From Rhodospirillales bacterium (GTDB lineage: Bacteria > Pseudomonadota > Alphaproteobacteria > SP197), in contig JACONG010000012.1 of assembly GCA_014323865.1 (NCBI GenBank), positions 1 to 64,000 of the forward strand: a DNA stretch of 64,000 nucleotides, in the 5' to 3' direction. The notes below the pieces were generated by a model. It was not told the origin of the DNA, did not search any database, and saw only the letters and a program-made list of their open reading frames with translations. The position numbers were made by a program, and so were the translations under genes. This document shows, piece by piece, positions 1 to 64,000 of this stretch (position 1 is the stretch's first letter; each line of letters opens with the position of its first letter).

Positions 1-1
1 C

Positions 2-478
2 GTGGTGCCCGGGATCGCCGCCCTGATCGCTGCCGCCAACAGCCGTGCCGTCCCGGTCGTGATCGTGACAAACCAGTCGGGCGTGGGGCGCGGTCTCTAT
101 GGCTGGTCCGACTTCAACGCCGTCCAGTCTGAGATCGCAAGGCATCTCGCCAACATGCATGCGCGGTGGGATGCGGTCTTCGCATCGCCGTTCCCGCCCG
201 GAAACTGGCCCATGCGCAAGCCACATCCCGGCATGCTGCTCGCCGGCGCCGAAGCCTTCGATCTCGACCTCGAGCGTTCGTGGATCCTGGGCGATCGCGC
301 CACCGACATGGAAGCCGGACAGCGCGCCGGGATCGAGGGCGGTCTCTTCGTGGGCAACGGCTACGACGACGACGAAATCATGAACGCCCTGGCGCATGCA
401 AGCGACAGCTATGCGGTGCGCCCCATCGCCAAACCCCATCAAGCCCTCATGCACCTGCCATTCCTGAAAAACGCTTGA
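2..478 (+). CDS. HAD-IIIA phosphatase, GmhB-like (5' end outside window)
   Basis: This is the C-terminal 158 residues of a HAD-superfamily phosphatase; the true start and the nucleophile Asp motif lie before the window. HAD motif II is visible as VTNQSGVGRG, the motif III lysine region as RKPHPGML, and motif IV as ILGDRATDMEAG. This arrangement is that of D,D-heptose 1,7-bisphosphate phosphatase (GmhB), which acts in the cytoplasm in ADP-heptose and lipopolysaccharide core synthesis. The remnant of gmhA just downstream supports that role. Unlike classical GmhB, the zinc-binding cysteine loop before the RKP motif is absent and a Pro-rich stretch (PFPPGNW) takes its place. A related HAD phosphatase for another sugar is therefore possible. 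Confidence 0.72.
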   Translation: MVPGIAALIAAANSRAVPVVIVTNQSGVGRGLYGWSDFNAVQSEIARHLANMHARWDAVFASPFPPGNWPMRKPHPGMLLAGAEAFDLDLERSWILGDRATDMEAGQRAGIEGGLFVGNGYDDDEIMNALAHASDSYAVRPIAKPHQALMHLPFLKNA

Positions 479-524
479 ATCAACTGCAACGCAGCGCTAA
501 GCGGGCGCAACGTTCGGAGTGTTC

Positions 525-662
525 ATGGACCTTGCTCATTTTTACAAAGCCGAGTTCGACCAGCACGAGACAGCCGTCTCCGCAACGCGCGCCACGCTAA
601 AAGAACCGTTCGCCCGGCTGGTCGACACCTGCAAACAGCGGGTGACGCTTGCGCTCAAGAAC
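525..662 (+). pseudogene. gmhA: gmhA 5' fragment (phosphoheptose isomerase), truncated
   Basis: An ATG at 525 with a CGGAG ribosome site opens a frame beginning MDLAHFYKAEFDQHET. This resembles the N-terminal helix of SIS-domain phosphoheptose isomerases (GmhA, sedoheptulose-7-phosphate isomerase, first step of ADP-heptose synthesis). The likeness stops after about 45 residues (near LALKNSEH), just before the glycine-rich sugar-phosphate loop should begin. The frame then runs into unrelated DNA until 923. No remainder of the SIS domain is seen downstream. The gene appears cut by an insertion or deletion near 660 and cannot make an active enzyme. Identification rests on a short stretch. Confidence 0.55.
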
Positions 663-903
663 TCCGAACATTCAAATCTCCTGCCTCTTCGAATTTCGGA
701 TTTTCATGAGATGACGGGTCGCGGGCTTTTGTCTCACATGTCAAGTTCCGCCGGGTTTTTCCGGTCTTCCGCTTACGCCCCACCATGTTTGGCGTTTCAA
801 ACCGCCTGCCCTCCAGGATTTCGGGAATGGGCAGCATCTGCATCCTCGGGTGGGATTTCCTCATCACTATCAGGTAGCCCGCACTCGCCATTTCGTGTGC
901 GAA
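663..903 (-). pseudogene. Short foreign remnant next to broken gmhA
   Basis: A stop-bounded minus-strand frame reads NFAHEMASAGYLIVMRK followed by HPRMQMLPIPEILEGRR. The second block resembles the C-terminal tail of some site-specific DNA methyltransferases (pattern PK-Q-LTIEELLEGKK). No catalytic domain is present and the frame has no upstream continuation. It abuts the point where gmhA is cut, so it may be what is left of the DNA that interrupted gmhA. The family assignment is weak. Bases 904-1094 show nothing further that I recognise. Confidence 0.28.
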
Positions 904-1094
904 GTTCTAGTGTTTGCAGCTAACGGGCTCGTCCATCAACCTATTGATTGCTTAATCTTTCAACTGTGGGACGAACGCAGCATTTGTGCACTACAGCCAC
1001 GTCACCGATCATCGTCAAGACCATGTCTCCACGCTGGGAACCAGCCTGGCCACGTTGTCGTCTTGCACACAATATGAGGAGGTAATCAGCCGCG

Positions 1095-1241
1095 TTATTG
1101 CGGACGGGTCGTCGATGCGGCCGGCAGCTTGAAGGCCTGATCGATCGCTCGCTGCACAAGGTGACGAACATAATGGGAGGCAAAGGCCTCGTTCACGGGC
1201 CCCGGCGGTTCATAGATCGGCGTGCGGTTCAGCGCGGACAT
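1095..1241 (-). CDS. 48-codon small ORF downstream of LysM gene
   Basis: An ATG at 1241 is preceded by a strong GGAGGG ribosome-binding site 6-7 bases upstream. That site lies in the last codons and stop of the LysM gene, so the two would be translationally coupled. The predicted peptide starts MSALNRTPIYEPPG and carries a basic, amphipathic middle. It has no signal peptide, membrane segment or recognised domain. It could be a real small protein co-transcribed with the LysM gene or a chance frame. The ribosome site is the only positive evidence. Confidence 0.35.
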   Translation of the reverse strand: MSALNRTPIYEPPGPVNEAFASHYVRHLVQRAIDQAFKLPAASTTRPQ

Positions 1242-1254
1242 CGGCAGCCCTCCA

Positions 1255-2388
1255 TCAGCCATCGGTGGTGACCGCATCGGGCAGAACGAAAATCTGGCCG
1301 GGATAGATGAGATCAGGATCGGCGATCTGGTTGCGGTTGGCTTCGAAGATCTGGGTGTAGTGCATGCCGCCGCCGTAGACCTGACGCGCGATGAGCCAGA
1401 GATTGTTGCCAGGCTGGATCACGACCAGCAGGGCATCCGTGGTCGGCATGGTCAACGGCGCCTGCTGGAACGTGGTCGCAAGCCGCGCCACGACATCCCC
1501 ACTCTCGTTAACCTCGTCGACCCTGAGGTCGTACTGGCCCTCTTCGAGCGGATCGCCGAGGGTGAGCCGCCAGTTGCCCTCCTCGTCGGCCACGGCCTCG
1601 CCCGCCGCCTTGCCGTCCAGATAGGGCACCACGGTGCTGCCGGGCTCAGCCTGACCCGATAGGGACACCGTGCCTTCCTCGTCGTAGCTCAAGCTCTTCA
1701 GCGTCAGATCGCCGCCGCCCGAGAGGCCAACGCCGCTGCCAGGCGCCTGCAGCACTTCGACATCGCCTTCGCCCTCTCGGGGAACGATCACGGCAAGCAC
1801 CTCGGCGCTGCTGGCGGATTCGATCGACGCAACGATGTCATCGGCTGTCGTCTCAGCCATGGCCACGACGTCGGAGCCGTCCGTAACCGCGGCAACGTCC
1901 GCCGCCTCCGGCACCGACATCACTATGATCTCGGTGGATTCGACCGTGCCGCCGCCCCCATCGTTGGCCTCGAGCCAGATTTCGTGGGCGCCGGGCTCCA
2001 ATGGTTCATCAATGATGACAACCCACTCGCCACGGTCATCGGCCTGGGCGGTGCCAATCACGCCGGCGGCGGTCATCACCGCGACATCGGCGCCCGGCTC
2101 GGCCGTTCCGGCTATGACGGCATCGCCACTCGGCTCGACACGCACGATATCGAAGCCGGGCACAATCTCGTCGGGGGCCGCCACGGGTTCGGCGTCGTCA
2201 GCCACCGTTTCGTCCGCGGTTTCGGCTTCCGTCGTCTCGGAGTTGGCCGTCTTGGAGTTGGCCGCGCTACTGCTCGACGACGAGCTGGCGCTGCCGGTCG
2301 ACGTCGGCGCATCGTCGTCGCCCATCATCGCGATGACGATCACTATCAGAACCGCAAAGACGGCAAGTGCCGCAAGACCCTGCTTCAC
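1255..2388 (-). CDS. LysM-domain envelope protein with Ig-like repeats
   Basis: This 377-residue protein has an N-terminal membrane anchor (hydrophobic run at residues 4-22), then a long Ala/Ser/Thr/Glu-rich acidic linker. Two or more Ig-like or carboxypeptidase-regulatory-like beta modules follow (patterns GTAEPGADVAV and GQAEPGSTVVPY, each followed by GEW or GNW). A C-terminal LysM domain (about 325-373; IQPGNNLWLIARQVYG to YPGQIFVLP) closes the protein. LysM binds peptidoglycan, so the protein is probably an inner-membrane-anchored, periplasmic cell-wall-binding protein. Such proteins are common in Rhodospirillales, usually without an assigned function. No catalytic domain is visible. Confidence 0.85.
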   Translation of the reverse strand: MKQGLAALAVFAVLIVIVIAMMGDDDAPTSTGSASSSSSSSAANSKTANSETTEAETADETVADDAEPVAAPDEIVPGFDIVRVEPSGDAVIAGTAEPGADVAVMTAAGVIGTAQADDRGEWVVIIDEPLEPGAHEIWLEANDGGGGTVESTEIIVMSVPEAADVAAVTDGSDVVAMAETTADDIVASIESASSAEVLAVIVPREGEGDVEVLQAPGSGVGLSGGGDLTLKSLSYDEEGTVSLSGQAEPGSTVVPYLDGKAAGEAVADEEGNWRLTLGDPLEEGQYDLRVDEVNESGDVVARLATTFQQAPLTMPTTDALLVVIQPGNNLWLIARQVYGGGMHYTQIFEANRNQIADPDLIYPGQIFVLPDAVTTDG

Positions 2389-2479
2389 GTCGTATGTCCC
2401 AGTGCCACCTTGGTGCGCATTCTAGCACGATTGCGGAGCATCAGGGAGAGCCCCATCCACGCCGTGCGGGCGTTCTTGG

Positions 2480-2794
2480 AGCAGATCAACCGCGATTTCA
2501 GCACCGCCAAGGCCGTGCACGCTGTCGTGGGCGCGCAGAGTGACCGATCGATTCCGTCGGCGATCACCACGCTGGTGAGAATGCGGGTTAACGGCTGCTC
2601 GTCGACATGGAGGTTCCACAACACCGTTCGCCCAGAACCGTTCCGTCCGGTGCGACGGCGTCCCAACGGTCGGCAGAGTGATCCCAACCTTCGTCGGCAT
2701 GTTCGACGGTGACGCGGAACGCATAGACGCCGGGTTCGGTTTGCTCTACCTCGACGGCAAGCGAGATGGCGGACGATTCCAAGGAACAGAGCAT
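2480..2794 (-). pseudogene. Frameshifted small conserved hypothetical protein
   Basis: Three minus-strand frames read one after another as one small conserved protein. Frame one gives GVYAFRVTVEHADEGWDHS and APDGTVLGER, frame two gives LHVDEQPLTR, and frame three gives VTLRAHDSVHGLGG. Together these match, in order, an uncharacterised family of about 110 residues that I know from proteobacteria (core VEHADEGWDHYADRW, HPHVDEQPFTRSL, IRAHDSVHGYGG). At least two frame changes separate the blocks, so it is a pseudogene. The family's function is unknown. It lies tail-to-head with a MarC-like remnant. Confidence 0.62.
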
Positions 2795-2806
2795 CGACGT
2801 CGCGTT

Positions 2807-3117
2807 CACCCGCTCGCCATGCCGAGTCTGATGGTGCCGGGCAGCATCTCCGTAACCCTGGCCGCAGCCAGCCACGCCCATCACGACTATGCCGACGAGT
2901 GGCGACTGATCTTCCCGGGCTTCGGGATCGGTGGCGTCCTCACCCTGACGATCGCCTAATTCACCTTCCGAGCCTGGACTCAAACTGCTGCGCTTCATGG
3001 GCAAGTCAGGCATCGGCGCGATGACGCGCATCTTCGGCTTCCTGATGGTCTGCATCGGCATGCCGTTCATCCTGGACGTGATCGCCGACCTCTACCACGC
3101 GCTCACTCTCGCTTGAG
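2807..3117 (+). pseudogene. MarC-family membrane protein remnant (3' part)
   Basis: The plus strand encodes HPLAMPSLMVPGSISVTLAA, the conserved loop and helix of MarC/UPF0056 integral membrane proteins, then an in-frame TAA near 2957. After a frame change it continues LLRFMGKSGIGAMTRIFGFL and a final hydrophobic helix ending at a TGA at 3115-3117. MarC proteins have about 200 residues and six helices; only the C-terminal half survives, with a stop and a frameshift. MarC function is not firmly established. The remnant is non-functional. Confidence 0.62.
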
Positions 3118-3187
3118 CGCCAGGGACTGGTCAAAGGGGACAGGGCGGATTGATCTAGGTCTATGCGCGGATGCGCCGGACTATTAT

Positions 3188-3200
3188 GTTGCAGCGCAAC
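3188..3200. promoter_or_regulatory. GTTGC-AGC-GCAAC palindrome upstream of icd (PhaR-like operator)
   Basis: A perfect 5-bp inverted repeat GTTGC/GCAAC with spacer AGC lies about 35 bases before the icd start codon. Its form resembles TGC-rich operators of the alphaproteobacterial PHB-responsive repressor PhaR (AniA). A nearly identical sequence occurs at 60573-60588 in the phaC divergent region. That icd is under this regulator is inferred from the match alone. Confidence 0.45.
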
Positions 3201-3234
3201 AAACCGACATGTCACGAACGCGGAGTAACAGACG

Positions 3235-4449
3235 ATGGCAAAGATTGCGGTCAAGAACCCGGTGATCGAACTCGACGGCGACGAGATGACCCGGATCATC
3301 TGGGCGTTCATCAAGGACCGGCTGATCCTGCCCTATCTCGACATCGACCTGCACTACTACGACCTCTCGATCCAGAAGCGCGACGAGACCGACGACCAGA
3401 TCACGATCGATGCCGCCAATGCCATCAAGCAGCACGGTGTGGGCGTAAAATGCGCCACGATCACGCCGGACGAGGACCGCGTCGAGGAGTTCGATCTCAA
3501 GAATATGTGGCGTTCGCCCAACGGCACGATCCGCAACATTCTGGGCGGCACCGTGTTCCGCCAACCGATCATCTGCTCGAACGTCCCGCGCCTGGTACCG
3601 GGCTGGACCAGGCCCATCGTGATCGGCCGTCACGCCTTTGGCGACCAGTACCGTGCCACCGACTTCGTCGTGCCGGGTGCGGGCAAGCTCACAGTGACCT
3701 TCGAGCCTGCCGACGACGGCGAGACGATCAGCCGCGAGGTCTTCGACTTCCCCGGCGGCGGCGTCGCGCTGTCGATGTACAACCTCGACGATTCAATCCG
3801 CGGCTTCGCCCGGGCCTGCATGAACTATGGCCTCAACCTCGGCTGGCCGGTCTATCTCTCGACCAAGAACACGATCCTCAAGGCCTATGACGGCCGCTTC
3901 AAGGACCTCTTCCAGGAGGTCTTCGACGCCGAGTTCGCCGAGAAGTTCACAGCCAGGGGCATCGCCTATGAGCACCGCCTGATCGACGACATGGTTGCTG
4001 CAGCACTGAAGTGGGAAGGCGGCTTCGTCTGGGCCTGCAAGAACTACGACGGCGACGTGCAATCCGACACCGTCGCACAGGGCTTCGGCTCGCTTGGTCT
4101 GATGACCTCGGTCCTGATGACGCCCGACGGCGGCACGATCGAGGCCGAGGCCGCCCACGGCACGGTGACGCGCCACTACCGCGAGCACCAGAAGGGCAAG
4201 GAGACCTCGACCAACCCGATCGCCTCGATCTTCGCCTGGACCCGCGGTCTCTCCTACCGCGGCGAGTTCGACGGCACACCCGACGTCTCCGACTTCGCCA
4301 AGGCGCTTGAGGAGGTCTGCATCGAGACCGTCGAAGGCGGCCAGATGACCAGGGATCTGGCGCTCCTGATCGGCCCGGAACAGTCTTGGCTCACCACTCA
4401 GAAGTTCCTCGCGGCGCTCGACGAAGGGTTGCAGAAGAAGCTGGCGTAA
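3235..4449 (+). CDS. icd: NADP-dependent isocitrate dehydrogenase
   Basis: This 404-residue enzyme oxidatively decarboxylates isocitrate to 2-oxoglutarate with NADP in the TCA cycle. It belongs to the homodimeric, eukaryote-like class typical of alphaproteobacteria: N-terminus [17 protein letters not shown], substrate-binding [16 protein letters not shown], and [13 protein letters not shown] near the cofactor site. Length is normal for this class, and ATG 3235 fits the usual N-terminus. The gene stands alone. A palindrome resembling a PhaR operator lies about 35 bases upstream, hinting at control by PHB status. alaS, recA and dksA follow in a neighbourhood common in Rhodospirillales. Confidence 0.97.
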
Positions 4450-4745
4450 AGGCGTCGACCGTAGAGGTAGAGCGGTGACGGTCCCCCTCATCCCGGTGGG
4501 GAGAGTGCAGCGAGGCTTGGCTTGGTGTGGCCTCGCCACGCCTTAGCCGAGCGGGTGAGGGTTTGCCCGGATCGACATGATGCACCTGCTCTGCAGACTG
4601 CGCTGGTCAACCCTCTCTCGGTCCCGGGAGACGGGGGCTATCAGCATCGTGGACGTCCTGTCGTCTTAACAATCAGCGATGTAATAAACTCAAAAGCTTT
4701 ACGTCCCAGTCTTCCGGCAGCTCAAACTCGGTGAGGAGAACAGCC
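4450..4745. repeat. Intergenic region with REP-like element
   Basis: No gene is seen between icd and the hydrolase. Bases 4483-4561 are bounded by CCCCTCATCC and GGGTGAGGG, which are roughly inverted, and contain an internal hairpin TGTGGC-CTC-GCCACG. This layout is that of a dispersed palindromic intergenic repeat. A copy count in the genome would be needed to prove it. Confidence 0.35.
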
Positions 4746-5594
4746 ATGAGTGCCTTTCCCGGTTTCGGTCCAAATGCCCGTACCCGACGCATCCAGGTGG
4801 GCGATGTCTCAATGCGCGTGGTCGACGAGGGCGAGGGCCCGGAGATTGTCTTCATTCCGGGCGGCGATCAGCCGGCGGAGGGCTACAGCCACATCTTCGC
4901 GGAGCTGACCGACAGCTTCCATTGTTATGCCTTCGATCCGCGCGGCATTCAGGGCACGGACTCTCCGCCCGCGCCGTGGACCATGTCGGACTTCGCCAAC
5001 GACTGCGCCGGTCTGATCGAGCATCTGTGCGACGGCCCGACGGTCGTGAGCGGACTCTCCATGGGCGGACTCATCACCGAACAACTGGCGATCGACCATC
5101 CCGACACGGTGCGCCTGGCCATCCCGATGGGCACCTCGGCCTACATCGACGGCTTCACGCGTGACTGGATGGAGGCGGAGATCCGCCTGCGCCGCGAAGG
5201 TGTCGAGCTGCCGGAATACTTCCTGCCGGTGCACTACGCCGTCTACGCCTATCCGGCCAAGGCGCTGCACGACCCCGAGCTCTGGGATCAGATCAAGAGC
5301 GCCTACACGGCGCGCTTCGGCAGTCGCGAGGCCAAGGACACAATCAACCAGTGGCAGGCCTGCCTCGATTTCGACGTGCGCGAGGATCTGCCGCACTGTC
5401 CGGTCCCGTTCCACGTGATCGCGTTCTCCGAAGACGTCCAGACCGCACCGCGCATGTGCAAGATGGTCTCCGACCTTGCGAAAGACGGCACGTTCCACGA
5501 GGTGCCGGAGCTGGGCCACGTCTCCATGGTGCGCCACCGCCCGAAGGTGGTGGCCGACAAGATCCGTGAGATCGTGACGTCCGTGTTGGGTTGA
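4746..5594 (+). CDS. Alpha/beta-fold hydrolase
   Basis: This 282-residue protein has the alpha/beta-hydrolase fold. An oxyanion-side motif IPGGDQ occurs near residue 37, the nucleophile elbow GLSMGG has its Ser near residue 105, and a C-terminal GHVSMVRHRP supplies the catalytic His. The acid is probably the Asp in AFSEDVQTA. I chose ATG 4746 because GTGAGGAG lies 8 bases before it. No signal peptide is present, so it acts in the cytoplasm. The substrate is unknown; the family includes esterases, lactonases and C-C hydrolases. The stop lies 8 bases from the convergent alaS stop. Confidence 0.88.
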   Translation: MSAFPGFGPNARTRRIQVGDVSMRVVDEGEGPEIVFIPGGDQPAEGYSHIFAELTDSFHCYAFDPRGIQGTDSPPAPWTMSDFANDCAGLIEHLCDGPTVVSGLSMGGLITEQLAIDHPDTVRLAIPMGTSAYIDGFTRDWMEAEIRLRREGVELPEYFLPVHYAVYAYPAKALHDPELWDQIKSAYTARFGSREAKDTINQWQACLDFDVREDLPHCPVPFHVIAFSEDVQTAPRMCKMVSDLAKDGTFHEVPELGHVSMVRHRPKVVADKIREIVTSVLG

Positions 5595-5602
5595 GGCGAC
5601 CC

Positions 5603-8266
5603 TCAGGCCGCGCCGAGCAAGGCCTCCACGGCGGCCACCGCCTCGCCCGCCAGGCTGGCGTCGGGGCCGCCGCCCTGGGCCATGTCGGGACGGCCTCCGC
5701 CACCCTTGCCGCCGAGCACGCTCACGCCCGCTTTGACAAGATCGACCGCGTTGAAGCGCTCGGTGAGGTCGTCGGTGACGCCTGCGACGATCGCGGCCTT
5801 GCCCTCGTCGGTCGCAACAAGGACGACGACACCGGAGCCCAGCTGCTGCTTGATCTGATCGGCCATACCGCGCAGTTCCTTGCCAGGTACGCCATTGAGC
5901 GTGCGCGCGACGACCTTTACGCCGGCGATCTCCTTGCTCTCGTCCCCCTCCGACGCGCCGCCGCCGGTTGCAAGCTTGCGCCGCAGGCTGGCAATCTCAC
6001 GTTCGAGCTTCTTGCGCTCGTTGACCATCGCGTCGATGCGGCTTTCGAGATCGGCGGGCGAGGTCTTCAGTCGGCCCGCGAGCGAACGGACCCGGCGGTC
6101 CTGGTCATCGAGATAAGCCAGCGCGGCCTCGCCGGTCAGTGCTTCGATGCGGCGCACGCCTGATGCCACCGCACTCTCGGAGACGATCTTGAAGGCGCCG
6201 ATGTCGCCGGTGCGCCGGACGTGTGTGCCGCCGCACAGCTCGGTCGAGTAGTAGTCCTTCTCGCTCTCTTTGCCGCCCGTCGGCACGCCCATCGAGACGA
6301 CACGGACCTCGTCACCGTACTTCTCACCGAAAAGCGCCAGCGCGCCCTCCTCAATCGCCTCGTCAGGCGTCATGAGGCGGGTCGTGACCTCGCCATTGCG
6401 GCGGACCGCAGCATTGACCGCGGCCTCGACCGTCGCGAGATCGTCGTCGTTCACGGCCGCGGGGTGGCTGATATCGAAACGCAGCCGATCTGGCGCGACG
6501 AGCGAACCCTTCTGCGTCACGTGATCGCCGAGCCGGCGGCGCAGAGCCTCGTGCAGCAGGTGTGTCGCAGAGTGATTGGCGCGCAGCCGGTCGCGGCGGT
6601 CAACGTCAACGGTCAGCGTCGCATCGTCGCCGACCCGGACCTTGCCCGCGACGACCTTGCCCGTGTGGACATGGAGGTCGCCGAGCTTCTTCAGGGTATC
6701 GGCGATCTCGACGACACCGCCGTCCGCTGTCTCGATATGGCCGGTGTCCCCCATCTGGCCGCCAGACTCGCCGTAGAAGGGGGTCTGGTTGAGCACAACA
6801 GAGACCTCGTCGCCGTCGGTCGCGTCTTCGGTTTCAGCGCCGTCGTGGATCAGCGCAACGATCTGCCCTCGGGCTTCGGTCGCGCCGTAGCCCAGGAACT
6901 CAGTCGCGCCGACCCGCTCGCACAGGTCGAACCACAGCGCCTCGGTGACCGCGGCACCCGAGCCGGACCACGCCGCACGCGCCTTGGCGCGCTGCTCGGC
7001 CATGGCCGAATCGAACCCCGCCTGGTCGACGCCATGGCCCTCGCGGCGCAGCGCGTCTTCAGTCAGATCGAGCGGGAAGCCATAGGTGTCGTAAAGCCGG
7101 AAGGCAATGTCGCCGGGCAAGTCGGCACCGTCGGCAAGCTTGTCGGTCTCATCCGCCAGCAGGCGCAGGCCGCGTTCGAGGGTCTCGCGGAACCGGGTCT
7201 CCTCAAGCTTCAGGGTCTCGGCGATCAACGCCTGGCCGCGCACAAGTTCCGGGAAGGCCTGACCCATCTCGGACGTCAGCACGGGCACTAAACGGTGCAT
7301 CACGGGCTCTTGCGAGCCCAAGATGTGCGCGTGCCGCATCGCGCGGCGCATGATGCGGCGTAGCACGTAACCACGGCCCTCGTTCGACGGCAGGACGCCG
7401 TCGGCGATCAGGAAGGCGCTGGTACGCAGGTGATCGGCGATAACGTTGAAGGACGGGCGGTCGTCGCCCCGCGCCTCCTTGCCCACGCATTCCTCGGTCG
7501 CGCGGATGATGGTCTGGAAGAGATCGGTGTCGAAGTTGCTCTTCACGCCCTGCAGGATCGCCGCCATGCGCTCAAGGCCCATGCCGGTGTCAATCGACGG
7601 CTTGGGCAGGTCGACACGCTCGTCGGACGTGACCTGCTCGAACTGCATGAAGACGAGATTCCAGAACTCGAGGAACCGGTCTCCGTCCTCGTCGAGACTG
7701 CCCGGAGGACCACCCTGCAGTTCGGGGCCCTGATCGATGAAAACTTCCGAGCACGGACCGCAGGGCCCGGTCGCGCCCATGGACCAGAAGTTGTCGGAGG
7801 TCGGAATGCGCAGGATCTGGCTATCGGGGAACCCGGTAACCTTGCGCCATATTGCCGCCGCGTCCTCGTCGGAAGAATGGACCGTGATCAACAGGTTGTT
7901 AGGCGAGAGCCCATACTCCTTGGTCGTCAGATTCCAAGCAAGCTCGATCGCCAGCTCCTTGAAGTAGTCGCCGAACGAGAAATTGCCGAGCATCTCGAAG
8001 AAGGTATGGTGCCGCGCGGTATAGCCGACATTGTCAAGATCGTTGTGCTTGCCGCCCGCCCGCACGCACTTCTGGGCCGTCGTCGCGCGGTTGTAGTTGC
8101 GGCTCTCAACGCCGGTAAAGACATTCTTGAACTGCACCATGCCTGCGTTGGCGAAGAGCAGCGTCGGATCGTTGTGGGGCACAAGCGGGCTCGAGGCCAC
8201 GACCTCGTGGCCGTGCCGCTTGAAGTAGTCGAGGAAGGTCGAACGGACCTCGTTAACGCTGATCAT
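5603..8266 (-). CDS. alaS: Alanyl-tRNA synthetase
   Basis: This 887-residue enzyme charges tRNA-Ala. It starts [20 protein letters not shown], the class II catalytic domain of AlaRS. The editing domain carries the zinc set [12 protein letters not shown] and [13 protein letters not shown]. The C-terminal DHHA1/coiled-coil part ends in a glycine-rich segment ([15 protein letters not shown]). Length is normal. It lies downstream of recA on the same strand, separated by a clear terminator, so it probably has its own promoter. Confidence 0.98.
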
Positions 8267-8355
8267 CGTCGTCTCATGGGTCTTGTGCGTAGGTTCTAGA
8301 TCATTCTCCCCGGTCGCGGAACCGGATGTGGTGCCGAAGGCGAAGCCATGCCAGC

Positions 8356-8392
8356 AAAGAAAACGGGCGCCGGCCTAATCCGCCGACGCCCG
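8356..8392 (-). terminator. Rho-independent terminator of recA
   Basis: An 11-bp stem with one mismatch (8364-8374 paired with 8382-8392, loop of seven) is followed on the minus strand by TTTTCTTT. It lies 30 bases past the recA stop and 90 bases before alaS, as expected for a recA terminator. Confidence 0.8.
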
Positions 8393-8422
8393 CTTCGGAG
8401 CCTGTCCGTGGGTACGGTCAGA

Positions 8423-9526
8423 TCATGTCCCTGCCAGTTCCGGTGCTGCTGCGTCGTCATCGCCCCCGGGCTCGGGCCCGGTCATCATCTCTTCGGCGAC
8501 GAGACCTGCGTTGGCGCGAATGGCCTGCTCGATCGCCTCGGCGATCTCGGGATTGTCGCGCAGGAACTGCTTGGCGTTCTCACGGCCCTGCCCGATGCGC
8601 TGATCCTGGTGCGAGAACCACGAGCCCGACTTCTCGATGACGCCAGCCTTGACGCCGAGATCGATGATCTCGCCCATCTTGGAGATGCCTTCGCCGTACA
8701 TGATGTCGAACTCAATCGTCTTGAACGGTGGTGCAACCTTGTTCTTCACCACCTTCACCTTGGTCTGGTTGCCCACGACCTCGTCTCGGTCCTTGACCTG
8801 GCCGATGCGGCGGATATCGAGGCGGACCGAAGCATAGAACTTCAGTGCATTGCCGCCCGTCGTGGTCTCGGGGCTGCCGAACATGACGCCGATCTTCATG
8901 CGGATCTGGTTGATGAAGATCACGAGACAGTTCGAGCGCGCGATCGAGGAGGTCAGCTTGCGCAGCGCCTGACTCATCAAGCGTGCCTGCAGGCCGACAT
9001 GGGTGTCGCCCATCTCGCCCTCAAGCTCGGCCTTGGGCACCAGTGCTGCAACCGAATCGACCACCAGAATGTCGATCGCACCGGACCGTACCAGGGTGTC
9101 GGCAATCTCGAGCGCCTGCTCACCCGCATCGGGCTGCGAAATCAGAAGATCGTCGATATTGACGCCCAGCTTCCGAGCATAGACCGGATCGAGAGCATGC
9201 TCGGCATCAATGAAAGCCGCGACACCGCCCGTCTTCTGCGCTTCGGCAACGACATGAAGCGCCAGCGTGGTCTTCCCCGAACTCTCCGGCCCATAGATCT
9301 CCACGATCCTGCCGCGCGGCAGGCCGCCGATACCAAGACCGATGTCGAGGCCCAGCGAGCCGGTGGAAATCGCTTCGATCTCTACCGCCTGATCGCGCTG
9401 ACCAAGGCGCATCACCGAGCCCTTGCCGAAAGCCCGTTCGATCTGGCTCAACGCCGCATCAAGCGCCTTGTCCCGTTCCATCGCTTTTCCTTCAACCACT
9501 CGCAGCTGGGGTGCTGTCGTCATCAA
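8423..9526 (-). CDS. recA: Recombinase RecA
   Basis: This 367-residue strand-exchange and SOS co-protease protein shows Walker [14 protein letters not shown], the [21 protein letters not shown]-terminus, and the L2 loop region [25 protein letters not shown] lies 7 bases before the first of two adjacent ATGs, so 9526 is used. The C-terminus is acidic ([12 protein letters not shown]), as usual. A LexA-type operator lies upstream and a terminator follows. The next gene upstream is a cckA remnant, an order seen intact in related Rhodospirillales. Confidence 0.98.
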
Positions 9527-9568
9527 GCCTCTCCTTTATTCCACACGCACGCGGGGCGGCGCAACGAA

Positions 9569-9606
9569 ACTTGTTTGTACAAGTTTTGTTCTTGCAAATC
9601 AAGAAC
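9569..9606 (-). promoter_or_regulatory. Candidate LexA operator and palindromes upstream of recA
   Basis: On the plus strand, GTAC-N7-GTTC at 9577-9591 matches the alphaproteobacterial SOS box GTTC-N7-GTTC with one mismatch. It lies 51 bases before the recA start. It overlaps two inverted repeats: ACTTGT-N4-ACAAGT (9569-9584) and GTTCTTG-N5-CAAGAAC (9588-9606). LexA control of recA is expected; the second palindrome is unusual and could be an alternative operator or an RNA hairpin. Confidence 0.55.
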
Positions 9607-9653
9607 GAAGTTAAAACAAAAAAGGCTCAAGAGAATAGCGGACCCGTGACGGA

Positions 9654-10568
9654 TCAGGCGGCCGTGGCCGAATCATGTCGCGCCAGGGCGTCACGCACCG
9701 TGTTCGCAAGCTGCTCCAGACCGAACGGCTTGGGCAGGAAATCGGCACTCTTGATCCGGTCGGCGCCCGAGGCGTCCTCCGAATAGCCGGATACAAAAAG
9801 CGTGGCGAGCGCATCCTCGGAGCCTTCCGCCTCGACAAGCAGGATGCGCACCTCACCCGTGTCGGCCTCGTTGTCTCCCTTGCTCGGGATCGTGAACGCC
9901 TCAAGTTCGGTCGCATCCAGTCTCGGAACAGGGGTTGGCGCACGAGGCTGGCGGCCCGGCCGGCATCCTGTTTGATCTGCATGATCTCGCCAAACAACGG
10001 GGGGCGCCCGACGGATGGCGCACCAGGAGCAAATCGCAGAACCCAGTGATCGCCGTCAGGATGCTTTGAAGTCGTGGGCGTGCAGGATTGCACCCTGGAG
10101 GGCTTTGCCGTCCCGTTTGAGGCCGGTGACGAAGAACGTGACGGCCAGCTTGTCCTCGCCGCTCAGCCGGACCGCAAGGGGTTTGGCGACATCGCCCGCT
10201 GCGCGCGAGCTCCTTGACTGCCGACGAGGCGGCGCAAGGCCCGGTTTGCGACAATCCGGCCGGCCGCATCGACCTGGGCCAGGCCCACGGCAGCACCTTC
10301 GAGCAAGCCGATCCAGCCGCTCGCCAGATCGTCACTCTCCGCGCACAGGGCCGCGATCAGGGCGACCACCTCACCGGCGGGTGACATCAGGGCAAGATAA
10401 GGCGCTGGCCGCGCCCGCAAGGAACAGCACAGCATTGATCAACGCGATGCGAATGGCGGCGCGGTAGCGCTTGTAGAGCTTCTCGCGCGGCCGAGCAGCC
10501 TGACAGTCGCGGGAGATTGACGATCGGTCAGCGATGGCATGCAGGCCGGCGGCAGGCCTGGCGGTCAA
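9654..10568 (-). pseudogene. cckA: cckA remnant (hybrid histidine kinase of the CtrA phosphorelay)
   Basis: Blocks of a CckA-type hybrid kinase appear in order but in shifting frames. They are: a hydrophobic helix (IRIALINAVLFLAGAAS) at the 5' end; PAPYLALMSPAGEVVAL and a PAS-like LLEGAAVGLAQVDAAGR; a further PAS part GEDKLAVTFFVTGLKRDGK; then LTAITGFCDLLLVRHP and FGEIMQIKQDAGRAASLVRQ from the dimerisation domain; and last the receiver tail SGYSEDASGADR plus FLPKPFGLEQLANTVRDAL. The ATP-binding domain and most of the receiver are missing. The span is about 0.9 kb, against more than 2 kb for intact cckA. Several frameshifts and deletions rule out a working protein. It sits between recA and dksA. 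Confidence 0.8.
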
Positions 10569-10981
10569 TCGTCGCGGTAGACGCGCTCGCGGCGCTCGTG
10601 ACGTTCCTGCGCTTCGAGGCTCAGCGTGGCGATCGGACGGGCTTCCAGGCGCTTGATGCCGATCGGCTCGCCGGTCTCTTCGCAGTAGCCGTACGTGCCT
10701 TCATCAATTCGGCGCAGGGCCTCGTCGATCTTGTTGAGCAGCTTGCGCTCGCGGTCACGGGTCCTGAGTTCAATTGCACGATCGGTCTCGGTCGACGCCC
10801 GATCAGCAAGGTCCGGCTCAGCCACCGCATCCTGCTGGAGATGCTTGATCGTCTCCGTCGATTCCTGAAGGAGCTCGTCGCGCCAACCGTTCAACTTGCG
10901 TCTGAAATACTCCTTCTGCTTGGCGTTCATGAATGTCTCTTTCTCCTTGGGTTTGTATCCCTTGGGAATTCTGACAGCCAT
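10565..10981 (-). CDS. dksA: RNA polymerase-binding transcription factor DksA
   Basis: This 138-residue DksA/TraR protein binds the RNA polymerase secondary channel and, with ppGpp, adjusts stringent-response promoters. The coiled-coil segment (about 20-90) is followed by a globular end with [14 protein letters not shown] and [15 protein letters not shown]. Only one of the four zinc-finger cysteines of the E. coli protein remains, the cysteine-poor type common in alphaproteobacteria. The start at 10981 ([15 protein letters not shown]) matches the family; an upstream in-frame extension is unlikely. The stop overlaps the 5' edge of the cckA remnant. Confidence 0.92.
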
Positions 10982-11195
10982 CGGCCTGCGTCCTCTTTTT
11001 GTCGTTATTGGTAACTGTTCGGCGACAACGGGAATCACCGACGGCGCGCGATATAGACTGGAACGTCAGTGTTCCGCAAGCGTCAGATAACGACAAAACA
11101 GCGACACCGGCCCATCTAGCCGGCGTCACTTCATCCATGGTTCCGGCCTTGTGGCGCGCGCCATGGCGTAGACTTGCGCAACGGGAGATCGGTCC

Positions 11196-11410
11196 ATGCG
11201 CGTCCTTCCGGTACGAAGTCGATGGCGAGCCGGTCAAGCTGACCGGCAAGGAGTTCGGCGTGCTGGAGCTGCTTGCCCTGCATCACGGCCAGACCGTTAC
11301 CAAGGACCAGTTCCTCAATCACCTCTATGGCGGCATGGACGAGCCCGACCTCAAGATCATTGATGTCTTTGTCTGCAAGCTGCGCCAGAAGATAGCGCGC
11401 CAGACCGGCG
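11196..11410 (+). pseudogene. ctrA: ctrA remnant: receiver domain deleted
   Basis: An ATG at 11196 with GGGAG upstream starts MRVL, the exact beginning of CtrA receiver domains. Within about five codons the sequence jumps, in another frame, to [20 protein letters not shown], then [20 protein letters not shown] and [15 protein letters not shown]. These are diagnostic of the winged-helix DNA-binding domain of CtrA, master cell-cycle and motility regulator of alphaproteobacteria. The whole receiver (about 110 residues) is deleted and the C-terminal end is lost at about 11400, where the sequence becomes the tail of the convergent chpT remnant. It cannot encode a phosphorylatable regulator. Confidence 0.85.
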
Positions 11411-11862
11411 GCAAACAGCGCGGTCAGGTAAGGCTGGATATCGCGCGGCGAAAGGTCGGTCGGAAGCTGATCCGGCAAGTCGCAAGCGGCCCGCATCGCG
11501 GTCAGATCGCCCACGGTTCCTTCCGCGCTGACCGCTGCTGCCGCCGCCGTCGATGGTGACGCCAATATCGTTGCCCGGTGGCAGCAAAGCCATGAGCACA
11601 GGGCCATGTTGAGCGCGAGCTTGCCGAGGCCGTCCCCGGGTCTGGCAGGAGCTTCGCTGCGCTGCCATGACAGGCCGTGCCGGCCGCCGTCCACGCAGCG
11701 ACGGACGAGATCCTGTGTCCCGTCCCAGGTCAGCCCCTCCGCTACAGAACTGTCCCCGCCACCCGGACGGTTGGCGATGGCGCCGGCCGGGCCGACCACG
11801 TCGTGGCAGAGCCTTGAGCTCACCAGACCCGACAACAAACGGCTCAATCCCTGGCGATTCAC
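11390..11862 (-). pseudogene. chpT: chpT remnant (histidine phosphotransferase)
   Basis: A minus-strand frame starts with SRLCHDVVGPAGAI, the phospho-accepting His motif of ChpT, which passes phosphate from CckA to CtrA and CpdR. Later blocks fit the pseudo-kinase half of ChpT: LGKLALNMALL, then in another frame [15 protein letters not shown], then VSAEGTV and [19 protein letters not shown]. The helix after the His motif is largely missing and at least two frame changes are needed to join the parts. The 3' end runs into the antisense of the ctrA remnant, so the two convergent genes lost their 3' ends in one deletion. Confidence 0.78.
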
Positions 11863-11936
11863 CCCTCCGATCTGGCCCGAATCCGATCATGATCCTATCG
11901 TGTTCCACGCCAGTCGACGAAGAGGAACAGGATACC

Positions 11937-12119
11937 ATGGACTCGTGGATCGTGCCCGGCGCCATCGTGCGCCATGGCGGACAACCGGACTGGGGCATTG
12001 GCCAGGTCCAGTCCGCCGTCGGGAACCGCGTGACCGTCAACTTCGAGAATGCCGGCAAACTTGTGCTCGATTGCGACATCGTGAGCCTCGAAGTGGTCGA
12101 ACCTGAACGTGACTTTTAG
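11937..12119 (+). CDS. DUF3553-family small protein
   Basis: This 60-residue protein begins MDSWIVPGAIVRHGG and contains DWGIGQVQSAVGNRVTVNFE, matching DUF3553, a small SH3/KOW-like beta-barrel family related to the CarD/UvrD-tail fold. AGAGGAACAGG lies just before the ATG. Its role is unknown. Unlike its neighbours ctrA and chpT it is intact, so its function is probably independent of them. It reads toward the formate dehydrogenase genes, with about 110 bases between. Confidence 0.75.
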   Translation: MDSWIVPGAIVRHGGQPDWGIGQVQSAVGNRVTVNFENAGKLVLDCDIVSLEVVEPERDF

Positions 12120-12231
12120 GTGACCTTCGGGCATCTTCCGCCGCGAATCAGGGGCAGGCCGCTGTCGCCCGGAGGCGACACGCAGGTTTCGCCCCGAACC
12201 GTTCCCATTCCGATGTTGTGCGAGGAAGTCG

Positions 12232-13935
12232 ATGACGACCCCGACAGGCGAAGTCGCGAAGATTCGGCATCCCGGTGCCGGAAAGCGCAAGATGAGGCCC
12301 ACCGCCAAGGGCCGCCAGGTTGATCCCGCCGCCCTTCGCGAGGTCGCCGAACTCTTGGGAGACCGGCCGCGTCGCCGCGATCTCCTGATCGAACACCTGC
12401 ACCTGATTCAGGACCGCTATCACCACATTTCGGCGCGTCACCTGCAGGCGCTGGCCGAGATCATGCGGATTCCGATGGCCGAGGCCTTCGAGGTGGCGAC
12501 CTTCTACCACCACTTCGACGTGGTGAAGGAAGGCGAGACGCCCCCTGCCCCTATCACGGTGCGGGTCTGCGAGAGCCTCAGTTGCGCCATGGCGGGCAGC
12601 GGGGACCTGATCGCCGCCCTCGAGGGCAAGCTCGGCCCGGATGCACGCATCGTCCGCGTGCCCTGCATGGGCCGCTGCGAATGCGCACCGGCTGTGAAGG
12701 CCGGCCTCAACGACATCGACAACGCTACGGTCGAGAACGTCACCGGCGCGATCGAAGCGGGCGACATCGAGACTCGCGTGCCGGACTACCAGGACTACGA
12801 CGCTTACGTCGCTGACGGCGGCTATGCGCTGCTGAAGGACGTCCTCGGCGGCAAGCATACACCCGAGGCGCTGATCGAGACCATGGAGGCCTCGAATCTG
12901 CGCGGCCTCGGTGGTGCGGGCTTCCCGGCGGGCCGCAAGTGGAAGTTCGTCCGCATGGAGACCACGCCGCGTCTGATGGCGGTGAACGGCGACGAGGGCG
13001 AGGTCGGGACCTTCAAGGACCGCTTCTACCTGGAGCGCAAACCGCATCAGTTCGTCGAGGGCATGCTGATCGCCGCCTGGGTGGTCGAGGCGACCGACGT
13101 CTACATCTACCTGCGCGACGAGTATCCGGGCGTCCGCACGGCGCTCGAAACCGAACTCCGGAAGGTGCGCGAGGCCAGCCTCGATAGCGCAACAAAGATT
13201 CATCTCCGTCGTGGCGCGGGTGCCTACATCTGCGGCGAAGAGTCGGCGATGATCGAATCGATCGAGGGCAAGCGCGGCCTGCCGCGTCACCGTCCGCCGT
13301 TTGTTGCCAAGGTCGGCATCTTCGGTCAGCCCACACTGGTCCATAACGTCGAGACGCTCTACTGGGTGCCCGAGATCCTCACAAAGGGTGCAGAGTGGTT
13401 CACCGGCAACGGCCGCAACGGGCGCACGGGTCTCCGCAGCTTCTCTGTCTCGGGCCGCGTCAAGGAGCAGGGCGTGAAGCTCGCGCCCGCAGGCATCACG
13501 ATCCGCGAGCTGATCGATGAATACTGCGGCGGCATGGCCGATGGCCACGAGTTCAAGGGCTACCTGCCCGGCGGGGCCTCGGGCGGTATCCTGCCCGCCT
13601 CGCTGGGCGACGTTCCGCTCGACTTCGACACCATCCAACCGCACGGCGGCTTCATCGGTTCGGCCGCGGTCGTCGTGCTGTCCGACAAGGACAGCATGAA
13701 GGATGCGGCGTTGAACCTGCTGAAGTTCTTCGAGGACGAGAGCTGCGGGCAGTGCACGCCGTGCCGCGTGGGCTGTGAGAAGGCCGTGAAGCTGATGTCG
13801 AACGGCGCCTGGGACAGCCAGATTCTCAACGAGCTGAGCGAGACCATGATCGACGCCTCGATCTGCGGTCTCGGCCAGGCCGCCCCCAACCCCATCCTGA
13901 CTGTGCTGAAGTACTTTCCGGAGGACATATCTTGA
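12232..13935 (+). CDS. NAD-dependent formate dehydrogenase beta subunit (fused NuoE/NuoF-like)
   Basis: This 567-residue subunit passes electrons from the alpha subunit to NAD. Residues 1-165 are a NuoE-like thioredoxin-fold [2Fe-2S] domain with Cys113, Cys118, Cys145 and Cys149. Residues from about 185 are NuoF-like, with the FMN/NADH site (NGDEGEVGTFKDR and RGAGAYICGEESA) and a C-terminal [4Fe-4S] motif ESCGQCTPCRVGC. The single-chain fusion is the layout of Fdh1B from Methylobacterium FDH1 rather than separate FdsG and FdsB. It overlaps the alpha-subunit gene by four bases (TTGA), showing an operon. The enzyme is soluble and cytoplasmic. Confidence 0.93.
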   Translation: MTTPTGEVAKIRHPGAGKRKMRPTAKGRQVDPAALREVAELLGDRPRRRDLLIEHLHLIQDRYHHISARHLQALAEIMRIPMAEAFEVATFYHHFDVVKEGETPPAPITVRVCESLSCAMAGSGDLIAALEGKLGPDARIVRVPCMGRCECAPAVKAGLNDIDNATVENVTGAIEAGDIETRVPDYQDYDAYVADGGYALLKDVLGGKHTPEALIETMEASNLRGLGGAGFPAGRKWKFVRMETTPRLMAVNGDEGEVGTFKDRFYLERKPHQFVEGMLIAAWVVEATDVYIYLRDEYPGVRTALETELRKVREASLDSATKIHLRRGAGAYICGEESAMIESIEGKRGLPRHRPPFVAKVGIFGQPTLVHNVETLYWVPEILTKGAEWFTGNGRNGRTGLRSFSVSGRVKEQGVKLAPAGITIRELIDEYCGGMADGHEFKGYLPGGASGGILPASLGDVPLDFDTIQPHGGFIGSAAVVVLSDKDSMKDAALNLLKFFEDESCGQCTPCRVGCEKAVKLMSNGAWDSQILNELSETMIDASICGLGQAAPNPILTVLKYFPEDIS

Positions 13936-16700
13936 GCGAACAGATCACCTTCTCGCTCGACGGCAATGAGGTTACCGCCGAAGCGGGCGAAACCATCTTG
14001 CAGGTTGCCAAACGCAACGGCATCAGGATCCCGCACCTCTGCTACACCGAGATGCAGGACTACCGGGCCGACGGCAACTGTCGCATCTGCATGGTGGAAA
14101 TCGAGGGCGAGCGAACCCTGGCCGCCTCATGCATCCGCGAGCCGATGACGAGCATGGTCGTGAAGACCGATACCGAGCGCGCCGAGAAGGCGCGCAACAT
14201 GGTTCTGGAACTCCTGGTCGCCGATCAGCCGGTCATTGAGGAAGCGCACACGACGACCTCGGAGCTCTGGGGTTGGGCGGAGTCGATGGGGATCGACCTC
14301 TCACGCTTCCCGCGCCGCGGCGCACCCCAAGCTGACCTTAGCCATCCCGCCATGGCGATCAACCTGGACGCCTGTATCCACTGCAACCGCTGCGTCCGCG
14401 CCTGCCGTGAGATCCAGGTCAACGACGTCATCGGCATGGCCTATCGCGGTCATCGCGCCAAGATTGTCTTCGATTTCGACGATCCCATGGGCGAGTCGAC
14501 CTGCGTTGCCTGCGGTGAGTGCGTGCAATCGTGTCCCACCGGCGCTCTGATGGAGAAGTCGCTGGTCGACGAGAACGGGATCGGCAAGCCCCCACCGTCC
14601 AAGAAGATCGACAGCGTCTGCCCCTATTGCGGCGTCGGCTGCCAGTTGACCTATCAGGTCGAGGACAACCGCATCGTCGCGGTCAAGGGCAAGGAAGGCC
14701 CTGCGAACCACGGCCGGCTCTGCGTCAAGGGCCGTTTCGGCTTCGACTACATCAACAACCCGCAGCGCCTGACCAAGCCGCTGATCCGCCTTGAGGACGC
14801 GCCCAAGGGTGCCGACGAGTGGGTCGATCCCTCCAATCCCTTCACCCATTTCCGCGAAGCGACCTGGGAAGAGGCGCTGGAGAAGGCCGCAGCAGGCCTC
14901 AACACGATCCGTGACGAACACGGCGGCGATGCCCTGGCCGGCTTCGGCTCGGCCAAGGGCTCCAACGAGGAGGCCTATCTCGTCCAGAAGCTCGTCCGCA
15001 CCGGGTTCCGCACCAACAACGTCGATCACTGCACGCGCCTGTGCCACGCAAGCTCTGTGGCGGCGCTGATGGAGACGATCGGCTCGGGTGCCGTGACCGC
15101 ACCCTTCACCGAGGCGCTCAACTCAGACTGCTTCATCGTGATCGGCGCCAATCCCACCGAGAACCACCCGGTCGCGGCGACCTTTTTCAAGAACGCCGCA
15201 AAACGCGGCGCCAAGCTGATTGTGATGGACCCGCGCGGCCAGGCCCTGCACAAGCACGCCACGCACATGCTGCAGTTCAAGCCCGGCGGCGACGTCTCGA
15301 TGCTGAATGCCATCATGCACGTCATCGTCGAGGAAGAGCTCCATGATGTGCAGTATGTCCAGGCGATGACCGAGGGCTTCGACGAGCTCAGGGAGCATCT
15401 CAAGGACTACACGCCCGAAGCCATGGAGCCGGTCTGCGGCATCCCGGCGCAAACGCTGCGCGATGTCGCCCGGACCTACGCCAAGGCCGAACGCGCCATG
15501 GTGTTCTGGGGCATGGGCGTCAGCCAGCACATCCACGGAACCGACAACGCCCGCTGCCTGATCGCCCTTGCCCTGATGACCGGCCACACCGGCCGTGAAG
15601 GCACGGGCCTCCACCCGCTGCGCGGCCAGAACAACGTGCAGGGAGCCTCGGACGCGGGCCTGATCCCGATGGTCTATCCGGACTACAAGCCCGTCGCGAG
15701 CCCCGATAACAAGGCGCGTTTCGAGGACTTCTGGAAGACGGAACTCGATGACAACCCGGGCCTGACCGTGGTCGAGATCGTCAACGCGATCCACGACGAC
15801 AAGCTCTTCGGCATGTATATCATGGGCGAGAACCCGGCGATGTCGGACCCCAACGTCCACCATGCGCGCGAGGCGCTCGCCAAGCTCGATCATCTGGTCG
15901 TGCAGGACCTCTTCCTGACCGAGACCGCGATGCATGCCGACGTCGTGCTCCCCGCCACGGCGTGGCCGGAGAAGGACGGCACGGTGACCAACTCGAACCG
16001 CCAGGTGCAGCGCGGCCGCAAGGCGGTCGACGCCCCGGGCGAGGCGCGACAGGACTGGGAGATCATCTGCGATATCGCTAACCGGATGGGCCTCGACTGG
16101 GGCTTCACGGACGTCTCCGAGGTCTACGAGGAAATGCGCCAGTCGATGCAGTCGATCACCGGCATCACCTGGGACCGCGTGACCCGCGAGGACGTGGTGA
16201 TCTACCCCTGCCTGAGCGAGGACGATCCCGGCCAGCCGATCGTCTTCTCCGAGGAGTTCCCCACGCCCAGCAAACGCGGAAAGATGGTGCCGGCAACGGT
16301 CATTTCGCCCGACGAAACGCCGGACGAGGACTTCCCCATGGTGCTGACCACGGGCCGAATGCTGGAGCACTGGCACACAGGTGCGATGACACGCCGCGCC
16401 ACGCTGCTCGATAGCCTGGAGCCCGAAGCCATCGCCACGATGGCACCGTCCGACATGGAGAAGCTCGGCCTCGCACCGGGCGAGCAGATCCGGATCTCGA
16501 CCCGGCGCGGCACGATCGAGGCCAGGGCGCGGATCGACGCCGGCATTCAGCCCGGCATGGTCTTCGTGCCGTTCTGCTTCGTCGAGGCAGCCGCCAACAT
16601 GCTGACCAACGCCGCACTTGATCCCTACGGCAAGATCCCGGAGTTCAAGTTCTGCGCCGTCCGCGTCGACAAGGCAGCACTGCCGGAGGCCGCGGAGTAG
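13932..16700 (+). CDS. Formate dehydrogenase alpha subunit (Mo/W-bisMGD)
   Basis: This 922-residue catalytic subunit oxidises formate to CO2. Its order is: N-terminal [2Fe-2S] domain (Cys37, Cys50, Cys53); ferredoxin-like clusters (CIHCNRCVRACREI and CVACGECVQSCPTGA); the Mo-domain [4Fe-4S] motif CPYCGVGCQL; the metal-ligand region DHCTRLCHASSV, where Cys replaces selenocysteine; and a molybdopterin-dinucleotide-binding C-terminus. The start is a TTG at 13932 behind GGAGG, overlapping the beta-subunit stop. The two-subunit form resembles tungsten-containing FDH1 of Methylobacterium, so the metal may be W or Mo. No FdsD-like subunit was seen next to it. FdhD and MobA lie nearby. Confidence 0.94.
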   Translation: MSEQITFSLDGNEVTAEAGETILQVAKRNGIRIPHLCYTEMQDYRADGNCRICMVEIEGERTLAASCIREPMTSMVVKTDTERAEKARNMVLELLVADQPVIEEAHTTTSELWGWAESMGIDLSRFPRRGAPQADLSHPAMAINLDACIHCNRCVRACREIQVNDVIGMAYRGHRAKIVFDFDDPMGESTCVACGECVQSCPTGALMEKSLVDENGIGKPPPSKKIDSVCPYCGVGCQLTYQVEDNRIVAVKGKEGPANHGRLCVKGRFGFDYINNPQRLTKPLIRLEDAPKGADEWVDPSNPFTHFREATWEEALEKAAAGLNTIRDEHGGDALAGFGSAKGSNEEAYLVQKLVRTGFRTNNVDHCTRLCHASSVAALMETIGSGAVTAPFTEALNSDCFIVIGANPTENHPVAATFFKNAAKRGAKLIVMDPRGQALHKHATHMLQFKPGGDVSMLNAIMHVIVEEELHDVQYVQAMTEGFDELREHLKDYTPEAMEPVCGIPAQTLRDVARTYAKAERAMVFWGMGVSQHIHGTDNARCLIALALMTGHTGREGTGLHPLRGQNNVQGASDAGLIPMVYPDYKPVASPDNKARFEDFWKTELDDNPGLTVVEIVNAIHDDKLFGMYIMGENPAMSDPNVHHAREALAKLDHLVVQDLFLTETAMHADVVLPATAWPEKDGTVTNSNRQVQRGRKAVDAPGEARQDWEIICDIANRMGLDWGFTDVSEVYEEMRQSMQSITGITWDRVTREDVVIYPCLSEDDPGQPIVFSEEFPTPSKRGKMVPATVISPDETPDEDFPMVLTTGRMLEHWHTGAMTRRATLLDSLEPEAIATMAPSDMEKLGLAPGEQIRISTRRGTIEARARIDAGIQPGMVFVPFCFVEAAANMLTNAALDPYGKIPEFKFCAVRVDKAALPEAAE

Positions 16701-16707
16701 TCCGCCG

Positions 16708-17502
16708 TTGACCGCCAAACACATCTGGACCGATCGCTGGGCCGATCCGAAGGAGATCTTTGACGGTCTGACCGACGACTACGATCGGTATCGGCCACAC
16801 TATGCCGTGGCGTCGCTGGAGTATGCCCGTCGTTATGCGGGAACGGTCGACCGGCTGGTCGATCTGGCGAGCGGGACCGGCATTCTGACGCGGTCGTTGC
16901 GTGCGGTGTTTCCGGGATCCGAGATAATCGGGGCGGAACCGGGCCAGGACATGCTGATCGAATCAGCGCGCAAGACCGATGTCGCATTCGGCATCCGTTG
17001 GATGGCGGCCCGCGCCGAGTCGCTCTCGTTCGCTGACGACAGTATCGACCTCATCGCGGTCGGCCAGGCCATGCACTGGTTCGACCGCGCGATCTTCTAT
17101 CAGGAGTGCCGTCGTGTGCTGCATCCCGGCGACACGCTGGCCGTGTTCTACAACAACCGCATCAAGGGGTCGGCGATCGCCCAGGCGCACGAAGCGCTGC
17201 TTGAACGTGTCTCGCCGGGCTACTGGCGCGGCTATCGCGACTACGACACTTACGGCGAGCTTCGGGATCATCCCGAGACCAGAGACGTCGAGCAGCACCG
17301 GCATGTCTGGGACTGGGATCGCACGTTGCCCGAGTTCATCGGCTACATCCGATCGACGTCCCACTACAAGGCCGCGTTGCGAACCATGCCGGAGACCAGG
17401 TTGCTCGCCGAGCTGGAGCACGCCATGGCGCCGTTCGCGGACGACAACGGCATCCTTCGCGTGCCCTACGAGACCGTCACGACCCTGGCGCGATTCGGCT
17501 GA
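16708..17502 (+). CDS. SAM-dependent class I methyltransferase
   Basis: This 264-residue protein starts at TTG 16708, 8 bases after the formate dehydrogenase alpha stop. GGAGG lies in the end of that gene. The Rossmann motif I is DLASGTGILTRSL, followed by the acidic loop IGAEPGQDML and motif III-IV region FADDSIDLIAVGQAMHWFD, typical of the Methyltransf_11 (UbiE/Tam-like) group. The substrate is unknown. Its place suggests co-transcription with the formate dehydrogenase, but no biochemical link is evident. Confidence 0.85.
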   Translation: MTAKHIWTDRWADPKEIFDGLTDDYDRYRPHYAVASLEYARRYAGTVDRLVDLASGTGILTRSLRAVFPGSEIIGAEPGQDMLIESARKTDVAFGIRWMAARAESLSFADDSIDLIAVGQAMHWFDRAIFYQECRRVLHPGDTLAVFYNNRIKGSAIAQAHEALLERVSPGYWRGYRDYDTYGELRDHPETRDVEQHRHVWDWDRTLPEFIGYIRSTSHYKAALRTMPETRLLAELEHAMAPFADDNGILRVPYETVTTLARFG

Positions 17503-17843
17503 TTGACCAGCCACGCCTATACCTCCAATATCGTTCTCGCGGTGAAACCTGGAAAGAAGAACTTCCAATACTTACCCTTGGAAAACTGTTCCGAGTAAGC
17601 ATTCTTCTGTTTTCTTTGCCCCCTATTCGCATAGGTACATGGGAAATTATTGACATGATCACTTAAATAGTAAAGTCGGAAGACTTTCTTGACTTTGTTT
17701 ATATCAACAACCTTGTTTACGCCATCACATCAGAAGTTGCAGCAGATGCACTGTTTTATTGTTATCTTTTTTAGTAACACTGAGAGATGTCATTCCCTGT
17801 GCAGCTATGCCATTCGGCCTCACTACTATCTTCCGCAACGTCT
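17503..17843. other. AT-rich intergenic stretch
   Basis: About 340 bases without a gene I can support. From 17560 to 17770 the sequence is much richer in A+T than its neighbours (for example TTTGTTTATATCAACAACC). Such an island in a GC-rich genome may hold a silenced promoter or foreign DNA. Confidence 0.4.
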
Positions 17844-18060
17844 TCATTGATACCGTTCCAGGCGTGCATCGGCTGCCGCCAGCAGGCCCGAGGCCAGCCG
17901 GATCGCGAACGCCATGGGCAACAGGAACAACCGGAAGCGCCGCAGGATCGCGACGGGATGACCACCCGCCAAGGCCTGCCAGACATTGGTCACGAACGAC
18001 GGCACCAGCATCAGGACTATCGCTTCGACCAGCGCCAAGCCAGCACCACGAGGTCGGGCG
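17844..18060 (-). pseudogene. TauE/SafE (TSUP) transporter fragment
   Basis: The minus strand encodes EAIVLMLVPSFVTNVWQALA and then HPVAILRRFRLFLLPMAF. This resembles the helix-loop-helix motif (PSFVTNVWQAL) of TauE/SafE-type anion exporters, which have about 250 residues and eight helices. Only some 65 residues remain, with no complete start or end. The fragment borders the AT-rich segment and the 3' end of mobA. It is a decayed remnant. Confidence 0.5.
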
Positions 18061-18097
18061 TCGACCGGAAGCAGCAGGAATCAGGACAACGTGTTTT

Positions 18098-18730
18098 TCA
18101 GCCCCCCGAGGCGAGCCCTCGCGCCCTGGCAAGATCGTTTTGGTCGTTGGCATTGAAGAAGGGATCGACGGGATCACCGGCGAAGGCGACATCGGCCACC
18201 TTGTAGCGGCTCGTCCAGACATCGACCTTGCGCACACCCTCGTCGATCAGGGCGTGGCGCAGCTCGTTGCGCAGAGCGATTGGCCACAGCCCGACCACCG
18301 GATGCCGTCGTCCGTTCGACGTGGCGCAGGCCATCTCGGCCCCCCCTTCATCGACCGCCGCGACCATGCGCGCGACCAGATCGGCGGGCAAGAACGGCGC
18401 GTCGGTCGGCACGGTGACGACCCAGGAAATCCCCGGCAGATTGGCAAAGGCCCAGTCGAGACCGGTCAGGACACCGACCAGCGGCCCGGGATTGCCGGGC
18501 AGCACATCTGGAGCCACCGGGAACGGCCAGCGCGCAAAACGCGCGCGATCGCCATTGGCGTTGAGCGCGATCATGCGCACCTGCGGCCGCAACCGATCGA
18601 TCACATGATCGAGGATCGGCCGGCCGGCGAGTTCCAGCAGACCCTTGTCGCTACCGCCCATGCGGCGCGCCAGCCCACCGGCCAGCACGACACCGACGAC
18701 ATTGGCCGCCACGTCATCAGCTTGCGTCAT
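18098..18730 (-). CDS. mobA: Molybdenum cofactor guanylyltransferase MobA
   Basis: This 210-residue enzyme transfers GMP to molybdopterin to make the guanine dinucleotide cofactor used by DMSO-reductase-family enzymes such as the nearby formate dehydrogenase. The nucleotidyltransferase signature VLAGGLARRMGGSDKGLLEL is near the N-terminus, with PTDAPFLP as the metal site. I chose ATG 18730 ([12 protein letters not shown]); it overlaps the fdhD 3' end by 14 bases, so mobA follows fdhD in one operon. The protein is cytoplasmic. Confidence 0.93.
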   Translation of the reverse strand: MTQADDVAANVVGVVLAGGLARRMGGSDKGLLELAGRPILDHVIDRLRPQVRMIALNANGDRARFARWPFPVAPDVLPGNPGPLVGVLTGLDWAFANLPGISWVVTVPTDAPFLPADLVARMVAAVDEGGAEMACATSNGRRHPVVGLWPIALRNELRHALIDEGVRKVDVWTSRYKVADVAFAGDPVDPFFNANDQNDLARARGLASGG

Positions 18731-19595
18731 CACGAGCCCCCTTGCGTTGATGGCACCGTTCTTCATCCCCGACACAGGAGAGGTCGGCGTCGTAGCGCAC
18801 CCGATGCTCTCCTGCCAACGCCAGGAAACGCTTTCCCTTCATGCGGCCGATCAGGGTCATGCCGAGCTGACGCGCCAGATCCACGCCCCAGGCGGTGAAC
18901 CCTGAGCGCGACACCAGCACGGGGACACCCATCCTGGCGGTTTTGATGACCATCTCACTGGTCAGCCGGCCGGTCGTATAGAAGATCTTGCCGTCGGGAG
19001 GGATGCCGTTGAGCGCCATGTAGCCGGCGATCTTGTCGACCGCGTTGTGTCGGCCGACATCCTCCATGTAGATCAGCGGCCGGTCGGTCTCGCACAACAC
19101 GCAGCCGTGGATGGCTCCGGCTTCGAGATAGAGGCTGGGCGTTGTGTTGATCTGCCTTGAGAGCGCATAAAGCCACGACGTGCGGACTTCGGCATCGAGA
19201 TCGAGGCGAACGGACTCGATCTCGTCCATCAGATCGCCGAACACGGTGCCCTGGGCGCAGCCTGACGTCAGCGTCTTCTTCCTGAGCTTGTCTTCGTAGT
19301 CGGTCTGCCGTCTGGTGCGCACGACCACAGTGTCGATCTCATCGTCGACGTCGATGCCGGTGATGCTGTCGTCAGGCTGCAGCATGCCCTGGTTCAGGAG
19401 GTAGCCGACGGCAAGGCAATCCGGATGGTCACCGATCGTCATCATCGTGACGATTTCCTGGCCGTTCAGGAACAGGGTCAGCGGCCGTTCCATGGTCACA
19501 GAGGTCTCGACCGCCAATCCCTCGTGATCGATGCCCGAAACCCGCCTTGTCAGACGCTCATTGCCCGGATCGGGCTTCACCAGATACGCAGTCAT
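18717..19595 (-). CDS. fdhD: Formate dehydrogenase accessory sulfurtransferase FdhD
   Basis: This 292-residue protein carries sulfur from IscS-type desulfurases to the bisMGD cofactor of formate dehydrogenase. The conserved cysteine loop reads LTSGCAQGT with one cysteine rather than two. [17 protein letters not shown] and the [14 protein letters not shown] segment are diagnostic. The start at 19595 ([12 protein letters not shown]) fits the family; the frame is open further upstream but that stretch has no FdhD character. It is divergent from moaA and followed by mobA. Its presence fits maturation of the 12-17 kb formate dehydrogenase. Confidence 0.94.
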
Positions 19596-19866
19596 GCTCA
19601 CAAGTATGGTGACGCAGGCGGCCTGCGCCAAGGCACGGCGTCTCCCCCGACACCACCAGCGCGTCAACCGCCAGTGCGCCCTCCGGCACGGCAGGTTCGA
19701 GATTTCGGACGACAACCCTCGCGGACGCGCCCTCCGGACTGGCTGGAGAGGTCGGCACTCGTCGCCAGTCCGGACGCGACCGTCGGGAGCGGGCGGGGCA
19801 CCATGGACGGCTGGCGCAGGGCTTCCTATATTCAATTCATCGCTTTCCAAACCTGCAAAGGTTGCC

Positions 19867-20865
19867 ATGACACAGCTCGTCGATCCCTTTGGCCGCACGA
19901 TCGACTACATCCGCATCTCGGTCACCGACCGCTGCGATTTTCGTTGCGTCTACTGCATGTCCGAGGACATGACTTTCCTGCCGAAGAAGGACCTGCTGAC
20001 GCTGGAGGAGCTCGATCGCCTGGGCAGCGCCTTCGTGCGGCTTGGCACGCGCAGGATCCGGATCACCGGCGGCGAGCCGCTCGTGCGCAAGGGCATCATG
20101 GAGCTTTTCCGCCAACTCGGCCGTCACCTCGACGGCGGCGGGCTCGACGAGCTGACACTTACCACCAACGCCAGCCAGCTCGCACGCTTCGCCGACGCGC
20201 TCCATGACTGCGGCGTGCGCCGGATCAACGTTTCGCTCGACACGCTCAATCCCGACCGCTTCAAGGCCATCACCCGCTGGGGCCGCCACGACCAGGTGAT
20301 GGACGGTATTGCCGCCGCGAAGAAGGCCGGGCTCCGGATCAAGCTCAATGCCGTCGCCATGAAGGGCGTCAACCAGAACGAGTTCGACCACATGATCCGG
20401 TGGTGCGGCGACCAGGGCTACGATCTGACCTTCATCGAAACCATGCCGATGGGCGACATCGACGGCGACCGCACCGACCAGTACCTGCCGCTCTCCATGG
20501 TCCGCGCCGACCTGAAGGAGCGCTGGACCCTGGAGGACATCCCCTACAGGACCGGCGGGCCGGCGCGCTACATGAGCGTCAAGGAGACCGGCGGGCGGCT
20601 GGGCTTCATCACGCCGATGACTCACAACTTCTGCGAATCCTGCAACCGCGTGCGCCTGACCTGCACCGGCACGCTCTACATGTGCCTCGGCCAGGACGAT
20701 GCCGCCGACCTCAAGACCCCGCTGCGCGCGTCGGAAGGCGACGAGCTGCTCGAAACCGCGATCCACGAAGCCATCGGCCGCAAACCCAGGGGCCACGACT
20801 TCGTCATCGACCGCCGCACAAACAAGCCAAGCGTCTCACGGCATATGAGCGTGACGGGGGGCTGA
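19867..20865 (+). CDS. moaA: GTP 3',8-cyclase MoaA
   Basis: This 332-residue radical-SAM enzyme starts molybdopterin synthesis by converting GTP to 3',8-cyclo-GTP. The N-terminal radical-SAM cluster motif is CDFRCVYC, preceded by [20 protein letters not shown] follows, and the C-terminal [4Fe-4S] GTP-binding motif is [13 protein letters not shown]. An AAAGG ribosome site precedes ATG 19867. The gene diverges from fdhD across a 271-base gap that holds no other gene. It completes a local set of pterin-cofactor genes with mobA and fdhD; moaC, moaE and mogA are not in this window. Confidence 0.96.
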
Positions 20866-20880
20866 AGCCTCACTTTCCTC

Positions 20881-20973
20881 CGTCATCGCCCGACTTGACC
20901 GGGCAATCCATCGTCCGTCGGCGCGGACATCTGCAGCATCAGGATGGAAGCTCCGGTCAAGCCAGGGCATGAC
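20881..20973. repeat. Palindromic intergenic repeat
   Basis: The segment begins GTCATCGCCCGACTTGACCG and ends with an imperfect inverted copy (GGTCAAGCCAGGGCATGAC). This matches a dispersed element of the form GTCATGCCCGGGCTTGACCC that I know from several alphaproteobacterial genomes. It follows moaA and could form a long hairpin, acting as a terminator or REP-type repeat. Bases 20974-21212 show no gene I can support. Confidence 0.5.
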
Positions 20974-21212
20974 GGTTCTGGATGAGACGCCTTTGCGTGC
21001 CCGGTTCCCCCGGCAGCCGCATCCCGCTCAACGGATTACCGGCCTTCTGGCCAGCGAGCCGGAAGCGGCTGAGGCACTCCTCGCGTTCCATCTGATCGAC
21101 GCGGAGGTGGCAGAGACCGGCCATGGGGTCGAGAGTTTCGCAGGCGTCGCACACCCGGTGCAACGGCCTTGCACGGAACCTGTACCGCCTTTTTCTGGGT
21201 CCAGAGGTCTTG

Positions 21213-22373
21213 ATGATCCTGAGGATGAAGGCTGTGGGCTGCCAGAGGTCGAACGGTGGCCCGCTGCCTGTTTGCACCACATATGCGGAAATTGATGTTG
21301 ACAAGATCGAAGTTATCGGATATAAGAAGTTCGCCACCATAGGGGAAAGTCATGCCATGCTGTTGATGGTCGAAAATGCTGGCGACAAGATAGACGCGCA
21401 AAAGAAGTTGGAAGCTTCTGTTAAAAAGCATCTGACACATGATAAAGGGATGCAGAACATTGGCTACCGAGGTGGAAATACGCCTGCACGCGTCTATGCG
21501 GATGGCCAAGGCACGTGGTGGGCGGCTTTCGGCAATCTGGTTGATGAACGCATTCCCCGTCGCTGGAATGTCTTTGGCGTCTTCGAACCGGAGAAACGCG
21601 CGCAGGACATCACCGTTGAGATCAATATTCCGACCACATCCAACTCCGCCCATGTCGCGGGATTCTTTGCCCGGGACCCGGCGACCGATAAAGTCTATCT
21701 CATGCACGATGGCGGAATCGGCGGCGGCAAGCCCGGTGTCGGGAAAAGCGCCTTTCTTGCCTGGTCGAAAACCACGCTCGAAGACGTCGGTTGCGAGAAT
21801 GGTGACGACCGGGCGGGTATAATCATAGGGCCAGTCAACTCCGATGATCTGGCTGGTCGGATCTGGCGATTCGTTCAACTTGTCAAAGGCTTCAAGGATG
21901 CCGTGGAGCGTGGCGATCTGGATGCCCCGGACATGCAAGAGGCGATCGCGGAATGGGAGGAGAGTTTCAAAAGCGAAGGTTCTGGCCGGCGGCGCGGGCG
22001 CAGGCGCTCCGAAATCGACTACATTTCCTACCATGGCGATGTGGTCCAACGGCTGTATGAAGAACGCAACGCCGACCGCGCTGACGGTGAAGAGGTCTGC
22101 AACAACGGACTCATTGACCTCTATGTGCGTAAGGGGCAATCCATGACGGAAATCTACGAGGTCAAGACAAGCACTGATAGGCAGTCGATCTATACCGCTA
22201 TCGGGCAACTCTTCAGTCACTCCGCCGAAGCTGGTCCTGGCGTCAAGCGAACCCTGGTTCTGCCGAAGGGGTCGATAGCGGATGATCTAGAGAAATCTCT
22301 GACGACTCTGTCGATCAAGTTACGACGTTTTTCGATTTCTTCGGGAAAAATCAAGCTTCGGCCCCTTGGCTAA
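21213..22373 (+). CDS. Uncharacterised protein with C-terminal PD-(D/E)XK nuclease-like domain
   Basis: I do not recognise this 387-residue protein as a whole. The start ATG 21213 has AGAGG upstream; the frame is open further 5'. The middle holds [16 protein letters not shown] and [15 protein letters not shown], followed by a basic stretch RRRGRRRS. The C-terminal 110 residues look like a restriction-endonuclease fold: LIDLYVRKG, then IYEVKTSTD with an E-x-K, then a YTAIGQL helix. This order is the PD-(D/E)XK core. Base composition is lower in GC than its neighbours, suggesting transfer. It may be a solitary defence nuclease. Its stop overlaps a convergent remnant. Confidence 0.6.
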
Positions 22374-22685
22374 ACGCCGGCCGAGGGCGGTCACAAAGGC
22401 ATCATAGCGCTCGCCGGCCTTGGCACGGGCTGCCGCCTGTGCCGGTTCCGGCAGTGGCGGGTTGGTCGTCAGCCAGAAGCGGACAAAGACCGCAAGCGTC
22501 TCGACGGCGATGCCGACATCGCGTTCCATCCGGGTCATGCGGCGGTCGAGCTGATCGAGGCGTTTGGTGGTCGCAGCTTCCTGCACCTCGACGGCGTCGA
22601 AACCCGCGGCCCTGGCCGCCGCGAAGCGCTCCAGGAACGGCAGTTCGCCGAACATGGTGGAGAGGTTGGCGGCGAAACGCGGCAT
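22320..22685 (-). pseudogene. Chimera of hydroxypyruvate isomerase N-terminus and a CopG-type regulator C-terminus
   Basis: The frame starts [20 protein letters not shown] and continues to AGFDAVEVQ, the N-terminal 34 residues of hydroxypyruvate isomerase (Hyi, TIM barrel). It then switches abruptly to [20 protein letters not shown] and [13 protein letters not shown]. That part resembles the C-terminal region of CopG/ribbon-helix-helix-like proteins carried with plasmid mobilisation genes. Its end runs antisense into the nuclease gene at 22373. The rest of hyi is missing. The chimera probably marks a recombination edge of a mobile segment. Expression as a protein cannot be excluded. Confidence 0.5.
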
Positions 22686-22705
22686 CGGCGCTACTTCAGT
22701 CGGCA

Positions 22706-23245
22706 CTACTTCAGATAGACAACGTGGGCGAGGTCCTTGCCGTCGGTCAGCGTGAGCTTCCTGAACCCGAGCAGCTTGAGGAGATCGAAGAAGGTGAAGA
22801 TGTCCTGAACGTTGTAGCTGCGGAAGAGATCGGAGGTCCGCGCCGACGCGGTCATGACCGCCAGAACACCGCGCATCCGGTAGACACTGTCGAAGAGATC
22901 GTCACGCAGGGCCACCATGATCAGCTTATCGGCCTCGTCACCCTTGGCGAAGATCGCCAGCCCCGGAGGATAGGGCGCGACAAGCTGCTGCTGCGTCAGC
23001 GCCGTGACGAAGGCCAGACGGCGCGTGCGATCGCTGTCATGCAGGGTCTGCGCGCGCGCGACATAGACCTCCTGGGTCTGCGGTTCCGGATAGTAGTAAC
23101 CAGCATGTCGGTCGCTTGTCTCGTCCACCGTGCCATCGAGAGAATCGTCGTCGACGTCCTGGGCGGCAGCCGGGACCGCAGCAATGAACCCGGCAATGAA
23201 CAGGGCCAGCACCGCAACCACAGAAAATGTCGTCAGGTATCGCAC
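22706..23245 (-). CDS. Secreted hypothetical protein
   Basis: This 179-residue protein has a signal peptide ([20 protein letters not shown], with an AAA-type cleavage site near residue 28). An acidic segment rich in Asp follows, then a folded domain of about 120 residues ([20 protein letters not shown] to [15 protein letters not shown]). The final [11 protein letters not shown]-like beta strand is notable. I do not recognise the domain. It is probably periplasmic. It diverges from nadK across about 220 bases with no other gene. Confidence 0.7.
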
Positions 23246-23468
23246 CGTTCATCTCCTCCTTGCACCTGCGGAGCATGCCGCAGGGCCCAGCGCCTTGCCA
23301 CTTGCGGGAGACAGAAGAAGATCAAAATCCCGTGTGGGCACCGGGCTCAACTTTATCGCGGACATGACGCAGCCGCCATTGGAAGTCTCAGATCGGGCAA
23401 AGCCATAGCCCTACTCACCTTCCCCCGTTCCCCTTTATAGTGCGACTCCCTGGGATCAGGAGAACCCG

Positions 23469-24236
23469 TTGACCAAGCCGAAGATCGCATTTGTCTCCAG
23501 TATTGCGCCGAAGGCCCGCCGCGCCAGGAAGCGGCTGGAGGAGCGTTACGGCGCGCGCGAGGCGCATCGGGCCGATGTGATCGTCGCATTGGGCGGCGAT
23601 GGCTTCATGCTCGAGACACTGCATCAGTGTTTCGGCAGGAACATCGCAGTCTACGGCATGAACCGCGGCTCGGTCGGGTTCCTCATGAATGCCTACGAGG
23701 AAGACAGCCTGGTCGAACGCATCAGGGCGGCGGAAACAACGGTTCTCAATCCGCTGCGCATGGTGACGACCGATATCGACGGCGCGATCACCGAGGCCGT
23801 CGCCATTAACGAGGTCGCGTTGTTCCGCGAAACCCGCCAGACCGCCAGGATCCGGATCACCATCGATGGCGTGGTGCGGATGAAGGAGCTGATGTGCGAT
23901 GGCGTGATGGTTTCCACCGCGGCCGGCAGCACCGCCTACAACCTCTCGGCGCACGGACCGATCCTGCCGATAGGCTCGCGTACTCTCGCCCTGACGCCGA
24001 TCAGCGCCTTCCGCCCCCGCCGCTGGCGTGGTGCGATCCTGCCCGAGCAGACTGAAGTGAGCTTCGAGGTGCGCGATCACGGCAAGCGTCCGGTCAGTGC
24101 CGTCGCGGATTCCACCGAGGTGCGCGATGTGGTGCAGGTCTCGGTCGCCACCGATGAAAACTGCGCCGTGCGCCTGCTGTTCGATCCCGAACACGATCTC
24201 GAGGACCGCATCCTGATGGAACAGTTCGAGACCTGA
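23469..24236 (+). CDS. nadK: NAD kinase
   Basis: This 255-residue enzyme phosphorylates NAD to NADP. The signature GGDG is at residues 42-45 ([15 protein letters not shown]). [10 protein letters not shown] forms the second site, AINEVALFR the conserved NE motif, and [20 protein letters not shown] the glycine-rich loop. This is the shorter form without the N-terminal extension, as usual in alphaproteobacteria. The start is TTG 23469 behind AGGAG. The next gene follows after 19 bases and may share the transcript. Confidence 0.95.
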
Positions 24237-24255
24237 AAACAGAGGAACGAGGACA

Positions 24256-25218
24256 ATGGCCTCCAACCCCGCCGCGCCTTATGGCGTTGACCTTCTGCCG
24301 ATCGCCATCACGCCCTACAAGGCCGGCAACACTGGAATCGATTACGTCACGACATTCGACAGCGGCGTCGCCGGGCCGCACCTGATGATCAACGCGCTGA
24401 CCCACGGCAACGAGGTCTGCGGGGCCCATGCGCTGAAGTTCCTGTTCGATCACGAGGTCCGTCCGACGAAGGGCAAGCTGACGTTCAGTTTCGCCAACGT
24501 CGATGCCTATGAGTCCTTTGATGCCGACGACCCCTACGCTTCCCGCTTCGTCGACGAGGACTTCAACCGGCTGTGGAACGAGGAAACGCTGGACGGCGAC
24601 CGCGACAGCATCGAGCTGCGCCGGGCCCGCGCGCTGCGCCCGGCCGTCGATCAGGTCGACCATCTGCTCGACATTCATTCGGTCGAGCTGCCGCAACCGA
24701 CCATGCTGATGTCGGGTGTCACAGCGAAATGCCGAGCGCTGGCCGAAAGTATGGGCAAGCCGAGGCACGTCATCATTGATTCCGGCCACGTCGCCGGGAA
24801 ACGTCTGCGCGACTATGCCCGGTTCGACGATCCCGCCGAGCCGCACCAGAGCGTGCTGGTCGAGTGCGGTTATCACTTCTGTCGGGAGGCCGCCGACATC
24901 GCGATCGACACCTCGCTGCGCTTCCTGCGCCATTACGACGCCATCGACCCGGCCTTCATCACCAAACACCTGGGCGATACATCGGATGACGAGGCCCAGC
25001 TCTTCGTCGAGGTCTCGGGACCGGTCACGATCGAGACCGACAACTTTGTCTTCGATCGTGTCTTCGAGGCTTTCGAGATTGTGCCCGAGGAAGGCACGCT
25101 GATCGGCACCGACGACGGAGTCGAACGCCGCACGCCCCACCCCGACTGCATCATGGTCATGCCCGCCCGCGAACCGGTGAAGGGCAAGACGGCGGTCAGG
25201 CTCGGTCGGCTGGTCTAG
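24256..25218 (+). CDS. Succinylglutamate desuccinylase/aspartoacylase-family zinc hydrolase
   Basis: This 320-residue protein belongs to the M14-like AstE/AspA family that removes acyl groups from amino-acid derivatives. Zinc ligands are visible as NALTHGNEVCGAH (His and Glu) and LLDIHSVELP (His). VECGYHF lies near the catalytic Glu, and DFNRLWNEE is the substrate-binding loop. A C-terminal beta domain (about 230-320) ends the protein. GAGGA precedes the ATG. The exact substrate is not evident: N-acyl amino acids or ectoine-type acyl compounds are possible. It probably shares a transcript with nadK. Confidence 0.82.
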   Translation: MASNPAAPYGVDLLPIAITPYKAGNTGIDYVTTFDSGVAGPHLMINALTHGNEVCGAHALKFLFDHEVRPTKGKLTFSFANVDAYESFDADDPYASRFVDEDFNRLWNEETLDGDRDSIELRRARALRPAVDQVDHLLDIHSVELPQPTMLMSGVTAKCRALAESMGKPRHVIIDSGHVAGKRLRDYARFDDPAEPHQSVLVECGYHFCREAADIAIDTSLRFLRHYDAIDPAFITKHLGDTSDDEAQLFVEVSGPVTIETDNFVFDRVFEAFEIVPEEGTLIGTDDGVERRTPHPDCIMVMPAREPVKGKTAVRLGRLV

Positions 25219-25226
25219 GCAGTCTC

Positions 25227-25350
25227 AACATCGTCATCCCTGACAAGGCCCGGAAGGCCGCAGATCCGGGACCCATGCCGGAGCGTTTCAACCCATAACA
25301 GACCGGCCGCAAAGCTCCGGCATGGGTCCCGACTCTCCCGTTGGTCGGCC
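25227..25350. repeat. Large inverted repeat in intergenic region
   Basis: A perfect 17-bp inverted repeat (25268-25284 against 25314-25330; arm starts GGGACCCATGCCGG) with a 29-base loop lies between two convergent genes. Its flank GTCATCCCTGACAAGGCCCG resembles dispersed alphaproteobacterial palindromic elements. It could end transcription from both sides. Confidence 0.55.
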
Positions 25351-25371
25351 GAGACGACAGTGCTTGAGGTT

Positions 25372-25668
25372 CTAACCCCCTCCGCGTCGATAGGCGCGGT
25401 CGAAGAGGAAGAGGAAGGCGTCGCGGCTTTCCTCGGTGTGTCCGGTAAAGGTCAGTGACACCTCGCAGCGTTCGATGACGACGAGCGCGATGCGGCGGGG
25501 TTCGGACGGCGTGATGGTGATGACGACATGGCGTCCATCGCCGTTAACGTCCACGCGGTGACCGTCGACCGTGTAGTCCTCACCATCGAGTGCGCGGGGC
25601 AGAAGACGGAAGAAGTCCTTCACGGTGATCGCCATGTCCTTGACGATCGCGACAGCGTCGCCACTCAT
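25372..25668 (-). CDS. 98-aa hypothetical protein linked to AOR cluster
   Basis: This small soluble protein contains MAITVKDFFRLLPRALDG, then DYTVDGHRVDVNGDG and HVVITITPSEPRRIALVVIE. This looks like an alternating beta-strand fold. No known domain is recognised. Its ATG overlaps the MoaD-like stop as ATGA, so the two are translated together. The position after aldehyde:ferredoxin oxidoreductase genes suggests a role in that enzyme's cofactor handling or activity, which is inference only. The C-terminus ends Arg-Arg-Gly-Gly-Gly. Confidence 0.7.
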   Translation of the reverse strand: MSGDAVAIVKDMAITVKDFFRLLPRALDGEDYTVDGHRVDVNGDGRHVVITITPSEPRRIALVVIERCEVSLTFTGHTEESRDAFLFLFDRAYRRGGG

Positions 25669-25916
25669 CCGCCGGCAACCGGAGGCCAGGCAGCCAGAGC
25701 GTCGCCCTCGACCAGCGCGCGAGTCGCACGTTCGCCCGGCGCGACATAGATGCCGTTGATCAGGACCAGATGGGCCATCTTGTGTGGCACCTGGTAGCGA
25801 TCGAACACCTGGTTGATCGTGGTGTCCTCATCGACCTCGATCCGGACGGCGTTCTCGACCGCACCGGGGGGCATGTAGGGGGCCAGGGAGGCAAAGAGTT
25901 TCAGTGTGACCTGCAT
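25665..25916 (-). CDS. MoaD/ThiS-family sulfur carrier protein
   Basis: This 84-residue beta-grasp protein starts MQVTLKLFASLAPYMPPGA and ends VAGG. The C-terminal Gly-Gly is where thiocarboxylate forms. LVLINGIYVAPGER is the usual central strand-turn. MoaD proteins give sulfur to molybdopterin; AOR gene clusters often carry their own copy, fitting a dedicated role in tungsten-cofactor supply. I chose ATG 25916 over longer starts by fit to the family. It is coupled to the 98-aa gene by an ATGA overlap and lies about 90 bases after the AOR gene, beyond a hairpin. Confidence 0.88.
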   Translation of the reverse strand: MQVTLKLFASLAPYMPPGAVENAVRIEVDEDTTINQVFDRYQVPHKMAHLVLINGIYVAPGERATRALVEGDALAAWPPVAGG

Positions 25917-25950
25917 CGCGAATTCGTGATCGCCTCGGTGAGACAAGGAA

Positions 25951-25978
25951 CGGGGCGGCCGCTTGTGCGACCGCCCCG
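25951..25978 (-). terminator. Strong hairpin between AOR and MoaD-like genes
   Basis: A 12-bp stem with one mismatch (25951-25962 with 25967-25978, loop TTGT) is followed on the minus strand by GTTCCTTGTC, a weak U-rich run. It may terminate or attenuate the AOR transcript, or protect its 3' end while the downstream genes are expressed at a lower level. Confidence 0.5.
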
Positions 25979-26006
25979 CTCCGGATGGTAACGGATGTGG
26001 CGGAGA

Positions 26007-27854
26007 CTAGACCCCGAGGCGCGAGAGCGTCTCGTTGCTGGGCACGCCATCGGGCGTCCAGCCGCGGATCTCATAGTACTCCGGCAGCATGGTATCGAGG
26101 CCGCTGGTCTTGCCTTCGGCCGGACCGGTCCTGGCCGCGTCCTTCAGCAGGCGCTCGGGCAGCGTGTCGTCCTTGCCCGTGAACCCGGCGGCCAGATTGA
26201 ACCGACGCTCCAGGTTCCAGATGCGCTCGCCGACTTGCGCCAGACGCTCGGCCGTCCACTCACCCTCACAGGCCGCGTCGATCTGCGGAGCGAAATCCTC
26301 CAGCGTCCAGGCAAAGGTCGTGAAGACGCACATGCCCGAGCTGTCGACGGCCGCCGTGGCGTCCTGGAAGGCGCGGACAAGACCGGCCTTGCCGTCAGAC
26401 ACCAAGGGGTCGGTCTTCTCAGGGATGCCGAGAATCTCCGAGGCCACGGTGTAGCTGCGGAGATGGCAGGCGCCGCGGTTCGAGGTGGCATAGGTCAGGC
26501 CCATGCCCTGAATGCCGCGACCGTCGTAGGCCGGGAACTCCTGGCCCTTGACCGCCATCGACAGCTCCGGACGACCGTACTTCTCGCACAGAAGCTTCGA
26601 GCCGAGACCGATCTCGGCACCGAAGCCCTCGGCCTTGCCGGTGAGCTCGGCGACCGCACAGAGCGCTTCGGCGTTGCCGAACTTGAGTTCGATACCGCCG
26701 GTCTGCCCGGTCGTGATGTTGCCATCCTCGAACATCTCCATCGCCGCACCGACCGTGGCACCGAACGAGATCGGGTCCATGCCCTGCTCGTTGCAGATGA
26801 AGTTGGCGAAGGTCAGCGCTTCGAGATCGTCGACGCCCGTGGCCGCACCCAGGGCCCAGGCCGCCTCGTACTCGAGACCGCCCGAGATGATCTGGTACTC
26901 CGGCCGTTCGGCGACCGAGAAATGCGTGCGGTCGATCTCGGAGACACGGCCGCAGGCGATCGTGCAGCCAAAACAGGCTGCGTTGGTCACCAGATTCGGC
27001 TTGCCGTCGCTCTCACGCACATCGGCCATGGCCTCGGCACCGATGTTGTTGGCGCCTTCGAACTGGATGTCGCGATGATTGCGGGTGGGCAGCGCACCGA
27101 CCTCATTGATCACGTTCATCAGCACCTGGGTACCCATGGCAGGCAGGCCCTGGCCGGTCACGGCGTTGTCGGCCAGCACCTGCTTGGCGGCATTGGTCGC
27201 CGCGATGAACCGCTTGGGATCCTTGACGCCCACGCCCAGCGTACCGCGGATCGCAACCGCCTTGAGGTTCTTGGAACCCATGACGGTGCCGACGCCCGAA
27301 CGGCCGGCGGCGCGGTGCATGTCGTTAACGATGCAGGCGTACTTGACACCCTTTTCGCCCGAGATGCCGATCGAGGCCACACGGATGATCGGATCGCCGT
27401 GGTTCTCCCTGATCGCCTCTTCGGTGTCCCACACCGAGGTGCCCCAGTGGGCCGAGGCATCACAGAGCTCGGCGTCACCGTTGTTGACCATCAGGTAGAC
27501 CGGGTTCGGGGACCTGCCCTCGAAGATGATCATGTCCCATCCGGCGTTCTTCATCTCGTTGCCGAAGAAGCCGCCCGAGTTCGAACAGGCGATCGCGCCG
27601 GTCAGCGCGCCCTTGGTCACGACCGAATAGCGGCCGGCCGTCGAGGCGCATGTTCCAGTCAGCGGACCGGTGGTCATGATCAGCTTGTTGTCGGGCGAGA
27701 GCGGGTCGACCCTGGGGTCGATCTCTTCGGCCAGGTACTTCGTCGCCAGACCGCGCTGGCCGAGGTAGGCCTGCGCCCATTCCATGTTCAGGGGTTCAGA
27801 GGTGCAGGTGCCGTCGGTGAGGTTCACCCGCAGTATCTTTCCAGCCCATGCCAT
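26007..27854 (-). CDS. Aldehyde:ferredoxin oxidoreductase (tungsten enzyme)
   Basis: This 615-residue enzyme oxidises aldehydes to acids at a tungsten-bispterin centre, passing electrons to ferredoxin. It starts MAWAGKILRVNLTDGTC, as AORs do. GRYSVVTKGALTGAIACSNS and HRAAGRSGVGTVMGSKNLKA are pterin-binding segments, and CFGCTIACGR supplies cysteines of the [4Fe-4S] cluster. Length is normal. With the ferredoxin gene 15 bases upstream it resembles AorA-AorB of Aromatoleum-type AOR. No AorC-like flavoprotein is adjacent, so the downstream acceptor is unclear. The enzyme is cytoplasmic. Confidence 0.93.
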   Translation of the reverse strand: MAWAGKILRVNLTDGTCTSEPLNMEWAQAYLGQRGLATKYLAEEIDPRVDPLSPDNKLIMTTGPLTGTCASTAGRYSVVTKGALTGAIACSNSGGFFGNEMKNAGWDMIIFEGRSPNPVYLMVNNGDAELCDASAHWGTSVWDTEEAIRENHGDPIIRVASIGISGEKGVKYACIVNDMHRAAGRSGVGTVMGSKNLKAVAIRGTLGVGVKDPKRFIAATNAAKQVLADNAVTGQGLPAMGTQVLMNVINEVGALPTRNHRDIQFEGANNIGAEAMADVRESDGKPNLVTNAACFGCTIACGRVSEIDRTHFSVAERPEYQIISGGLEYEAAWALGAATGVDDLEALTFANFICNEQGMDPISFGATVGAAMEMFEDGNITTGQTGGIELKFGNAEALCAVAELTGKAEGFGAEIGLGSKLLCEKYGRPELSMAVKGQEFPAYDGRGIQGMGLTYATSNRGACHLRSYTVASEILGIPEKTDPLVSDGKAGLVRAFQDATAAVDSSGMCVFTTFAWTLEDFAPQIDAACEGEWTAERLAQVGERIWNLERRFNLAAGFTGKDDTLPERLLKDAARTGPAEGKTSGLDTMLPEYYEIRGWTPDGVPSNETLSRLGV

Positions 27855-27869
27855 CGTTCAGTTCCTCCC

Positions 27870-28343
27870 TCAGGCTTGCGCGGCGGCATCGGCGGTGGCC
27901 GCCGAGGCACGCATCTTTTCGAGACCGGTCCAGTTCGCATCGACATAGGTGATGGCATCCGTCGGGCACGCCGTTGCGCACTCGGGATCGCCACCACAGA
28001 GGTCGCACTTGATGACCTTACCGGTGTCGGCGTTGTAGTTGATCGTGCCGAAGGGGCAGGCAATCGTGCAGACCTTGCAGCCCACACAGAGCGAATCGCT
28101 CACGACCTTGGCGCCCGTCGCCTTGTCGACCGAGATCGCATGGGTCGGGCATGCCTCCGCACACCAGGCTTCGGCACACTGGGTGCAGGTATAGGGGACG
28201 AAGCGTCCCTTGCCCTCGAAATTGAAGACCTTGATTCGCGACTTCGAGGGATTGAACGTCCCCTCGTTGTCGAGCGAGCAGGCCAGCTCGCACTGCAGGC
28301 AACCCGTACATTTGTTCGGGTCGATCAAGAGCGACTTGTGCAT
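27870..28343 (-). CDS. 4Fe-4S ferredoxin-type electron-transfer subunit (AorA-like)
   Basis: This 157-residue protein binds four [4Fe-4S] clusters: CTGCLQCELACS, CTQCAEAWCAEACP, CVGCKVCTIACP, and CDLCGGDPECATACP. This is the HycB/DMSO-reductase-type chain. GGAGGG precedes ATG 28343. It lies 15 bases upstream of the AOR gene and probably carries electrons from it. The C-terminal tail is Ala-rich with no anchor, so the protein is cytoplasmic. Confidence 0.9.
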   Translation of the reverse strand: MHKSLLIDPNKCTGCLQCELACSLDNEGTFNPSKSRIKVFNFEGKGRFVPYTCTQCAEAWCAEACPTHAISVDKATGAKVVSDSLCVGCKVCTIACPFGTINYNADTGKVIKCDLCGGDPECATACPTDAITYVDANWTGLEKMRASAATADAAAQA

Positions 28344-28419
28344 GAATACCCTCCCTGTTCCGCCGCTGCTGGCGGTTGCTGCCATCATAGGAAGAACGTT
28401 TCCGGATTGGTAGATGTTA

Positions 28420-28820
28420 ATTGTCGCCTTTGTTGCAAATGCTTCGCAATATCAATAACTTGGATGTAGTCTCGGCTGGTCCGCCAGAGCACCTCCGGGG
28501 TGACCGGCATGTCGAGGTGTTCGACACCACGGGCACCAGAAACGGCCTCGTCGCCCCCTTCACACCCAGCGGATTGGTGGTGCAGCGCGTCTCGTACGTG
28601 CGCATCGCAAAATGACGGCAGATCGTCGGCGCACGGGAGAGTGTTGTGCACCGCAACACCCCCCGGGCATCGCACACACCTCTTCGAGGTCAACCGACCT
28701 GATGATCCCATGCGGGTGATCCGAACGCACAACGACAAGGTCGCCGATGTAACGCCCGCGATTGGTAAGGAAGCGCCGACCCTCCTTGCGCCGAACCGAC
28801 GACCCGGGGGCCAACCGCAC
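28420..28820 (-). pseudogene. Collapsed xanthine dehydrogenase/CoxL-family large subunit
   Basis: The frame begins GSSVRRKEGRRFLTNRGRYI and RSDHPHGIIRSVDLEEVCAM, the N-terminus of molybdenum hydroxylase large subunits (CO/aldehyde/xanthine dehydrogenases, about 770 residues). Within some 60 codons it passes, in other frames, to NPLGVKGA and then EHLDMPVTPEVLWR, which is the family's extreme C-terminus. Roughly 650 residues, including all cofactor-binding motifs, are gone. It lies just downstream of DUF1636. Confidence 0.68.
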
Positions 28821-29240
28821 TCATGCCCGATTCCTCGTGCGCGATGCGGCGGGGGGCACCAGAGGCCGCGCCAGCGGAATCGCCTCGGGTACCTTGTCGT
28901 CGTCGACAATGCCGGTCCCGGACTCCTCGAAATGGCCGAGCATCGCGAGCAAGGCGCGCGCGGTCTCGCGATCGGGCGCCATCCGGGTCATCAGAAGCGG
29001 GGTCTTGCCGCGCTGCATGGCCACAGCGTTGCACGCGTTCATGCAATGGGTCAGGCAGACGATCTCCTGCACGCTCTTCTTCTGTTGGGGTGTCGCCTCT
29101 TCCATGACGAGATTGAAGAGCCGCTGACCCGGCCGGATCGCCTCGCTCTCCATGGCGCAGAGCGCCTTCCAGCGGCATGTGACACACACGCGCAGCGTCG
29201 CCGATGCGCCGCGTCCGCGCCTTTTGCCTCGATCCAACAC
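28821..29240 (-). CDS. DUF1636 metal-binding-type protein
   Basis: This protein of about 139 residues carries CVTCRWKALCAMESE near its N-terminus and IVCLTHCMNACNAVAMQRGK in the middle, then MAPDRETARALLAMLGHFEE. This cysteine pattern and the APDRETA-LL segment match DUF1636, a ferredoxin-like family found near metal and cobalamin genes. I place the start at GTG 29240, behind GGAGC; the open frame extends further but without family likeness. The metal and role are unknown. The 29241-29603 gap upstream holds no other gene I can support. Confidence 0.65.
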   Translation of the reverse strand: MLDRGKRRGRGASATLRVCVTCRWKALCAMESEAIRPGQRLFNLVMEEATPQQKKSVQEIVCLTHCMNACNAVAMQRGKTPLLMTRMAPDRETARALLAMLGHFEESGTGIVDDDKVPEAIPLARPLVPPAASRTRNRA

Positions 29241-29603
29241 CGCTCGCTCCGAAAACCTGGCGCACGATGCTGCACAAACCGCTGCGCCACTGCAAGCGTT
29301 GCGAAAGGACCCGCAGGACGTCGGCTTTCGTTCAAGCCTTCCCGCGGAAGAGGGAGAGCCATGGCACAAAAGCACGCTGGAGAATTGCCGAGTCATGGCG
29401 CAGGCGTCCGATGCCTTGCGGTTCGACGACGTCTGGCTGGATCCGCCTGCCACCTCGCGCGCGTGCCCCAGCGGGATCGTCAGCGGCCATTATCGCGAGC
29501 GGTTCGAAACGTGAAACTTCCGTGATCACCGCACTCGCCTTGGAGGCCGTCATCGTTTTATGGTCGGGGCAGAATGGGGAGGCGCCGGGTTCTGAACGTT
29601 GAG

Positions 29604-30734
29604 ATGGCAGACGCGACCAGCATTGAACTGAAGGCGGGCGACGGCGCTTCGGTGATCGTCGTGAGGGGATCGTGGACACTGGCGACCGTCAGTGGCCTCG
29701 ACAGTGACGTGCGGGCCCTGCAGCCGGATCGCCGGAAACCGGTGAATATCGATCTCGGTGCCGTCGATTTGCTCGACACCGCCGGCGCCTGGGTCCTGTT
29801 CCGCCTGCGGGAACGCCTGCGCAGCGAAGGCTGCGACGCCAGCTTCGCTCATCTGGGCGACAGCCACGAGGGCCTCTTCCACCATATCGGAGTGTGCAAC
29901 GAGCACCCGCCGATGCCGATGCGGCGCTTCCGCCCCTTCCAGCGCCTGGCCGACCGGACCGGCTATCACGCCTGTCAGACCTGGCTCGAAGTCCGCGACA
30001 TGATGTCGTTCTTCGGCGAGCTGATCCTGACCATGATTCGCGTCCTCATGCAGCCGCGACGTCTCAAGGTCGTTTCGATCATCAGCCACATGGAACAGGT
30101 CGGCATCAACTCTCTGCCGATCGTGGGACTTCTGACGTTTCTGGTGGGCGTTGTCCTGACCTTCCAGGGGGCCGATCAGCTGCGCCGGTTCGGCACCGAG
30201 ATCTTCACCGTCAACCTGCTGGGCATTTCATTTCTTCGTGAGACCGGCATCCTCATGACCGCCATCATCATCGCCGGCCGTTCGGGCAGCGCCTTCGCCG
30301 CTCAGATCGGCACGATGAAGGTGAACGAAGAGGTCGATGCCATGCGCGCGCTCGGTATCAATCCGCTGGAGCTTCTGGTCGTGCCGCGTGTCATCGCTCT
30401 GGTTCTGGTGATGCCTCTGCTGGGCTTCTTCGCCAACATCGCGGGGCTCACCGGTGGGGCGCTGATGTCGATCGTGGCACTGGATCTCTCGATCGCGCAG
30501 TTCCTGACACAGCTCAACGGCGCGGTGCCGATATGGGCCTTCTGGGTCGGCATCATCAAGGCGCCGTTGTTCGCTTTCGCGATCGCCATGGTCGGCTGCT
30601 ACAACGGCCTGAAGGTCGGCGGCAGCGCCGAAAGCGTGGGCAAGATGACCACGCGCGCGGTGGTACAATCCATCTTCCTCGTCATCGTGATCGACGCCAT
30701 GGCCTCGGTCATCTTCTCCTTCATCGGGATCTGA
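29604..30734 (+). CDS. mlaE: MlaE-family ABC transporter permease with N-terminal STAS domain
   Basis: This protein of about 376 residues has an N-terminal STAS-like domain (about 1-100; PVNIDLGAVDLLDTAGAW) fused to an MlaE/YrbE permease with five to six helices (GINSLPIVGLLTFLVGVVLT, GRSGSAFAAQIGTMKVNEEV). The E-x-DAM-ALG-NP coupling loop reads EEVDAMRALGINP. MlaE and MlaF form the inner-membrane engine that moves phospholipids between membranes. The fusion with STAS is common in alphaproteobacteria, where it replaces MlaB. ATG 29604 (MADATSIEL) is preferred, though an ATG 30 bases upstream is possible. It starts a four-gene operon. Confidence 0.92.
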   Translation: MADATSIELKAGDGASVIVVRGSWTLATVSGLDSDVRALQPDRRKPVNIDLGAVDLLDTAGAWVLFRLRERLRSEGCDASFAHLGDSHEGLFHHIGVCNEHPPMPMRRFRPFQRLADRTGYHACQTWLEVRDMMSFFGELILTMIRVLMQPRRLKVVSIISHMEQVGINSLPIVGLLTFLVGVVLTFQGADQLRRFGTEIFTVNLLGISFLRETGILMTAIIIAGRSGSAFAAQIGTMKVNEEVDAMRALGINPLELLVVPRVIALVLVMPLLGFFANIAGLTGGALMSIVALDLSIAQFLTQLNGAVPIWAFWVGIIKAPLFAFAIAMVGCYNGLKVGGSAESVGKMTTRAVVQSIFLVIVIDAMASVIFSFIGI

Positions 30735-30738
30735 CCCC

Positions 30739-31542
30739 ATGGCCGAACCCGCACGCATCGAACCCGGACCTGAAGGCGAAATCGAACACGATGCGGTCAT
30801 CCGGCTGCGCGGCGTGATCAACCGGTTCGGCACGCAAACCGTGCACGACGGCCTCGATCTCGATGTCCGACGCGGCGAGGTGATCGGCGTCGTGGGCGGA
30901 TCGGGCACCGGCAAGTCGGTTCTGCTCAGGACCATCATCGGGCTCCGGGAACCACAGGGCGGCACGATCGAGGTGCTTGGGCGCGACAGTCGCAAGCTCA
31001 ACCACAGGCAGGCCAGGGAACTCCGCTCCCACTGGGGCGTGCTGTTCCAGAACGGCGCACTCTTCAGCTCGCTGACCGTGGCCGAGAACATCATGATCCC
31101 GCTCAGGGAGTACACCGACCTTGATGACCGGCTCATGGAGGAGCTGGTCAAGGTGAAGGTCACGATGGTCGGGCTCCCGGTCGAGGCGGGCGACAAGTAC
31201 CCCGGCCAGCTCTCGGGCGGTATGCGCAAGCGCGCCGGTCTCGCTCGCGCTCTGGCGCTCGACCCCGCCATCGTTTTCCTGGACGAACCGACCGCCGGCC
31301 TCGATCCCATCGGTGCGGCGAACTTCGACCAGCTGATTCGCAGTCTTCGGCAGAGCCTGGGCCTGACCGTGGTCATGGTGACCCATGATCTGGACTCGCT
31401 GATTGCCATCTGCGACCGTGTTGCCGTCCTGATCGGGAAAAAGATCGTGGTCGGCACCATTCCCGAGCTTCTTGGGTGCGATCAGGCCTGGATACAGGAA
31501 TACTTCCGCGGACCGCGTGCGCGCGCCGCATTCGGCAATTGA
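30739..31542 (+). CDS. mlaF: MlaF-family ABC transporter ATPase
   Basis: This 267-residue ATPase powers the lipid transporter. It shows Walker A GGSGTGKSVLLRT, the signature LSGGMRKRAGLARAL, and Walker B AIVFLDEPTAGLDPIG with H-loop VMVTHDLDS. The RKRAGLARA form of the signature is typical of MlaF. It begins four bases after mlaE and ends five bases before the MCE gene, so all are co-transcribed. It acts at the cytoplasmic face of the inner membrane. Confidence 0.95.
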   Translation: MAEPARIEPGPEGEIEHDAVIRLRGVINRFGTQTVHDGLDLDVRRGEVIGVVGGSGTGKSVLLRTIIGLREPQGGTIEVLGRDSRKLNHRQARELRSHWGVLFQNGALFSSLTVAENIMIPLREYTDLDDRLMEELVKVKVTMVGLPVEAGDKYPGQLSGGMRKRAGLARALALDPAIVFLDEPTAGLDPIGAANFDQLIRSLRQSLGLTVVMVTHDLDSLIAICDRVAVLIGKKIVVGTIPELLGCDQAWIQEYFRGPRARAAFGN

Positions 31543-31546
31543 GATC

Positions 31547-32575
31547 ATGGAAACACGCGCCAGCTATACACTTGTCGGCACCTTCGTTCTGATCCTCATG
31601 CTTGGAGGTGCGGGCTTCATCATGTGGCTCGCGAAGTTCTCCAGCGACGTGAGGTTCGACACCTATCAGATGTTCGTCTCGGGATCGGTGACCGGCCTCA
31701 GCTCCGATGCCACCGTGCGCTACCGCGGCATTCCGGTCGGCCACGTCACGGATATCCGCATCGCACCGAACGACATCGACAAGATCCGCATCACCATCGA
31801 GGTCGAGGCCACGACGCCGGTCCGGACCGACACGACGGCATCCGTCGAGATGCAGGGCATCACCGGCGTCGCCTATGTCCAGCTGAGCGGCGGCAGCAAC
31901 GATGCGCCGTCGCTTGGCCCCGAGCCCGGCCAGAGCGTTCCGACAATCAGGACCGAGGCATCCGGGTTGTCCGCCTTGTTCGAATCGGCCCCGGACATGA
32001 TCAACGCCACCATCAGGCTGATGGACCGCGGATCGGAGCTTCTGAGCGACCAAAACCGCGCCTATGTCACCGATATCCTGTCGGACGTCAGCCAGATCAC
32101 CGGCCAGGTCGCCCGGAACAGGGAGGCGATCAGCTCACTGATGCTTGATGCCCAGGCGACGCTGGAAAGCGTGCGCGGCACCAGCGAGAACATCGAGAAG
32201 GTCAGCGCCGTGCTCAGCGCCGATATCGATACGCTGATGAAGGACGCCAGCGAGACGCTCGCCAGCCTGCGCACGACGCTGGGACATGCCGACAACGTCC
32301 TGGTGAACGCCGAGCCCGAGATCCAGGCCACACTGGTCGATCTCCGCGCCACCGCAGCGTCGATCCGCAGCACGTCGGAGACCGCGGAGAACATCCTCGA
32401 GAACAATCAGGCGTCGATCAATCAGTTCGCTTCGACCGGTCTCCTTGAACTCACTGCGCTGATCACCGACACCCGCTCGCTGGTCGCCTCGCTGACACAG
32501 GTCGCGATCCAGCTGGAGCGCGATCCGGCCTCGTTCCTCTTCGGCGGGGCACAATCGGGATATCAGGCACAATGA
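31547..32575 (+). CDS. mlaD: MlaD-family (MCE domain) lipid transport protein
   Basis: This 342-residue protein has one N-terminal membrane helix (about 8-28), an MCE domain (GSVTGLSSDATVRYRGIPVG, then GITGVAYVQLSGG), and a long C-terminal coiled-coil (about 160-330) rich in Ala, Ser, Glu and Thr. MCE proteins bind lipids in the periplasm and pass them to or from MlaE/MlaF. The long coil form suggests a tube reaching across the periplasm, as in PqiB/LetB-like or plastid TGD2-type proteins. The stop overlaps the next gene's ATG (ATGA). Confidence 0.92.
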   Translation: METRASYTLVGTFVLILMLGGAGFIMWLAKFSSDVRFDTYQMFVSGSVTGLSSDATVRYRGIPVGHVTDIRIAPNDIDKIRITIEVEATTPVRTDTTASVEMQGITGVAYVQLSGGSNDAPSLGPEPGQSVPTIRTEASGLSALFESAPDMINATIRLMDRGSELLSDQNRAYVTDILSDVSQITGQVARNREAISSLMLDAQATLESVRGTSENIEKVSAVLSADIDTLMKDASETLASLRTTLGHADNVLVNAEPEIQATLVDLRATAASIRSTSETAENILENNQASINQFASTGLLELTALITDTRSLVASLTQVAIQLERDPASFLFGGAQSGYQAQ

Positions 32576-33216
32576 CGCACGGGCGCACCATGCAACGTCG
32601 ACTCTTCCTTCAGGCGGGCGCCGGCCTGGCCGCGGCGACCGCGTTGAGCGGTTGCCAGGAACTGCTGCCCACGCCGGAGCCGCCGCCGAAACTCTACCGC
32701 CTGACGCCGAAGAGCACCTTCGGCGACGATCTCACGCCGGTGAGCTGGCAGCTCGTGGTCGACGCGCCCTATGCCGAGGCCGCGATCAAGACCCAGCGCA
32801 TCGCGCTGATGTATTCGCCGATCCAGCTCGACTACTACGCCGGTGCCAACTGGATCGACCGGGCGCCGGACATGATCCAGGGCCTGATCGTCGAAAGCTT
32901 CGAGAATTCGAACATGATTTCCTCGGTCGGCCGCCAGTCGGCCGGTCTGCGCAGCAACTTCGTCCTGTTGCCGGAGGTGCGTGAGTTCCAGGCGGAGTAC
33001 TTCGAAACGAGCCTGCCGGTCGCCCACGTCCGCATCAACGTCAAGCTGATCAAGATGCCTGACCGCACGATCGTCGATAACGCCAGCTTCGAGGCATCGA
33101 CACAGGCGATCTCCGACTCGATGGATGCGATCATCAAGGCCTTCGACGATGCACTCGGCAAGGTTCTCAGGAACCTTGTGCGCTGGACCCTGACTGTGGG
33201 CGACGTTTACGTCTGA
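32572..33216 (+). CDS. ABC-type transport auxiliary lipoprotein (PqiC/DUF330-like)
   Basis: This 214-residue lipoprotein has a signal peptide with lipobox ALSGC (Cys near residue 28) and then a Pro-rich linker followed by KLYRLTPKSTFGDD, the start of the LPS-assembly-like ABC_trans_aux domain. Partner proteins of MCE transporters, such as PqiC, share this fold and sit in the outer membrane. The overlap with the mlaD stop shows the operon. The start could also be the internal ATG at 32590. An RRLFLQAG stretch in the signal peptide gives it a twin-arginine look but is probably Sec-type. Confidence 0.88.
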   Translation: MTHGRTMQRRLFLQAGAGLAAATALSGCQELLPTPEPPPKLYRLTPKSTFGDDLTPVSWQLVVDAPYAEAAIKTQRIALMYSPIQLDYYAGANWIDRAPDMIQGLIVESFENSNMISSVGRQSAGLRSNFVLLPEVREFQAEYFETSLPVAHVRINVKLIKMPDRTIVDNASFEASTQAISDSMDAIIKAFDDALGKVLRNLVRWTLTVGDVYV

Positions 33217-33235
33217 CGCCTGTCGGAGAGTCGCC

Positions 33236-33606
33236 ATGACCCGGCGTGCCGTCGTTGCCATGATGGAGCACGAGACGAACACCTTCTCGCCCGTGCCGAC
33301 ACCGCTGGAGCGTTTCAACCCGGTTACGGGGACCGATGTCATGCGCCTTTTCAAGGGCACGGGCCTCGGCGCCAGCGTCTTCGGCGGTTTCCCGCTCGCC
33401 GACATCGGGAATGCCGGACTCTCGGTGGTCACCGTGGCGGACGCCAACCGCGCGGAGGCCAAAGCCGCATCCGGGCGCATCCTGACGGAGTCCTGGTCGG
33501 AGAAGACCGCGTGGATCTTCCACTCCGAACCGCTCGCCGAGACCGTCGCCAGGGCCAGGACGACGCCCTCGCCGTCCGAAACCGCCTTACTCCTCGACGT
33601 CGGCGG
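33236..33606 (+). pseudogene. M81-family (MlrC-like) metallopeptidase remnant
   Basis: The frame starts MTRRAVVAMMEHETNTFSPV and TPLERFNP, the N-terminus of M81 peptidases (microcystinase C type, about 490 residues). After GLGASVFGGFPLADIGNAG it jumps to ILTESWSEKTAWIFHSEPLA and ALLLDVGGD, which belong some 150 residues further along in the family. The frame then runs antisense into the cyclophilin gene. Large internal and 3' deletions leave no catalytic site. Confidence 0.62.
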
Positions 33607-34141
33607 CGACGCGCATGCTGACGATTGCATCGGGATTGGTCACCGCACCGTTGTCGTTGGGGTCGCCTTTCCTGATCCGGTCGACGAACTCCATGCCTTC
33701 CACGACCTTGCCCCAGACCGTGTACTGGCCGTCGAGGAAGTTCGAATCGGCGAGCACGATGAAGAACTGGCTGTTGGCGCTGTCGGGATTCCGGGCGCGC
33801 GCCATCGATACGGCACCACGAACGTGGGGTTCCAGCGAGAACTCGGCCTCGATATCGGGCAGATGCGAACTGCCGCGCCCGGTGCCTGTGGGATCGCCGG
33901 TCTGCGCCATGAAACCATCGATCACACGATGGAAGACGATACCGTCGTAGAAGCCCTCGCGGGCGAGGGTCTTGATCTGTTCGACGTGTCTGGGAGCCAG
34001 ATCGGGGCGCAGTGCGATCACGACGCGACCGCTTTCAAGGTCCAGATAGAGCATGTTTTCGCGGTCCTCCGCGGACGATCCGGCAACCAGCGACAACATG
34101 ACGGCAGCGAGGGTGCCGAGAAACAGGGACCGTCTTGTCAT
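33587..34141 (-). CDS. Periplasmic peptidyl-prolyl cis-trans isomerase (cyclophilin)
   Basis: This 184-residue protein starts at ATG 34141 with a signal peptide (MTRRSLFLGTLAAVMLSLVA, cleavage after the GSSAE region) and GGAG upstream. The cyclophilin core reads YDGIVFHRVIDGFMAQTGDP, TGRGSSHLPDIEAEF and ANSQFFIVLADSNFLDG. It speeds proline isomerisation during folding of exported proteins. Its 3' end overlaps the convergent M81 remnant by about 20 bases. The neighbours offer no pathway hint. Confidence 0.92.
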   Translation of the reverse strand: MTRRSLFLGTLAAVMLSLVAGSSAEDRENMLYLDLESGRVVIALRPDLAPRHVEQIKTLAREGFYDGIVFHRVIDGFMAQTGDPTGTGRGSSHLPDIEAEFSLEPHVRGAVSMARARNPDSANSQFFIVLADSNFLDGQYTVWGKVVEGMEFVDRIRKGDPNDNGAVTNPDAIVSMRVAADVEE

Positions 34142-34276
34142 GAGAACTCCGGGGAACTCCGGTTGGCAGGGCTTCAGGGTGTCTTGTCCGGCAGCGGCCA
34201 GCGCGCGGGACCTCCTCATCTCCAACGTCAGGGCATGATCATCTCTGGTCAGGTCCCGCTTTTGAACGATTCCGGC

Positions 34277-34666
34277 CTACTTGCGGCGACGCCTCAGCAG
34301 GCGCTCGGCGGCCAGCGTCAGTCCGACAGTTAAGATGAACTTCAAGATATCGTCCAACACCTCTTTGGGACCTTCAGGTTGCTCGAGTACATCACTGATG
34401 TAGTACCAGAGCAAGCTGAGCAATGCGCCGAACAGAGAGACCGTCAACAAGACGGCACCGCCACCAGCAGTGACGATCAAGCACCGCTTGACCCGTCGAA
34501 GGGCATCGCGGACGCTGAGATCACCGTCCAGGTCCTTACCCTTAACCTCATCCTTCTTAGCTTCACGGTCCTTCTTACGGATCGTTTCGGCGAGCGTATC
34601 GTGGTCCTGGTCGAGCAACCGGTCTTTGCGCTCGGCTTCATCGTGGGATGTTGGCTCGGCGGTCAA
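34277..34666 (-). CDS. Small two-helix membrane protein, possible toxin partner of Panacea gene
   Basis: This 129-residue protein has a charged N-terminal half rich in Asp, Glu, Lys and Arg (KDREAKKDEVKGKDLDG). Two membrane helices follow (about 65-92, CLIVTAGGGAVLLTVSLFGA; and about 107-122, ILKFILTVGLTLAAE), and a basic tail LLRRRRK ends it. The start is TTG 34666 with CAGGAG upstream. It begins 25 bases after the Panacea-domain gene in the same direction, so the two form a pair. Panacea antitoxins are known to neutralise several toxin kinds, some acting on membranes. A toxin role is inference from position and form. Confidence 0.6.
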   Translation of the reverse strand: MTAEPTSHDEAERKDRLLDQDHDTLAETIRKKDREAKKDEVKGKDLDGDLSVRDALRRVKRCLIVTAGGGAVLLTVSLFGALLSLLWYYISDVLEQPEGPKEVLDDILKFILTVGLTLAAERLLRRRRK

Positions 34667-34691
34667 CTCCGGCTCCTGAGGTCAGTGTCGA

Positions 34692-35210
34692 TCAGGTAGC
34701 AACGGGCGACGCCATAGCGTCCAGATACCCGTCGATCTTGCGCGCGAAGTGTTCCTTGATCCGATCAGGATCAATTGCCTTGCTGCGCACACCCGGGGCA
34801 TAGGTTTCACTCCATGGGGTGTCGGCCTCATGCGTCTTGTTGCGCAGATCCCAACCGGAAAACCGCTTGTAGATGTCCCACACCATACCGAGCACGCTGC
34901 GCACATCCTGGTCGTCGTCCGGGATGGACGGCTCAATGTATTCCACGTTCTCCCAGTTCATCACGCCCGCACGAACCGTGATCGGCGCACTGCGGAAGCG
35001 CTTGAACTCGTGAAACAGCGACGGAATCACAGGGCCGTGCCGCCACGCCTCGATCGGCTCGTCGAACAGCTGACGACCCAGCGTGGCCAACACCCAGCCG
35101 TAGCCGATGTAGACCAACTTCTGAAGTTTCATAGGGTCAATGCCGCGACCTTCCTGGTCGGCTCGATCAAGGAAGAAGTTCGCAACATGAGCGGCCTCGT
35201 AAGGCATCAT
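34692..35210 (-). CDS. Panacea-domain (DUF4065) protein, putative antitoxin
   Basis: This protein of about 172 residues carries the Panacea/SocA-like domain: AHVANFFLDRADQEGRGIDP, MKLQKLVYIGYGWVLATLG, and EPIEAWRHGPVIPSLFHEFK. The M-KLQKL-Y-A/G and EAW-HGPV-P-L signatures are diagnostic. The C-terminal part (about 100-172) is family-specific. The start is one of two ATGs at 35210/35207; the frame stays open upstream to 35264. Panacea proteins act as versatile antitoxins or as ClpXP adaptors (SocA). The small membrane protein just downstream is the likely partner. Confidence 0.85.
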   Translation of the reverse strand: MMPYEAAHVANFFLDRADQEGRGIDPMKLQKLVYIGYGWVLATLGRQLFDEPIEAWRHGPVIPSLFHEFKRFRSAPITVRAGVMNWENVEYIEPSIPDDDQDVRSVLGMVWDIYKRFSGWDLRNKTHEADTPWSETYAPGVRSKAIDPDRIKEHFARKIDGYLDAMASPVAT

Positions 35211-35798
35211 ACTCGGATCTCCCCTTATGTAGTAGTCCCCGATTTTAAGGGGAACATCGTTCACTGGTCAATGTTCACTGGTCAAATAGGTCAAGCGCCG
35301 CGCGACGTTCGTCCGGTCACGCGCAGGCCACGACGTCGTTGTCGCTGTCGCTGTCGCCCATGCAGGGATAGGCCGCCCACGATCACGTCTGCCACCACCC
35401 GGCCACCCCACTTGCCCCATTCGGGGTTGCGCACGACAATCATGGCCGCCTCCAGGGCGTCAGACCCCGCTTGAGCCGCACCTCGACGACCCGCGCCGCG
35501 AACCAGCAAGCGTTCAGCCTCAAATGACCCAGGCGGGCGGTTTGCTCGGGCTCCTTTTCATTCTTGAGAGGTCGCATTGAACGCCAGATAGATCAGGATC
35601 AATTTCACTGCCGCGTCATCGCTGGGAAAATGACCGTGAGTTCAGATAGCGCAGCGAGCCAACGCCTTGGCGTCTCACCGCTTGAACCGTCATGAAAGTG
35701 CGGGGACTGTGGGATTGCTCGTGTATCGCGGCACACGCCGGTCGAGCACGTCGTTGACGCATATCGAGCCGTTGTCGAGAGACCCCGGGCGCGGCGGT
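35211..35798. other. Non-coding stretch with short hexanucleotide repeat
   Basis: No convincing gene is seen in these 588 bases. A direct repeat GTCGTT-GTCGCT-GTCGCT-GTCGCC occurs near 35335-35357. A near-direct repeat TGGTCAATGTTCACTGGTCA occurs near 35264-35284. A minus-strand frame with EAAMIVVRNPEWGKWGGRVV may be a decayed piece of an unknown gene. Confidence 0.4.
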
Positions 35799-36494
35799 CT
35801 ACTCGCTTGATGCGACGGATGGTGTGTCGTTCAGCAGTGCTTTGGCCGCGGCGATCTCGTCGATCGTCATGTGTTCCGTCAGGTGCTCCTGAGCCGATGC
35901 GCCGATCGGCATATGCTCCGCCGCGAGGCCATAGTAATAATAGGCCTGCACGAAGTCCTGGGGAACGCCGTAGCCGGAGCTGTACATGAAGCCCATGCGA
36001 TACTGGCTGCGCACGTGTCCCTGCTCGGCTGCAGCGCGGTACCAGCGGACGGCGAGATTGTCGTCGCGTTCCATGTGCGCGCCGTCGCGATAGAGCTTGC
36101 CGAGCTGGAATTGCGCTTCCGCATCGCCCGTGTCGGCAGCGCGGGCGATGTGATCGACGCCCGTCGCAACGTCCCGGGTGACATGAACGCCAGCGATCAG
36201 GACCAGACCGTAGCGCACCATCGCGGGCACGAACGCGCACGCGGCGGCGGCGGCATAGTAGGTTACCGCAAGGGTGCGATCCCTGGTGACGCCGATGCCG
36301 TCGTCATACATGCGGCCGAGATTGAACATCGCGGCGGCATGTCCTGAGTCCGCGAGCGGCGTCCAGATTGCCACCGCGGTCTCGTACTGACGCTGGCTGA
36401 ACGCCAGCATGCCATCTCCGTAGGTTCCGGCGCGCGCAGGCGACACCGCAAGGAATACGGCCACAGCGGCCATAACGAGGCGTCTCAAGGTCAT
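35799..36494 (-). CDS. Exported Sel1-like repeat protein
   Basis: This 231-residue protein has a signal peptide (to ARA near residue 23) and four to five Sel1 repeats. Clear units are GHAAAMFNLGRMYDDGIGV, GDAEAQFQLGKLYRDGAHME and GHVRSQYRMGFMYSSGYGVP. Each has the A-x2-LG-x-Y-x2-G pattern that forms a helical hairpin for protein contacts. It is likely periplasmic and a scaffold. The partner is unknown. The NTF2-like gene lies 25 bases upstream on the same strand. Confidence 0.85.
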   Translation of the reverse strand: MTLRRLVMAAVAVFLAVSPARAGTYGDGMLAFSQRQYETAVAIWTPLADSGHAAAMFNLGRMYDDGIGVTRDRTLAVTYYAAAAACAFVPAMVRYGLVLIAGVHVTRDVATGVDHIARAADTGDAEAQFQLGKLYRDGAHMERDDNLAVRWYRAAAEQGHVRSQYRMGFMYSSGYGVPQDFVQAYYYYGLAAEHMPIGASAQEHLTEHMTIDEIAAAKALLNDTPSVASSE

Positions 36495-36518
36495 CGTCTC
36501 CCCGGATTCGGCCCGGAC

Positions 36519-36914
36519 TCAATGCACGGACACATCGCGTGGCGGCGAAGCCTCCTGGACGGTGCGGCTCGGCCCGGCCTGGTGATGGGCCACGCGCCAA
36601 CCAGCCCCTTCCTTGCGGAAAATGTTGGTCGCGACCAGCATCCCGTCGCCGAGGCCTTCATAACAGATCACATGGGCTGTTGCCCCGCTCACAAATGCAC
36701 GGGCACCCACACAACGCACCCCCGGCGGGCTCGCAAGGATCGCTTTCCAGCTCTCCATGACCGCCGTGCGACCGACCAGAGCCTGCCACCCGGGATGGAT
36801 GCACGTGATGGCGTCAGTGGACGACCAGACCCGTTGCATCGCCTCCATGTCGCCGCGTGCAAACGCGACATAGAAGTCCATATTGGCCTCCAGAACGGCC
36901 TCCTCGTCGGTCAT
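36519..36914 (-). CDS. NTF2-like/SnoaL-fold protein
   Basis: This 131-residue protein has the cone-shaped NTF2-like fold: MDFYVAFARGDMEAMQRVWS, then ITCIHPGWQALVGRTAVMES, ending GAGWRVAHHQAGPS. The H-P-GW and final HH-x-GPS pattern is common in uncharacterised bacterial members; some bind small molecules, some are enzymes. The start ATG 36914 overlaps an upstream stop as ATGA, so it was once translated after another gene, which now seems decayed. It is cytoplasmic. Confidence 0.82.
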   Translation of the reverse strand: MTDEEAVLEANMDFYVAFARGDMEAMQRVWSSTDAITCIHPGWQALVGRTAVMESWKAILASPPGVRCVGARAFVSGATAHVICYEGLGDGMLVATNIFRKEGAGWRVAHHQAGPSRTVQEASPPRDVSVH

Positions 36915-37080
36915 GCCGCCTCCGGCCACAGGTGCAGGTCAGCCGGATCGTCGGCCCGGACAATCCTGGTACAGACGACCCCGATGCTGCCGCCGATGCT
37001 GCCACCGTCGAAAACCGCGTTGTTATGCATGATGCTCCCGATCCGGTGTGCGTCGGACAGACGAACCCGGTTATCCCCCC
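36911..37080 (-). pseudogene. 3' remnant of an unidentified gene upstream of NTF2-like gene
   Basis: A minus-strand frame ends LHLWPEAA with a TGA that overlaps the next ATG. Upstream it reads SDAHRIGSIMHNNAVFDGGS. This coupling suggests the 3' end of a real gene. Before about 37080 the frame loses protein character, and no start or domain is recognised. The function is unknown. The 37081-37387 gap shows nothing else. Confidence 0.3.
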
Positions 37081-37387
37081 GGTTATCCCATGAATGGCAT
37101 CGACCGTATCCGACACCCTGCCGCCTTCGTGGAAACGTGCATGACACGACGACGGCGCAACGGCACGCTCCCCGCACGTCCTGCAATCGCTCCTTACAAC
37201 GATGTTCGCCTGCCGGCCAGTTCCGGTGCGGATGACGCGATCGGGCCGGGAGCGGCGGGGTCCTCAGGAACCGCCCGCGTGAGGCAAGAGACGCTGCAGG
37301 GCCTTCCGGACGACCCGGAGGTTGGCCGCCTCTTCTCCGGCGGTTGAGGCTGTGGTACACTTCGGCCTGCTCAACAGGGGGCCGGCC

Positions 37388-39784
37388 ATGAACGACATCC
37401 CGGGCGACATCAAATTCCTGGTGACAGCCGCGCCGCAATTCCCCGATGAGGAGGCCCGCAGGGCCGCGCGCCGGCTGTTCGGCAGGGATGGCGACGTCAA
37501 GCCCCTCGACAGCGACCGCGACCGGAACTTCCGTCTCGGAAACGATGACGGCCAGTGGGTTCTGAAGTTCTCCCATCCCGATGAAGACGTCTCGGTGATC
37601 GACTTCCAGACCCGCGCGCTGATGCACATCGCCGGGACCGATCCCGGCCTCCCGGTTCCGCATGTCGTGCCGACCAGAAAGGGCCAGCCGTTCGGCAGGG
37701 CCAGGGCACCGGACGGGCGCACCAGCATCGTGCGCCTGCTGAGCTGGGTGCCGGGCCGGGATCTCTACGAGGTCGAGGATACCCGCCGGCTGCGCCACAG
37801 CGCCGGCGCCATGGTCGGCAGGCTCGATCACGCGCTTGCCGGCTTCTTCCATCCGGCCGGGCTCCACACCATGCTGTGGGACATCAGACAGGCGCCGCAG
37901 CTGCGCATTCATACGGGCGAGCTCTCAAGGAAATCCTGGCAGAGGCTGGCGAACCGGGCATTCGACGGCTTCATTGAGCGTGTCCTGCCGCGCTGGACCC
38001 ACCTGCGCGCCCAGGTCATCCACAACGACGCCAACAAGGCCAACATGGTGGTCGATCCCGACAGGCCGGACGAGGTTACCGGCGTGATCGACTTCGGCGA
38101 CATGATCCACGGCCCGATCGCCGCCGAGATCGCCATGGCGGCCGACAGCTTCGCCATGGATGCGCCCGACCCCGTCGAACGGATGATCGACGTCATGACG
38201 GGTTTCGACTCCGTCTTCCCGCTGCGCGAGGACGAGGTTGACGTGCTGTTCGACATGACCGTGGTGCGCTTCGCCATCGGTGCCGCGATCGTGGCCCGCC
38301 GCGCCGCCGCCCGCAAGGGCTCGCCCGACTATCTGCCCGGCTTCGACAGGCGCGCGATATCCGGCATCGACCGCATGTTCACAATCGGCCGCGAGGCGGC
38401 CACGGAACGCTTCCGTGACGCGCTGCGCATGCCGAAACGCTGCGTCATGGGCACCGTCGACACGCCCGAGGCCACCGACCTGCCGGAACAGCTCAAGCGC
38501 CGGCACAGGTATCTCGGCAGGCACCTGAGCCTGTTCTACAGGAATCCGATCCATGTCGAGCGCGGGCGCGGTGCGATCCTCTACGACGCCAACGGACGCG
38601 CCTTTGTCGATGCCTACAACAACGTCACCAGCGTCGGGCACTGCCACCCGCATGTGGTGAACGCCATGCACAGACAGGCCTCGGCGCTCGCCACGAACAC
38701 GCGCTACGTCTATGCGATCCTGGCCGACTATGCCGAACGCCTGCAGGGCACGATGCCGGGCAGGCTGCAGTGCTGCATCCTGGTGAACTCCGGCAGTGAG
38801 GCGAACGACATCGCCTGGCAGATGTCGACCATGCTGACCGGCAAGCGCGGCGGCATCGTGATGGAGCACGCCTATCACGGCATCACCGAGGCGACTGTCG
38901 CCATGTCGCCTGCGGGCATCGACTGGAACGCGCCCGACCATGCCGGGAAGGTCGCACCGCACATCGCCACCATGATCGCGCCCGATACCTATCGCGGCCC
39001 CTATCGCCGCGGGGAAAAGGGCCTGGCCGACAAATACGCCGCCGATGCGGACCGCGCGATCGCCCAACTGGACGCCAGCGGCCATGGCACGGCGTGCCTC
39101 ATGGTCGACACCTCGTTCTGCAGCAACGGCATCCCCGACGTCCCGAAAGGTTATCTCGGGAAGGTCGCCGCCAGGGTCCGCGCCGCCGGCGGCATGATCG
39201 TCGCCGACGAGGTGCAGTACGGCTTCGGACGCCCCGGCACGCACATGTGGGGCTTCGAGTACCACGGCATCCGTCCCGATATCGTCACCATCGGCAAGCC
39301 GGTCGGCGACGGCTTCCCGCTCGGTGTCGTCGTCACCACGCCGCAGATCCTGCACGATTACATGGAGGTCACGGGCCTCTTCAGCACCTTCGGCGGCAAC
39401 CCCGTGGCCTGTGCCGCCGGCCTTGCCGTGCTCGACGTGCTGGAGCGCGAGGACCTGCTCGCGAACTGCCGCATCACCGGCAACCACATGAAGGCGGGCC
39501 TGACCGAACTGATGGGTCGCCACGAATGCATCGGCGATGTCCGGGGCCATGGCTTCGTGATTGGTGTCGAGATCGTCGGCAATCGCGTGACTCTGGAGCC
39601 CGATGCGCCGATGACGACCGCCATCATGAACCGCATGCGCGAACTCGGCGTGCTGGTCGGACGCGAGGGCCATCACGGCAACGTCTTCAAGATCAGGCCG
39701 CCCATGGTCTTCAGCAGGGACAACGCCGACAGCCTTGTCACGGCCATGGACCAGGCCATCAACGAACTGACCGCAACGAACTGA
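37388..39784 (+). CDS. Fused APH-type kinase and class III PLP-dependent enzyme (phospho-lyase-like)
   Basis: This 798-residue protein has two domains. Residues 1-350 are an aminoglycoside-phosphotransferase/hydroxylysine-kinase-like domain with catalytic loop HNDANKANM (about 211-219) and metal motif VIDFGDM. Residues 395-798 are a class III aminotransferase fold: NSGSEANDIAWQM for phosphate binding, VADEVQYGFGRPGTHMWGFE, and catalytic Lys in IGKPVGDGFPLG (about 637). Human HYKK and PHYKPL do these two steps in turn on hydroxylysine, and AGXT2L1 acts on phosphoethanolamine. The fusion probably phosphorylates an amino alcohol and then eliminates phosphate. The peptidase-like middle domain of longer relatives is absent. 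Confidence 0.88.
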   Translation: MNDIPGDIKFLVTAAPQFPDEEARRAARRLFGRDGDVKPLDSDRDRNFRLGNDDGQWVLKFSHPDEDVSVIDFQTRALMHIAGTDPGLPVPHVVPTRKGQPFGRARAPDGRTSIVRLLSWVPGRDLYEVEDTRRLRHSAGAMVGRLDHALAGFFHPAGLHTMLWDIRQAPQLRIHTGELSRKSWQRLANRAFDGFIERVLPRWTHLRAQVIHNDANKANMVVDPDRPDEVTGVIDFGDMIHGPIAAEIAMAADSFAMDAPDPVERMIDVMTGFDSVFPLREDEVDVLFDMTVVRFAIGAAIVARRAAARKGSPDYLPGFDRRAISGIDRMFTIGREAATERFRDALRMPKRCVMGTVDTPEATDLPEQLKRRHRYLGRHLSLFYRNPIHVERGRGAILYDANGRAFVDAYNNVTSVGHCHPHVVNAMHRQASALATNTRYVYAILADYAERLQGTMPGRLQCCILVNSGSEANDIAWQMSTMLTGKRGGIVMEHAYHGITEATVAMSPAGIDWNAPDHAGKVAPHIATMIAPDTYRGPYRRGEKGLADKYAADADRAIAQLDASGHGTACLMVDTSFCSNGIPDVPKGYLGKVAARVRAAGGMIVADEVQYGFGRPGTHMWGFEYHGIRPDIVTIGKPVGDGFPLGVVVTTPQILHDYMEVTGLFSTFGGNPVACAAGLAVLDVLEREDLLANCRITGNHMKAGLTELMGRHECIGDVRGHGFVIGVEIVGNRVTLEPDAPMTTAIMNRMRELGVLVGREGHHGNVFKIRPPMVFSRDNADSLVTAMDQAINELTATN

Positions 39785-39798
39785 CCGGGAGTTGGAGC

Positions 39799-39888
39799 AT
39801 GTACAGTCACATCACATTGGGCACCGACGACCTCGGGAAGGCGGTCGCCTTCCAGGGGCGGGCCGGACGGTCACGCTCGCAAGCGTGA
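39799..39888 (+). pseudogene. VOC/glyoxalase-family gene, truncated
   Basis: An ATG with GGAG upstream starts MYSHITLGTDDLGKAVAF, the first strand and helix of VOC-superfamily (glyoxalase/bleomycin-resistance) proteins of about 125 residues. The likeness ends at the next codon and a stop follows after eleven unrelated residues. Only the 5' end remains, 15 bases after the kinase/PLP fusion gene, with which it was probably co-transcribed. Confidence 0.6.
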
Positions 39889-39926
39889 GCCTGCTGGTCG
39901 ACGATCGGGGGCACCTGCCCTCCCCT

Positions 39927-40922
39927 TCAGGCACTCTCGCCAGGCCCTTCCGCCGGCTCGACGAAGCGTAGCGCGTCAAGGATTGCATCGACACCGGCAT
40001 CCGGCGCGGTGGCCCGGGTCGAGAGTTGCCGACGCCAGGCGCGCGCACCGGGCTGCCCCTGGTAGAGGCCCAGCATGTGACGGGTCATGCGCCTGAGCGG
40101 CACGCCCGCCGCCAGATTGCGCTCCAGGTACGGCAGCCAGGCCTCGACGATGCCGCGCCGGGTCGGCCCGCGGCGATCGTCGCCGAACACGAGCCGGTCG
40201 GCCTCGGCCAGCACATACGGCGCATGATAGGCGGCCCGCCCGATCATGACGCCGTCGACCGTCTCGAGATGCTCCAGCGCCGTCCCGAGATCCGGAACGC
40301 CGCCGTTGATATTGATCTCAAGCTCCGGAAACCGTTGCTTCGTGGCGTAGACCACATCGTAGCGCAGCGGCGGTATCTCACGGTTTTCCCTGGGCGACAG
40401 CCCCTGCAGCCAGGCCTTGCGCGCGTGCACCGTGAAGCTTGTGCAGCCGGTCTGCGCGATCCGTTCAACGAACGACGGCAGGGTTTCCTCGTCATCCATG
40501 TCGTCGATCCCGATGCGGCACTTTACGGTCACCGGCACGGAGACGGCCCGCGACATGGCTGTCACGCAGCGCGCGACGCGCTCGGGTTCGGCCATCAGAC
40601 AGGCACCGAACCGACCGGACTGCACCCGGTCGCTGGGACAACCGACATTGAGATTGACCTCGTCGTAGCCGAAATCCCCGGCGATGCGGGCCGCCTCGCC
40701 CAGGGCATCGGCGTCGGAGCCTCCGAGTTGCAGGGCGACCGGATGTTCGACCACGTCGAAGCCAAGCAGCCGCTCCCTGTCGCCGTGACGCACCGCCTCG
40801 GCCACCACCATCTCGGTGTAGAGCAGCGTTCGCGTCGTCACGCAGCGCAGGAACGCCCGATCGTAGCGATCGGTACAATCCATCATCGGTGCAACGCTGA
40901 GGCGGCGGTCCGGTCCGTTCAT
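39927..40922 (-). CDS. dusA: tRNA-dihydrouridine(20/20a) synthase DusA
   Basis: This 331-residue flavoenzyme reduces U20/U20a in the tRNA D-loop using FMN and NADPH. The N-terminus reads RLSVAPMMDCTDRYDRAFLR. The catalytic Cys region is NLNVGCPSDRVQSGRFGACL, with KCRIGIDDMD and a C-terminal helical domain (RMTRHMLGLYQGQPGAR) that is diagnostic of DusA. Length is normal. Nothing in the 164-base gap downstream of its start suggests another gene. Confidence 0.95.
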   Translation of the reverse strand: MNGPDRRLSVAPMMDCTDRYDRAFLRCVTTRTLLYTEMVVAEAVRHGDRERLLGFDVVEHPVALQLGGSDADALGEAARIAGDFGYDEVNLNVGCPSDRVQSGRFGACLMAEPERVARCVTAMSRAVSVPVTVKCRIGIDDMDDEETLPSFVERIAQTGCTSFTVHARKAWLQGLSPRENREIPPLRYDVVYATKQRFPELEININGGVPDLGTALEHLETVDGVMIGRAAYHAPYVLAEADRLVFGDDRRGPTRRGIVEAWLPYLERNLAAGVPLRRMTRHMLGLYQGQPGARAWRRQLSTRATAPDAGVDAILDALRFVEPAEGPGESA

Positions 40923-41086
40923 GGTCCGCTCATGATCTGTTCATGGTCCTGCGGGCGTCCCATGCACCTGCCCGCAGGATCCTGCGCGGCGGTTCGCATC
41001 AGGCACACGGAACCGTTCACATGGCTCCGAAGACGCTGCCCCCAGGTGATGGTCATGCCTCCGCACACATCCTGCCAAGGTGCGGA

Positions 41087-42085
41087 TCAGTCGAACTGCT
41101 GTGCGATCTGCTCGGTTCCAACGCCTTCCTTCAGCACACGGAGATCGTGGTAGCTGACCGCCGCAACAGATGCCAAAACCCCTATGCCGATCAACTGTGG
41201 GAACACTAAGATGATGGTGATGGAGAAAAAGTTTACGCGTATCAGGTCTAACGCGCCGACGGCCTCGAACACAAATAATGTGATGAATATCGTGACGAAA
41301 AAGAGCACATAAAAGATCGCGAAGACAGCCAGAGAGACCGCGATGATCGCGATGATGATGGCCAGAACCTTCCAGCGGTAACCCTTCGTCAACGCAATGC
41401 TTCGACCCATCGACGGGAACGGATTTATCTTTTCGACCACGGCAGCCGGCAGTACCACCCACAGCAGGACGAACAGCCAGAGCAGCAGCGCCCACGCCGC
41501 AATCGGACCGATGATCGGAACCATTAATGTCAGAAGAAAAAAGGGAACCATGACGATTATGGATCCAATCAACAACACCACAATCAGGAAAAGCAGGCGC
41601 AGGACGTTCTTCAGGGACTGGATTAGAATCTTGATCCCGTCGGCCTCTCCTCTGTGCAGAAGAGAGACGACACCGTAGGTGATGCCGCCCGACAAGAAGA
41701 AGGATATCGCCATAAATCTAATATTCACTTCGAACATTATCTGGATGCTGTCTAAATCTTTGGACTGCAGGCCGAAGAACTTTACAATCAGGTTGACCAG
41801 CTTTTTGGGCGTCGAGCTGACTTCCTCTTTAATTAGCAGGTTGACGAGATTTCCGAGCAGGTTGACGAGTTCTTTGAGCACGTCGATAAACGCTTCAAAG
41901 CTTGACGGGGGTAGTGTCGGCAAATTCGGCGTAGAGTCCATACTCTCATTCAGGAATAAATCTATTACAATAGCCAGCAGTATGCTGGTGGCCAAGAGAA
42001 CGGGAAGAAACCGTGTCAGATTCCGAAAGTACAAAGAAATCCCGCGTCCCAGCACGGAGCCGATTCGAAACGCCTCGATTTTCAT
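41087..42085 (-). CDS. Multi-pass membrane protein, paralogue of the protein at 50077-50931
   Basis: This 332-residue protein has six or so hydrophobic helices. It begins FRIGSVLGRGISLYFRNLTR, has an ALTKGYRW-type loop (SMGRSIALTKGYRWKVLAII), and ends VAAVSYHDLRVLKEG. The layout and C-terminal YHDLR motif resemble membrane domains related to glycerophosphodiester phosphodiesterase (DUF975/DUF7544-like). The function is unknown. Codon use is richer in A+T than most of the window. A paralogue with the same N- and C-terminal motifs lies beyond the restriction island. Confidence 0.75.
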   Translation of the reverse strand: MKIEAFRIGSVLGRGISLYFRNLTRFLPVLLATSILLAIVIDLFLNESMDSTPNLPTLPPSSFEAFIDVLKELVNLLGNLVNLLIKEEVSSTPKKLVNLIVKFFGLQSKDLDSIQIMFEVNIRFMAISFFLSGGITYGVVSLLHRGEADGIKILIQSLKNVLRLLFLIVVLLIGSIIVMVPFFLLTLMVPIIGPIAAWALLLWLFVLLWVVLPAAVVEKINPFPSMGRSIALTKGYRWKVLAIIIAIIAVSLAVFAIFYVLFFVTIFITLFVFEAVGALDLIRVNFFSITIILVFPQLIGIGVLASVAAVSYHDLRVLKEGVGTEQIAQQFD

Positions 42086-42147
42086 GACTGCCTTCCTGTC
42101 GCCGACGAAATACTAACATATGCTCAGTTCACCTGAAAGATCCAGTA

Positions 42148-42519
42148 TCAGTGAAGAAGGCTCGGATCCTCGCCAGGCAGTGTGCTGACGGGCTCACCCA
42201 GCGCGACGCGCTCCCAAGCGCCCTTCGTGGTGTGCGCGTCGATGGCTTCAATGAATCCCGGCGGTGTTTCGTCATGGACCAAGGTGAGGGCAATCAGACC
42301 GCCGGGGTGAACGATACGCAGAAGTTCGTCGAACCACGTGGCCACGCGATAGGCGGCTTCATCGAGCGCACAAATGATGAAACAGGGTTCGCCGGTCATC
42401 GACATGATGGCGGCGCAATAGATGGTTTCCGACGCCATGTCGCCGGTCGTCCAGCGCAGCAACTCGGTCTCGTCCCTGATGCACCGCCAGCCTTGAGACC
42501 GACCGGACACCGGATTCAC
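42148..42519 (-). CDS. Unknown 123-aa protein downstream of res
   Basis: A GTG at 42519 with GGGAG upstream opens a frame starting MNPVSGRSQGWRCIRDETEL. It continues with MTGEPCFIICALDEAAYRVA and LLRIVHPGGLIALTLVHDE. I do not recognise the family. It starts 45 bases after the res stop in the same direction and may be the last gene of the restriction operon or a separate remnant. Mixed helix-strand character and normal codon use suggest a real soluble protein. Confidence 0.45.
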   Translation of the reverse strand: MNPVSGRSQGWRCIRDETELLRWTTGDMASETIYCAAIMSMTGEPCFIICALDEAAYRVATWFDELLRIVHPGGLIALTLVHDETPPGFIEAIDAHTTKGAWERVALGEPVSTLPGEDPSLLH

Positions 42520-42564
42520 GCATGTCTCCCATTTCTGTGCTGCAATTTGCCCCCGGGCTTCACA

Positions 42565-45500
42565 TCACGATTTGCACACCAGGTCCATGAGCTTCCCATA
42601 GTCGGTCACAACACCGTATTTTACGCGATTGGCCGCGATATGCTTGCCGATTGCATCGAAAAACCTGTCGGCGCACGCGATCTTCATGTCCTCGATCCCG
42701 CGCAACATCATCGTGGACATGGTGCCTTTCGTCTCGGCGACGAAGTAGATGTGCTGCACGCTGCCATCCCTGAAGGAAATCGCCCAATCGGGGTTGTAGC
42801 CCCCGACAGGCGTGGGAATGAGGAACCCGCGCGGGAGTTTCGCGTAGACAACGACCTCGCTGCTTGTATCCAGTGCCTTCACGAAATTCCTTTCGACATC
42901 GGAGTCGGTGATCGCATAGTCGTAGACGTGTTTCCTGAGCTTAGCCGTGGCTCGGGAAAAATCCTGGCCGGCCTGGTTCGCCGTGAAGATGTCCACGTCG
43001 TAACGCTCCTCAACCTCGTCGTAGGCCAGACCCTCGATCACCATAGAAGCCTTCTGCCCGGCGATGATGCGCGAAGCCTCGGCGATGAAGTGTTCGGGGT
43101 TCATCGCGAATTGCTCAAAAACATCCGGTTTGATCTGGCCGAGGATGTTCGCTGCCGTGTCTCGGGTCAGCGCCGCGTTCCCGGCCACCTTCCCCACGAG
43201 GTCGTACTGCACCGGGGAACGAACCGATTCCCCCTGTTCGGTCGTCGTGCCCGTGCTCGTGAAGGCATCGCCGCGATGAAGCTCGTCATCGGTCAAGGCG
43301 TCACTCTGCACGCCGCTCTGAACCGTATACTGCAGGGGCGTGACCCGAAGCTTGCTATCCAGCTCGGCGACACATTTGCGGATCAGCTCGGCTGATTCGA
43401 ATTCGACCCGGTAAACGGCCTTGCGGTTGATACGCGCCCAGAGCTCCTGGAACTCCTTCTTCTTGAGGTTGTCGTTGAGAGGATTGGTCTTTGGCTTGCG
43501 GCCGTTATCGACCTCGGGCAGTTGCGCGTCGCTGAAGACGCTTTCGATAAGCTGGAAAACCTGCTCGGCGTATGGCTTCAGACCGTCGGGCAAGTCGGCC
43601 AGTTCTCCCCTGGCCCTGGCCTCGTGCCAGGCATCTGCGATCCGGTCCGCATCGTCGGTGTAGTCATGCTTCACCAGATAGCGGTAGATCAGTTTGGCCA
43701 TGGCGGCAGTCACCTCAACCGGGCCACGTTCGGTCGTGAGTGTCTTGCCCGTGAAATAGGCTTGGGTGGCCTGCCGCGGACGCGAGGAGAGGGTGTCCAC
43801 GATTTCCTTCTGCAGCCCGGCCACGAAGTCCGTGTAGCTCTCGCTCGCCACCACGGTCAGCACGTTGATGTCGTGCACCGTCGCCGGGTGGTCCATCCTG
43901 TCCCCGTGCCTGTCGACGCCGAGCCGCAGGCCGCGGCCCACTTCCTGGCGCCGGGAGATGGTGTTGTCGCTGTGTTTCAACATGCACATGACGAAGACGT
44001 TCGGGTTGTCCCACCCTTCGCGCAGCGCCGAGTGCGAGAAAATGAACCGGGTCGGTTCGTCGAAGGACAGCAGGCGCTCCTTGTCCTTGAGGATCAGGTT
44101 GTAGGCGTCCAAGTCGTCGGAATCGCCCGAGCGGGCACCGACGGCCGGATCCTTGAGGCGGTTCGTCTTCCTGTCGATCGAGAAATAGCCGTTGTGGGTC
44201 CGGGCGGAGTCGATGCCGGCGAGATATGTCCGGTATGCCCCGTTGTCGATGGCGAGCGCCGACAGGTACTCGGCCTTCAGCAGGTCATACTCTTCCTCGA
44301 AGACCCGGGCATAGTCGCCTTTCTCGTCGGCCCGGTCGTAATCCCGATACTTCGCCACCTCGTCGATGAAGAACAGCGACAACACCTTGATGCCCTGTGC
44401 GTAGAGCTGTTTTTCCTTGTCCAGGTGCGCCTTGATCGTCTCGCGGATCTGGATACGGCGGATGTCGCGTTCCGTCAGGTCGCACGTGGCCTTGCCGGCT
44501 TCAAGCACCAGGCCATTCGTGAATTCGACGCGGTCGGTTCGCGCATCGATGTCCACAACGAAAAAGCCATTCCTGTATTGATCCAACCCGCCGGACAGGT
44601 CGAAGAGGTTATCGCCATATGCAAGGCGCTTCAGCTGCCGTTTGATCTCGCCCGATGCGAGCCTGATTTCCATCTCGATGCGCGCCACGGGGGCCTTCCT
44701 CGAGATGTCGATGCCTTCGAGGTAGAGATAGGCGTGAGTGCCGGCCAGCCCGCGGGTCTGGATGCCGCGCACCGCGATCTTCTTCACCAGCTTACCGTTG
44801 TAGGCGTCCAGCGCGTCCAGCCGGTGAACGCGGTTGTGCAGGGTCCGGTGCGTCGCCGAATAGCGCAGGATGAACAGCGGCCTGAACTTCGGCAGCGCCT
44901 TCATCGTGGCCTCGCCCTCCATCTTCTGCGGTTCATCCAGGATCAGGATCGGCCGGTTCGAGGCGATCACGTCGATGGGCTTGCGCGACTGGAAGTCGTC
45001 CAGCTCCTCGTGGATGCGCCGGTTGTCGGCCCCGCGCGCGTTGAACGCCTGGATGTTGATCACCATCACGCTGATCCCGTCGTCGGACGAAAAGCTCTCC
45101 AGTTCGTGCAGACGCCTGGAGTTGTAGATAAAAAACCGCGCCTTCCTGCCGTAGCTTTCAGCGAAGTGGTCGGCTGTGATCTGCAGCGACTTCCTGACCC
45201 CTTCGCGGATGGCGATGGACGGCACCATGACGATGAACTTCGACCAGCCATGGCGCTTGTTCAGCTCGAAGATAGTCTTGATGTAGCAATAGGTCTTGCC
45301 GGTGCCGGTCTCCATCTCGACATCGAGGTGAACGTGCGTCGCGGCCAGCGCGTCCTTCCTGTAGGCCGTCCTGACGGGAACGCGTACGCCCTTGCTGTCG
45401 AAGGTCGTGAAGTCCGTCAGCGACTGCGAGTCCGGCAGGTTCTGCCGTCGCTGAACCCTCCGGATGTTCTCCAGGATCTGCTCATCGGTCAGCACGAGGT

Positions 45501-45660
45501 CGGCGTTCCTGAAGCCTTCCTCGAAGGTGCCCGTCTGCGCCCCGCGGCCCGGATCGATGCGATAGGCCGGGCCGGAGGTCATGGGCTGGCCTTCGAAACA
45601 GTCGACCACGTCGTTGACGGCATGGGTCTGATAGGGCTGGACCTTGAACTTGAGCTTCAT
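42565..45660 (-). CDS. Type III restriction enzyme Res subunit
   Basis: This 1031-residue ATP-dependent subunit translocates on or switches along DNA and cuts with Mod. Walker A is [13 protein letters not shown] (119-123 GTGKT). The DEAD-like box is [12 protein letters not shown], the SF2 motif VI region [19 protein letters not shown], and the C-terminal PD-(D/E)XK nuclease reads [11 protein letters not shown] and [14 protein letters not shown] precedes ATG 45660. Length and motifs are intact. Its partner mod is interrupted by a stop codon, which puts function of the system in doubt. The gene's 5' end is part of a tandem duplication. Confidence 0.93.
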
Positions 45661-46612
45661 GGCGTACGCTGCTCCTGTATTCTTTCTGCAAAGCGCCTTC
45701 CGAAGAAACGATGCAGAAAGGGCTAACCTGGTGATATTGCGAGATTTCAGGGGTGAAAAAGCTGTCGGTTATTCTGCAAGTCTCCATTCAGGCTTGCGTC
45801 GCGTGCCTGCATTGAAAATAAGCCCCTGCCGCCGCAGTTTCGTCAGAAGGTTACTGATCCTGACCCGCCTCTGCTCCGGAGACAGGGCATCGCTCAGCTT
45901 ACCGGTCAAAAGGCGGTCGATCCCGGCGCGATCCGCTTTGCCGAACTTGCCCGGATCGTCGAAGAGCAATCGGGCATGATACGCATCGTCCCGGGCGCGT
46001 GTCCGGATGTATTCGGCCTTGCTCGCTGTGGCGGCAGCCACCTTCGCCGAAACGTGAATGTTGGGCTTGCGTCCCTCGATCAGACGCTCGCGCCGAAGAT
46101 GGCAAAGGTCGCTGACGGCATGGGTCTGATAGGGCTGGACCTTGAACTTGAGCTTCATGGCGCACGCTGTTCCTGCATTCTTTACTGCAAAGCGCCTTCC
46201 GAAGAAACGATGCAGAAAGGGCTAACCTATTGATATTGCGAGATTTCAGGGGTGAAAAAGCTGTCGGTCATTCTGCAAGTCTCCATTCAGGCTTGCGTCG
46301 TACGCCTGCATTAAAAATAAGCCCCTGCCGCCGCAGTTTCGTCAGAAGGTTACTGATCTTGACCCGTTTCTGCTCCGGAGACAGGGCGTCGCTCAGCTTA
46401 CCGGTCAAAAGGCGGTCGATCTCGGCGCGATCCGCCTTGCCGAACTTGCCCAGATAGTCGGAGAGCAAGCGGGCATAATACGCATCGTCCTGGGCGCGTG
46501 TCCGGATGTATTCGGCCTTGCTCGCTGTGGCGGCAGCCACCTTCGCCGAAACGTGAATGTTGGGCTTGCGTCCCTCGATGAGACGCTCGCGCCGAAGATG
46601 GCGAAGGCTGTC
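45615..46612. repeat. Tandem duplication of about 499 bp, diverged
   Basis: Bases 45615-46112 and 46113-46612 are two copies of one unit. The Res start region, its 5' flank and the 3' end of the ATP-binding gene each occur twice, with an offset of 498-499. Differences include scattered substitutions and a one-base indel (CTTTCTGC against CTTTACTGC). The copies are close but clearly diverged, so the event is not recent and is unlikely to be an assembly error. Confidence 0.88.
45769..46158 (-). pseudogene. Chimeric ORF from tandem duplication (Res start + ATP-binding protein end)
   Basis: The 129-residue frame starts [17 protein letters not shown], the Res N-terminus, and joins at once to LCHLRRERLIEGRKPNIHVS and on to the C-terminal winged-helix-like end of the ATP-binding gene (NLLTKLRRQGLIFNAG). 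It is the by-product of the duplication, with its own copy of the Res ribosome site. It keeps a full open frame and could make a stand-alone DNA-binding tail. Function is doubtful. Confidence 0.75.
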
Positions 46613-47926
46613 TTCGGATATCGGCAGCCCTTTCTGAACCCGGTCCAACGCCAGTACATTGGCCAACGGCAACCCGGTTCTTTGCATGAGCATCCGGCTG
46701 TAGGCCTTATCGAGGATACGCCCGTGAATCGTTAATTTCACGGCATTCGGCTCGGTTAAATCGTAGTCAGGCAGAGGAAGGAAGCGCTCTTGCTGGCGAC
46801 GATAAATGTCCTGAATGCCATAGCCCATACGATCGATCATGTTCAGTTCGGTCATGGCTTGGGCGAGAAACAGATTGCGATAGCGGCGCGGAACTCTTTC
46901 CCCGAGAACATAATCTTCGGGTTTCTTTTCCTCGAAGAAACCTCCTTCGTTCTGAAAGATCAGTCGGTCAAGCTGCTCGACGATCACAATTTGGCCCGAT
47001 CGGGTGTAATCCTGATGCGCGATGCAGTTATGCAGCGCCTCCAGAACAACTCTTTGATCGTACTTTGAGACTTCGTGTGGCAGCAGTTGATTACCGGGCA
47101 AAATACGAAGCTGGACGTTCCGGATGCGTGAGAACAGCTCCGATGTCGCCAGCAGGAATGGAGGACTGAAATGCTCGTAGGCACGCTCTTCTCCTTCGAG
47201 CTTCCAGGTAATCTCGGCCGGATGGGGATTCAGCATCCACGCCGTCTCCGGCTTTCCCAGCAGCAGAAGGGCCGCTCGGGTAATCTGGCCATTCTGTGTG
47301 ACCTTTGCCCGGTCGAGAAGAACCGCGTCACTCCAACCGGCGATCTCGTCAGCCTGGAACCTGTTCGCGTACTTTTCTGCGAAGCGCTCGCGCGCAAGCT
47401 TCAAGGCGGTATCATCCAGATCGGCGAGGGTCGTGTCCGGCAGGATCTGCGCGGTCCAGTCGGTCGCAAGGGTTTGTGACCGTATCTCGTCCAGCTTCTC
47501 CTGACCGAGCGGGACAAGGCTCTCCCCCGCTCTCCCATAGTAATGCCCCTTCCAGCCGATCGCCATCCCGCGCGGCGCGGCCGGAATCTCGAACAGCACC
47601 ACCCGGTGGCCCGCGTGTGTCAGCACATGAATATCCCGGAACGTGAAGCTGCCCGTCCCGTCCCGGACCTGCTGCTTGTCTGCTTGCAGCCGTTCGGGGG
47701 CTTCCTTGTAGTCGGTACCGCAGACCTGCCGCGTCTTGTCATCGACACCGAAGACAAGCCATGCCCGTTCATACCCACGCAGGTTGGCCTCGTTGGCCAG
47801 AGCCGAAGCGTATTTCCCCAACTTGTCTCTGGAAAAGCTCTTTTCGCCGCGCTTGAACTCGACAACCTCGCTTTCCCAATCGGAGAGCAAGCCGGTCAGC
47901 AGGGTGGGCAGGGCGGTGGAAGCCAT
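46268..47926 (-). CDS. AlbA_2-type ATP-binding DNA-binding protein of the RM operon
   Basis: This 552-residue protein has an N-terminal AlbA_2/Schlafen-like divergent AAA domain (about 15-130; WESEVVEFKRGEKSFSRDKL, YASALANEANL). A central HATPase_c_4-type segment follows (VLEALHNCIAHQDYTRSGQI), and a C-terminal winged-helix region ends it (NVLALDRVQKGLPISEDSL and LLTKLRRQGLIFNAG). Such proteins often sit between mod and res in type III loci and are thought to regulate or bind nucleic acid. ATG 47926 lies 8 bases after the mod stop. The 3' end is duplicated downstream. Confidence 0.82.
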   Translation of the reverse strand: MASTALPTLLTGLLSDWESEVVEFKRGEKSFSRDKLGKYASALANEANLRGYERAWLVFGVDDKTRQVCGTDYKEAPERLQADKQQVRDGTGSFTFRDIHVLTHAGHRVVLFEIPAAPRGMAIGWKGHYYGRAGESLVPLGQEKLDEIRSQTLATDWTAQILPDTTLADLDDTALKLARERFAEKYANRFQADEIAGWSDAVLLDRAKVTQNGQITRAALLLLGKPETAWMLNPHPAEITWKLEGEERAYEHFSPPFLLATSELFSRIRNVQLRILPGNQLLPHEVSKYDQRVVLEALHNCIAHQDYTRSGQIVIVEQLDRLIFQNEGGFFEEKKPEDYVLGERVPRRYRNLFLAQAMTELNMIDRMGYGIQDIYRRQQERFLPLPDYDLTEPNAVKLTIHGRILDKAYSRMLMQRTGLPLANVLALDRVQKGLPISEDSLRHLRRERLIEGRKPNIHVSAKVAAATASKAEYIRTRAQDDAYYARLLSDYLGKFGKADRAEIDRLLTGKLSDALSPEQKRVKISNLLTKLRRQGLIFNAGVRRKPEWRLAE

Positions 47927-47934
47927 GGGTGTGG

Positions 47935-49911
47935 TCAGATCGACTTGATGTCGGTGGTGGGGGAAAGCTGGCGGAAGATCTGGGTGACGTTGGTCTTTAC
48001 CGCGTCCGAGACGAAGCCGTTGTCGCGGAAGACGGCGCGCAGGGGCTCGTGGCGCGCCAGGTCCTTCACCAGAGCCTCGGTGATGACGGGGTCGAAGCAG
48101 GCGACAAGGGCGTTGTCGTCGACGAGGAAGACGGCCTTGTTTGTGCCCTGCACCGTCTCGCGGCGGATGGGCAGCGTCAGGTCCACGCCCCAATCGACCA
48201 GCACCTGGAACAGCAGGTCCTCGGCGGTGCGATCCGCCTTCACGTTGTCAACCATGTTCACGAGGTCGGATTGCTTCAGGTCGTCCGGGCGGTACCAGAC
48301 GTCCTTCATGTTGGACGTGTCCACCTTGAGCACCCGGAAGCCGACATCGCGGTTCCAACCGGGGTGACATTCGCCTTCGAGGATGTTCGCACCCGCGCGG
48401 CGAATGCGTTCCCGACTGACGTCCGGGATCGTCCTGAAACCGGCCTTGAAGGCTTCTGACCTTTCGCCCACTGCCTCATCCAGCTGGACCATGATGAATT
48501 TCCGGTTCCCGCCGTCTTTCGCATTCTGAAGCTTCACGGAATGCGCAGTGGTCGACGACCCCGCGAAGAAGTCGAGAACGATGTCGTCGCCTTCCGTCAT
48601 CATCTCGATAACGTCTTGAAGAACGAGTTCATCCTTGGGGAAGTCGAAAAAATTGCCCCCCATAAGAGCGCGCAAGCGTTTGGAGGCAGCGCGACCGTCC
48701 TGATAAAACACGCTATACGGGGCCTGAAACTCCCTGTCCTTCAGATACCTCTTGATGCAGGGCACTGAATTCTCATCGTCCCCGAAATGAATGCGGTCGT
48801 CGTCAATCCACTCCTGCATGCGCTTTGGGTTGCTTATCCTCCAACCGCTTGAGGGAATCTTTACAGGCTTCCCGGTTCCCGGATGAAGCACCTCATATTG
48901 AGGTCCACCGCCCCCGGGCCAGGAAATGTTGTCAGGGAAATAGATGCCTCACGCATCGACATGGGCATAATGCTTGTGGGCTTTCGCAGGATGACCATGA
49001 GCCAGCGACCGATACCATTCCTTCATGCTCTTGGTCATCGCTTTGTGGTCAGCGCCATGCTGGCGTTTCAGCCGCTCATACTGTGCATGGATATCGTCCA
49101 GACCCTTCTTGCGCTGCCGCCAGGTCACCCCGTTCTCGCGCAGGTATTCTGAATCGCGGGCATAGCAGACGATGTATTCGTGCGAGACGGAAACCAGCCG
49201 CGAGTCGTTCTTGCGCCCGGCCGCCCAAACCATGTCGGCGACGAAGTTGGACTGACCGAATATCTCGTCCATGATCAGGCGCAGCCGTGGCTGTTCGCCC
49301 TCGTCGCAGGAAACGAAGATTGCCCCATCCCGCATCAGCAGATTCTTCGCCAGCCTGAGGCGCGGGGCGATCATGGTCAGCCAGTTGGAATGGAACCGCC
49401 CGTTGCCATCCGGGTTCGCAACAAGACGTTCGCCTTCCTCACTCCGTTCTCCCGAGGCAATCTCGTGCGCCACCTGATCCGCGGCAAAGCGGTCGCGATA
49501 GATGAAATCCTTGCCCGTGTTGTAAGGGGGATCAATGTAGATCAGCTTGACCTGCCCAAGATAGGTTTCCTGGAGAAGCTTCAGCGCTTCGAGGTTGTCG
49601 CCCTCGATGAAGAGGTTCCCGGTCGTGTCGAAGTCAACGCTCTCTTCGCGGCAGGGGCGAAGGGTCTTTGCAATCGGCGCGTTCGCCAGTACCAGCGCCT
49701 CGCGCTTTCCCGGCCAGTCGAGCCGATAACGCTCCTGCGGTCCGTCCACGATGTGGTCGCTCAATTCCTGACGCAGCCGATCGAAGTCCACGGCCAGACG
49801 CAGCTTGCCCGCCTCGTCCCGCGCCTCGGTCACGCAGCCGGGGAACAACGTGCGGAGCTTTGCGATGTTGTCCTGGCTGAGGTCGGGGCTGTGCATCTTC
49901 AGCCTGTCCAT
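47935..49911 (-). pseudogene. Type III DNA methyltransferase mod, interrupted by in-frame TGA
   Basis: This 659-codon gene is intact except for TGA at 48949-48951. The first 320 codons carry the N-terminal region and motif IV LIYIDPPYNTGKDFIYRD, and reach HKHYAHVDA. The next 339 codons, in the same frame, read GIYFPDNISWPGGGGPQYEV, then FFAGSSTTAHSV (SAM motif I) and NRKFIMVQLDEAVGE. This beta-class adenine methyltransferase recognises the site for Res. A single base change (TGA for CGA, Arg) would explain the stop. Loss of protective methylation with intact Res would be lethal, so readthrough, a recoded stop, an inactive Res or a sequencing error must be considered. Confidence 0.88.
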
Positions 49912-50076
49912 ACGCACCCTCTCAATCTCTCAATCATCAACACGGGCATCGACATGGGCGGCGGCGGGACGGCCTGTCCTCATCCGCTCCAGGTCCCGCC
50001 TTGCCGCGCGCAAGCGGGCATGGATCGCCACGCGCCTGTTGAACTGCTTCTCGCACCCCTGCACGAATGACCGTGT

Positions 50077-50931
50077 TCATCGGTTTCCGATACCGGATCC
50101 CCCTGTCCCGCCGCCTTCCTTCACGATGCGAAGGTCATGATAGCCGACCGCCGCGACCGACGCTCCAAGCCCCAGAAGCACGGCCTCGACGATGCTGTAG
50201 ATCAGCACGACGACAATCGACGGCGCGCCGCCGCCGAGCGGACTGACGGCCATGCCCATGCCGGCGAGGAGCAGTGACAGGACAAGACCGATCGCCAGGG
50301 ACAGCACGGTCCACAGCAGAATGACACCAAGCACCGACCAGCGATGCCCCCTGGTCAACTGTGCGCTCCGGCCCAGGCCGGCGATCGGCCCGCCGCCCTC
50401 GACCACGATGGCCGGCACCGCGACCCAGAACATCGCATAGAGCCAGAAGACGATCACAACAAAGGCGATCGCTCCGAGGACCGGAATGACGTTGAGCAAG
50501 ATGATGTTGAGCAAGATCAGGACGATGACGACCGGGATTGCGACCAGGACCAGAAGCAGAAGGCGCGGCACCGAACTCAGGGATCGGACGAGGATCTCGG
50601 TCCCGCCCGCCGATCGTCCCCGCAGATGCGAGACGACACCGTAGGTCACGCCGGCGGAAATCCACATGGCGCACCCCATGAAGACCACGATCATGGCCAG
50701 CCCGCCGACAGCCGACGATCCGGTCACCTCCATGGCGTCAGCAGCGTTCGTCGCGTTCAACAGCGCCGGATCGACCGGAAACACCGGAAGCAGAAGCGCC
50801 AGGACGATGCCCGGGAGGCTGGCAGCCAGCATGAGCGGAACGAAACGCGCGATGTTGGCAAAAAACGTCGAAAGCCCCCGGCCGATGACCTGGCCTGCCC
50901 GAAACCCCGCCCCGAATTCCGTGTTTGTCAT
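50077..50931 (-). CDS. Multi-pass membrane protein, paralogue of 41087-42085
   Basis: This 284-residue protein has about six helices. It begins FRAGQVIGRGLSTFFANIAR, has the central loop LGRSAQLTRGHRWSVLGVIL, and ends VAAVGYHDLRIVKEG. These blocks correspond one by one to the protein at 41087. It is much more GC-rich than that copy. The function is unknown; a role as a membrane scaffold or transport-related domain is a guess. The restriction-modification island lies exactly between the two paralogues. Bases 49912-50076 hold no gene. Confidence 0.78.
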   Translation of the reverse strand: MTNTEFGAGFRAGQVIGRGLSTFFANIARFVPLMLAASLPGIVLALLLPVFPVDPALLNATNAADAMEVTGSSAVGGLAMIVVFMGCAMWISAGVTYGVVSHLRGRSAGGTEILVRSLSSVPRLLLLVLVAIPVVIVLILLNIILLNVIPVLGAIAFVVIVFWLYAMFWVAVPAIVVEGGGPIAGLGRSAQLTRGHRWSVLGVILLWTVLSLAIGLVLSLLLAGMGMAVSPLGGGAPSIVVVLIYSIVEAVLLGLGASVAAVGYHDLRIVKEGGGTGGSGIGNR

Positions 50932-51022
50932 GCCCTTCTCACGGCCTCAGGTTGCATCCTGCACCAGCCTGCCAAATCCTCATGCAACCTGAAAGAGCCA
51001 GTAGCGGTATGGTCGCAGGCGC

Positions 51023-52549
51023 TCATCGGTCGAACCGCAGGACGTCGCGCGCCTCGGCCTCATGCCAGTTGCCATAGCCGCGGTAGTAGCGCTTCGAGGC
51101 GTCGTCGTGGGGCTGAAAGTCGAGCGGCGTGACCGCGCCCGACATCAGTGCCTTGAAGACCAGCGCGTTGCGCCGCTGCTTCAACACGATCCGCTCGGTG
51201 AGCGCCTCCAGCGGCCAGCACTGCCTGACTTCGTTCTCAAAGGCGTCGACCTCGGCCTTGCAGGCGGAATCGTCGACCAGGTTGATGTGTTCATGGGGAT
51301 CGTTCGCGAGATCGAAGAGGCTGCACGGCCCGCCCTCCCAGTGAACATACTTCCTGGTGCCGCGCCGGATCAGCATGCCGGGTGCGGGGACACCCTCGAA
51401 GAATATCTCGGACGCGGTTTCGTCGGCCCATCCCGAGGCATCGCCCGCCACGAGCGGCATCAGGCTGCGGCCTTCGACAGGCTCCACCAGATTCTCCGTT
51501 CCGCCGTCGAGCGCCATGTCGAGCAGCGTCGGCATCAGGTCCATCAGCGACGTGCACTGGCTGACACGCCTGGAGCCGTTTTCTCCCGGCATCGAGATCA
51601 TCAGCGGCACCCGGCAGGCATGTTCGTAGAAGCTCATCTTGTACCAGCAGCCGCGCTCGCCGAGCATGTCGCCGTGGTCGGCGGTGAAGACGATGGCCGT
51701 GTTGTCGTCGAGCCGTGCCGCCTTCAGCGCATCCAGCACCTTGCCGATGAGGTCGTCGACCAGTGCGATCGAGCCATAGTAGCCGTGGCGCGAGCGCCGG
51801 ATGTCCTCGTCCGTCACTTCGAACTCGCCCCGGTCGTAGTGGCCGTAGAGCCATTGTCCGTGCGGGTCGCGCTCCCCGGGCACCATGAACGGTGTGACCG
51901 GCATGTCGATATCGTCGTGACGGTAGCGATCCCAGTACGCAGGCGGTGTGACATAGGGATCGTGCGGATGGGTGAACGAAACCTTCAGCAGGAACGGACG
52001 ATCGTCGGGCCCGCGCGCATGGTCGTAGAGCCAGCGCACGGCGGCATGGGCCGTGTCGTCGTCATGGTCCTGCTGACTGGCGCGCTCGGCGATGCCGGCC
52101 GTAACGACGTTCTTGAGATTATGGAACCAGTCGAGCTGGCGGTCGGGCTCGTCCCAGATGCCGAACCAGCAGTTGTCAGCCGGGCAGATGTCCATCGTGA
52201 GCCGCTTCTCGAGCCCATGGAGCTGGTCGGCGCCGATGTAGTGCGCCTTGCCGGCCTGCACGGTGACATAGCCGTTGGCACGCAGATAGTGCGCGAAGGT
52301 CGGCGTCGAAAAGGCGTAGTCGCAGCCGCTGTCGAAACAATCGACTGCAGACGGAAGATGTCCGGTCAGCAGACCGGCGCGTGCCGGCACGCAGAGCGGT
52401 GAATTGCTGTAGTGGGCATCGAAGATGACGCTGTTTTCGGCGAGGGCGTCGAGCCTTGGTGTCCTGACAACCTTGTGGCCGTAGGCCGGAAGAAAGAACG
52501 GTGCGAGCTGATCGGCCATCAGGAACAGGATGTTCATCGGTCGCGCCAT
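51023..52549 (-). CDS. Type I sulfatase, choline-sulfatase-like
   Basis: This 508-residue sulfatase of the alkaline phosphatase superfamily hydrolyses sulfate esters. The active-site Cys53, to be converted to formylglycine, is in NSPLCVPARAGLLTGHLPS (C-x-P-x-R). Metal ligands are in FLMADQLAP and in IVFTADHGDMLGE. No signal peptide is present, so it is cytoplasmic, as choline-sulfatase BetC is; related enzymes in this group also cut phosphonate or other esters. The neighbouring gene, upstream on the same strand, is a family-5 solute-binding protein, which may supply a substrate. Confidence 0.85.
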   Translation of the reverse strand: MARPMNILFLMADQLAPFFLPAYGHKVVRTPRLDALAENSVIFDAHYSNSPLCVPARAGLLTGHLPSAVDCFDSGCDYAFSTPTFAHYLRANGYVTVQAGKAHYIGADQLHGLEKRLTMDICPADNCWFGIWDEPDRQLDWFHNLKNVVTAGIAERASQQDHDDDTAHAAVRWLYDHARGPDDRPFLLKVSFTHPHDPYVTPPAYWDRYRHDDIDMPVTPFMVPGERDPHGQWLYGHYDRGEFEVTDEDIRRSRHGYYGSIALVDDLIGKVLDALKAARLDDNTAIVFTADHGDMLGERGCWYKMSFYEHACRVPLMISMPGENGSRRVSQCTSLMDLMPTLLDMALDGGTENLVEPVEGRSLMPLVAGDASGWADETASEIFFEGVPAPGMLIRRGTRKYVHWEGGPCSLFDLANDPHEHINLVDDSACKAEVDAFENEVRQCWPLEALTERIVLKQRRNALVFKALMSGAVTPLDFQPHDDASKRYYRGYGNWHEAEARDVLRFDR

Positions 52550-52701
52550 GATGCCCCTCCATGCGAAGAGCGCAGTGAAGCCCGGATTGAACAGTCGTTC
52601 AATGACGCAGGCGGTCGGTCCCGGGGAAGCTGTGCGCTGACCCGGCGAAGGGCGGCGGGCTGTTCGCTCATCGCCTCACGCCCGTCCCGCCGCCGGAAAC
52701 G

Positions 52702-52729
52702 AAAAGGGCCGGCCCCGAAGGACCGGCCC
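52702..52729 (-). terminator. Rho-independent terminator after solute-binding protein
   Basis: A stem of ten (52706-52715 with 52720-52729, one mismatch, loop of four) is followed on the minus strand by CTTTTCGTTT. It lies 24 bases after the solute-binding gene stop. Nothing else is seen between 52550 and 52752. Confidence 0.7.
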
Positions 52730-52752
52730 GGAAACGCACAACGCGATGAGGA

Positions 52753-54363
52753 TCAGGCAGCGCCTTCGTCGATCCACATCTCGTCCCAGAAGTAGTAGCC
52801 CATGGCACCATAGGGATTTGCCTCGAGGCCCTTGATACGGCTGGACTTGCCGTCGAGCCACGGCAGGAACACGGGCAGGATCTGCGAACCGTCGTTGTAG
52901 AGCAGCCACTGCATTTCGCAGTACATCTCCTTGCGCAGATCGAAGTCGGTCTCGCCACGCGCCTCAACCAGCAACGCGTCGAAACGCTCGTTCTCCCAGA
53001 AACTTTCGTTCCAGTCCCCACCGCCCTTGTAGGCAATCGAGAAGATCATGTCGGCGACCGGGCGGCCTGCCCATGAGGACGCCGACCACGGCGCGGTCAT
53101 CCAGACCGAGCCCCAGTAGCCATCCGACGGGTTGACCCTGGCCTTGACGTTGAGGCCGTTCTCTCGCGCCAGCGAAGCATAGGCCTCGCCCGCCGCCGCA
53201 CCGCCGAAAATGCTGTTGGCAACGTTGAGTTCGAGCTCGACATTCTCCATACCTGCCCGCTTGAGGTGATAGGCGACCTTGTCGGGATCGGCCTCACGCA
53301 TCGGAATATCGTCGCAGTGCATGGGGTCGAACGGCGCAATCGGGTGGTCGCGACCGACCGTGCCCGTTCCGCTGAACGCGATGTCGTTGAACTTGTTGCG
53401 ATCGACGGCGTTCTTGATCGCGAGGCGAAGGTCGTTGTTGGTGAAGGGATCGGTGTCGCCGCGCATCGGGAACGTCAGATGCGAGCCGCTCGCCACCAGC
53501 AGCGGCGAAGCAGCATCGGATTCCCGGAGAGAGGGCAGAAACTCCGCCTCGACCGTCCGAATGATGTCGACCTCGCCACTGAGAAGGGCGTTGAAGCGGG
53601 ACGCGTTGTCGGGAATGCCGAAAATCTCGATCGACTCCGTCCAGGCGCCGTCTTCCTTCCAGTAGTTCTCGTGACGCGAGAAGATCGAAAAGATACCCCA
53701 CTCAAGCTCTTCGATCTTCCACGGACCGGTGCCGACGTAACCGAGGTTGTAGTCGTCGTGATCCTCGGGCTGGACGCTGAAGTGATACTCGCTCAGCACC
53801 GTGGGAAGATCGGCGTTCGGCGCGTCGAGCTTCACGACGAGCACGTCGTCGCCATCCGTGCCGAACTCGGTCACGCTCGAGATGTAGCCTTTCGCCGGCG
53901 ACGGACTGTCTTCAACCCAGTGACGGTAGAACGAGTGCACCACATCCTTCGATGTCATGGTCTTGCCGTTGTGGAACTCGACGCCCCTGCGCAGCGTGAA
54001 GCGCCACTCGGTGGCATCGGCGTTGGATTCCCACTCGGTCGCCAGCGCACCGACGAGGCCGTTGTCGCCCTGGCCGGGCCTGGTCTCGGTCAGGCGGTTC
54101 GACAGCGCACCGTTACGGTCGAAGTCCGACCAGTTCACCATCAGAATCGGGTCGACCGTGCCGCCGGCCGTATCGTCTGCGGTCGCCAGCTTGACGTGGC
54201 CACCACGCTGCGGCGTCGCTGCCCGGGCTTCCCTGATGGTTGCATCGATGAAGGTCGAGGCCGCAGCCGCCGTCAGGCCCATGCCCAACAGGCCGGCATT
54301 GAAGTCGCGGCGCGACACCCTGTCCTTCATGAACTCGGATTTCAGCAGTTCCTTCCTGTCCAC
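52753..54363 (-). CDS. ABC transporter solute-binding protein, family 5 (peptide-type)
   Basis: This 536-residue periplasmic protein binds peptides, opines or other solutes. GTG 54363 with GAGGAGG upstream gives a long leader and a twin-arginine signal KDRVSRRDFNAGLLGMGLTA. The mature protein shows NGALSNRLTETRPGQGDNGL, RRGVEFHNGKTMTSKDVVHS and YVGTGPWKIEELEWG, typical of SBP_bac_5. No permease or ATPase genes are adjacent, so those components must lie elsewhere or be lost. The sulfatase gene follows in the same direction beyond a terminator. Confidence 0.9.
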   Translation of the reverse strand: MDRKELLKSEFMKDRVSRRDFNAGLLGMGLTAAAASTFIDATIREARAATPQRGGHVKLATADDTAGGTVDPILMVNWSDFDRNGALSNRLTETRPGQGDNGLVGALATEWESNADATEWRFTLRRGVEFHNGKTMTSKDVVHSFYRHWVEDSPSPAKGYISSVTEFGTDGDDVLVVKLDAPNADLPTVLSEYHFSVQPEDHDDYNLGYVGTGPWKIEELEWGIFSIFSRHENYWKEDGAWTESIEIFGIPDNASRFNALLSGEVDIIRTVEAEFLPSLRESDAASPLLVASGSHLTFPMRGDTDPFTNNDLRLAIKNAVDRNKFNDIAFSGTGTVGRDHPIAPFDPMHCDDIPMREADPDKVAYHLKRAGMENVELELNVANSIFGGAAAGEAYASLARENGLNVKARVNPSDGYWGSVWMTAPWSASSWAGRPVADMIFSIAYKGGGDWNESFWENERFDALLVEARGETDFDLRKEMYCEMQWLLYNDGSQILPVFLPWLDGKSSRIKGLEANPYGAMGYYFWDEMWIDEGAA

Positions 54364-54420
54364 GTGACGCCTCCTCACATCGTTGATGGGGCACCCCCGC
54401 GATCCATCGCGGACCGTCAT

Positions 54421-54666
54421 TTTTGCAGGTTTATCCTAGCGGCCACTTACCGGGTTGCAAGTGCGGATACCTTGCCCGCAGGATCGGCGCTTCTTCGGGC
54501 CGAATGTGCCGGGATGGCGGCCAGGTCCGCTCCTCCGAACATGTGCCGGGGAGGCGGCGTGCAGAATTGGCCATATCCGGACAGACGTTGCCCGACTTCG
54601 CGCGTTTTGGGCACCACAAGCGGGGTCGTACCGATTCCGGTCCGTAGAGGGGGCCGTGCCCTGTGG
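54421..54666. other. Intergenic region without recognised features
   Basis: Between the solute-binding gene start and the oxygenase remnant I see no gene, RNA or clear hairpin. The sequence is GC-rich and shows coding-like periodicity on neither strand. Confidence 0.4.
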
Positions 54667-55215
54667 TCAGACGACACGCTTCAGGGGTTCGGTACGGCCG
54701 TAGAACAGCGCTCGAACCTCGGGGCTGTTGGCCATGCCCGGACGGTCGCGGTAGCAGAGCGTGGCAATGTAGCGGGTGGTTTGCCCCTCGACCGGCGAGA
54801 CCCTGTGCAGGAGATGGCGGCCTCCGAACAGCATCAGGGTGCCGGGCGTGATCGGAACGGCCTCCACCCGGCTGCGATCGCCGTCGAGCACACGCGAGAG
54901 ACCGTCATAGTCGTCGAAATCCTCACCGCGCAGGCCGGAAACATATTCATAGCGGCCGCCGCCATCGGGGGCCTGCAACATGACGGAAACCGTGAACTGC
55001 GCCTCGTCGTAATGCCAGCCGTGGCTGTCACCGTCGTTCATGACGTTGATCGTGATCCCGCCGACGGGGTCCTCGAACCTGTGAAAGCTCTCGTAGCCAT
55101 GGATCCTGCCGAGGAAATCACGCAGCGGATTCCAGCCGTACAGGGTCCGGAGCGGACGTGTTGAGGCCAGCTGGTCGCAGCCCGGGACATCGAGCTTCGT
55201 CGCCTCATGGCACCG
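54667..55215 (-). pseudogene. 2OG-Fe(II) oxygenase, 5' truncated next to tRNA-Glu
   Basis: The frame runs from about 55237, with no usable start until ATG 55041. It already shows family likeness from RPLRTLYGWNPLRDFLG and ESFHRFEDPVGGITINVM. The iron site is HGWHYDEAQF (His-x-Asp) with the distal His in FGGRHLLHRVSP and the 2OG-binding Arg soon after (EGQTTRYIATL). Related oxygenases, some of the amino-acid-halogenase-like group, have about 280 residues. Here the N-terminal 80-90 are missing and a TGA lies between this frame and the tRNA gene. A shorter protein from 55041 (124 residues) would keep the metal site. Confidence 0.65.
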
Positions 55216-55249
55216 GCGAGAACCACCACCCTGTCAAGCTGGAAACTTT

Positions 55250-55325
55250 GGCGACCCCTAGGGGAATCGAACCCCTGTCTCAACCGTGAAAGGGTTGTGT
55301 CCTAACCTCTAGACGAAGGGGTCGC
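55250..55325 (-). tRNA. tRNA-Glu (anticodon TTC)
   Basis: The minus strand folds as a tRNA. The acceptor GCGACCC pairs with GGGTCGC, the D-arm is TCTAGAGGTTAGGA, the anticodon arm AACCCTTTCACGGTT has TTC in the loop, and the T-arm is GGGGTTCGATTCCCC. The CCA end is not encoded. The gene lies between recJ and a truncated oxygenase gene; the truncation is on its 3' side, the usual side for integration events. Confidence 0.96.
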
Positions 55326-55598
55326 GGGAGGTGGCGTCTGGATAAACGCTCGACGCGGCGAAATCAAGCGGCCGGGATACGCCCGACGCGACGCATCCGC
55401 ACCTCGGCCGGCGAGCGTCGTTGACGGCAGTTCACCGAATACATGACGCCGATGCGCATATGTAAACCGATGTGCACCGAACCTTCCTGCATGCCCACGC
55501 GCGCGGCGATGCTGAACGGCTGCCACCTGGTCCGCATCGGGTCGGGATCGGTCTGCACGACCGGGTACTGAAGCGGCGGAGCCGGTCCGCCCGGCGGA

Positions 55599-57358
<1,760 letters not shown>

Positions 57359-57362
<4 letters not shown>

Positions 57363-58330
57363 CCGCCGAAATCGAAGGTCTTGCGCTCCAGGTTGTGCTC
57401 CGCCGAGACGACACGAACGGTCCCGGTGCGCGATCGCATGACAATCGACTCCGTCGATATACCCTGTGCGTGGTGATGCACGCCGCGCAGCATCCAGCCG
57501 TCGGTGACACCGGTCGCGGAGAAGAAGATGTCGCCGTGGGCGAGCTCGCCGATGTCGTACTTCCTGGCGAGATCGTCGATGCCCATGCGCCGGGCACGCA
57601 CCTTCTCTTCGTCATTCCGGAAGTTGAGGCGTCCCTGGAACTGACCGCCGATGCACTGCAGAGCCGCTGCCGCGAGCACACCTTCGGGCGCACCGCCGAT
57701 GCCCATGTAAATGTCGATCCCGGTCTCGGGCCGCGTCGTCGCGATCACACCGGCAACGTCGCCGTCCTGAATCAGCCGGATGCGGGCGCCCGCCTTTCGG
57801 ACCGCGGCGATCAGGCTCTCGTGGCGCGGACGGTTGAGGATCAGGACAACGAGATCGGAGACCTTCACGCCCCTGGCTTCGGCCAGCCGGGCCAGATTCT
57901 CGGCGGGCGCGAGATCGAGATTGACGACCCCATCCGGCAGACCGCCGCCCACGCCGATCTTGTCCATGTAGGTGTCCGGCGCGTTCAGGAACCCGCCGTC
58001 CTCGGCGAATGCCAGGACGGCAAGCGAGTTGGCACCGCCGGTCGCGCAGATCGTTGTGCCTTCGAGCGGATCGAGTGCGATATCGACCCTGGGACCGGAG
58101 CCGCTGCCCACGGTCTCGCCGATGTAGAGCATCGGGGCTTCGTCACGCTCGCCCTCACCGATCACGACTGTGCCCTGGATGTCGAGGCCGTTGAGCCCCC
58201 TCCGCATGGCATCGACGGCGACCTGATCAGCCGCCTTTTCATCGCCTCTGCCCATCAAGGTCGCGGCGGCAATGGCGGCGGATTCGGTGACTCGGACGGC
58301 TTCGAGGGCCAGATCGCGATCGAGCGACAT
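57359..58330 (-). CDS. glpX: Class II fructose-1,6-bisphosphatase GlpX
   Basis: This 323-residue enzyme removes the 1-phosphate of fructose 1,6-bisphosphate in gluconeogenesis. The metal site is IALDPLEGTTICATGGANS. GEGERDEAPMLYIGE and YMGIGGAPEGVLAAAALQC are also diagnostic. ATG 58330 (MSLDRDLALEAVRVTE) with AAGGGG upstream is chosen. It sits between hom and recJ, an order common in Rhodospirillales (hom-glpX-recJ). Confidence 0.95.
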
Positions 58331-58435
58331 CGGTTTCCCCTTCCAAGGACTGGGTACGGTGGATTCAAGGTACCATACCCGAGCCTCGGCGCTCCTGTCG
58401 CCGGGCTCATGACGATCCATCAACAGCAAACGTGC

Positions 58436-59725
58436 TCAGAGATGCTCAATCCGGATGGTCATGGGCGGTTCCGCCACCGCATCCAGCGCGGCAATCCGTT
58501 CCAGGGCCCGGCGCATGGCGGCCTCGTCGGTCTCATGTGTCGTCATGACGACGGGCACGATCTCGTCGGGGTCACGTCCGCGCTGCAGCAGGCTTCCCAC
58601 CGAGATCGCCGCGTCGCGCAGGATCGCCGCCACATCGGCTATCACGCCGGGGCGGTCGGCCACCATCAGGCGGATGTAATAGGCTCCGTGGCGCCGGTCG
58701 ATCGAAGCGGAGGAGCTTGCGGTCAGCTCAGAAGCACGAACGCCGAACAACGGCAAGCGGGCACCGCGCGCGATATCGACAAGGTCGGCGACGACGGCCG
58801 AAGCGGTCGGTCCGGCACCGGCGCCACGACCGACATAGGTCGTCGCATCGACGAAATCGCCCTCGACCACGGCCGCGTTGAACACTCCATCGACATGAGC
58901 GATCGGACCGTCCTCGGGCACCATGCAGGGATGCACGCGCTGCTCGATGCCGCCCTCGCCGCGCTGGGCTATCCCCAGCAGCTTGATGCGATAGCCGAAC
59001 TCGCCGGCGAAGCCGATGTCGAGCGCAGTGATCCTCTCGATGCCCTCGACATGGACGCCATGGAAGTCGACCGGGCGCTGAAACGCGATACTGGCGAGGA
59101 TGGCAAGCTTGTGAGCGGCGTCGCCACCGCCGATGTCCAGCGTCGGATCGGCCTCGGCGTAGCCGAGCCGCTGGGCGTCCGCCAGGACCTCGTCGAAGGG
59201 CGCACCCGCCTCCCGCATCATCGTCATGATGTAGTTCGAGGTCCCGTTGAGGATGCCGTAGACGCGACTGACCGCATTGCCGGCGAGACCTTCGCGCAAC
59301 GCCTTGATGATGGGGATGCCGCCCGCCACAGCCGCCTCGTAGCCGACGTGAACCCCGGTCTCGTCAGCTGCGGCGGCGATCCCGGTGCCGTGCACGGCGA
59401 GAAGCGCCTTGTTGGCCGTCACCAGGTGTTTCCCCGCGGCGAGCGACGCCGAAACGAGGTCCCGCGCGATCCCCTCCTCGCCGCCGATCAGTTCGACGAC
59501 GACATCGATCTCCGGGTCGGACGCCATGTCGCGAGCATTCCCGACCCATCGACAGGACGAGAGATCGACTCCGCGATCACGTGACCTGTCGCGTGCGCTG
59601 ACCGCCACGATGTCGATGGGTTTGCCGCAACGGGCTGTCAGGATAGCGCGATGGCTCTGCAGCACATCCACAACCCCTGCGCCGACCGTTCCAAGGCCGG
59701 CGATGGCGACACGCAACGCCGACAT
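58436..59725 (-). CDS. hom: Homoserine dehydrogenase
   Basis: This 429-residue enzyme reduces aspartate semialdehyde to homoserine for threonine and methionine synthesis. The NAD(P) loop is VAIAGLGTVGAGVVDVL, with VTANKALLAVHG and GILNGTSNYIMTMM as substrate motifs. YAEADPTLDIGGGDAAHKLA is diagnostic. A C-terminal ACT domain (about 350-425; RLMVADRPGVIADVAAILRD) suggests threonine feedback. Its ATG overlaps the upstream lipoprotein stop (TGATG). An aminotransferase gene often found upstream of hom in relatives is absent here. Confidence 0.96.
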   Translation of the reverse strand: MSALRVAIAGLGTVGAGVVDVLQSHRAILTARCGKPIDIVAVSARDRSRDRGVDLSSCRWVGNARDMASDPEIDVVVELIGGEEGIARDLVSASLAAGKHLVTANKALLAVHGTGIAAAADETGVHVGYEAAVAGGIPIIKALREGLAGNAVSRVYGILNGTSNYIMTMMREAGAPFDEVLADAQRLGYAEADPTLDIGGGDAAHKLAILASIAFQRPVDFHGVHVEGIERITALDIGFAGEFGYRIKLLGIAQRGEGGIEQRVHPCMVPEDGPIAHVDGVFNAAVVEGDFVDATTYVGRGAGAGPTASAVVADLVDIARGARLPLFGVRASELTASSSASIDRRHGAYYIRLMVADRPGVIADVAAILRDAAISVGSLLQRGRDPDEIVPVVMTTHETDEAAMRRALERIAALDAVAEPPMTIRIEHL

Positions 59726-60594
59726 CAGGCGCCGAAATACACTTCGACGCGACGCTCGCCCGCTTCGTCGACGATACCGGCTGCCTCGGCCATCGCGCTG
59801 TCGTCGGCCGCGGCCTCGATCAGGATGTCGCCCTGCGACACACCGTTGCGGATCAGTTCGTCGGCAACAGCCGTGGCGCGGTCCAGCGACACCTTGAAGT
59901 TCACCGGCTCCCGCTCGGCATCGGCCAATCCGGTGACGCTGCGGCTGGCATGACCGATCAACCGGATCCTGCCGCCGGTCTGCCGATGAAGCGCTGCAAG
60001 CCGGGCCACGATCTCGCGCTCCTTCTGACCGAGCGCCGACGATCCACGACCGAATCCGATGATCGCCACAAGCATCTCGGAGAGGAGCGCATTGCCGGCG
60101 GTCGTGAAGGTCGGATCGTTGATCACTGTCGTCGGGCTGCCCGCAGCCGCAGCCGTCCGGGTCTGCAGCGTGGCGTCAGGGCCGGAGGCGTCGGGCAGCT
60201 CGTCGAAGCCCGGGTCTTCATGGGAGATGCCCGGAACCTCGGTCGGAACCGGCACGACCGCCGGAGACGTTTCGTCATCGGCGCGCACGATGTCGCTCAT
60301 ATGCCGCGCGTTGACCTGATCGGCCACAAGCGACTGCGCAATCCGGTGGATCTCCTCGGGGCTCGAGACGTTCCCGGGCGCCTCCGGGACCTCGCTGAGA
60401 TTCGGATAGTCCTCGTCGGCACCGGGCGCGGCCTCTTCGCCGGCCACCGCGCTGTACCAGTCGCTGGGATTCAGATCGTCCGGCCAGTACGCGCAGGATG
60501 TCAGCAACACCGCCGCACTGACGAGGAACGTCGCAGAAAGCATGCCAGCCATGCGCTGTTGCAGGACTGTCTTTGTTGCAGCGCACAATTTCAT
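59725..60594 (-). CDS. OmpA-like outer-membrane lipoprotein
   Basis: This protein of about 289 residues has a lipoprotein signal (SATFLVSAAVLLTSCAYW, lipobox Cys near residue 34 from the 60594 start). A long acidic linker follows, then a C-terminal OmpA-like domain (about 175-285: GRIRLIGHASRSVTGLADAE, VSLDRATAVADELIRNG, ending RRVEVYF) that binds peptidoglycan. ATG 60552 (MAGMLSATFL) is an alternative start that would put the PhaR-like palindrome outside the coding region. It leads the hom-glpX-recJ row and diverges from phaC. Confidence 0.85.
   Translation of the reverse strand: MKLCAATKTVLQQRMAGMLSATFLVSAAVLLTSCAYWPDDLNPSDWYSAVAGEEAAPGADEDYPNLSEVPEAPGNVSSPEEIHRIAQSLVADQVNARHMSDIVRADDETSPAVVPVPTEVPGISHEDPGFDELPDASGPDATLQTRTAAAAGSPTTVINDPTFTTAGNALLSEMLVAIIGFGRGSSALGQKEREIVARLAALHRQTGGRIRLIGHASRSVTGLADAEREPVNFKVSLDRATAVADELIRNGVSQGDILIEAAADDSAMAEAAGIVDEAGERRVEVYFGA
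60573..60588. promoter_or_regulatory. PhaR-like operator in phaC divergent region
   Basis: TTGTTGCAGCGCACAA is a near-palindrome with core TGC-AGC-GCA. It shares eleven contiguous bases with the icd upstream palindrome (3188-3200). TGC-rich operators of this kind bind PhaR/AniA, which represses PHA genes. It lies about 125 bases before phaC. Confidence 0.5.
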
Positions 60595-60710
60595 GTATAC
60601 CCGCTCGCCAATGGGCGCCGTTGTGGGCGGAAAATTACCTGTTTTTGACACAACTCACAACAGAAACGGCGTCAAACCGAGCACTTGACTGGACCGACGG
60701 ACCCGCCGCA

Positions 60711-62510
60711 ATGACCAAAACGACCCAGGAAACCGACTTGCCGATTGACGAATGGCAGGCGATCGCCGAGCGCAGCCAGCGCGTAATGGCCGACTTCATG
60801 GCGCGCCAGGGCGACCCCGGCCAGTTCGAGGACATGCGCCGGATGGGAGAGGTCTTCATGCAGGCCTATGTCCAGCTGCTGACCGATCCGGTCAAGCTCG
60901 CGCAAGCCCAAGTCAATCTCTGGAAGGGTTACATGGACCTCTGGCAGGCCACGGCACGCCGCATGGCGGGCGAAGAGGCCGAGCCTGTCGTCGCACCGGC
61001 GCGCGACGATCGGCGCTTCCGCGACGAAAGCTGGTCGGAAAACGCGGTCTTCGACTACATGAAGCAGTCCTACCTGCTCTCGTCGAACTGGCTGCAGGAC
61101 CTGATGGGCGGAGTCGAGGGGCTCGACAGGAAGACCAAGAAGAAGCTCGATTTCTACACCAAGCTCTACGTTGACGCGCTTTCGCCAACCAACTTCGCGA
61201 CGACCAATCCCGAAGTCCTGCGCGCCACTGCCGAGACCAAGGGTGACAACCTGGTCAAGGGCCTCGAGAACCTGCTCGACGACTTCGAGCGCGGCAAGGG
61301 CCAGCTGTCGATCAGGATGGTCGACGAGGACGCCTTCGAAGTCGGCGTCAACCTCGCCACGACGCCCGGCAAGGTGGTCTACCAGAACGACCTGATCCAG
61401 TTGATCCAGTTCGATCCGACCACTGAAACCGTGCACCGCAAGCCGCTGCTGATCATGCCACCGTGGATCAACAAGTACTACATCCTCGATCTCAAGCCGC
61501 AGAACTCGTTCATCCGCTGGGCCGTCGAGCAGGGCCAGACGGTGTTCGTCATCTCCTGGGTCAATCCCGATGCGGAGCTCGCGAAGAAGGACCTCACCAG
61601 CTACATGCTCGAGGGCCCGCTCGCCGCGCTCGACGCCATCGAACAGGCGACCGGCGAAAAGCGCGTGAATGTGCTGGGTTACTGCATCGGCGGCACGCTC
61701 CTGGCCTGCACGCTCGGCTACATGGCCGCCCACAGGGACAACCGCATCGCCTCGGCGACCTACCTCACATCGCTCATTGATTTCGAGGAGGTCGGCGACA
61801 TCGAGGTCTTCATCGACGAGGATCAGGTCGAGGGTCTCGAGGCCGTGATGACCAAGCGCGGCTATCTTGAGGGCTCGGAGATGGCGGCGACATTCAACAC
61901 GCTGCGTGCCAACGACCTGATCTGGTCGTTCGTGATCAACAACTATCTCCTGGGCAAGGATCCCTTCCCGTTCGATATTCTCTACTGGAACGGCGACTCG
62001 ACACGGATGCCGGCCGCCATGCACAGCGAGTATCTGCGCCGCATGTACCTCGACAATGCCCTGTCACGGGGCGAGCTGGAGCTCGACGGTACACCGATCG
62101 ACCTCACGAAGATCAAGACGCCAAGCTATCTGCTTTCGACTCGCGAGGATCACATCGCGCCCTGGGATTCGACCTACAAGGCGACCCGGATCTACGGCGG
62201 CAACACACGCTTCACGCTCGCCATGTCGGGCCATGTCGCCGGTGTCGTGAATCCGCCCGCCAGGGACAAGTATGGCTACTGGACCAACGCCAAAAACCCG
62301 GCCGATCCCGAAGAATGGCTGGCGGCCGCCGACAAGCATGATGGCTCGTGGTGGCCCGACTGGATGGCCTGGCTCCAGGGCCATGCCGGTGCCAGGGTAC
62401 CGGCCCGCACGCCAGGCGACAGGGACCTCAAGGTCATCGAGGACGCCCCGGGCAGCTACATCAAGGTGGACCTGCGCGACCCGGCTCAGGGACCGTCACG
62501 GGGTCCTTAG
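60711..62510 (+). CDS. phaC: Class I polyhydroxyalkanoate synthase PhaC
   Basis: This 599-residue enzyme polymerises 3-hydroxyacyl-CoA into PHA granules. The lipase-like box GYCIGGT holds catalytic Cys325. Other family blocks are PPWINKYYILDLKPQNSFIR, ISWVNPDAELAKKDLTSYM and NDLIWSFVINNYLLGKDPFP. The catalytic His is in MSGHVAGVVNPPA. ATG 60711 fits the usual N-terminus. A Pro/Asp-rich tail follows. The gene diverges from the OmpA-like lipoprotein gene across a promoter region with a PhaR-like site. No phaA, phaB or phasin genes lie in the window. Confidence 0.96.
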   Translation: MTKTTQETDLPIDEWQAIAERSQRVMADFMARQGDPGQFEDMRRMGEVFMQAYVQLLTDPVKLAQAQVNLWKGYMDLWQATARRMAGEEAEPVVAPARDDRRFRDESWSENAVFDYMKQSYLLSSNWLQDLMGGVEGLDRKTKKKLDFYTKLYVDALSPTNFATTNPEVLRATAETKGDNLVKGLENLLDDFERGKGQLSIRMVDEDAFEVGVNLATTPGKVVYQNDLIQLIQFDPTTETVHRKPLLIMPPWINKYYILDLKPQNSFIRWAVEQGQTVFVISWVNPDAELAKKDLTSYMLEGPLAALDAIEQATGEKRVNVLGYCIGGTLLACTLGYMAAHRDNRIASATYLTSLIDFEEVGDIEVFIDEDQVEGLEAVMTKRGYLEGSEMAATFNTLRANDLIWSFVINNYLLGKDPFPFDILYWNGDSTRMPAAMHSEYLRRMYLDNALSRGELELDGTPIDLTKIKTPSYLLSTREDHIAPWDSTYKATRIYGGNTRFTLAMSGHVAGVVNPPARDKYGYWTNAKNPADPEEWLAAADKHDGSWWPDWMAWLQGHAGARVPARTPGDRDLKVIEDAPGSYIKVDLRDPAQGPSRGP

Positions 62511-62566
62511 TACCCCGACAAGTTCACGCTTGACGTTGAGGCAGCAAGGCTGTCCTTTCTTGCGAC

Positions 62567-63214
62567 ATGATTGATTTCGTGCTCCTCTGGAGCCTGATTG
62601 TTCTGGCGTTCGTCGGTTCGATCACGCCCGGGCCCAACAACCTGATGGTGATGGCCGCGTCCGCCGCCTACGGCTGGCGGCGGACCGTGCCGCACATGCT
62701 GGGTATCCTGATCGGCTTCGGTTTCATGCTGGCCGTCGTCACGGTGGGGCTCGGCGCGGTCATCCTTGAGCTCCCCGTCCTTCTCAACATCGTGAAGTCC
62801 GCCGGGGCGGCGTGGCTGCTCTGGCTTGCCTTCAGGATGGCGCGCGCCACGCTGCGCCCCGCGACGTCCGATGCCGGAGCCGCACGATCGGACGCACGAC
62901 CGCTCTCGATGGTCGAAGCCATGCTGTTCCAGTGGGTCAATCCGAAGGGCTGGGCGATCGCACTGGCCGTGGCCGGCGGCTATGTCGAGCTGTCGCCCTC
63001 GATCACCGTCCGCACGCTGGTGATCTCGTCGATCTTCATGGTCTGCACGCCGATCGCCAACGGCACCTGGATGGCCGCGGGCGAAGCGCTGCGGCGCGTC
63101 TTCAGCGACCCCAGGTCGGGCCGGGTCTTCGGTCTCGCCATGGCGACCCTGATCGCCGCCACAGCGCTCATGATCGTGCTCGATCCGACCGATCTTTCCA
63201 AGACCGCACAATGA
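62567..63214 (+). CDS. LysE/RhtB-family exporter
   Basis: This 215-residue inner-membrane protein has six helices. The N-terminal family motif is FVGSITPGPNNLMVMAASAA. A central FQWVNPKGWAIALAVAGGY motif also marks the family. Members export amino acids or similar compounds (Lys, homoserine, threonine). The substrate here is unknown. It lies 56 bases after phaC in the same direction but has no functional tie to it. Confidence 0.92.
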   Translation: MIDFVLLWSLIVLAFVGSITPGPNNLMVMAASAAYGWRRTVPHMLGILIGFGFMLAVVTVGLGAVILELPVLLNIVKSAGAAWLLWLAFRMARATLRPATSDAGAARSDARPLSMVEAMLFQWVNPKGWAIALAVAGGYVELSPSITVRTLVISSIFMVCTPIANGTWMAAGEALRRVFSDPRSGRVFGLAMATLIAATALMIVLDPTDLSKTAQ

Positions 63215-63447
63215 TGACCGGTGCCCCAGGGTTGTTGTTGTCGATCGGGACATCGGCGGCACCGACGGGATCGCATCCGGCGCGGTAACGTGCCACCGAG
63301 CAACAGCCGGCAAAAAGGCCGGATCGTCGCAGCGAAGGGCGTCTTGGCCGAAGCATCGGGGCTGTCCACCGCCACCAGCGCCAGCCGGCCAGGTGCCAGG
63401 GCCAGGATGGTCTCGCACACATGGGCGATGACGGTGTCGCGACTCAC
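63212..63447 (-). pseudogene. Uridine-kinase-like P-loop gene, internally deleted
   Basis: The frame starts at GTG 63447 (overlapping the carbonic anhydrase stop as GTGA) with TVIAHVCETILALAPGRLAL and a damaged P-loop SPDASAKTPFA, where relatives have GxDGSGKT. After about 45 codons it shifts frame to ARYRAGCDPVGAADVPIDNN and NPGAPVI, the C-terminal end of uridine-kinase-like proteins. About 100 residues between are missing. It was probably co-translated with the carbonic anhydrase gene before decay. Confidence 0.62.
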
Positions 63448-63995
63448 AGGGTGCCGAGCGCCTCCCGGTACGCCTTGCCGTGATCGACGTAACGATCGAC
63501 CGTCGACATGAACCCGTCGATTTCCTCGGTGCTCAGGTCGCGCATCTTCCTGGCCGGGCAGCCGGCCCAGAGCTCGCCCGACGGCACCCGCTTGCCCGGT
63601 GTCACGAGGGCACCAGCGGCGACCATGGCCCCCGTCTCGACAACGGCATGGTCCATCACCGTCGCCCGCATGCCGATGAAACTGCGGTCCTCAAGCGTGC
63701 AGGCATGGATCAGACAGTGATGCCCGATCGTGACCTCATCGCCGATCCAGACCGGCCCGTCCTTGCTAGAGACGTGGACCACCGTGCAGTCCTGAATATT
63801 GGTCCGACGCCCGACGTGAATCGGGCTCACATCGCCACGCAGGACACAGCCGGGAAGGATCGCCACCTCGTCGAGGATCGTGACGTTTCCGGAAACAAAC
63901 ACGCCCGGCGCAACGAAACCATCACTTGAGATAGATGGTGTAAAACCTTTGTATGGAATGATAATTGGTGTCACAGAGTCAAGGAAAGACGGCAA
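63444..63995 (-). CDS. Gamma-carbonic-anhydrase-family hexapeptide protein
   Basis: This protein of about 183 residues is a left-handed beta-helix trimer protein. Metal-binding His residues are in CTVVHVSSKDG and IGHHCLIHACTL. The hexapeptide rhythm is clear (APGVFVSGNVTILDEVAIL). Family members hydrate CO2 or are acyltransferase-like without known activity (YrdA/PaaY type). The start is uncertain: TTG 63995 at the window edge, GTG 63974, or a start beyond the window. The C-terminal helix is present. Confidence 0.88.
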   Translation of the reverse strand: MPSFLDSVTPIIIPYKGFTPSISSDGFVAPGVFVSGNVTILDEVAILPGCVLRGDVSPIHVGRRTNIQDCTVVHVSSKDGPVWIGDEVTIGHHCLIHACTLEDRSFIGMRATVMDHAVVETGAMVAAGALVTPGKRVPSGELWAGCPARKMRDLSTEEIDGFMSTVDRYVDHGKAYREALGTL

Positions 63996-64000
63996 CGCGC

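Follow-up and report, generated by a model that had tools for sequence, protein, structure and literature searches.

The type III restriction-modification locus of the window (the whole 64,000-nucleotide stretch analysed here) very probably represents the 3' portion of an island gained by horizontal transfer, which has been truncated and whose mod gene was recently inactivated by a nonsense change. The locus has lost its 5' end, carries an in-frame stop in mod and an internal duplication, and encodes proteins that have changed faster than those of a close relative; the genome holds no other close copy of mod and no other type III res. We infer that the locus is inactive and that the stop is recent. 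Most likely it is r-m- and does its host no harm, an ordinary decaying restriction system and not a case of toxic imbalance. The parts of the locus and its borders are as follows:

50077-50931, minus strand: chromosomal membrane-protein gene bordering the island, a paralogue of the gene at 41087-42085
49930-50058, minus strand: DUF4391 remnant (last ~40 codons), 59-62% identical to the Salipiger and Defluviicoccus copies
48952-49911, minus strand: 5' part of mod, with the N-terminal domain, the catalytic motif DPPY and the proximal target-recognition domain (TRD)
48949-48951, minus strand: in-frame TGA, codon 321 from the ATG at 49911; Arg or Lys in close homologues
47935-48948, minus strand: 3' part of mod, with the distal target-recognition lobe, the AdoMet-binding motif FAGSS, the C-terminal domain and the terminal TGA
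46268-47926, minus strand: AlbA_2/Schlafen and HATPase_c_4 gene ("RNA-binding domain-containing"), in the slot between mod and res
46108-46607, minus strand: copy 1 of a tandem duplication (3' end of the AlbA gene, spacer, first codons of res)
45769-46158, minus strand: chimeric ORF of 129 amino acids without a Pfam match, the start of res fused to the tail of the AlbA gene, a product of the duplication
45610-46108, minus strand: copy 2 of the duplication, directly adjoining copy 1
42565-45660, minus strand: res (ResIII helicase and RE_endonuc, 1031 amino acids, open), the sole RE_endonuc match in the genome
42148-42519, minus strand: chromosomal ORF bordering the other side of the island; a 50% identical ORF lies beside the paralogue array of a genus-mate (G005)

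The mod gene runs on the minus strand from an ATG at 49911, with a GTG two codons 5' of it, to the TGA at 47935, and its frame is open on either side of the internal TGA (320 codons upstream and 337 downstream). The read-through Mod of 660 amino acids has a PF01555 match and fits the PADLOC type III methyltransferase model (MTase_III) with 726 bits over residues 3-660; each half also matches this model separately, at profile positions 2-284 and 304-621. Its order, DPPY followed by the recognition domain and then the AdoMet motif, is that of a beta-class N6/N4 Mod. With the TGA at codon 321, the two subunits are not both open frames. In the column of this codon the closest homologues (about 71-83% identical) have arginine (CGA, AGA, CGT, CGC, CGG) or lysine, and none of the closest Mod homologues aligned has a stop. 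The initial annotation, which had described a single in-frame TGA in a type III mod gene, is borne out here, both flanks being open and homologous; its choice of arginine as the likely original residue is well supported by this column and by the CGA at the same position in the Defluviicoccus MAG (L035), an arginine codon one transition away from TGA.

No further stop or frameshift was found in mod, the AlbA-like gene and res (6720 coding bases), and a rough scan of the window gave no other clear homology-supported broken gene. Between 48600 and 49300 there is no phase-variation repeat tract near the stop, which is one nonsense codon with the same frame on both sides. When the in-frame stops of the window that are flanked on each side by 60 open codons were ranked by codon usage, the mod TGA came fifth, and the four stops above it are antisense to stretches that the same scan calls coding. 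Damage to the AdoMet motif (FAGSS versus FAGSG) was ruled out, as FAGSS or SGSS is common to all close homologues. A homologous mod on a short contig of a Saccharibacteria MAG (L044:1246-3225) has 14 stops when its tblastn range is read as one frame; the match runs on in other frames, so that gene is frameshifted or misassembled.

An alignment to the EcoP15I Mod (4ZCF) with HMMER (284 bits) places the stop near EcoP15I residue 312, by our count. In EcoP15I Mod the proximal TRD lobe spans residues 264-300 and the distal lobe 319-376; 3' of the hinge between them follow motif X, the AdoMet-binding motifs I-III and the Res-contacting C-terminal domain (PMC4490356). The stop sits between the two lobes, in the hinge of the recognition domain, so that the fragment would lack the distal lobe, the AdoMet motifs and the Res-contacting domain. 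The upstream fragment keeps DPPY but would be expected to lack both AdoMet binding and the known mode of recruiting Res.

Res combines an SF2 helicase domain with a C-terminal endonuclease domain and matches the PADLOC REase_III model with 1097 bits; the earlier observation that res stays open stands. The phrase "otherwise intact", by contrast, does not hold for the locus: the helicase gene is gone, DUF4391 is truncated, and a duplication covers the junction of the middle gene with res. The duplication is about 499 bp long and 95% identical (474/500 positions, one 1-nt indel), and takes in the tail of the AlbA-like gene, the spacer after it and ~50 bases from the start of res. Once translated, the downstream copy differs at several positions where the upstream copy equals the L038 outgroup (e.g. 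SDYL to FDDP), changes of the kind expected of a putatively non-functional fragment.

All that the 150 bases 5' of mod retain of DUF4391 is its C-terminal ~40 codons (EKQFNRRVAIHARLRAARRDLERM...), which begin ~20 bases after an unrelated membrane-protein gene stops and end 18 bases before the mod ATG. In L034, L035, L037, L039, L040 and L043, a DUF4391 gene and a gene for an SNF2/HKD helicase of ~1090 amino acids lie directly 5' of mod, and the same order of helicase, DUF4391 and mod occurs on plasmids of Acinetobacter (L060), Sulfitobacter (L061) and Neotabrizicola (L062). In L038 and L042, DUF4391 lies farther upstream of mod, with extra genes between. Helicase and DUF4391 precede mod in all homologous loci whose upstream sequence reaches far enough; of these two genes in the helicase-DUF4391-mod-slot-res layout, the window has only the DUF4391 C-terminal remnant. 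The host genome gave no match to the DUF4391 domain, which the same search finds in the Salipiger and Defluviicoccus genomes, and no homologous SNF2/HKD helicase was found in it. A look for sigma-70-like promoters in 49700-50300 gave none, which is a weak negative.

The content of the space between mod and res varies among relatives (L034, L035, L037-L040, L042, L043, L061), which have there nothing, an AlbA_2/Schlafen gene, RhuM (PADLOC PDC-S05), a YhcG-like nuclease (PDC-S02), or an AAA ATPase with DUF4276 (HEC-01). By its gene content, this space seems to serve as a slot for defence-gene cargo. A second slot lies between DUF4391 and mod, with a gene of ~470-540 amino acids starting MQEIICPHCGTAFKIDEA or similar (L038:5574-6983, L042:3421-6920); that of L042 also carries an AAA-type gene.

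Relatives of the flanking paralogues at 50077-50931 and 41087-42085 form a tandem array in the genus-mates G004 and G005, and res has no match in any of the nine genus-mates (0/9). The 7.5-kb locus is therefore most simply read, from these comparisons, as an insertion into a chromosomal paralogue array. The two flanking membrane-protein paralogues have no Pfam match and differ strongly in GC (0.51 for 41087-42085 and 0.64 for 50077-50931). No relatives were found among viral contigs. There is no second close mod copy in the genome, the other matches being ~31% identical pieces of one 597-aa frame.

The changes in Mod and Res were compared between the window and Salipiger (L034) by a relative-rate test, with L035 or L037 as outgroup. 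For Res, the window has 98 amino-acid changes and Salipiger 35 with outgroup L035 (chi2 29.8), and 72 and 33 with L037; at the fourfold sites of res the window has 33 and Salipiger 53 (outgroup L035). The N part of Mod gives 26 versus 11 (L035) and 21 versus 11 (L037, chi2 3.1, not significant), and the C part 25 versus 17 (L035, not significant) and 40 versus 8 (L037), a last figure that recombination may have inflated, since Salipiger and L037 group together in the mod tree. Window Mod and Res have thus changed 2-3 times faster in amino acids since the split from the nearest relative, with no synonymous excess, which is consistent with relaxed or shifted constraint. The acceleration shows chiefly in the comparison with one sister sequence, and a change of host instead of loss of function could explain it. 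Changes unique to the window at Mod sites that do not otherwise vary were also considered; their excess is significant against L034, L035 and L037 and not against longer-branched relatives, and because of this unevenness we relied on the relative-rate test instead.

About 3% of random substitutions in the 6720 coding bases create a stop, and at 5% neutral divergence ~10 stops would be expected in mod, the AlbA gene and res, where one is seen. On these counts, long full neutrality of the locus is excluded, and as there is no other stop or frameshift in these bases, the loss of function must be recent; apart from the one stop, these sequences have kept the look of genes. The stop would be younger than the duplication if the ~5% divergence of the copies is a measure of time, a dating that fails if the copies recombined with a diverged locus.

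These data suggest a course of events in which an island with the order helicase, DUF4391, mod, slot gene and res would have been acquired horizontally and would then have lost the helicase gene and most of DUF4391, two genes that classical type III systems function without. A nonsense change at the conserved arginine codon of mod would end translation in the TRD hinge; without Mod, Res would not be directed to DNA and would not cut. The outcome would be r-m-, with no methylation, no restriction and no self-toxicity. The initial annotation had argued that an active Res without Mod should be toxic. This is contradicted by the MmyCI system of Mycoplasma mycoides, where the purified enzyme shows no cleavage when one or the other subunit is missing, and where a clone with a frameshifted mod and res present is viable and lacks MmyCI activity (PMC3498834). 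Mod is moreover thought to shield Res from proteolysis or to stabilise it, and the lethal r+m- state of EcoP1 came from Mod mutants unable to bind AdoMet that still direct restriction (PMC3874151), a case from which a truncated Mod without the Res-contacting domain differs. Because Res without Mod is idle and does not cut, the locus is expected to be r-m-; with its first two genes lost and a stop in mod, the system is most likely off and harmless, which agrees with a dead system as one of the options listed at the outset. Two plasmids, those of Acinetobacter (L060) and Sulfitobacter (L061), likewise have an IS-interrupted mod and a res annotated as full length; the insertions in the homologous mod are of the IS1 family (L060:8007-10324) and the IS256 family (L061:8591-11263).

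We consider it unlikely that the TGA arose in sequencing or assembly, or belongs to one of several alleles in a mixed population, with an open allele and a system that works although the upstream genes are absent. The host assembly is a draft in 18 contigs, only one disabling change is present in 6720 coding bases, and the TGA is a single transition from a relative's arginine codon. The 5' truncation, the duplication and the faster change in Res and Mod, however, fit a locus that was already losing function, and the rough scan for broken genes in the window found no other clear case with homology support. Programmed or leaky readthrough of the TGA, giving low levels of full-length Mod, would accord with the basal near-cognate readthrough that occurs in bacteria and with the selenocysteine tRNA of the host (L050, G000:C4:229876-229966, 75 bits, anticodon TCA), but is very improbable: RF2 is encoded in the host genome, TGA is the commonest stop of the window frames and also ends mod itself, the hairpin 3' of the TGA is not unusually stable (z = 0.29 and 1.56), and the homologous residue is Arg/Lys and not Cys. 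Despite this tRNA, selenocysteine at codon 321 was rejected, as the homologues have Arg/Lys instead of Cys and the folding is no better than that of shuffles; a recoded genetic code was rejected too, RF2 being present and TGA a common stop.

We give hardly any credence to a functional split Mod, in which the N-terminal piece would join a C-terminal piece with its own translation start to form an active methyltransferase. The break does fall in the hinge between the TRD lobes, and fragments of some DNA methyltransferases complement each other (PMC3404938); yet the first in-frame start is a GTG 20 codons past the stop, without a well-placed Shine-Dalgarno and at the cost of the conserved NISWPGGGGP..YE stretch, and no close relative is split likewise. 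That the TGA is tolerated by either route, through two halves of Mod split at the hinge or regulated readthrough, to give a low-methylation type III system, thus also seems most improbable. Our preferred reading, a truncated island with a recently inactivated mod, offers a snapshot of island loss, from horizontal gain through 5' gene loss and internal duplication to the nonsense mutation of mod. A common intuition on restriction-modification imbalance is corrected as well: a type III system that loses mod has its Res disarmed, not released, so that loci with a null mod and an intact res are to be expected, and they do occur.

Among known systems, the locus resembles EcoP15I and EcoP1I in its beta-class Mod, whose recognition domain follows DPPY and precedes the AdoMet motif, in a Res with helicase and endonuclease domains, and in having mod before res on the same strand; it differs from them in the nonsense codon of mod, in the AlbA_2 gene between mod and res, and in its origin from a larger helicase-DUF4391-mod-slot-res island. 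The mod-off variant of MmyCI in M. mycoides also has a mod that ends early and a res that is present, with MmyCI inactive and the cells viable (PMC3498834), but it switches by AG-repeat slippage, whereas the window has a point substitution and no repeat tract at the site. The closest relatives, Salipiger marinus (L034) and the Defluviicoccus MAG (L035), share 82-84% identity in Mod and 75-80% in Res; unlike the window locus, they are complete and open, keep the helicase and DUF4391, and have nothing between mod and res. The plasmid of Sulfitobacter sp. OXR-159 (L061) has the same succession of mod, an AlbA-like RNA-binding-domain gene and res, with mod interrupted and res annotated as full length, although there the interruption is an IS256-family element and not a nonsense codon, and the helicase and DUF4391 are present.
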